A stretch of 32,642 bases of DNA from assembly GCA_016197225.1 (NCBI GenBank), contig JACPWC010000055.1, positions 1-32,642 of the forward strand, read 5' to 3'. The DNA comes from Chloroflexota bacterium (GTDB taxonomy: Bacteria; Chloroflexota; Anaerolineae; Anaerolineales; VGOW01). The notes under the pieces were generated by a model that worked only from the letters and a program-made list of their open reading frames with translations, did not search any database and was not told the DNA's origin. The position numbers and the translations under genes are program-made. Below, one piece after another: positions 1-32,642 of this stretch (its first letter is position 1; each line of letters opens with the position of its first letter).

Positions 1-118
1 GGGGGAGAAAGGAGCATCTATCGCCTGATACCTGACTGAATTTTTCTCGCCTCTTGCCAAATCTTTTCACACCCGGAGACTCATTTGCTAGCGGATCAGT
101 TTGCCGAATTCTGATCGA
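1..118. other. left edge, no gene seen
   Basis: I see no coding region here. It lies downstream of the last cassette gene, where an attC site would be expected if the array continued. I could not find a GTTRRRY/RYYYAAC pair with matching inner arms. Either the array ends here or the next attC lies beyond the edge. Confidence 0.4.
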
Positions 119-415
119 TCAGTTGACGTGAGGGTTGACAGTTGCCAAATCCATCATCAATGAATATGTCCCTATATCCTCATAAGGCGTTGGCAAAAGA
201 GCATTTCCGCTTTCAATCAGTTTACGCAAAGAGCCCACATCATCTGATAATTCTTCAGGTGACACGGTTTCCTTTGCCAATTCCACATACTCTTCTACAC
301 CCTCAGGTGTGAATTGGCCCTGAACTGATTGGAGAATTGACCTAGCAAAACTATCTTGAGAATAGATGCTCTCTTGTAGAGCGTTTAGAAGCGAAATTGC
401 TTTCTGGGACGGCAT
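119..415 (-). CDS. small hypothetical protein, cassette 3 second gene
   Basis: This 98-aa protein is not recognised. It is acidic and mostly helical in appearance, with no membrane segment or signal peptide, so it is probably cytoplasmic. It starts 7 nt after the stop of the 113-aa gene upstream, on the same strand, so the two are probably translated together as a two-gene cassette. No strong Shine-Dalgarno sequence is visible in the short gap, which fits translational coupling. Base composition is more AT-rich than the shape genes to the right, as is usual for captured cassettes. Function cannot be assigned. A partner role to the Trypco/Pepco-like protein is only a guess from position. Confidence 0.6.
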   Translation of the reverse strand: MPSQKAISLLNALQESIYSQDSFARSILQSVQGQFTPEGVEEYVELAKETVSPEELSDDVGSLRKLIESGNALLPTPYEDIGTYSLMMDLATVNPHVN

Positions 416-422
416 TCGCTTG

Positions 423-764
423 TCACCCGTTTTCGTTCCGGCGTTTCACTATCGTAAACTCTAGACCCGTCTGCCCGCCGAGAGAGCCTTTTGCAAGCGA
501 AACTAACGAGACTTCGCCTGATGAGTTCACACTGAGGGTGAATTTGATTTCACTGACTTCTAACTTGTCTGACTCAAGCGGGGCATTGGATAGTATATGT
601 AGAATTTCTTCCAGAATCTCGTCTATGCTTTTCTTTAGTGAGTCCCTGCCGACATCTACGGCTACTTGAAGGGCTTTGTCTATTCCGAGTCCGGGTAGCG
701 CCCCCTTTACTTCCAAGTTGCTAAAATCATCGGTCAATACTCTGATTGTATCTTTCTGTGACAT
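423..764 (-). CDS. Trypco/Pepco-like small domain protein, cassette 3
   Basis: This 113-aa protein has an N-terminal segment, a helical middle (about residues 30-60), and a C-terminal beta-rich part beginning VSEIKFTLSVNSSGEVSL and ending in a basic tail. That helix-plus-strand layout resembles the small trypsin- or peptidase-co-occurring domains (Trypco1/Pepco) described in bacterial conflict systems. The resemblance is by eye and weak. The start is well supported: AAGGAGATG lies a few bases before the ATG. It is the first gene of the cassette that follows the attC at 833-960, and the 98-aa gene follows 7 nt downstream. In described systems such domains accompany proteases or NTPase effectors, but none is present in this cassette. 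Confidence 0.6.
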   Translation of the reverse strand: MSQKDTIRVLTDDFSNLEVKGALPGLGIDKALQVAVDVGRDSLKKSIDEILEEILHILSNAPLESDKLEVSEIKFTLSVNSSGEVSLVSLAKGSLGGQTGLEFTIVKRRNENG

Positions 765-832
765 AGGGTCATCTCCTTAAGTATGGACGTTACCAACGAT
801 AAGTAGCGTCTGGATTGCACTCGGCGTCAGCG

Positions 833-960
833 GCCTAACGGCCGGCTTCACCCGCTGGCGCGGCTGTCGCACGAATGCTCGCAGGCGATGATACTTCGCC
901 CGCTCGATTGCCCTGAGGCGCGGGGCGGCAGCGCCAGTCGGGTGGAAGCCCGTGTTGGGC
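833..960 (-). other. attC recombination site of cassette 2
   Basis: Read on the - strand, the site runs from GCCCAAC (R'') to GTTAGGC (R'), 128 bp apart. The inner arms GGCTTCCACCCGACTGGCGC and GCGCCAGCGGGTGAAGCC pair almost perfectly. The left arm has two extra unpaired bases, the extrahelical bases that orient attC sites for IntI. The bottom-strand hairpin is therefore of the classic type. It directly follows the stop of the 263-aa gene. An apparent 69-aa frame through it (777-986) is a shadow of the site. Confidence 0.9.
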
Positions 961-969
961 AGCCCTTTT

Positions 970-1761
970 TTAGTTTCCGCGTGCAACTTTCATCAATATG
1001 ATGTGAGTAATGTCAAAGTAAACCGAGACGCTCCATTTGAATGAACCGCCATTTTGTGGGTTTTGCGCATTACCGCTGTAGATAAATACCTGCTTCTCAG
1101 CCAAAAAGCCGAGGAACTTAGTTTCTATACCCAGAGATTGGAGCCAAGCCGAGAAGGCTTGAGCGACATCGTTAGAAGATTCCGCTATACCGATGCCCTT
1201 AGTAATAAGGCTATTCTCCTTTTTCGCCTGATTGAGGAGTTGCTCGAACGTGGAATTCTCCTGGAGAAGATTCTTCCAAGCGTAGAGATCTATCTGTTCG
1301 GCTGTTGCTTGGTCTAGGGGGATTGCCGCCGAAGTAAACGAGTAGACTCGCTTGATTCGGCCTGCCTGCGAATCCAATATATCAGACTTATTGAAGATCT
1401 CAAAGGGCACTTCGAAGCACTCGCCGCTGATCACTGTGACAGGTTCTACTAATCCGTTGATAAGCATTACCAGCGTGGTTCCAGAAGGAGGATAAAACGT
1501 GCATGCACGGTTACGAAAGATACTCTCTGGAATAATGACTATAAGATTTCGGTTGCGTAACTGCATGTCGTTCTGTTGATCAGAAGCTGTGTAGCCTAAT
1601 TGCGTGATGTTCTTCTTTGGGACGCCCTGACTACGGGCCAGGAGCTCTGCCACAAGACCCGCGACCCTGCCGTCGCGCACCACCACAATCTTGAGAGTCT
1701 TGGCATCTTCCCCGACTACGAGTCGCGACACTTGTGCGGCGATGTTAGCTTCTGTGTACAT
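970..1761 (-). CDS. hypothetical protein, integron cassette 2
   Basis: This 263-aa protein does not match a family I recognise. It has no signal peptide and no clear membrane helix. The N-terminal part alternates strands and helices, with KIVVVRDGRVAGLVAELL near residues 23-40. The C-terminal third is a mix of helices and strands ending FDITHIILMKVARGN. The start has an excellent ribosome binding site, AGGAGGAG, just upstream of the ATG. It is the only gene between the attC sites at 1801-1929 and 833-960, so it is a single-gene cassette of about 970 bp. Composition is more AT-rich than the neighbouring chromosome. Function is unknown. Confidence 0.75.
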   Translation of the reverse strand: MYTEANIAAQVSRLVVGEDAKTLKIVVVRDGRVAGLVAELLARSQGVPKKNITQLGYTASDQQNDMQLRNRNLIVIIPESIFRNRACTFYPPSGTTLVMLINGLVEPVTVISGECFEVPFEIFNKSDILDSQAGRIKRVYSFTSAAIPLDQATAEQIDLYAWKNLLQENSTFEQLLNQAKKENSLITKGIGIAESSNDVAQAFSAWLQSLGIETKFLGFLAEKQVFIYSGNAQNPQNGGSFKWSVSVYFDITHIILMKVARGN

Positions 1762-1800
1762 GTTTTCTCCTCCTGCTCATCTTATCGAGGCCCGCTGGCC

Positions 1801-1929
1801 GCCCAACGGTTTGCGTTACCTGCGTGTGGGCGGGCGTGGATTCTGTTTGGGAGCAGAGAAAACTCGAAGCCAGAAAAATGCTTGAAAACCGCGCAGAATC
1901 CCACACGTCAGGTGCACGCTTTGTTAGGC
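1801..1929 (-). other. attC recombination site of cassette 1
   Basis: On the - strand the site begins GCCTAAC (R''), followed by AAA and the arm GCGTGCACCTGACGTGTGGG. It ends with the arm CCCACACGCAGGTAACGC, a short spacer and GTTGGGC (R'). The arms are 20 and 18 nt, and the mismatch leaves an extrahelical base in the left arm, the orientation signal used by IntI. Its length of 129 bp and layout match the 833-960 site, and both sites point the same way. It lies just downstream of the DUF4386 gene. Confidence 0.92.
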
Positions 1930-1950
1930 GGTTTTTTATACTGGCAATAT

Positions 1951-2655
1951 TTATTTGGTTGAAATAACCGTTGTATTGAAGCCTTTGGCAAACAACCAAA
2001 TTGGCATAATAATTATTTCCCAAATTGCAACAGGAACAGCCAATATTGATCCTGGACCGCCAGGTGTGGGATCAAGAATACCAAATAAACCAATTATGGC
2101 GGCGGGCAACAACAGGGCATATCCAATAAAGCCGAATACGGAAATAAATCGCGGAACGAGTTTTGTTTGATACAACAGTGATGTAAGAATAACACCGCCC
2201 AAACCGAGGAAAATTAATTGCAAGAGGTTCAGGAACCAATTTTCTGCCTGTTTTAGTACCGAGCCTATTGCTTGAAACGATGCAACATTCATTGCGCCTG
2301 ACTTGATGAACTCTTGGCTTAACGGTATGAGTAACATGGCAAAGAATACTCCAACAATCATTAATATGGACTCAAATATTCTCATGCTCAAATATCCAAG
2401 AGCCATGCTTTCACTTTGCTTCTTTAAAATCGGAAACATCAGCAGTCCGATAAATACAATACCAATATCATTAATCATCCAACCGAGCATTCCGCTTGTT
2501 ATGATTGCGCTTTTAGGAAAAACCGTTGTCAGATAATCTGGCGCATTTATAATGGGGTTGATAAGGATGGCGCCGCCTATTGCGCCAATGGCTGTGATAA
2601 TCCACAGAGAAGCCACCAATATTTCCGTTCTACGATAGGACATATTAGAATTCAT
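1951..2655 (-). CDS. DUF4386-family membrane protein, integron cassette 1
   Basis: This 234-aa protein is very hydrophobic, with about six predicted membrane helices. Examples are SLWIITAIGAIGGAILI near residue 16, IGIVFIGLLMFPIL near residue 65 and ILMIVGVFFAMLLIPL near residue 95. The pattern and the FGFIGYALLLPAAIIGLFG stretch fit the DUF4386 family, whose biochemical role is unknown and which I recall as frequent cassette cargo. It is the first cassette after attI and ends just before the attC at 1801-1929. The start has AAAGGAG 13 nt upstream, somewhat far. A second ATG three codons downstream (Met5) is possible. The gene is AT-rich against its surroundings, as expected of acquired DNA. 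Confidence 0.8.
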   Translation of the reverse strand: MNSNMSYRRTEILVASLWIITAIGAIGGAILINPIINAPDYLTTVFPKSAIITSGMLGWMINDIGIVFIGLLMFPILKKQSESMALGYLSMRIFESILMIVGVFFAMLLIPLSQEFIKSGAMNVASFQAIGSVLKQAENWFLNLLQLIFLGLGGVILTSLLYQTKLVPRFISVFGFIGYALLLPAAIIGLFGILDPTPGGPGSILAVPVAIWEIIIMPIWLFAKGFNTTVISTK

Positions 2656-2759
2656 TTTTACTTACTACTCCTTTTTTTGGGGGTGATATTAATTAGTTTT
2701 GATTTGAAAAACCGCCAAAACCAATTGATCTACGACAGCATACCCTAAAAGTTGCAACC

Positions 2760-2766
2760 GCCTAAC
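2760..2766 (-). other. attI-type core site at the array head
   Basis: On the - strand this is GTTAGGC, the GTTRRRY core, placed between the first cassette and the divergent intI gene. No paired attC-like inner arms surround it, as expected for attI rather than attC. The full attI probably extends rightward to about 2830. Recombination here would insert new cassettes next to intI. Confidence 0.75.
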
Positions 2767-2782
2767 ATATAGTCGGCGGAAT

Positions 2783-2900
2783 TATTCCGTATATTACGCA
2801 AACATCTTATACGGATTAATGTTGAGGTAAAATAGGCCCCTGGAGAGCGTTTCCCGGAAATTTTCCGTATAAGCCCCCTTATCGGCCCATTTTACGGAAA
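2783..2900. promoter_or_regulatory. repeated CCGTATA motifs between attI and intI
   Basis: TTCCGTATA occurs at 2785-2793 and again at 2863-2871, and its inverse TATACGGA lies at 2808-2815. The first and third copies form an 8-bp dyad with a 14-nt spacer. A related TTTTACGGAAA lies near 2890. attI sites are known to carry accessory direct repeats bound by IntI, and intI genes are commonly repressed, so these may be integrase or repressor sites. I could not identify a convincing cassette promoter on the - strand. Confidence 0.45.
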
Positions 2901-2934
2901 AGGATTTCCGCTTTTTGTCCCTGCCTTCAGGGAT

Positions 2935-2965
2935 GTTTGGCGGAACTGCCCTCCATCGCCAAACT
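2935..2965 (+). promoter_or_regulatory. hairpin in the intI leader
   Basis: GTTTGGCG (2935-2942) pairs with CGCCAAAC (2958-2965) around a 15-nt loop, about 40 nt before the chosen intI ATG. It could affect intI mRNA structure or be a protein site. It overlaps the alternative TTG start at 2937. Confidence 0.35.
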
Positions 2966-3005
2966 GCAAACATTCTACTTCTTTTCCCAAAGAGCGCAAT
3001 CACCT

Positions 3006-3998
3006 ATGACCACCATCAACCAGCAACCACAACAGCCGCCGCAAAAGAAACCGCTCCTCGAACAAATGCGCGACGCCTTGCGCGCCCGCCACTACTCGAT
3101 CCGCACCGAAACCAGCTACGTGGATTGGGCCAAACGCTTTATCCTCTTTCACCACAAACGCCACCCTGAGACGATGGGCGCTCCCGAAATCAACGCTTTC
3201 CTTACCCACCTGGCCGTCGAGCAAAACGTCGCCGCTTCCACCCAAACCCAGGCCCTCAGCGCCATCCTTTTCCTTTATCGCGGCGTGCTCCATCTGGACA
3301 TTGACGAGCCGCTTGACATCGTCCGCGCCAAAAAGCCCGAACGCCTGCCGGTTGTGCTTGCTAAAGACGAGGTCCAAGCTATTCTTCGCCAGATGTCCGG
3401 CGATCACCAACTCATGGCCAAACTGCTTTATGGGAGCGGCCTGCGTCTGATGGAATGTTTGCGTTTGCGAGTCAAGGACTTGGACTTTGCCCAACATCAA
3501 ATTATAGTGCGCGAAGGCAAAGGGATGAAAGACCGGGTCACCATGTTGCCCGACCAATTGCGTGAACCGCTTCAGGCGCACCTGGCGCGAGTCAAACAAC
3601 TCCATCAGAACGACCTGGAAAAAGGCTATGGAGTTGTCTACCTGCCTTTTGCTTTGGAGCGCAAGTATCCCAATGCCAACAAAGAGTGGCACTGGCAATA
3701 CGTCTTCCCCTCCGACCGTCTCTCGCCCGACCCGCGCTCTCCTGAAATCATCCGCCGTCACCACGTGGACGAGAGTGGCTTGCAAAAGGCCGTGCGTCAG
3801 GCCACCCGGCAAGCCGGAATTCTGAAACCGGTTGGTCCCCACACCTTCCGGCACAGCTTCGCGACGCACTTGCTAGAGTCGGGATACGACATTCGTACAG
3901 TCCAAGAACTGCTCGGCCACGCCGATGTCAGGACAACGATGATCTACACCCACGTCCTCAATCGCGGCGGCCTCGCCGTCAAAAGCCCGCTCGACTGA
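3006..3998 (+). CDS. intI: integron integrase (tyrosine recombinase)
   Basis: This 330-aa integrase recombines attI and attC sites and so captures or shuffles gene cassettes. The N-terminal SAM-like domain includes the IntI-typical [13 protein letters not shown] and [11 protein letters not shown]. The catalytic residues are R147 ([11 protein letters not shown]), H279-x-x-R282 (HTFRHS), H305 (LLGHADV) and Y314 (TMIYTH). The segment at about 216-255, with [19 protein letters not shown] and DPRS, is the extra alpha-helical patch that separates IntI from XerC/D and binds folded single-stranded attC. Length matches IntI1 (337 aa). The ATG at 3006 gives an IntI-like N-terminus; a TTG at 2937 is possible. 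It is divergent from the cassettes, as in most integrons, and ends 2 nt from the convergent rodA stop. Confidence 0.95.
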
Positions 3999-4000
3999 TC

Positions 4001-5116
4001 TCAATACTCAATCAGCTTCCGCCGCAGGGCCACGCTCTCAACCAGGCCGATGGCAAACATGAAGGTCAGGAGTGAACTGCCGCCGTAACTCACGAAGGGC
4101 AGGGGCAGGCCAGTGACGGGCAGGAGGCTCATGTTCATGCCGATGTTGAAGACCGATTGATAAAACAACATGGCCGCCACCCCGTAGCAGATCAACCCGC
4201 CGAACGGGTCGGGCGTCATTCGGGCCACCCGCAGGATTCTGAAGATGATCAGGAACATCACCAGAATCACCAGCATTGCGCCGATGAAGCCGAACTCGGC
4301 GGAAAGGGCCGAGAAGATGAAGTCGGTGTGGCGCACTTTGAGGAAGCGCAGGTTCACCTGTGAAGCGTGGTTGTAGCCCTCGCCAAACCAGCCGCCACTG
4401 CCAATGCTGATCAGAGCCTGGCGGATGTTGTAGTAAGCCGGGTCGTCGGTGGCCGGGCTGATGAATTGGATGATGCGTAGCTTCTGGTAGTCGGCCAGGG
4501 CCAGCCAGGCCAGGGGCGCCATAATAATGCCGGCCCCGACGAAGCCGGCGATGTGTTGCCATTTGAGGCCGGCAGCGAAGATCAGCGCCAGCCAGATTAC
4601 GCCAATGATGATGGCCGTGCTCAAGTCGGGTTGGAGGATGACCAGGGCCGCCGGAATGCCGGAGTAGACCGCCGAGTAGATCACCCACTTGAATTCTTTG
4701 ATCCGTTCGCGGTTGCGGCTGAAGTAGTCGGCTGTCCACAAAATGGTGCCGATCTTGGCCAACTCGGACGGTTGGATGAAGAACAGGCCAAAGAAGTCTA
4801 CCCAGCGTTGCGCGCCGTGAAAGACTTCGCCCACAATGAAGACCCAGGCCAGGGCGGCCAGGATGAAAAAGTAGAGCAGGCGCGCCAGCGATTGCCAGTA
4901 ACGGTAGTCAATGGCGGCGGCCACAAAAGCCACCACCAGGCCGATGAGGCCCCAGCGAATTTGCACGAACGGCAGGTCGGCCAGTTCCGGGCTTTCAAAG
5001 GTGGCCGAGCGAATCATGGCCACGCCAAAGATGGTGAGCAGGGCCACCAGCGCCAGTAGAAGAATATCGAAATGCTGCCACAGTTGGCGGCGTTGGGTTT
5101 GCAGAATTGCAGTCAT
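4001..5116 (-). CDS. rodA: RodA-type peptidoglycan glycosyltransferase
   Basis: This 371-aa SEDS-family protein polymerises lipid II into glycan strands for side-wall growth, working with PBP2 (mrdA) under MreB control in the membrane. About ten membrane helices are seen. Family motifs are present in order: QPSELAK, QPDLSTA (with the conserved Asp), the large loop with IGSGGWFGEGY, VRHTDFIFSALSAEFGFIG, and NIGMNMSLLPVTGLPLPFVS followed by YGGSSL. Length is normal for RodA. It is the last gene of the min/rod run, 69 nt after minE; the spacer is a heptamer-repeat hairpin. No clear ribosome binding site precedes the ATG. RodA is preferred to FtsW because of the mrd/mre context. Confidence 0.92.
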   Translation of the reverse strand: MTAILQTQRRQLWQHFDILLLALVALLTIFGVAMIRSATFESPELADLPFVQIRWGLIGLVVAFVAAAIDYRYWQSLARLLYFFILAALAWVFIVGEVFHGAQRWVDFFGLFFIQPSELAKIGTILWTADYFSRNRERIKEFKWVIYSAVYSGIPAALVILQPDLSTAIIIGVIWLALIFAAGLKWQHIAGFVGAGIIMAPLAWLALADYQKLRIIQFISPATDDPAYYNIRQALISIGSGGWFGEGYNHASQVNLRFLKVRHTDFIFSALSAEFGFIGAMLVILVMFLIIFRILRVARMTPDPFGGLICYGVAAMLFYQSVFNIGMNMSLLPVTGLPLPFVSYGGSSLLTFMFAIGLVESVALRRKLIEY

Positions 5117-5123
5117 GTGAGGA

Positions 5124-5184
5124 GACGACAGACTAAGGACGATAGACGAAAGCGTTCGTCCTTCGTCTGTCGTCCGTCGTCTGT
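5124..5184. repeat. heptamer repeat hairpin between minE and rodA
   Basis: GACGACAGAC (5124-5133) pairs with GTCTGTCGTC (5165-5174), and AGGACGA inside pairs with TCGTCCT. The right half is a run of 7-mers of the type CGTCCTT/CGTCTGT/CGTCCGT/CGTCTGT. It fills nearly the whole spacer and could fold in the mRNA. Confidence 0.75.
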
Positions 5185-5185
5185 G

Positions 5186-5452
5186 TTAACGGCGGCGGCG
5201 GGGAGACTTGAGGAGCGGGATGTCGGCCACCAGCCGGTTCTCGTGGTCTTCCTGGGTCAGCTTGATGTCCACCCCGGCCCGGTCAATATCCACGTGCTTG
5301 GAGATGACGGCGATGATGTCGTCCTTGATCAGTTCGATGACGGCGGGCGAGACGTCGGTGCGGTCGTAGTTAAGCACCAGCTTGAGCCGGTCTTTGGCAA
5401 TGTCCTTGCTGGCGGGCGCCCGCCCGGTGAGGCGATTGAAAAAGTTATTCAT
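5186..5452 (-). CDS. minE: cell division topological specificity factor MinE
   Basis: MinE binds MinD at the membrane, stimulates its ATPase and drives Min oscillation so that division happens at mid-cell. The 88-aa length equals that of E. coli MinE. The N-terminal amphipathic segment MNNFFNRLTGR would be the membrane-targeting part. The MinD-contacting region RLKLVLNYDRTDVSP and the dimerising topological domain (IIAVISKHVDIDRAGVDIKL) follow. The gene starts 1 nt after minD, and its AGGAGG site lies inside the end of minD. The basic tail SPRRRR is slightly unusual. Confidence 0.95.
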   Translation of the reverse strand: MNNFFNRLTGRAPASKDIAKDRLKLVLNYDRTDVSPAVIELIKDDIIAVISKHVDIDRAGVDIKLTQEDHENRLVADIPLLKSPRRRR

Positions 5453-5453
5453 G

Positions 5454-6254
5454 TCAGCCTCCTGGCCGGATCAGTTTGCCCAGCCGGGCCAGGAAACCGT
5501 CCTGCTTGTCCAAATCCATAAACGGCACTTGCTCGCCCTTGAGCCGCCGGGCGATGTTGCGGAAAGCCTGCCCGGCCCGCGACTTCTCGTCCAGGGCCAC
5601 CGGCGCGCCCCGGTTGCTGCCGACCACGATCTGCTCGTCTTCGGGAACCACGCCGATTAGATCAATCGCCAGCACGTCCAGCACGTCGTCAATGCTCAAC
5701 ATATCGCCGCGCTTCACCATGTCCGGCTTGAGGCGGTTGATGATGAGCGACGGTGGGCCTTTTAGCTCGCTCTCCACCAGGCCGATGATGCGGTCAGCGT
5801 CGCGCACCGCCGAGACTTCGGGGTTGGTGACGATGAGCACTTTGTCGCTGGGGGCCAGGGCGTTGCGAAAGCCGCGCTCGATCCCGGCCGGCGAGTCGAG
5901 CATGATGAAGTCGAAGTCGGGCTTCAACTCGTCGCACACCCGCACCATGTCCGACGGGCTAACGGCCGACTTGTCGCGAGTCTGGGCGGCAGGGATGAGG
6001 TAGAGGTGGGGCAGGCGCTTATCGCGGATCATGGCTTGCTTGAGCTTGGCCGCGCCCTCCACCACGTGGACGATGTCGTAGACGATCCGATTCTCCAGGC
6101 CCATCACCACGTCCAAATTTCGCAGGCCAATGTCGGCGTCGAGGCAGATCACTCTCGCGCCGCTGGCGGCCAAAGCCACGGCCAGGTTGGCGGTGGCGGT
6201 GGTCTTGCCCACGCCACCCTTCCCGGACGTTATCGTAATCACAGTTGCGCTCAT
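5454..6254 (-). CDS. minD: septum site-determining ATPase MinD
   Basis: This 266-aa ParA/MinD-type ATPase recruits MinC to the membrane and is cycled by MinE. It has the deviant Walker A box SGKGGVGKTT near the N-terminus, the switch regions CLDADIGLRNLDVVMGLENR and MLDSPAGIERGF, and a C-terminal amphipathic membrane helix (GFLARLGKLIRP). The start is placed at the ATG at 6254, with GGAG 8 nt upstream. An open frame continues to 6326, but those 24 codons are heptamer-repeat sequence and the family starts at MSATVITITSGKGG. It lies between minC and minE in the expected order. Confidence 0.95.
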   Translation of the reverse strand: MSATVITITSGKGGVGKTTATANLAVALAASGARVICLDADIGLRNLDVVMGLENRIVYDIVHVVEGAAKLKQAMIRDKRLPHLYLIPAAQTRDKSAVSPSDMVRVCDELKPDFDFIMLDSPAGIERGFRNALAPSDKVLIVTNPEVSAVRDADRIIGLVESELKGPPSLIINRLKPDMVKRGDMLSIDDVLDVLAIDLIGVVPEDEQIVVGSNRGAPVALDEKSRAGQAFRNIARRLKGEQVPFMDLDKQDGFLARLGKLIRPGG

Positions 6255-6265
6255 TCGTTGCTCCA

Positions 6266-6358
6266 AAGGATGAAGGATGAATTGCGAAGGATGAATTGCG
6301 AAGGATGAATTGCGAAGCGTTTTCATCCTTCATCCCGCTTCGCGTGCCTTCATCCTTT
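6266..6358. repeat. heptamer repeat cluster between minC and minD
   Basis: GAATTGC and GAAGGAT alternate, forming a 14-bp unit present about three times (6266-6318), followed by an inverted block with TTCATCCTTCATCCC. The left part extends the minD frame upstream without being part of the protein. The right part runs into the end of minC: the minC stop codon TGA is inside a GGATGAAGG repeat. Confidence 0.85.
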
Positions 6359-7039
6359 CTCATTCGGCTTCCATCGCTCGGCCACAATCTGTCCGTTTCG
6401 CACGCGGGCGGTTTCGGGTTCGGGCTTGCCGCGCCGCTTGGGCGAGGTGGCAATGGCCTCGCCAATTCGCAGTTGGGTAGGGGCCAGGTCAAGGGCGCAA
6501 ATCACCGCTTCGGTGTCCCCTTCCGCTCCGGCCTGCACCGTGCCGCGCACGCGCCCCCAGACGATGATGTTGCCGCCGGCCACCACTTCGGCCCCGGCGT
6601 TCACGTCGCCCACCACCACCACGTGTCCCGGAAAGCGCACCGACTTGCCGGATCGTAAGGTGTGTTGAATCAGAATAGCCTGACTTCCATCTTCGACCGG
6701 GCTAATCTCTGGAAGTTCCGGCGGCGCGCTGGCGGCCGCCGGTTTGGGGAGGCTGGTCTCTAAACCCAAAGCCTTCGCCGCATTCTCGGTCAGCGCCGAC
6801 TCGGACAACACCGCCCACAAATTGATCTTCAGATCGGCCAAGTCGTTGCGAAGCTTGCCCAGGTCTGCGGCGCCGACCGCCCGGCTGTTCAACTGCAGAA
6901 CCAGGCGCGCGCCCTGAAAGAACTCGCCGCCCTCGCCGAGTTTGGTGAGCAGGATTTGCGCCGCCTCACGCCACTCGCCGTCGCCCACGTTGACCAACAG
7001 GCCTTCTTTGATGCCTTTGATCACAACCGGAACCGTCAT
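6350..7039 (-). CDS. minC: septum site-determining protein MinC
   Basis: MinC inhibits FtsZ assembly away from mid-cell when recruited by MinD. The 229-aa protein has an N-terminal FtsZ-inhibiting domain (about 1-105), a Pro/Ala-rich linker (about 115-130), and the C-terminal beta-helix dimer domain with RSGKSVRFPGHVVVVGDVN, GGNIIVWGRVRGTVQAG and LAPTQLRIG, all typical. It is the first gene of minCDE-rodA and follows the GT117 gene by about 100 nt. A strong promoter lies just upstream, and the transcript would be nearly leaderless. The last codons and the stop (NEKG-stop) come from an adjacent heptamer repeat, so the C-terminal tail is probably not conserved. Confidence 0.93.
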   Translation of the reverse strand: MTVPVVIKGIKEGLLVNVGDGEWREAAQILLTKLGEGGEFFQGARLVLQLNSRAVGAADLGKLRNDLADLKINLWAVLSESALTENAAKALGLETSLPKPAAASAPPELPEISPVEDGSQAILIQHTLRSGKSVRFPGHVVVVGDVNAGAEVVAGGNIIVWGRVRGTVQAGAEGDTEAVICALDLAPTQLRIGEAIATSPKRRGKPEPETARVRNGQIVAERWKPNEKG

Positions 7040-7047
7040 GGCCGATG

Positions 7048-7076
7048 ATTATAGAATGGCAAATGCCAAATGGCAA
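7048..7076 (-). promoter_or_regulatory. promoter of minC, -35 inside a heptamer repeat
   Basis: On the - strand, TTGCCA (7076-7071), a 17-nt spacer and a perfect TATAAT (7053-7048) lie 8 nt from the minC ATG. Initiation about 7 nt downstream of the -10 box would fall at the ATG, so the mRNA should be leaderless. The -35 box belongs to the TTTGCCA repeat. Confidence 0.6.
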
Positions 7077-7139
7077 ATGACGAAACAGCCGAAGGACGGC
7101 AGACGATTGACAACAGAAACCGCCGTCAATCGTCCGTCG
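7056..7139. repeat. heptamer repeat cluster between GT117 gene and minC
   Basis: It starts with AAATGCC/AAATGGC/AAATGAC 7-mers (7056-7081) and continues with GAAGGACGGCAGACGATTGAC, answered by GTCAATCGTCCGTCGTC near 7123-7139 as an imperfect inverted repeat. It ends exactly at the GT117 stop codon and could form a hairpin after that gene. Confidence 0.7.
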
Positions 7140-10137
<2,998 letters not shown>

Positions 10138-10148
<11 letters not shown>

Positions 10149-12306
10149 GCGAAACGTCAACGGCTTTGAGTTCAAAATAGGCTTGCAGAACCTGCTGCAC
10201 CACCGGCCCGGCTACCAGCGAGCCTTCGCCGCCGTTGTAGATGAAGGCGACGACGGCGATCTCCGGGTTGTCGGCCGGGGCGTAGCCCACAAACCAGGCG
10301 TGGGTGGGCCAGCGGCCAAACTTGCACAAGTTCTTTTTTTGGGCGATGTTGTCGCAGTATTCGGCAGTGCCGCTCTTGCCTGCGAACTGCACCGTTTGAA
10401 TCTGAACCGGGCCGCCGTCTTCGCCGCCGCTTTTCAGTTCAATCCGATCCAGGTCTTTGCCGGTGCCGTCCACCACCACTTTTTCCATGCCGCGCCGCAC
10501 AATATCAATCGTCTCTTGTGAGACGGGCACGCGATCAATCTCCGGCGTTTCGGGGTCGCCGTCGCGGTAATTCACCTGGGCCGGGCTGAGGACGTAACGA
10601 ATGTCGGGCGAGCCGGAGTCCACAAAGCTGCCTTCGGAGTCGAGGGCGACGTTGACGACTCTGCCCTCGCCGTCCACGACTTGTTTGAGGAGGGTGGGTT
10701 TGATGAGGAAGCCGTTGTTGAGGAAGGGGGTGACGGAATCGAGCACTTGCAAGGGCGTGGCCAGAACGTAGCCCTGGCCGATGGCGGCGATGTAGGTGTC
10801 GCCGGTTGACCAGTTTTCGCCAATGTTGATCCGTTTGTAGTCGCGGTTGGGAATCAGGCCGCGCAGTTCGTAAGGCAATTCAATGTCCGTCAGCCGGTTG
10901 TAACCGAAGGCGTTGGCGTACTTGTAAATGCCCTCAATGTCCAGCCCGGCGATGTTGTCCGGCGCGTAGCCGCCGCCGATCTTGTAAAAGTACACACTGC
11001 ACGATTCGGCGATGGCGGTGATCATGTCAACGTCGCCGTGGCCGTCTTTTTTCCAGCAGACCACTTCTCTGGCCTGGCCAGGGTCGTTGGGAAAGTAGCG
11101 GTTCTCGATGACGATTTTGCCGGGATCGAACAGTTTGCGGTTAGGGTCAACGATGCCCTCTTGCAGAGCGCCCGCCGCCGGGACGAGTTTGAACACCGAG
11201 CCGGGGGCGTGCCGCCCGCTGACGGCCTGGTTGAGAAGCGGGTTGGTTGGATCGTTCTTTAGCTGGGTGTAGTAATCGAACGGGATGAAGCGGGCAAACT
11301 TCTGGTTGTCGTAGGTGGGCCACGAGACCATAGCCAGAATTTCGCCCGTCTTCGGATTCATGGCAACGACGACGCCGTTCTGCGATTTGGTGCTGTTAGC
11401 CCGCAGGTTGATGTCGTTGATCATGCGGGTGAGGGCGGCCTGGGCGGCGGCCTGCAAACGCACGTCGAGGGTGAGATAGAGGTTGTTGCCTGCCACCGGG
11501 TTGACGGGTTCCCCGATGGTGCGAAGCTCCAGCCCGGCGGCGTCCTCTTCAATAAACTTGAAGCCGTTCTTGCCAGCCAGGATCGGTTGCATCCAGGCTT
11601 CGATCCCGGAATAGCCAATTTTGTCACGCGAGGCGTCAAAGCCCAGCGCTTCGTATTGGTCCTTCACTTCTTTGGTGATTGGCCCCATGTAACCGACTAT
11701 GTGGGCGGTGAGCGGGCCGGTGGGATAGTCGCGCAAGGGCGCTACTTCCACGCCCACGCCGGGCAGGGAGCGCAGTTGTTCGCGAATGACGAAGGCCGCG
11801 TCCTGCGGCACGTCTCTGGCAATGCGAATCGGGTTATACGGGAAGCCCTCGTTTTCGGCCACTAAATCGGCGATGCCTTTTTGAGGCTGCGCCTCGCCGC
11901 CAGCCGCGCCGGCGTCGAGCGGCGGGGTGTTAACCGGCACGCCGGTAAGTTTGGAGAGGCGCTGATAAATAGCCTGCAAGCGAATTTCGTCATCGGGCAG
12001 GTAGGCGGGGGTGATGGTGATGTTGTAGGACGGAACGTTGCTGGCCAGCGGCACGCCGTTGCGGTCAAAGATCACGCCGCGCGCGGCAGGAATGTTGATC
12101 TTGTCTTCGCGGTTGTCACGCGCCGAATCGTCGAACTCATCGCCGCGAACGCCTTGCAGGAAAACCAGCCGCCCGCCGAGAATAAAGATCGCGGCTACGA
12201 TTGCCAGATAGAAGGGAACGAAGCGAAACGGGCTGAGCGGCGCTTTCGCCGGGTCGCCGGCTTTGCCGTCCGGTTCACGGTTGGGAATTTGCAGGGATGT
12301 TTTCAT
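10138..12306 (-). CDS. mrdA: penicillin-binding protein 2, elongation transpeptidase
   Basis: This 722-aa class B PBP cross-links peptidoglycan in the elongasome with RodA. It has one N-terminal membrane anchor (about 29-50), the dimerisation domain beginning RDNREDKINIPAARGVIFDR, and the transpeptidase domain with S370-x-x-K373 (APGSVFKL), S435-C-S437 (AESCSVYF) and K644-S-G (GKSGTAEY). Other PBP2-type landmarks are ELRGLIPN and GQGYVLATPLQ. The second motif is SCS rather than the usual SxN or SxD, a small departure. It overlaps mreD by 4 nt and the GT117 gene by about 11 nt, so the genes are translationally linked. A Gly/Glu-rich insertion at 130-145 looks dispensable. Confidence 0.95.
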
Positions 12307-12812
12307 GAGTCGATTTCCACTTGAGGCGAAGACACTTGCGCCACCAGCCGCTTGGTCGCCTGATACACCGGCAACATCAGCAACAGATTCAAAATGGTGG
12401 ACGGCAGGGTCACCAGGGCCAGCGTGTCGGCAAAATTCACCGGGTGATTGGTAAGGGCCAGCACCGACAAGTATAGCAAGTGATAGAGAATCGTGCCGAC
12501 GATGCTGGCCAACACAGCCACAATCCAGTTAGCCTGATAAAACCGGCCTTCGCTGAAGGCGATGATCAAGCTAAGGGTAGTGAGGCTGAAGGCGCTCGCC
12601 CCCAGTGGCCCGCCCGACAGCACATCGGCCAGCAGGCCGCCGATGAAGGCCCAGAGGGGGCCGTCGTTTTCTCGTTGAACCAGATTCCAGGCCAGCACCA
12701 CCACCAGCATCAGGTCGAAGCCGCCGCCCAGAATCCGAAAACGAGTGAGAATGGCTGACTGGAGGATGGCGATGAAAGCCAGAAGCGGAACGGCGATGAA
12801 GAGACTGCGCAT
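12303..12812 (-). CDS. mreD: rod shape-determining membrane protein MreD
   Basis: MreD is an integral membrane part of the elongasome that links MreC to the rest of the complex. The 169-aa length and five or so hydrophobic helices fit the family. FDLMLVVVLAWNLVQR followed by WAFIGGLLADVLSGGPLG is the typical MreD core. It overlaps mrdA by the 4-nt ATGA arrangement and lies 71 nt downstream of the mreC part, across a heptamer repeat. Recognition relies on both sequence pattern and gene order. Confidence 0.92.
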   Translation of the reverse strand: MRSLFIAVPLLAFIAILQSAILTRFRILGGGFDLMLVVVLAWNLVQRENDGPLWAFIGGLLADVLSGGPLGASAFSLTTLSLIIAFSEGRFYQANWIVAVLASIVGTILYHLLYLSVLALTNHPVNFADTLALVTLPSTILNLLLMLPVYQATKRLVAQVSSPQVEIDS

Positions 12813-12883
12813 GAACAGAAGGCAGAAGGTAGAAGGCAGAAGGCAGTCAAAGTTCTCAACTGCTTACTGCCTTCTGCTTACTG
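12813..12883. repeat. heptamer repeat hairpin between mreC and mreD
   Basis: AGAAGGC/AGAAGGT 7-mers occur four times (about 12817-12846) and are answered by CTGCCTTCTGCTTACTG on the far side, giving a potential hairpin that fills the whole spacer. Confidence 0.85.
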
Positions 12884-14563
12884 TTACGGAGCGGGCGTGG
12901 CGGTGCCAAGCAGCGGGACAATATCCGGCTTGTCGAAGTCGGTGATGATCAACACGACCTCCAGCCGCTGGAAATCAACCGCCGAGGTAATGTCGGCTTC
13001 CTGGAAAACATCCTGAGTTCGTTTGCGAACTGAGGCCACCTGGCCCACGACGATGCCGGGCGGGAACTGACTGCCCAGGCCGGAGGTCAGCGCCAGTTCG
13101 CCGGGCTGGAGATCAACGTCCACTGGAATAAAGTTCAGGCGCAGTTCGCCCGATTGCTGGCCGGTGACTACGCCTTCGGTGCGTGAGTTTTGCAGGCGCA
13201 CGTTCACTGCCGCCGAGGCGTCGGTGATGAGCAGGACTTTGCTGGCGTTGGCCGTCACTTCAGTGACCGTGCCCACCAGGCCCCGGTCGGTGACGACGAT
13301 CATGTCGCGCCCTACGCCGTCGCCCGCGCCCTGGTTGAGCAGAACGTAGCTCAGGAACAGGCTTTCGTCGCGCCCCACCACATCGGCGGCCAGATAAGAC
13401 CGGCCGGGGTTGTCCCGGGCGTAGTCGAGCAATGCCGAGACCACTCCAAGCTGGGCCTGGGCTTCGCGCAGTTGGGCGTTCTCGCCTGTTAGCTGGGCCA
13501 CTTGTTGCTCAAGCTCGGCGTTGCGGGCGCGCAGGGCTTCGAGGTCGGACGGGGCGTTGAGGGTGTTATAGATGTTGTTGAAGACGCCGGCCACGAAGGT
13601 TTGGATAGGAGCCAGCGGGGCCAGCAGGCCGCTCTCCAAAGAGTTCAACATGCCGCGTTGCCCCATGACGATGATAGCGATGCTGAGGGCACCGGTTTCC
13701 ATCAGGTCGGCGATGATTTCGGGCGGGGTTTCGTCTATGGTTTCCTTGAGCGAGTCGATGATGGTTTGCACCGAACCCGATAGTGCTTCGCGAACTTCGA
13801 TGGACGAGACTTCGACGGACTCGGGCAAGCCGCTCACCAGGTTGCGCCCGCGCAGGGTGATCGTCTTTTCTTCGCGCAGAGGGTAGGCCGAGCCGACGGT
13901 GACTTTGACCCGTTCGGCCATGCGCTCGCCGATGAGCAGGTTGTATTTGTTGCGGGCGTAGGTGATGATGTCGGTGTCCATCTCGTCGCCGGCCACGCGC
14001 AGGGAGCGGCTGACGACGATGCCGCCCATCGAAAAGACGGCTACTTCGGTGGTGCCGCCGCCGATGTCCACTACCATTGTTCCCCGGGCCTCACCGACGG
14101 GCAACCCGGCGCCGAGCGCGGCGGCCATCGGTTCTTCAATCAAGTACGATTCGCGCGCTCCGGCGGCAACAGCGGCGTCGTACACCGCCCGTTTTTCCAC
14201 TTCCGTCACGCCTGACGGAATCCCAATCACCACCCGGGGGCGGGGGATAGGCACAATACTTTGCTCGTGGGCTTTGGCGATGAAATATTCGAGCATGGCC
14301 TGAGTGATTTCAAATTCCGAGATGACGCCGTCGCGAATAGGCCGGACGGCGACGATGTTGGCCGGGGTGCGGCCCGCCAGTTCTTTGGCTTCGGCGCCAA
14401 TGGCCAGCGGGCGGCGGGTCTTTTTATCAATGGCTACCCAACTTGGCTCGTTGATGACAATACCCTTGTTACGAACATAAACCAACGTGTTGGCGGTGCC
14501 CAGGTCAATGCCAATATCGAGCGAAAACAGGCCTAAAAGCCAGTTAAGTGGACTTGGTGGCAA
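12884..14563 (-). CDS. mreB: MreB-MreC in-frame fusion lacking the junction parts
   Basis: One 559-aa frame joins MreB residues 1 to about 291 to MreC. The MreB part has the phosphate-1 loop DIGIDLGTANTLVYV, RPIRDGVI, GIPSGVTEVEKRAV, EEPMAAALGAG and the phosphate-2 loop VVDIGGGTTEVAV. It stops at PPEIIADLMETG, exactly where MreB normally continues to the adenosine loop (LTGGGALLRG-like) and about 50 more residues. MreC begins inside its membrane helix (ALSIAIIVMGQRGML), then its coiled coil (about 335-368) and beta domain (YLAADVVGRDESLF onward). The junction is at about 13690. The hydrophobic remnant is only about nine residues. The start is a TTG with GGAGAG upstream. It may be a genuine fusion, a natural deletion or an assembly collapse of roughly 200-260 bp; I favour a deletion. 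Confidence 0.88.
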   Translation of the reverse strand: MPPSPLNWLLGLFSLDIGIDLGTANTLVYVRNKGIVINEPSWVAIDKKTRRPLAIGAEAKELAGRTPANIVAVRPIRDGVISEFEITQAMLEYFIAKAHEQSIVPIPRPRVVIGIPSGVTEVEKRAVYDAAVAAGARESYLIEEPMAAALGAGLPVGEARGTMVVDIGGGTTEVAVFSMGGIVVSRSLRVAGDEMDTDIITYARNKYNLLIGERMAERVKVTVGSAYPLREEKTITLRGRNLVSGLPESVEVSSIEVREALSGSVQTIIDSLKETIDETPPEIIADLMETGALSIAIIVMGQRGMLNSLESGLLAPLAPIQTFVAGVFNNIYNTLNAPSDLEALRARNAELEQQVAQLTGENAQLREAQAQLGVVSALLDYARDNPGRSYLAADVVGRDESLFLSYVLLNQGAGDGVGRDMIVVTDRGLVGTVTEVTANASKVLLITDASAAVNVRLQNSRTEGVVTGQQSGELRLNFIPVDVDLQPGELALTSGLGSQFPPGIVVGQVASVRKRTQDVFQEADITSAVDFQRLEVVLIITDFDKPDIVPLLGTATPAP

Positions 14564-14595
14564 GAGTTCTCTCCGTTGTTTCCGTTACAATCTGG

Positions 14596-14626
14596 TTTCA
14601 ACTAAGCGGTGATTATACTCTATAAT
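14596..14626 (+). promoter_or_regulatory. promoter of tilS, near-leaderless
   Basis: A perfect TATAAT lies at 14621-14626, only 6 nt before the chosen ATG at 14633. The -35 region is poor (TTTCAA at 14596-14601, 19-nt spacer). Transcription would begin at or next to the start codon. The same 69-nt gap must hold the promoter of the divergent mreB gene, for which I see no clear boxes. Confidence 0.5.
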
Positions 14627-14632
14627 TTTTGC

Positions 14633-16060
14633 ATGCTTCTCGCCCCGGTTCGCGCATTTGCGCGGAAACATAGTCTGTTTGCTTCAAAACAGCGGCTGAT
14701 CATCGGCGTTTCGGGCGGACCAGACAGCCTGGTTCTGCTTCATTTGCTCACCCGCCTGCGCGCCGAGTTTGAATTGGACTTGCACGTTGCCCATTTGCAT
14801 CATGGCCTGCGCCCGGAGGCTGACGACGATGCTGGATTTGTGATGGAGATTGCGAAAGCGTGGGACGTGCCCTGCACGGTTGAACGCGCCGGTGTGGCCG
14901 CCCTGGCTAAAGAGAAGCATTTATCTGTAGAAGAAGCCGGGCGGCTGGCCCGCTACTCGTTCTTTGCCCGGCTGGGGTCAACTGCTGCCGTGGCCCACAA
15001 CGCCGACGACCAGGCCGAGACGGTGCTGATGCACTTGTTGAGAGGCTCAGGGTTGTCTGGGTTGCGGGGGATGTTGCCGAAGGCCAGTAATCAGTGGGCG
15101 GTGAACAGTGAACAGGTGATTGTTCGGCCATTGCTTGGCACAACGCGAGCCGAGATAGAAGCCTACGCCGCCGCGCACGACCTCAAGCCCCGGCTTGACT
15201 CGACCAACGCCGATCGCAAGTATTATCGCAACCGCCTGCGCCACGAACTGTTGCCACTCCTCGAAACCTACAACCCCAACATTCGCCAGGTTTTGCGCCG
15301 CACGGCGGAAGTAGCCGCCGGAGATTATGAACTTGTGTGTGGTCTTGTCGAGCAGGTTTGGGCTGATACTTTGCTCCCGTCGCCTGGCCCCACCGTCACC
15401 TTTGACCTCGCTCGCTGGCGCGCTCTTTCGCTTCCGCTGCAACGCGCGCTTTTGCGCGAAGCTATTAATCGTCTGCGTCCTGGCTTGCGCGACGTGGATT
15501 TCACACCGATCGAGAACGCCATTGCCTGGGCGCAAACCGCCGAGTCCGGCCACACCGCCGATTTGCTGGGCGGGCTGTGTCTGAAGATTGTGGGGCCGAC
15601 TCTGATCGTGGGCGAGTGGCAGAGGAGATTAGAGATTGGAGGATTAGACGCTTCGCGTGGAGATTACGAAGTGCCATTGGCGATTCCTGGCGTGACCCGA
15701 TTTCTCGACTGGCAGTTCACTACTGAAATTGTCGCCGCCTCTAACCCCGTCCCTGACCGTTGGACTGCCTTTCTCCCACTTCCACAGCTACCTGACTATC
15801 CGACCACCCGACCCTTCGACCATCTGACTATCCGCGCCCGCCGCCCCGGCGACCGTTTTCAGCCGCTCGGCATGAACGGCCACTCGATGAAACTATCCGA
15901 CTTTATGATCAACCAGAAGATTCCGGTGACCGAGCGCGACCGTTGGCCGCTCCTTGTCAGCGGCGAGACGGTGTTGTGGGTGTGCGGGCATCGTGTCTCG
16001 GAGTTGGTGCGGGCTGAGGCTAATCGCTGGCTGAGGGTTACGGCGATTCGGCAAACGTAA
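14633..16060 (+). CDS. tilS: tRNA(Ile)-lysidine synthase TilS
   Basis: TilS uses ATP and lysine to convert C34 of the AUA-reading tRNA(Ile) to lysidine, so that it decodes AUA and is charged with Ile. The 475-aa protein has the PP-loop SGGPDS at 27-32, HLHHGLRPEADDD, AHNADDQAETVLMHLLRGSG and RNRLRHELLPLL, plus the C-terminal TilS domain (TIRARRPGDRFQPLGMNG). This is the long, E. coli-like form. The ATG at 14633 is preferred because an upstream GTG at 14609 would overlap the -10 box. Two repeat insertions lie in frame: ASNQWAVNSEQ replaces a short loop, and RRLEIGGLDASRGDYE lies before the C-terminal region. It ends convergent to the GAF gene. Confidence 0.95.
   Translation: MLLAPVRAFARKHSLFASKQRLIIGVSGGPDSLVLLHLLTRLRAEFELDLHVAHLHHGLRPEADDDAGFVMEIAKAWDVPCTVERAGVAALAKEKHLSVEEAGRLARYSFFARLGSTAAVAHNADDQAETVLMHLLRGSGLSGLRGMLPKASNQWAVNSEQVIVRPLLGTTRAEIEAYAAAHDLKPRLDSTNADRKYYRNRLRHELLPLLETYNPNIRQVLRRTAEVAAGDYELVCGLVEQVWADTLLPSPGPTVTFDLARWRALSLPLQRALLREAINRLRPGLRDVDFTPIENAIAWAQTAESGHTADLLGGLCLKIVGPTLIVGEWQRRLEIGGLDASRGDYEVPLAIPGVTRFLDWQFTTEIVAASNPVPDRWTAFLPLPQLPDYPTTRPFDHLTIRARRPGDRFQPLGMNGHSMKLSDFMINQKIPVTERDRWPLLVSGETVLWVCGHRVSELVRAEANRWLRVTAIRQT
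15085..15118. repeat. heptamer repeat inside tilS (a)
   Basis: AGTAATCAGTGGGCG is followed by two copies of GTGAACA, a repeat style otherwise seen in intergenic clusters. It codes for about eleven extra residues between GLRGMLP and the VRPLLG segment. Confidence 0.7.
15623..15669. repeat. heptamer repeat inside tilS (b)
   Basis: GAGATTA, GAGATTG, GGATTAG and GGAGATTA units occur with an interposed CGCTTCGCG palindrome. The frame is open through it. Confidence 0.65.
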
Positions 16061-16081
16061 AACGACAAACGTCAAACGACA
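16057..16081. repeat. heptamer repeat after tilS
   Basis: AAACGTA/AAACGAC/AAACGTC/AAACGAC units directly follow the tilS stop and fill the gap to the convergent GAF gene. The same units recur at 27532-27613. Confidence 0.85.
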
Positions 16082-16084
16082 CAA

Positions 16085-16585
16085 TCACCGCGTCCTGAGA
16101 TGAGGGAGAAGAGAATATAGTTGAGCATTCCCGATCGCCCTCGCCGCCTGCGCCGCAAAGGCCTCCAATAAATTCAAATCGCCCTCGGTGAAGGGTTGCC
16201 CGTCAACGGCTTTGCCTGCATACAAAGCGCCGAGCATTTTGTCGTTTGCCCGCAGAGGCGCGATCAGGATCGGGCCGACTTCCAGCGCCGCCCAACGAGA
16301 GTCGGCCTGACCGTTGAGAATGTTCACCATCTGCCCGGTTTGCTTCAACTCGTCCAGTAAAGGCGCGAATATCGCTTCAGCCCCCGGCGGCAGTTCAGGG
16401 GTAGCGTGAAAACGCAAACCTGTGTCGCGCTCACCGAAAAGGAAGAGGGCGCATTGGCGGGCGCGCATCAGGCGCCCGCCGAGCGTCGCGGCCTGATTCA
16501 ACACCTCAGCCAGTTCCAGCGAAGCGTGAAGCGCTTCGCCGGTATCGTAGAGGGCGGCCATTTGAATCAGATCAAGGTATGGCAT
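16085..16585 (-). CDS. GAF-domain protein
   Basis: This 166-aa protein is a single GAF domain, a fold that binds small ligands or serves in signalling. ALHASLELAEVLNQAATLGGRLM is a typical first helix, and VGPILIAPLRANDKMLGALYAG with FTEGDLNLLEAFAAQAARAI is the classic end. There is no attached kinase, cyclase or DNA-binding domain and no cysteine cluster, so the ligand and output are unknown. It starts 4 nt after the GNAT gene with AGG just upstream of the ATG, so it is the last gene of a HAD-GNAT-GAF operon. Confidence 0.85.
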   Translation of the reverse strand: MPYLDLIQMAALYDTGEALHASLELAEVLNQAATLGGRLMRARQCALFLFGERDTGLRFHATPELPPGAEAIFAPLLDELKQTGQMVNILNGQADSRWAALEVGPILIAPLRANDKMLGALYAGKAVDGQPFTEGDLNLLEAFAAQAARAIGNAQLYSLLPHLRTR

Positions 16586-16589
16586 TGGT

Positions 16590-17525
16590 TTACCTTCCGA
16601 TTCTCTTCGCCATCAAAATATCCGGCTTGCCGAGGCCGTTGGCATCGGGAACCACGCCGGTGATGGTGTAGCCCATCTTTTGGTAGAACTCGTAAGGGTG
16701 GCCCTTGAAGTTGCGGATGTTCGCGATGTGCTCCCAGGTGTTCTTATAAAGGTCGGCGTTGGCGAGCGAAGTCATGTTGTCTTCGTCGTCGGAGCCGAGG
16801 GTGATAGTGAGGCCGCCGCGCTGGCGCACCTGCGTTTCAAAATCCTGCACCAGCGCCCGCCCGATGCCTTGTTGTTGCTCGTCGGGTTTGACGACCAGCG
16901 GGTGAAGCTCCCAGACGTTGCCGTCGTATTCGGGGATGCCGCCGATCCAGCCGAGGACGTTGCCTTCCTTGTCCAGCGCGACTCGACAAATGCGATCCTC
17001 AGCCAACATCTGGCGCACCTCTTTCAGCGCCGAGACCAGGTCGGGCCAGGCGTCCGGCCAGTGCTCGCGGAAGCCTTCGACGAGCAGGGCGGCGGCTTGC
17101 TCGACGGCTTCCGTGTCGCCAAGTTCAAGATCAACAATTGTAAAAAGAGATTCCATAAGCAGGCTCACGTTAATGACGATGTTAATAAGGATGACAATGC
17201 CAATGCTTCCGACCAAGGTGCTCCAGAGAATAAGCAGGATGTCTTGCCAGATTGGTCTCCTGTAATCCCACATGGGAGCAAAGAACACTAACCACCATTC
17301 GTATATCATTAGAGTCAAATAATTCAACCCCGAAAGACTCAAGGCGATAAGCACGGCTGGGTTGCGGCTGCGAAATCTAAAGGTGATGAACTCTCGAAAT
17401 AAAACTCCTTGCACATGCGCCATTTCAATTTGGGTATCAATGTAGTCCAACCCCGAGCGCCCGGGTCGGGTGCGGTAGCCGGGCCAGCCGGGAAGCTGTG
17501 AATGCTTATCTTGCGGAAAGCTCAT
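16590..17525 (-). CDS. membrane-anchored AAC(6')-Ii-like GNAT acetyltransferase
   Basis: This 311-aa protein has two parts. Residues 124-311 closely resemble the chromosomal aminoglycoside 6'-N-acetyltransferase AAC(6')-Ii of enterococci: WELHPLVVKPDEQQQGIGRAL (acetyl-CoA loop), RGGLTITLGSDDEDN, NADLYKNTWEHIANIRN, HPYEFYQKMGYTITGVVPDA and KPDILMAKRI. Residues 1-123 are a different domain with two membrane helices (about 57-84 and 93-119). An internal ATG at 17156 would give a soluble 188-aa enzyme close to the 182 aa of AAC(6')-Ii, but no ribosome site precedes it. The gene lies 9 nt after the HAD gene and 4 nt before the GAF gene. The true substrate may not be an aminoglycoside. Confidence 0.85.
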   Translation of the reverse strand: MSFPQDKHSQLPGWPGYRTRPGRSGLDYIDTQIEMAHVQGVLFREFITFRFRSRNPAVLIALSLSGLNYLTLMIYEWWLVFFAPMWDYRRPIWQDILLILWSTLVGSIGIVILINIVINVSLLMESLFTIVDLELGDTEAVEQAAALLVEGFREHWPDAWPDLVSALKEVRQMLAEDRICRVALDKEGNVLGWIGGIPEYDGNVWELHPLVVKPDEQQQGIGRALVQDFETQVRQRGGLTITLGSDDEDNMTSLANADLYKNTWEHIANIRNFKGHPYEFYQKMGYTITGVVPDANGLGKPDILMAKRIGR

Positions 17526-17534
17526 GATCAGAGT

Positions 17535-18254
17535 CTACACAAGTTCAGCAATCGAGGGTAAAACAATGTCGGCCAGCGGGGACAGAGTCTCGGCAGGGGT
17601 CACGCCCGAACTGACGCCGACGGCCAGCCCGACTCCGGCCGCTCGCGCCATCTTCAAATCCTGAGTCGAGTCGCCGACCATGACTGTTTGCGCGGGTGAG
17701 ATGTTCAGCTTCCGGCAGATGAACAAGATCATGTCCGGCGCGGGTTTGAGGGGCAGGCCGTCGTCGGCGCAGGCCATTGCTTCAATCATCGAAGCGACGC
17801 CCAAACCGGCAAACGTGGCCTGCGTAGGTTCGCGATCGTCAATCGTGGCTACCGCAACTTTTGCGCCGCGCTCATGCAATTGGCCGAACAGCGTCGGCAG
17901 GTGAGTGAGGGGTTGAGCGAGCGCTACCGGGTTGGGCAAGTGCCAGGCAACTTGCAAAGCGGCCTCCACTGCCTCGGCGGCCAAACCGGAGTCGTGAAGC
18001 GTGGCCGCCGTCAACCGGCGAATGCTTTCCATCGTCGTCCCGGCCAGCGGCCCGTCCGACACTTTCCCCGAAACCGGATCGTACTTCATCATCTGATACA
18101 AACGATCAGCCACCGGCGCGCCCAGCGCCGCTTCGAGTCGCTCGGCCACCTCCACCAGCCAGCGGCCCCACATGGCGTGGAAATCAATCAGCGTGCCGTC
18201 TTTGTCGAAGATCACAAGTTGCGGTGAACCGATGCCGAGCTTGTCGAGCGTCAT
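17535..18254 (-). CDS. HAD-superfamily phosphatase, phosphoglycolate-phosphatase-like
   Basis: This 239-aa HAD hydrolase has motif I FDKDGTLID (nucleophile and general acid Asp), motif II VAVATIDDRE (a Thr in the expected place), the lysine LPLKPAPDM, and motif IV VMVGDSTQDLKMAR. A helical cap domain of the subfamily-I type (about 25-100) suggests a small phosphorylated substrate such as phosphoglycolate, but specificity cannot be read. The ATG at 18254 has GGAGAAA about 9 nt upstream; the frame extends to 18305 without conserved sequence. It leads the HAD-GNAT-GAF operon and is divergent from the C39 peptidase gene with only 43 nt between. Confidence 0.88.
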   Translation of the reverse strand: MTLDKLGIGSPQLVIFDKDGTLIDFHAMWGRWLVEVAERLEAALGAPVADRLYQMMKYDPVSGKVSDGPLAGTTMESIRRLTAATLHDSGLAAEAVEAALQVAWHLPNPVALAQPLTHLPTLFGQLHERGAKVAVATIDDREPTQATFAGLGVASMIEAMACADDGLPLKPAPDMILFICRKLNISPAQTVMVGDSTQDLKMARAAGVGLAVGVSSGVTPAETLSPLADIVLPSIAELV

Positions 18255-18257
18255 ACC

Positions 18258-18290
18258 TTGACTTTCTCCGTCTTTGCCATATTCTATAGC
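18258..18290 (+). promoter_or_regulatory. possible promoter of the C39-like gene
   Basis: TTGACT (18258-18263) is followed after 16 nt by TATTCT (18280-18285), with an overlapping TATAG. The predicted start is a few bases before the ATG at 18298, giving a very short or absent leader. Confidence 0.4.
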
Positions 18291-18297
18291 CACTCGA

Positions 18298-19164
18298 ATG
18301 AACACGCGGCAGATTGTTTTGTTGGAGATTTTGTTTCTGGCGAATCTGGCGGTCTTTGCCTCACTGGGCGTGATTGCGCTTGGCGAAGGTTGGATACAGA
18401 TGCCGGGCGCATTATCTCACAACAACCCGGACACAGTTTTGATTGTGGTGATGAGAGCAACTGAGTCGGCGCTTCCCGCTTTGACGGTTTCGCCGACTCT
18501 GCTCCCGACCTTTGCTCTGCTTCCGGCCCGGACTCTGATTCCAACCAATACGCCGACTCCGGTTTCACTGGGCCGTCTGCCTCAACCCACGTCTGCGCCA
18601 ACCGCAAACGCTCAAGGCGTTCTGCTCGACATTATCGGCCACCCGCAATCATTGCCGCTCTCGTGCGAGTCGCGCTCGGCGGCAGACTGGGCCGGCTACT
18701 TTGGCGCGGCGATTGACGAGCTGGAGTTCTTTGGCCGCCTGCCGGTCTCGGATAACCCCGACGTTGGATTCGCCGGTGACGTGAATGGAAAATGGGGTAA
18801 TATACCGCCCAATGCTTACGGCGTTCACGCCGGGCCGGTGGCGGCGCTTTTGCAGGATTACGGATTGAGCGCCGAAGCCCGCCGTGATCTGACATGGGAT
18901 AACTTGCGCGCCGAGCTGGACGCCGGGCGGCCCGTCATGGTCTGGGTCACCGGCCACGTGTCGAGCGGCGCGGCGGTTGAATATGTGGCAACCGACGGCC
19001 AGACCGTCGTCGTTGCGCCTTTCGAGCACACCGTCATCGTCGTCGGCTACACGACTGACAGTGTGAGCGTGCTTGATGGCAGTCGAATTTATCTGCGCTC
19101 GCTGGAAAAGTTTTTAGACTCGTGGGCGGTGCTGGGAAATATGGCAATCGTTGCCGGACCATAA
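18298..19164 (+). CDS. exported C39-family peptidase-like protein
   Basis: This 288-aa protein has an N-terminal signal or anchor helix (about 8-29), a Pro/Thr-rich linker (about 55-104) and a C39-like papain-fold domain. The likely catalytic set is C123 (PLSCESRSAADWA), H244 (PFEHTVIVVGY) and D260 (VLDGS). The order Cys-His-Asp and the GRPVMVWVTG strand fit the peptidase_C39_2 group, whose free-standing members are proteases or peptidase-like proteins of unknown substrate. No transporter is fused or adjacent, so it is not a bacteriocin-export peptidase of the ABC type. It acts outside the cytoplasmic membrane if the topology call is right. Confidence 0.8.
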   Translation: MNTRQIVLLEILFLANLAVFASLGVIALGEGWIQMPGALSHNNPDTVLIVVMRATESALPALTVSPTLLPTFALLPARTLIPTNTPTPVSLGRLPQPTSAPTANAQGVLLDIIGHPQSLPLSCESRSAADWAGYFGAAIDELEFFGRLPVSDNPDVGFAGDVNGKWGNIPPNAYGVHAGPVAALLQDYGLSAEARRDLTWDNLRAELDAGRPVMVWVTGHVSSGAAVEYVATDGQTVVVAPFEHTVIVVGYTTDSVSVLDGSRIYLRSLEKFLDSWAVLGNMAIVAGP

Positions 19165-19166
19165 CC

Positions 19167-19236
19167 GGGTCAACGGATTGAACGTATTCAACGGATGTTT
19201 TTTGCTATGCGTTCAATCCGTTTTATCCGTTGACCC
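19167..19236. repeat. large inverted repeat before the first MttB gene
   Basis: GGGTCAACGGAT (19167-19178) pairs perfectly with ATCCGTTGACCC (19225-19236). ATTGAACG (19177-19184) inside pairs with CGTTCAAT (19210-19217). CAACGGAT also recurs directly. It lies between the C39 gene and the MttB gene and could act as a bidirectional hairpin or terminator; an internal T-run is at 19198-19203. Confidence 0.75.
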
Positions 19237-19260
19237 TTTACTCTTGAAAGGACAGACATT

Positions 19261-20856
19261 ATGACTGTAGAAGCTCGCCGCGCTCGCCGTGAGTCGCGCC
19301 GCCCCGGATCCGCCGCTCGCCCTGCCGGGGTCAAACCCTTGCTCAGTAAACTGCCGCTCACCGAGGTGCTCTCGCCCGAAGGCGTGGAGATGATCCATCA
19401 GGCCTCCATGCGCCTGCTCAAGGAAGTCGGCATTTTGATTGTGGATTACCCGTCCGCCGCCGAAACCTTCAAGCAGAACGGAGCAACGGTGGAATGGGTG
19501 GAGAAAGATGTAACGTACCCGAACGGCGACACGACTCAGGTGAAGGGACATTTGGTGCGGCTCGACGAAGCGACACTGATGAACTTCATCAAGCAAGCGC
19601 CGTCAACCTTCACCCTGCTGGCGCGCAACCCGGCCAACAACCTGGCTGTGGGCGGGCGGCACACAATTTTTGCGCCCGTCTACGGCCCGCCCTTCGTGGG
19701 CAGTTTGGATTGGGGCCGCCGCCAGGCTACCATCGAAGACTTCCGTAACTTTGCCAAACTGACGTACATGGCCGAGCACTTGCACCACAACGGCGGCACG
19801 CTGGTGGAACCGAACGATATTGACGTGCGTGAACGCCATCTCGATATGTTGATGGCCCACATCACCCTGAGCGACAAGGCCTTCATGGGAAGCGTCACCC
19901 ACGCCGACAACGCCCGCGACACGGTGACGATGTCCCGGATTCTGTTTGGCGAAGAGGCCATGAGCCAGAACCCGGCCACCCTGTCGCTCGTCAACGCCTC
20001 GAGTCCCATGCGCTTCGACGACCGCATGTTTGGCGCGCTGGAAGTTTACGCGCGGGCCAGGCAGGCGGTGCTGGTCACGCCGTTCCTCATCGCCGGCGCA
20101 ATGTCGCCCAGCACCATGGCCGCCACCCTGGCCCAGCAAAACGCCGAGGCCCTGTTCGGCATTTGCTATGCCCAGATGCTCAACCCCGGCACGCCGTGCA
20201 TTTATGGCTCGTTCTTAGCCAACATTGACATGCGGAGCGGCGCGCCCTGCTTTGGCACGCCCGAAAATGCGCTGGCGCTTTTCGGCGGGGCGCAAATGGC
20301 CCGGCGCTACAAATTGCCGTATCGCTCCGGCGGCAACTTCACCGCCTCACGCATTCCAGACGCGCAGTCGGGCTACGAGTCGGCCAGCACCATCTGGCCC
20401 ACCGTGCAGGCGGGCGTCAACTTTGTTCTGCACGCCGCGGGCTGGCTGGAGGGCGGCTTGATCTCCGGCTACGAAAAATTTGTGATCGATCTTGAGATGT
20501 GCGCGATGATGGCCCGTTTTGTGAATGGCGTCGGCCTGAGCGAAGAAGACTTTGCCTGGGACGCTTACGGCGAAGTTCCGCCCGGCGGCCACTTTCTGGG
20601 CGCGTCTCACACCATGCGCCACTACGATACTGCCTTTTATCAGCACCGCGTCTTCAACATGGACAACTACGAGAAGTGGGAGGCCGAAGGGAGCCACGAC
20701 ACTTACCAAAAGGCCAACACCGTCTGGAAGCAGATGCTCAAGGAGTATCAACAGCCCGCGCTCGACCCGGCGATTTTGGAGGAGTTAAATGCCTTTGTCG
20801 AAGGCCGCCGGGTTGAACTGAAAGACCGTAAGCCGAGGACGGAGTGGAAATTGTAA
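19261..20856 (+). CDS. MttB-family (COG5598) corrinoid methyltransferase, non-pyrrolysine
   Basis: This 531-aa protein belongs to the trimethylamine methyltransferase superfamily. LSPEGVEMIHQASMRLLKEVGI, HTIFAPVYGPPFVG and TPFLIAGAMSPSTMAATLAQQNAEAL are typical of the TIM-barrel enzymes that move a methyl group from a quaternary or tertiary amine to a corrinoid protein. The archaeal MttB carries pyrrolysine at an in-frame UAG; here the frame is open without any UAG, so it belongs with the non-Pyl members, of which the known ones act on glycine betaine, proline betaine or carnitine. AAAGGAC precedes the ATG. No corrinoid protein or reductive activase is in the window, so the methyl acceptor is unknown. 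It heads a unit with mntA, hepT and the selenoprotein gene. Confidence 0.9.
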   Translation: MTVEARRARRESRRPGSAARPAGVKPLLSKLPLTEVLSPEGVEMIHQASMRLLKEVGILIVDYPSAAETFKQNGATVEWVEKDVTYPNGDTTQVKGHLVRLDEATLMNFIKQAPSTFTLLARNPANNLAVGGRHTIFAPVYGPPFVGSLDWGRRQATIEDFRNFAKLTYMAEHLHHNGGTLVEPNDIDVRERHLDMLMAHITLSDKAFMGSVTHADNARDTVTMSRILFGEEAMSQNPATLSLVNASSPMRFDDRMFGALEVYARARQAVLVTPFLIAGAMSPSTMAATLAQQNAEALFGICYAQMLNPGTPCIYGSFLANIDMRSGAPCFGTPENALALFGGAQMARRYKLPYRSGGNFTASRIPDAQSGYESASTIWPTVQAGVNFVLHAAGWLEGGLISGYEKFVIDLEMCAMMARFVNGVGLSEEDFAWDAYGEVPPGGHFLGASHTMRHYDTAFYQHRVFNMDNYEKWEAEGSHDTYQKANTVWKQMLKEYQQPALDPAILEELNAFVEGRRVELKDRKPRTEWKL

Positions 20857-20885
20857 GAAATATAAGATGGTACAATCAGCGCAAG

Positions 20886-21377
20886 ATGACTGTTCGAGCG
20901 ACAAATTCACCAGTAGATTACTACCAAGAACGCCGTCAGCGAGCCGAAGCGATTATTAATATATTGAAGCTTGGGCTTGAATTGGCGGTGTCGCGATTCC
21001 CGGTCGAAATCGCTTATCTTCACGGGTCGGTTGCGCGTGGCACGCCGCTCTCAGATAGCGACGTAGATTTGGCGTTAGTGTTGAACGAGTCGCTGCCGCC
21101 GATGGAACAGTTGCAATTGGAGTTTGAGATTCAAGATGCGATTGTAGAAGCCTGCAAACTAAAGGCTATTGATGTGCGCGTTATCAATCGGGCGCCCTTA
21201 AGCGTGCAAGGCGAAATCGTGCAGGAAGGGAAATGTCTTTACGTCCGCAACCGGGAATTCAAGGCGGATTTTGAGTCGCTGACACGGCGGAAGTATTTCG
21301 ATTTCAAACCTAATATGGAGCGGATGCAAAAAGCATTTCTGCAACACATCCGCCGGAGAGGACTATCACATGGTTAA
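20886..21377 (+). CDS. mntA: MntA-type nucleotidyltransferase antitoxin
   Basis: This minimal nucleotidyltransferase has the GSx10DxD motif: G47-S48 (LHGSVARG) to D59 and D61 (SDVDLAL). MntA antitoxins neutralise HepT by adding AMP groups to a tyrosine of the toxin. The 163-aa protein is a little longer than the minimal form, with an N-terminal helix and a C-terminal extension after RNREFKADFESLTRRKYFDFK. The ATG at 20886 is chosen because the frame upstream overlaps the end of the MttB gene. A TACAAT box at 20871-20876 could be its own -10, but no good -35 fits. It overlaps hepT by 8 nt. Confidence 0.9.
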   Translation: MTVRATNSPVDYYQERRQRAEAIINILKLGLELAVSRFPVEIAYLHGSVARGTPLSDSDVDLALVLNESLPPMEQLQLEFEIQDAIVEACKLKAIDVRVINRAPLSVQGEIVQEGKCLYVRNREFKADFESLTRRKYFDFKPNMERMQKAFLQHIRRRGLSHG

Positions 21378-21801
21378 ACCTGGTAAAGTCCTCTCCATGC
21401 TGAATAACTTGCGCGACTCTCGCGAGAAGTTGGGGCGCCTGGCTGAGTTCTCAGAAACCGATTTTCTTGCCGACTTCACAAAGGTTGAGAGCGCCAAGCA
21501 TCTTTTGCAAGTCTCGGTTGAAGCCTGCCTCGACATCGCCCATCACATTGTTGCCGATGACGGCTATCGCACACCACAAGACAGTTTCGACACGTTTGTT
21601 GTGCTCAATGAGGAGAAAATTCTGCCGGATGACTTTCTGCCAATCCTGCGTCAAATGACGAGCTTTCGTAATCGTGTTGTTCATCTGTATTGGGATGTGG
21701 ACGATCAGATCGTTTACCAGACGGCGCAACACCGCTTGGTGGATTTGGATCGGTTTGCCCAGTTAATTTCTGATTATCTTTCCCGCGAAGGCCCGGGGTG
21801 A
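21370..21801 (+). CDS. hepT: HepT-type HEPN ribonuclease toxin
   Basis: This 143-aa all-helical HEPN (DUF86) protein carries the Rx4HxY motif, R100-N-R-V-V-H105-L-Y107, which contains the RNase active site and the tyrosine that MntA AMPylates. Partner and order (antitoxin first, 8-nt overlap) fit a complete MntA-HepT type VII toxin-antitoxin pair. All key residues are present, so it is probably active. It lies in the same direction between the MttB gene and the selenoprotein gene, 13 nt before the latter, and would be co-transcribed with it. Confidence 0.9.
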   Translation: MVKPGKVLSMLNNLRDSREKLGRLAEFSETDFLADFTKVESAKHLLQVSVEACLDIAHHIVADDGYRTPQDSFDTFVVLNEEKILPDDFLPILRQMTSFRNRVVHLYWDVDDQIVYQTAQHRLVDLDRFAQLISDYLSREGPG

Positions 21802-21814
21802 GGAGACAGGCAAA

Positions 21815-22432
21815 GTGACCGTCCGAATCCAGGTTTTCAGCGATTACGTTTGACCCTGGTGCTTCATGGCCGAGTCCGGTCTGGACTCGTTGACGAAGAC
21901 CCGCGAGGTGGCGATTGAGTGGAAGGCTTACGAGCTTCGGCCCGGCGGCAAGTTCCCCGGCACGCCGGAGCAGGAGGCGCGTTATCGGGCGATGGTTCGC
22001 GAGCGGCACGGGCAGATGACGGCTTATGCCCGCGAACACTTTGGCCTTGAGATGGGTGAGCCGCCATTAGGCGTCAACTCGCGCCCGGCGTTGGAAGGCG
22101 AGCGCTATGCTCGCGAGCACGGCAAGGGCGCAGAGTATCATCACGCCTGCTTCGTCGCCCACTGGCGTGAAGAGCGACGGCTCGACGACATGGATATGCT
22201 GACCAGCATCGCCCGATCACTTGGCTTGAACGGCGATGAGTTTCGCGAGGCGGTGACGAGCGGCAAGTATCATGAAGAAGTGGAAGCCGACTTGCAACTG
22301 GCTTACGAGTACGGGATTAACGGGGTTCCCGCCTTTATCTTCGGCAACCGCTATCTTGTCTCCGGGGCGCGCCCGGCGGAGTTTTTAGAGCAGGTGGTGG
22401 ATAAGTGTGTTGAAGAAGGGCTGGTGGAATGA
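21815..22432 (+). CDS. DsbA/FrnE-like thioredoxin-fold selenoprotein (UGA = Sec13)
   Basis: The gene is read from GTG 21815 (AGGAG 9 nt upstream) through an in-frame TGA at 21851-21853 to the stop at 22430. The 12 codons before the TGA give MTVRIQVFSDYV, the usual FrnE/DsbA-like first strand, and those after give PWCFMAESGL. The family motif is VCPWC, so the TGA replaces the first active-site Cys and the motif becomes Sec-Pro-Trp-Cys. A SECIS-like hairpin begins 17 nt after the UGA. The rest is a normal FrnE-like protein: helical domain with AREHGKGAEYHHACFVAHW, then YGINGVPAFIFGNRYLVSGA with the cis-Pro. The role is a cytoplasmic thiol-disulfide oxidoreductase or isomerase. Starting after the TGA at 21866 would discard the active site. 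A nonsense mutation is the alternative. Confidence 0.85.
21871..21889 (+). promoter_or_regulatory. bacterial SECIS-like hairpin
   Basis: CGAGTCC (21871-21877) and GGACTCG (21883-21889) form a perfect 7-bp stem with the 5-nt loop GGTCT. The apical loop GGUCU is the same as in the E. coli fdhF SECIS that binds SelB. It begins 17 nt, and the loop 24 nt, after the UGA, inside the distance range described for bacterial SECIS elements. Confidence 0.8.
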
Positions 22433-22476
22433 AAACTTCCCGAAGGCAAGCAAGAAGCCTACGGGAAGTTTTTTTT
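22432..22476 (+). terminator. intrinsic terminator after the selenoprotein gene
   Basis: AAAACTTCCCG (22432-22442) pairs with CGGGAAGTTTT (22462-22472), followed by a T-run to 22476. It ends the MttB-mntA-hepT-selenoprotein unit and separates it from the next operon. Confidence 0.85.
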
Positions 22477-22534
22477 CTGCCCTCTGTTCTGTTTGCGCTT
22501 CAGGCCCGGCGATGACTGTCACTTCACATCAGGA

Positions 22535-22576
22535 AAATAGTCACTATTTGCATTGGGAGAATGGCGATACGATAAG
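22535..22576 (+). promoter_or_regulatory. promoter with overlapping 15-bp palindrome
   Basis: AAATAGT-C-ACTATTT (22535-22549) is a perfect 7-bp inverted repeat with a single central base. It touches TTGCAT (22548-22553), a -35 box with GATAAG (22571-22576) 17 nt further on. The arrangement is that of a repressor operator controlling the second MttB gene and the molybdopterin oxidoreductase. Confidence 0.5.
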
Positions 22577-22607
22577 TTGATAAATCCAACCCGGGAGCCT
22601 ATTCACT

Positions 22608-24091
22608 ATGAGCCAACGCCGTCACTCGCGCCGACCCGCCATGATCATGGCTGACCCGTTGCCCGACCTGCCGCACCTTCAGCCAAAGCTGACGATGTTG
22701 AGCCAGGACGACTGCCGGCGAATTCATCAGGCGTCGTGCAAAATACTTGGCGAGACCGGGGTGACGGTCTATCACCAAGCCGCCCGTGAGTTGTTGGTCG
22801 AGGCAGGCGCAACTGCCGCCGGCGAGTTGGTGAAGATTGCGCCCGACCTGATCGAGACGGCCTTGAAGTCAGTCCCAAACACATTCAATTTATACAAACG
22901 CGGCGGCGACGAAGTCGCCGTCAAGCTGGATGGCAGGGAAGTCTACTTCGGCCCAGGCTCGGACACACTGCGCTATCTCGATCCGCGCTCCGGCGAACGG
23001 CGGGATTATCAAACCGCCGACATTGCCGATTGCATGCGCCTGTGCGACGCCCTGCCTGAAATCGGTTTTGTCATGTCGGTCGGCATCCCGCGCAATGTGC
23101 CGACCAACATCTATTACCGGCATCAGTTTGCGACGATGATCCGCAACACAGCCAAGCCGATTGTGTTCGTGTGCAACGACCGGGCTGACATTGAGGCGGT
23201 TGGCGCAATGGCCGCCGCCGTGGCCGGCGGCATGGATCGATTGAGCCGCCACCCGACCCTCCTGCTGTATTCTGAACCCACCACGCCGCTCTCGCATTCC
23301 GGCGAAGCGGTGGACAAACTTCTGTATTGCGCCGAACACACTATCCCGGTCACGCATTCGCCCGCGCCGATGATGGGCGGCACGGCTCCGGTGACGATTG
23401 CCGGAGCGGTGGCGATTGGCAATGCCGAGATGTTGAGCGGGCTGGTGATACATCAACTCAAGAATCCCGGCGCGCCTTTCCTCTACGGCCACGGAGTCCA
23501 TCACCTTGATATGAAAGAGATGATCAGCGTTTACGGCGCGCCCGAGTTTCAACTGGCGCGGGTGATGGCCGCCGAGATGGGCCGCTTCTATCATCTGCCG
23601 GTGTGGGGCTACACCGGCCACAGCGACAGCAAGGTGGTGGACGGGCAGGCCGCCGCCGACGCCCAGTTTTCGGCGCTGGTGGCTTTGCTGGCGAAGACAA
23701 ACTTGAATCACGATGTGGGTTACCTGGAAAGCGGCCTTGCTGCGTCACCTGAGTACATGGTGCTGACCAACGAAATCATCTCTCAGAGCCGGAGATTCGC
23801 TCAGGGTGTGCGAGTGGATGACGAAGCTCTGGCAGTGAAAGTGATTGACGAAGTCGGGCCGGGTGGTGAGTTCATGAGCCACGATCACACTCTGGCTCAC
23901 TGGCGCGAACTTTGGCTGCCGCAACTCTTCGACCGCCAGCGGCTCGACTCGTGGCGGGAACACGGCTCGAAGAATATCAACGCCCGGCTTCGGGAAGCAA
24001 CAGTGTCGCTGATGGACACCCACAAAGTCGAGTCGCTCCCGGCCTCGGTTGACAGTGAGATTGACTATATCTTGAGACAAGGAGGGCGGCG

Positions 24092-24095
<4 letters not shown>
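22608..24095 (+). CDS. second MttB-family (COG5598) methyltransferase, non-pyrrolysine
   Basis: This 495-aa member of the MttB superfamily differs clearly from the 531-aa one upstream. LSQDDCRRIHQASCKILGETGV is the common N-terminal segment, and HSPAPMMGGTAPVTIAGAVA and NPGAPFLYGHGVHHLDMK are characteristic barrel segments. No UAG interrupts the frame, so pyrrolysine is not used. GGAG precedes the ATG at 22608. The stop overlaps the start of the molybdopterin oxidoreductase by 4 nt (ATGA), so the two are made together and are likely to act in the same pathway. The substrate is probably an N-methylated compound, by family only. No corrinoid protein is nearby. Confidence 0.9.
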
Positions 24096-26243
<2,148 letters not shown>

Positions 26244-26272
<29 letters not shown>

Positions 26273-27515
26273 CTTTGTAATTGGGGAAGATTTGATCCAC
26301 CGCCGGATTGTTGAGCCGCTTGAGGCAGACTTCGGCCAGAACGTCACGATAGTCGGTCGTCACTGCTAAATCGCCGGGGCCGACGAGCTGGCTGTCGGCC
26401 AGGCCCGGCCACTGGCCGTGAACCTTGTTGCCCATGACGTGGCCGCCCATCAGCATCATCAAACTGCCATGACCGTGATCGGTTCCCAGACTGCCGTTCT
26501 CTTGAACCCGGCGGCCAAATTCGGACATGGTGACGATAGTGAGACGGTCGGCGTAATTGGTGGTGTCTTCGTGGAAGGCGGCTAACCCGTCGCCCAGTTC
26601 CTTGAGCAGACCAGCCATCAATCCTTCGCTTCCGCCCTGGGCGAAGTGCGTGTCCCAGCCGCCCAGGTCAATCGCCGCCACTTCCAATCCCACTTCTGCT
26701 TTGATCAACATGGCGATCTGTTTGAGGCCGAGGCCAAATTCGGTTTCTGGATATTGGTTATTGGTTATTGCGGGCGTGTAGCCAAGCGGGTCGAGGGCTT
26801 GCACGGCGTCCATGATGTCGAGCGTTTCCTGGCCGACAATGTTCAACGGATCGTCTCCCGAATAAAGCGAAGTGAGGGCGGCCCGCATCTGCGCCAGCGC
26901 CTTCAGGTCGCCGCCGAGGTGAAAGTCGGCGATGGAGCGCAGGGCCGAGACAGGAACCGAGCCGCCGAGACTGCGTTGCGGCAGTTGGCCGAGGCCGATG
27001 GCTCGAAGCGGTGAACGATTGCCGGTATCAAGTGTAGCCAGGTGGCGGCCAATCCAACCGGAGGCCGGGCCTTTCTCGTCGTCCACGCCGCGCTCCATCA
27101 ACTCCATGGCTTTGAAGTGAGATCGCGACTCGTCGGGCGCGCCGCAAGCGTGAACGATGGCCAGATGCCCGGCCTGCCACGCCGGCATCAGCGGCTTGAG
27201 GTTGGGATGAAAGCCGAAGAAGCCGTCGAGGTCAATCGCTCGCAGATTAGCTTTGGCCTTGTTGTCGTCCGGGCGCGGGATGCCGAGGGTGGGGCGCTTG
27301 GCATAGTAGGCCTGGTCGCCGTGTGGGACGACGACGTTGAGGCAGTCGGCGGCGCCGCGCAGGAAGACGACGATGAGGGTGTCGCCGCGCGGCGCGGAGT
27401 GCTTGGGCGCAAACGCGAGTCGCGGCATCCATGCCGGTAAGGCAGGCCAGGCCACCGCGCCGGCCAGCACGGCGGCGGACTCAAAAAATTTGCGGCGGGT
27501 TAGAAGGTTGGGCAT
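26244..27515 (-). CDS. DUF1501 protein with Tat signal
   Basis: This 423-aa protein begins MPNLLTRRKFFESAAVLAG, a twin-arginine signal, so it is exported folded. DUF1501 landmarks are LIVVFLRGAADCLNVVVPH, GAPDESRSHFKAMELMERG, VGLEVAAIDLGGWDTHFAQG and VTMSEFGRRVQENGSLGTDHG. The domain is related to the alkaline-phosphatase/sulfatase fold; its substrate is unknown. The ATG at 27515 has GGAG upstream; the frame runs on to 27593 only because heptamer repeats happen to be open. A TTGGTTA repeat adds AITNNQYPE inside the protein. It follows the DUF1800 gene, its usual partner. Confidence 0.9.
26748..26770. repeat. heptamer repeat inside the DUF1501 gene
   Basis: ATATTGG, TTATTGG and TTATTGC are consecutive 7-mers. 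On the coding strand they read TNNQYPE in a surface loop just before the conserved GLKQIAMLIKAEVGLEV segment. Confidence 0.7.
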
Positions 27516-27531
27516 GGAGAGTCTCCGGGGA

Positions 27532-27613
27532 AGGCAAATGACAAATGGCAAATGGCAAATGGCAAACGTGAAACGACAAACGTGAAACGTCAAACGACAA
27601 ACGTGAAGCGTAA
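27532..27613. repeat. heptamer repeat cluster between DUF1800 and DUF1501 genes
   Basis: This is the clearest cluster: AAATGAC and three AAATGGC units, then AAACGTG, AAACGAC, AAACGTG, AAACGTC, AAACGAC, AAACGTG in strict 7-bp register, about ten units in all. It fills most of the 103-nt gap between the two genes. Confidence 0.95.
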
Positions 27614-27618
27614 AGTTG

Positions 27619-29088
27619 TTAGCGCCACTGGAATGCTGGAGAGGCGGCCAGCCCGGCGACGATGACGGGCGGCAAGTCGCCGTCGGTGGCCCCGGCCTCT
27701 TGCAGGGCGGCGGCCAATTCGTCCCGTTTTGTTGCCGGCAGTTGCACGCCGATCAAGAGTGAACTGAAGTGATCAATGAGCCTTGAAGGTGAGTCGGCGT
27801 TCGTAAGCTCGGTCAGGTTAATCTGCGTGCCGTTAATCTCGTTGCGCGCCAGGGCCATGGCAAACTGCCAGCGCGGCATGAGGTTGCCGCTCCAGGGCGC
27901 GGCGCGGTCGGGGTAGCCGTCGGGCGTGGGCCAGCCGAAAGGCAGTTGCCCCATTCGAGCCAGAGTGTCAACGATGTTCTGGCCGGCGTCGGTCTGGGCG
28001 TTGAGCGCCCGGAGCGAGGAGGTGATGAAGTTAACGGGCCGCTTGAACTTCGGCCTCGCGTAGGCAAGACCTTCAAACAAGATGACGCGCAGAACTGCTT
28101 TAATGTCGCCATCTGTTTCGGCAAACGCCGTTGCCGCCCTCTCAACAATTTCTTCCGGCGGCTCGTCGGCGATGAAGCGCCGGGCGAGTTTGGTTGCAAC
28201 AAAGCGGGCGGTGGAGGGGTGGGTTGCCAGTGTCTCAATGACCTGCTCGGCCTCGCTCTGGCCGTTCGGCTGAATCGTCAGGCCCAGCACTTCTTTGACT
28301 CCCGTGTCGTGAAAGTCGGGGTTGAAGGTGAAGTCGCCGTACCAGAAATGCTCCTTCACCGTCCAGCCGGTGAAGCACCGGGCCAGTTCCATCACGTCGC
28401 GCTGGGTGTAGCCGCCCCCGACCCCGAGCGTGTGCAGTTCCATGATCTCGCGGGCGTAATTTTCGTTGGGGTGGCTGGCGTAGTTCACCTGATTGTCGAG
28501 ATAGACGAGCATGGCCGGCGAGTGGGCCGAAGCCCACAACAGATCGCGAAAGTTGCCAAGCGCATGTTTGCGTATCGTCTCGCGGTCGTCCACGGTTTTG
28601 AGAAACCAGCAGATGCCTTTGTTCACGCTGATGTTGAAGTGATCCGACCAGAACTCGGCCATCACTTCGTAAAGCTGGCGGCGGCTGTAGACCTGGCAGG
28701 TGAGCGTGGCCTGGCGCAGTTCGTTGATGGGCGGCGTCACGTCGAGATCGTCGAAGAGCTTGTTGCCCATCTCAAAAATCTCGTTGGCGTCCATGTTGAG
28801 CGAAGGGAAGCGGCGGAGCCGCCAGTCGGCGGGCGCGTCGTCAATGGCTTCGGGCGCGAGTTGTTCTTCGATCCAGGCGTTCAGCCCGATCTCGGCGACG
28901 CGGGCGCGATCTTCGCCGCGCGGGCCAAACGTCAGGCGGCTCAATTCGGGGAAGCCGACACTGGAAACATTGGCCGGGTTCTGGAAGTCACCGGCCAACT
29001 TGTTGTACACCGGAGCGCACGCAGAGGTGGCTACCCCTGAAGCCACCAGTCCGGCCAATCGCAGAAAGTCACGGCGTGAGAGAGTCAT
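27619..29088 (-). CDS. DUF1800 protein, Tat signal with lipobox
   Basis: This 489-aa protein begins MTLSRRDFLRLAGLVASG (twin Arg at 5-6), and TSAC at 21-24 offers a lipobox Cys24, so it is probably an exported lipoprotein. DUF1800 features are RLTFGPRGEDRARVAEIGL, MAEFWSDHFNISVNKG, NYAREIMELHTLGVGGGYTQ and ARCFTGWTV. The family is always found with DUF1501, and their joint function is unknown; links to surface structures or extracellular matrix have been suggested. It is upstream of DUF1501 on the same strand. No clear ribosome site precedes the ATG. Confidence 0.92.
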   Translation of the reverse strand: MTLSRRDFLRLAGLVASGVATSACAPVYNKLAGDFQNPANVSSVGFPELSRLTFGPRGEDRARVAEIGLNAWIEEQLAPEAIDDAPADWRLRRFPSLNMDANEIFEMGNKLFDDLDVTPPINELRQATLTCQVYSRRQLYEVMAEFWSDHFNISVNKGICWFLKTVDDRETIRKHALGNFRDLLWASAHSPAMLVYLDNQVNYASHPNENYAREIMELHTLGVGGGYTQRDVMELARCFTGWTVKEHFWYGDFTFNPDFHDTGVKEVLGLTIQPNGQSEAEQVIETLATHPSTARFVATKLARRFIADEPPEEIVERAATAFAETDGDIKAVLRVILFEGLAYARPKFKRPVNFITSSLRALNAQTDAGQNIVDTLARMGQLPFGWPTPDGYPDRAAPWSGNLMPRWQFAMALARNEINGTQINLTELTNADSPSRLIDHFSSLLIGVQLPATKRDELAAALQEAGATDGDLPPVIVAGLAASPAFQWR

Positions 29089-29089
29089 A

Positions 29090-29160
29090 GGATGAATGAC
29101 AAATGACGAATGACAAATGAAAATGATCGGCGTTCGTCTATCGTCCTTCGTCTATCGTCG
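29090..29160. repeat. heptamer repeat cluster before the DUF1800 gene
   Basis: ATGAATG/ACAAATG/ACGAATG/ACAAATG units are followed by CGTCTAT/CGTCCTT/CGTCTAT/CGTCG units (29136-29160). Two unit families of the kind also seen at 27532 and 5124 are placed side by side. Confidence 0.9.
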
Positions 29161-29688
29161 TTAGGCTTGGGAAACGTTCATATTTTCAGGGGCGGGCTGA
29201 GGCGCGACGACCTTCGGCATCCAGCGCAGGAGGGCGAAGGCGGTTGCGCCGAGCGAGACGACGATGGCCAGCGGGATGACGATGACCCAGCCGACGACGG
29301 GGAAGGCGGCGGCCAGTTCGAGGGCAACCGCCCCGCGCACGAACGCCCCGGCGGACGAGAGGCCCTCACTGCGGCGGGCCAGCCGTTCGCCCATCTTGGC
29401 CGCAATGCCGGCCGCGCCCAGGCTGGCAATGCCCAGCGCCAAAAAGACCAGCGCCCAGCCGAAGAAGTTCACCAGGCCGTTGGGAATGGCGAACAAGATG
29501 ACAGCCGGGATGGCGACGACGGCGGTGATGACGCCGCCGACGAAGAAGCACAACCAGGGCGTGCGGTCGAGCCGCAGGCGGGCGCGCTCGACGGTGGCCG
29601 GGAAGAGGAGCCACCACGCAGTTAACATGCCGGGGAAGACGATGCCGAGACTGAGGAGAATGCCGAAGATGGCGGAGATGTCGGCCAT
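29161..29688 (-). CDS. small polytopic membrane protein, unknown
   Basis: This 175-aa protein has about five hydrophobic helices: LLSLGIVFPGMLTAWWLLF, PWLCFFVGGVITAVVAIPA, LVNFFGWALVFLALGIASL and two near the C-terminus. The pattern VERARLRLDRTPWLCFFVGG with a C-terminal polar tail is not a family I can name. AAAGG lies about 10 nt before the ATG. It is upstream of DUF1800 on the same strand, so it may be co-transcribed across the repeat cluster. A role in the same export or surface pathway is a guess. Confidence 0.75.
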   Translation of the reverse strand: MADISAIFGILLSLGIVFPGMLTAWWLLFPATVERARLRLDRTPWLCFFVGGVITAVVAIPAVILFAIPNGLVNFFGWALVFLALGIASLGAAGIAAKMGERLARRSEGLSSAGAFVRGAVALELAAAFPVVGWVIVIPLAIVVSLGATAFALLRWMPKVVAPQPAPENMNVSQA

Positions 29689-29707
29689 GGCTGTAATACC
29701 TTTCTGT

Positions 29708-29760
29708 GGATAGTGATCAGTGGTTCAGTTATCAGTTATTGGTTACTGACAAAACTGGCG
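29708..29760. repeat. short repeat cluster before the small membrane protein gene
   Basis: CAGTTAT occurs twice, and related TGATCAG/TGGTTCAG and TGGTTACT units are nearby. It lies in the 160-nt divergent gap before the NACHT gene. Confidence 0.65.
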
Positions 29761-29809
29761 GCTGTTATCAGGTATTACAGGCGAGGGGAGAGGAAAGTTG
29801 CATGAGGAC

Positions 29810-29840
29810 TTGGCGCGCCATTTTCTTTCGGTGCTATACT
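29810..29840 (+). promoter_or_regulatory. probable promoter of the NACHT gene, near-leaderless
   Basis: TATACT (29835-29840) lies 8 nt before the ATG at 29849, with TTGGCG (29810-29815) 19 nt upstream. Initiation would fall at about the start codon, as at minC and tilS. Confidence 0.45.
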
Positions 29841-29848
29841 CGCCGGTT

Positions 29849-32642
29849 ATGAAGACGCGACACTTTTTGCGGCTGATGGCGTTCCTCTTCCCCGTCGTTT
29901 TAGCAGCTGCCGCGCCGGTTTTGGCGCAGACCGGCACGCCGCCTCCTGTAGCAACCGATACGCTCGCGCCACCCACAGAAACTCCCAGCCTTACCCCTGC
30001 GCCGACCGCGACGCTCACTCTGCCCGAGTATGTTGCGGTGCACGGGCTTGACGAGCGCGTACTACGCGAGTTGGGGTTGGTTATATTTTTGGTTGCGGTC
30101 GGAGCAGTGGCCGTGTTCGGTTGGCTAGCGGCTCCCTACCTCAAACGCTGGAACGAACGGCGCGAGCAGGCGGTTGCCAAGCAGGTGGATCGTGTCGCAG
30201 ACGGCGACCCAATGGATACTGCCACCCGCGAATATCTGGATCGCTTCGAGAAGAAGTACAGCCAGTTCAGTTTTCGCGGGCTGGAAGACGTGAGCGGGGC
30301 AAAAATTCCGGAGTTCAACACGGCTTACATTTCACTACGCTTAGCCGAGCGGCCCGACAAGGAGATGGCTCGCGCCGGGCGCAAAGCCGCTGAACCGGGA
30401 GAACTGCGCGAGGGCGGGCCGCTGGAGATTGATGTGAGCCAGGCCGTCAAGCGTTCGGCCCGATTGACGATTGTGGGCGCGGCAGGTTCCGGCAAGAGCA
30501 CGCTGTTGCAATGGGCAGGCGTGTCGGTAGCCCGCGCCCGCTTCCGCCGGGGGAGCGGACTCACTGAAACTCAACGCGAGTGGTTATCGGCGTTGGGCAA
30601 CCAAAATCTTCTGCCGATCTTCATCGCCTTGCGCGACTACGTGCGCTTCTGCCGCGACCCGCGGTCGCCGCGCGCCATCAGCCCCGCCACCCTGGTTGAG
30701 TTCATCGGCGTTTTCTATGCCGGGCTGTTCACCTCAGTGGACTTCCCGCCGGATTTCTTCAAACAGCATTTGCGCCGGGGTTGTTTGCTCTTGCTGGATG
30801 GCGTGGATGAAGTCTCACCTGAACAGCGCGCCCAGGTGCGCGAAGCAGTGGAAGGGCTGGTGGTGGATTATGGGCTGGCTCACAATTATTACCTGATCAC
30901 CTCGCGCTCGATGGCGTATCGCGGCGCGGTCGAGTTTGCCGAGTTTGAGCAGTTGGAAGTGCAGCCCCTCAACCGCGCCCAACGCGATGACCTGTTGCGT
31001 TACTGGTGCGACGCGATCTACCCGGCCGATGAAGCCGCCAGGTATGCCGCTGATCTGAGCGCCAGCATCGAACACAGCGATGACCGGGTGCGCCAACTGG
31101 CCCGCACGCCCTTGATGGTTTCGATCTTTGTGCTGGTCTATTACCACAACCGGCGGCGCTTGCCCAACCAGCGCGCCGAATTTTATTATCGCGCCACTCG
31201 CGTGCTGGTGAGTGAAACCCACAAGGCCAACGCGCCCGACTATCCGGAATGGGAGCGTCTGAGCGTGGAGACACGGATTGATCATCTGAAACGGGCGGCT
31301 TACGAACTGTACACGCGCAATGCCCAGAGCGCCACCGCCGACGAACTAGCCGACTGGCTCAAAGACGAGAGCGGCTTTGAAGGCGAGAAGGAATCGGCCA
31401 AAGAATTCTTGGCCGCCGCCGCCAACCGCAGCGGCTTGCTGGAAGAGCGCGGCGGGCAGTATGGCTTCTTCACCCACAAAACCTTCCACGAATTTCTCGC
31501 CGGGCTGTATGTGGCCCAGAACAAACGCAAAGAGTGGCCCGGCCTGCTGGCGAAGCGCGCTCCTGATGATCAATGGCAGGAAGTGATCCTGCTGGCCGCC
31601 GGCTCGCTGGCTTACCTGAACGCCGAAGACGCCAATGACTTTGTGGAACTGCTCGGCCGGTTGGGCGCTGACGATCGAGACCTCCTGCGCCTGGCCGGGC
31701 TGGAACGGGCCGCGCTGGCTCAGGCCGACTTTCCGCATGATCGCGCCCAGAAGCACCGCAAGGTTTTGATTTCGCGTTTGGAAACGCTGATGGTGGAGGC
31801 GCAATTGAACCCCGCACAGCGCCGCCCGCTCGGCCTGGCCCTGGCCGCCCTCGGCGACCCGCGCTTTACCTCCCTTCAACCAGAGTTCGTCAAAGTCGAA
31901 GGCGGTGCTTTCCTCATGGGCACCAACGACGACGAAGCCGAACGCCTCAAGGCACAGGAAGCAGACTCCTGGGATGACGAGAAGCCTCAACATCACGTTG
32001 ATGTCTCTGAGTTTGCCATCGGCAAGTATCTTGTCACCAATGTCGAGTTCCGTCGTTTTGTTGACGACAAAGGCTACGACACTGAAACTTATTGGCCCGG
32101 CGATAGTTGGAAGTGGCGTACCGGAACTTTGGAGCCTAACCTGTCAATTTATGAGGATGAAAAACTCAGAAAGCAAGTAGAAGACTGGCTGAAGGGTCGC
32201 CCCAAAGAAAAACGTCATCAACCCTTTTACTGGGATGACCCACAATGGAACGCCGACAACCTGCCCGTCGTCGGCGTGACCTGGTATGAGGCTGACGCTT
32301 ATTGCCGCTGGCTCACCGCCAAACTCCGCGCCGCCGGACTCGTTACTTCAGCCCAAACCGTTCATCTGCCCACTGAAGCGCAGTGGGAAAAAGCGGCTCG
32401 GACCCCACCCCCGGCCCCTCCCCTGGCGAAGAACACGCCCGGAGAGGGGAGACTGTGGCCCTGGGGCGACGAGTGGGAAGCCAACAAATGTAATTCCTCT
32501 GAAAGCAACTTCAGTGGCACAACCCCGGTCGGCATGTACCCAAACGGCGCGAGCGGTTGTGGCGCGCTGGACATGGTGGGCAACGTTTGGGAATGGTGCG
32601 CTGATTGGTGGGATAGCGATTTATACAGCAAGCGAGTTGGAG
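29849..32642 (+). CDS. membrane-anchored NACHT NTPase fused to SUMF1/FGE-sulfatase domain (partial, 3' end cut)
   Basis: The frame is open from ATG 29849 to the window end, 931 codons without a stop. In order it shows an N-terminal signal-like helix (about 8-26), a Pro/Thr-rich stretch (about 28-58), a membrane helix (about 75-96, VIFLVAVGAVAVFGWL), a helical linker, and the NACHT NTPase with Walker A GAAGSGKST (about 209-217) and Walker B CLLLLDGVDE (about 312-321). It then has an HKTFHEFLAGLYVAQ segment typical of NACHT helical ends and, from about 679, a SUMF1 domain (FVKVEGGAFLMGT, LPTEAQWEKAAR, DMVGNVWEWCADWW). NACHT proteins act as signalling or defence ATPases; SUMF1-fold domains often serve as ligand binders or as diversity-generating-retroelement targets. 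The end of the SUMF1 domain lies off the window. Confidence 0.9.
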   Translation, partial: MKTRHFLRLMAFLFPVVLAAAAPVLAQTGTPPPVATDTLAPPTETPSLTPAPTATLTLPEYVAVHGLDERVLRELGLVIFLVAVGAVAVFGWLAAPYLKRWNERREQAVAKQVDRVADGDPMDTATREYLDRFEKKYSQFSFRGLEDVSGAKIPEFNTAYISLRLAERPDKEMARAGRKAAEPGELREGGPLEIDVSQAVKRSARLTIVGAAGSGKSTLLQWAGVSVARARFRRGSGLTETQREWLSALGNQNLLPIFIALRDYVRFCRDPRSPRAISPATLVEFIGVFYAGLFTSVDFPPDFFKQHLRRGCLLLLDGVDEVSPEQRAQVREAVEGLVVDYGLAHNYYLITSRSMAYRGAVEFAEFEQLEVQPLNRAQRDDLLRYWCDAIYPADEAARYAADLSASIEHSDDRVRQLARTPLMVSIFVLVYYHNRRRLPNQRAEFYYRATRVLVSETHKANAPDYPEWERLSVETRIDHLKRAAYELYTRNAQSATADELADWLKDESGFEGEKESAKEFLAAAANRSGLLEERGGQYGFFTHKTFHEFLAGLYVAQNKRKEWPGLLAKRAPDDQWQEVILLAAGSLAYLNAEDANDFVELLGRLGADDRDLLRLAGLERAALAQADFPHDRAQKHRKVLISRLETLMVEAQLNPAQRRPLGLALAALGDPRFTSLQPEFVKVEGGAFLMGTNDDEAERLKAQEADSWDDEKPQHHVDVSEFAIGKYLVTNVEFRRFVDDKGYDTETYWPGDSWKWRTGTLEPNLSIYEDEKLRKQVEDWLKGRPKEKRHQPFYWDDPQWNADNLPVVGVTWYEADAYCRWLTAKLRAAGLVTSAQTVHLPTEAQWEKAARTPPPAPPLAKNTPGEGRLWPWGDEWEANKCNSSESNFSGTTPVGMYPNGASGCGALDMVGNVWEWCADWWDSDLYSKRVG
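32402..32451. repeat. G/C-rich palindromic insertion inside the SUMF1 domain
   Basis: CTCCCC (32418-32423) and GGGGAG (32446-32451) are inverted. Together they encode TPPPAPPLAKNTPGEG, about 12 more residues than usual between EKAAR and the RLWPWGDEW hairpin. The unit resembles G/C-rich intergenic palindromes and keeps the frame. Confidence 0.55.

What the first reader, a model, noticed from the sequence alone, without database searches (positions are those of the whole stretch)
21815..22432. Predicted selenoprotein: FrnE/DsbA-like enzyme with Sec-Pro-Trp-Cys active site
The UGA is exactly at the first Cys of the CPWC motif, with the expected beta strand encoded in frame on its left and the rest of the family on its right. 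A perfect 7-bp hairpin with a GGUCU loop, the same loop as the E. coli fdhF SECIS, follows 17 nt later. An automatic start at 21866 would remove the active site and hide it. Thioredoxin-fold UxxC selenoproteins are known, but I do not recall one in this setting between a toxin-antitoxin pair and MttB genes.
Basis: partly seen in the sequence, partly recalled or inferred. Interest (0 to 1): 0.85.

Follow-up and report, generated by a model that had tools for sequence, protein, structure and literature searches.

The report
Selenocysteine-containing FrnE/DsbA-like redox enzyme gene
A Chloroflexota bacterium encodes a redox enzyme whose active site uses the rare amino acid selenocysteine, written with a codon that normally means stop; the reading is strongly supported, but this type of selenoprotein has been known since 2005, so it is a well-documented new member and not a new kind.

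Summary
Window 21815-22432 reads as a 205-aa FrnE/DsbA-like protein with UGA at codon 13, the first Cys of CPWC. The same genome carries selA, selB, selC (anticodon UCA) and a selD with its own in-frame UGA. Among 88 distinct homologues, mostly Chloroflexota plus two Desulfosporosinus, 77 have TGA at this exact codon, 8 TGC and 2 TGT. The hairpin is stronger than synonymous-codon controls in TGA forms (mean z -1.39) but not in Cys forms (+0.17, +0.88; p = 3e-5), and its wobble positions covary. One Cys form, L073, keeps a hairpin, consistent with a recent Sec-to-Cys change. In one related pair, the Cys-form genome has no detectable selA or selC while its TGA relative has both. The model matches D. 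radiodurans FrnE. 'DsbA-like, COG2761, UxxC' selenoproteins were described in 2005 (PMC1088965), so this is a new member of a known kind. The toxin-antitoxin neighbour is absent in the sister species; only the upstream mttB adjacency is shared, within the genus.

The parts
21800..21805 (+). ribosome-binding site GAGGAG, 9 nt before the GTG start
   Evidence: read from the sequence
21815..22432 (+). seleno-FrnE/DsbA-like gene, 205 aa with Sec13
   Evidence: PF01323 4e-33; nearest solved structures are FrnE 5cnw/5cp1; AlphaFold2 model pLDDT 95.8, best PDB matches D. radiodurans FrnE TM 0.83-0.86
21851..21853 (+). UGA read as selenocysteine (Sec13 of the U-P-W-C motif)
   Evidence: TGA in 77 of 88 homologues, TGC 8, TGT 2; full sel machinery in the genome
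21871..21889 (+). bacterial SECIS hairpin CGAGUCC-GGUCU-GGACUCG, 17 nt after the UGA
   Evidence: synonymous-codon test, TGA against Cys forms, and covariation at wobble positions
22431..22477 (+). intrinsic terminator directly at the end of the gene
   Evidence: fold -23.3 kcal/mol, z -4.77, with a T run
19261..20856 (+). MttB-family methyltransferase upstream; in the sister species its homologue is the direct neighbour of the seleno-gene
   Evidence: TIGR02369 2.9e-87, below that model's cut-off, so MttB superfamily and not the pyrrolysine equivalog; L080 context
20844..21801 (+). MNT nucleotidyltransferase (20844-21377) plus HepT-like (21370-21801) toxin-antitoxin pair, probably an inserted module
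   Evidence: PF18765 and PF01934; no room for it between mttB and the seleno-gene in L080

Best explanation
The gene encodes a cytoplasmic FrnE-type (COG2761/PF01323, UxxC) thiol-disulfide oxidoreductase whose attacking residue is selenocysteine. SelB with Sec-tRNA(UCA) binds the hairpin just downstream of the UGA and inserts Sec at position 13. Sec13, at the N-terminus of the first helix, with Cys16 as resolving residue and the cis-Pro loop GVPA (Pro172) opposite, exchanges with disulfides or oxidised substrates. Shown here: the decoding machinery, the conserved codon, the conserved hairpin and the fold. Inferred: that Sec is actually inserted, that the protein is cytoplasmic (no signal peptide before residue 13) and reductase/isomerase-like by analogy with D. 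radiodurans FrnE, and that an outside partner such as thioredoxin recycles it, because the C-terminal CX4C that recycles D. radiodurans FrnE is missing.
For: selA 536.9 bits, selB 355.7 bits, tRNA-Sec 72.6 bits with anticodon TCA, selD 371.1 bits, all over their cut-offs in the window's own genome; selD has its own in-frame TGA in CAGUAAK, a second UGA at a classic Sec site. Sister species G003 (64% identity): TGA at the same codon, plus selA and tRNA-Sec. In the class sample 53 of 58 matching genomes have an in-frame TGA; in the phylum sample 64 of 80 matches. Aligned codons: 77 TGA, 8 TGC, 2 TGT, 1 unalignable. Hairpin free energy against synonymous-codon shuffles: TGA forms mean z -1.39 (n=77), TGC +0.17 (n=8), TGT +0.88 (n=2), Mann-Whitney p 3.3e-5; windows elsewhere in the same genes average near 0. 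Covariation: pair 23-35, both third codon positions, paired in 39 of 40 against a shuffle mean of 25.4 (max 33), with CG, GC, TA, TG and GT types; pair 26-32, also wobble-wobble, 40 of 40 against 34.3 (max 38). Other clades place a different hairpin in another register. Cys-form G087 has no detected selA or tRNA-Sec while its TGA-form relative G059 has both. Fold: FrnE, TM 0.83-0.86.
Against: No direct evidence of Sec insertion. The hairpin in the window alone is weak, and the sister species' stem carries one internal mismatch and is not its best fold. Seven of 53 class genomes with TGA gave no selA at the first threshold; one of them has a partial match and four have tRNA-Sec, while three with neither are drafts at 75-85% completeness. 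One Cys form (L073) keeps a hairpin. Rfam gave no SECIS match, but I know of no general bacterial SECIS model there.
Confidence: 0.95

Rival explanations
1. The UGA is a sequencing or assembly error of TGC/TGT in an ordinary FrnE gene.
For: The window is from a draft genome of 126 contigs.
Against: The same codon is TGA in the sister species and in 77 of 88 homologues from many families and in Desulfosporosinus.
Confidence: 0.005
2. The gene is a pseudogene, or begins at ATG 21866 and makes a truncated protein without the active site.
For: The mechanical ORF list gives 21866-22432.
Against: Conserved coding sequence on the 5' side of the UGA in homologues, with an RBS at the upstream GTG; no other stop in the frame; the UGA is kept over large divergence.
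Confidence: 0.015
3. UGA is read as something else here (tryptophan code, or general suppression), not Sec.
For: None found.
Against: UGA ends the gene itself (22430-22432) and the neighbouring hepT (21799-21801); in homologues the alternative at this codon is Cys, not Trp; the Sec machinery is present.
Confidence: 0.01

Closest known systems
DsbA-like selenoprotein family of Zhang & Gladyshev (COG2761, UxxC; PMC1088965; 'DsbA 1', pfam01323, PMC2398784; 'DsbA-like protein form 1', PMC13188914)
   Same: PF01323/FrnE-type thioredoxin fold, Sec replacing the first Cys of CxxC, bacterial SECIS just downstream
   Different: Those were found in Sargasso Sea and ocean metagenomes and, in 2006, in Deltaproteobacteria and Clostridia (PMC1794560); here in Chloroflexota across many families, with hairpin register and Sec/Cys changes traced on a tree. 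Their sequences were not aligned with this one here.
Deinococcus radiodurans FrnE (DR_0659; PDB 5cnw, 5co3, 5xwh)
   Same: Closest solved fold (TM 0.83-0.86, 27-29% identity), CPWC active site, predicted cytoplasmic
   Different: Cys instead of Sec; has a C-terminal CX4C (PMC8945050) that this protein lacks
Streptomyces coelicolor SCO1869 (PDB 3gl5)
   Same: DsbA/FrnE-like fold, matched over residues 3-196
   Different: A more distant match by both sequence and fold; not reported as a selenoprotein

Membership tests
Bacterial selenoproteins | selA, selB, selC, selD in the same genome | tested here: met
   all over curated cut-offs
Bacterial selenoproteins | in-frame UGA at a conserved redox Cys position, with Cys in some homologues | tested here: met
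   77 TGA, 8 TGC, 2 TGT
Bacterial selenoproteins | SECIS hairpin shortly downstream of the UGA, absent from Cys forms | tested here: met
   synonymous-codon test and covariation; one Cys form (L073) keeps it
Bacterial selenoproteins | Sec physically present in the protein | not testable with these tools
   needs 75Se labelling or mass spectrometry
FrnE / DsbA-like (COG2761, PF01323) | DSBA domain with helical insertion, CPWC-type motif and cis-Pro loop | tested here: met
   PF01323 4e-33; invariant C/U13, P14, C16, V171-P172; fold match to FrnE
FrnE / DsbA-like (COG2761, PF01323) | C-terminal CX4C of D. radiodurans FrnE (present in many, not all, FrnE; not family-defining) | tested here: not met
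   sequence ends VVDKCVEEGLVE, no CX4C; it is also absent from some accepted FrnE such as that of S. roseofulvus (PMC8945050)
DsbA-like UxxC selenoprotein family (2005) | direct sequence match to the published members | not tested
   family and motif agree (PMC1088965, PMC2398784, PMC13188914), but the published sequences were not compared

The most novel reading that the evidence does not exclude
In this genus the seleno-FrnE has been recruited to a corrinoid-dependent MttB methyltransferase cluster and serves it, for example by keeping corrinoid-protein or activator thiols reduced: in the sister species it sits directly between mttB and genes for a PucR regulator, a RACo-type activator, a corrinoid protein and a homocysteine S-methyltransferase.
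Probability: 0.12. Interest if true: 0.5.

Novelty: new member of a known kind. Interest (0 to 1): 0.33.

Why it matters
Standard-code gene calling drops the first 17 residues and the active site of this enzyme, and the same is likely for many homologues. The Chloroflexota set shows that UGA is the prevailing state among the close relatives of this FrnE there, with at least five Sec/Cys changes on the tree and one Cys form that still carries a hairpin, which makes it a good natural case for asking when and why Sec is swapped for Cys.

Tried and rejected
Rfam at gathering and relaxed thresholds found no SECIS in or near the gene. NCBIfam has no model that names this protein; the best hits are far below their cut-offs. 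A search for neighbours shared across distant homologues found no widely shared cluster that includes the window, so the gene context gives no family-wide hint of function. The correlation of selA with the TGA form across the class is uninformative overall, because 318 of 396 genomes have selA anyway; only the G087/G059 pair tells. The loop identity with E. coli fdhF was considered and not relied on, because most homologues have AGTTT. Six Cys-form genomes of one genus (g249) still have selA and tRNA-Sec, so loss of the machinery is not needed for a Cys form.

Full report
Observation. The sequence at 21815-22432 is as described: GTG start with an RBS 9 nt upstream, TGA at 21851-21853 as codon 13, then PWC and a full DSBA domain to the stop at 22430-22432. 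The 7-bp hairpin with a GGTCT loop is at 21871-21889, 17 nt after the UGA. Read with the standard code, the ORF list begins at 21866 and the active site is lost.

Decoding machinery. The window's genome (4.8 Mb, 98% complete) carries selB (contig C104), selA (C126), selD (C37) and a tRNA-Sec gene with anticodon TCA (C75), each over its curated cut-off. Its selD has an in-frame TGA in the motif CAGUAAK, so the same genome holds a second UGA at a well-known Sec site.

Conservation of the codon. The sister species G003 has a 64%-identical homologue with TGA at the same codon. In 396 genomes of the class, 58 have a close homologue, and 53 of these have an in-frame TGA; in a phylum-wide sample 64 of 80 matches do. 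Where the codon was aligned, in 88 distinct sequences, it was TGA 77 times, TGC 8 and TGT 2; one sequence was not alignable there. Two Desulfosporosinus genes also have TGA. The residues on both sides are conserved. This excludes a sequencing error. The homologues were found by similarity to this protein, so the proportion of Sec forms applies to its close relatives and not to FrnE at large.

The hairpin. For each gene I compared the fold of the 33 nt at 12-44 nt from the UGA with 400 versions of the same peptide written with other synonymous codons. TGA forms are more stable than these controls (mean z -1.39, n=77), Cys forms are not (+0.17 for 8 TGC, +0.88 for 2 TGT; Mann-Whitney p 3.3e-5), and windows elsewhere in the same genes average close to zero. 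In the main register (40 sequences, window included) the pair at offsets 23-35, two wobble positions, is formed in 39 of 40 with five pair types, against a shuffle maximum of 33; pair 26-32, also wobble-wobble, in 40 of 40 against a maximum of 38. A second group of clades has another hairpin whose centre lies 4 nt nearer to the UGA. The outer three pairs of the window's stem are not general. These are the marks of a bacterial SECIS element. The tests do not correct for relatedness, so the p values are guides only.

Sec and Cys. A tree of 87 proteins needs at least five changes between Sec and Cys, with Cys forms nested among Sec forms (quick tree, midpoint root). L073, a Cys form among Sec relatives, still has a strong hairpin (z -2.61), as expected of a recent Sec-to-Cys change. 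G087 (Cys) has neither selA nor tRNA-Sec detectable, while its neighbour on the tree, G059 (TGA), has both. Six Cys-form genomes of another genus keep the machinery, so the link is not strict.

Protein and mechanism. AlphaFold2 gives pLDDT 95.8 for the protein modelled with Cys at position 13, and the best matches in the PDB are five structures of D. radiodurans FrnE at TM 0.83-0.86. Residue 13 immediately precedes helix 14-29, Cys16 is invariant, and Val171-Pro172 is the cis-Pro loop position. D. radiodurans FrnE is reported as a cytoplasmic disulfide isomerase/reductase involved in oxidative stress tolerance (PMC8945050). This protein lacks its C-terminal CX4C, so I infer recycling by a separate partner. 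The physiological substrate is unknown.

Setting. In the window an MNT/HepT pair lies between mttB and this gene. In the sister species there is no room for it: mttB ends about 85 nt before the seleno-gene, which is followed downstream by a PucR regulator, a RACo-type activator, a corrinoid protein and a homocysteine S-methyltransferase. The toxin-antitoxin pair is therefore most simply an insertion, although with two genomes its loss in the sister cannot be excluded. The mttB link was not seen outside the genus. A strong intrinsic terminator follows the gene.

What is known. DsbA-like selenoproteins with UxxC, assigned to COG2761, were reported from the Sargasso Sea in 2005 (PMC1088965), in Deltaproteobacteria and Clostridia in 2006 (PMC1794560), in the GOS data in 2008 (PMC2398784), and are listed as 'DsbA-like protein form 1, PF01323, UxxC' in a 2026 review (PMC13188914). 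I found no paper on this family in Anaerolineae, but only open-licence papers were searchable. Verdict: a well-supported new member of a known kind.

Noticed in passing
window 12884-14563 (-): One ORF joins MreB (lacking its C-terminal part) to MreC. In the same-genus genomes G001, G003 and G004 mreB and mreC match as two pieces about 300 bp apart, so this is either a real deletion fusion or an assembly collapse.
   Followed up: partly
window 20844-21801: MNT/HepT toxin-antitoxin pair apparently inserted between mttB and the seleno-gene; absent at that spot in the sister species (L080).
   Followed up: yes
L073, codon at position 4028 of its reverse complement (G318): Cys (TGC) homologue that still carries a strong SECIS-like hairpin, a likely recent Sec-to-Cys change.
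   Followed up: partly
L034 and L042: Homologues with an additional in-frame TAA or TAG besides the Sec UGA; decay and sequence error were not distinguished.
   Followed up: no
window 26244-29088 (-): DUF1501 and DUF1800 genes side by side.
   Followed up: no
G031 contig C1, 977-1552 and 4397949-4398524 (no locus fetched): Two equal-scoring copies of a seleno-FrnE homologue near the two ends of a single 4.4 Mb contig, perhaps an untrimmed circular overlap.
   Followed up: no
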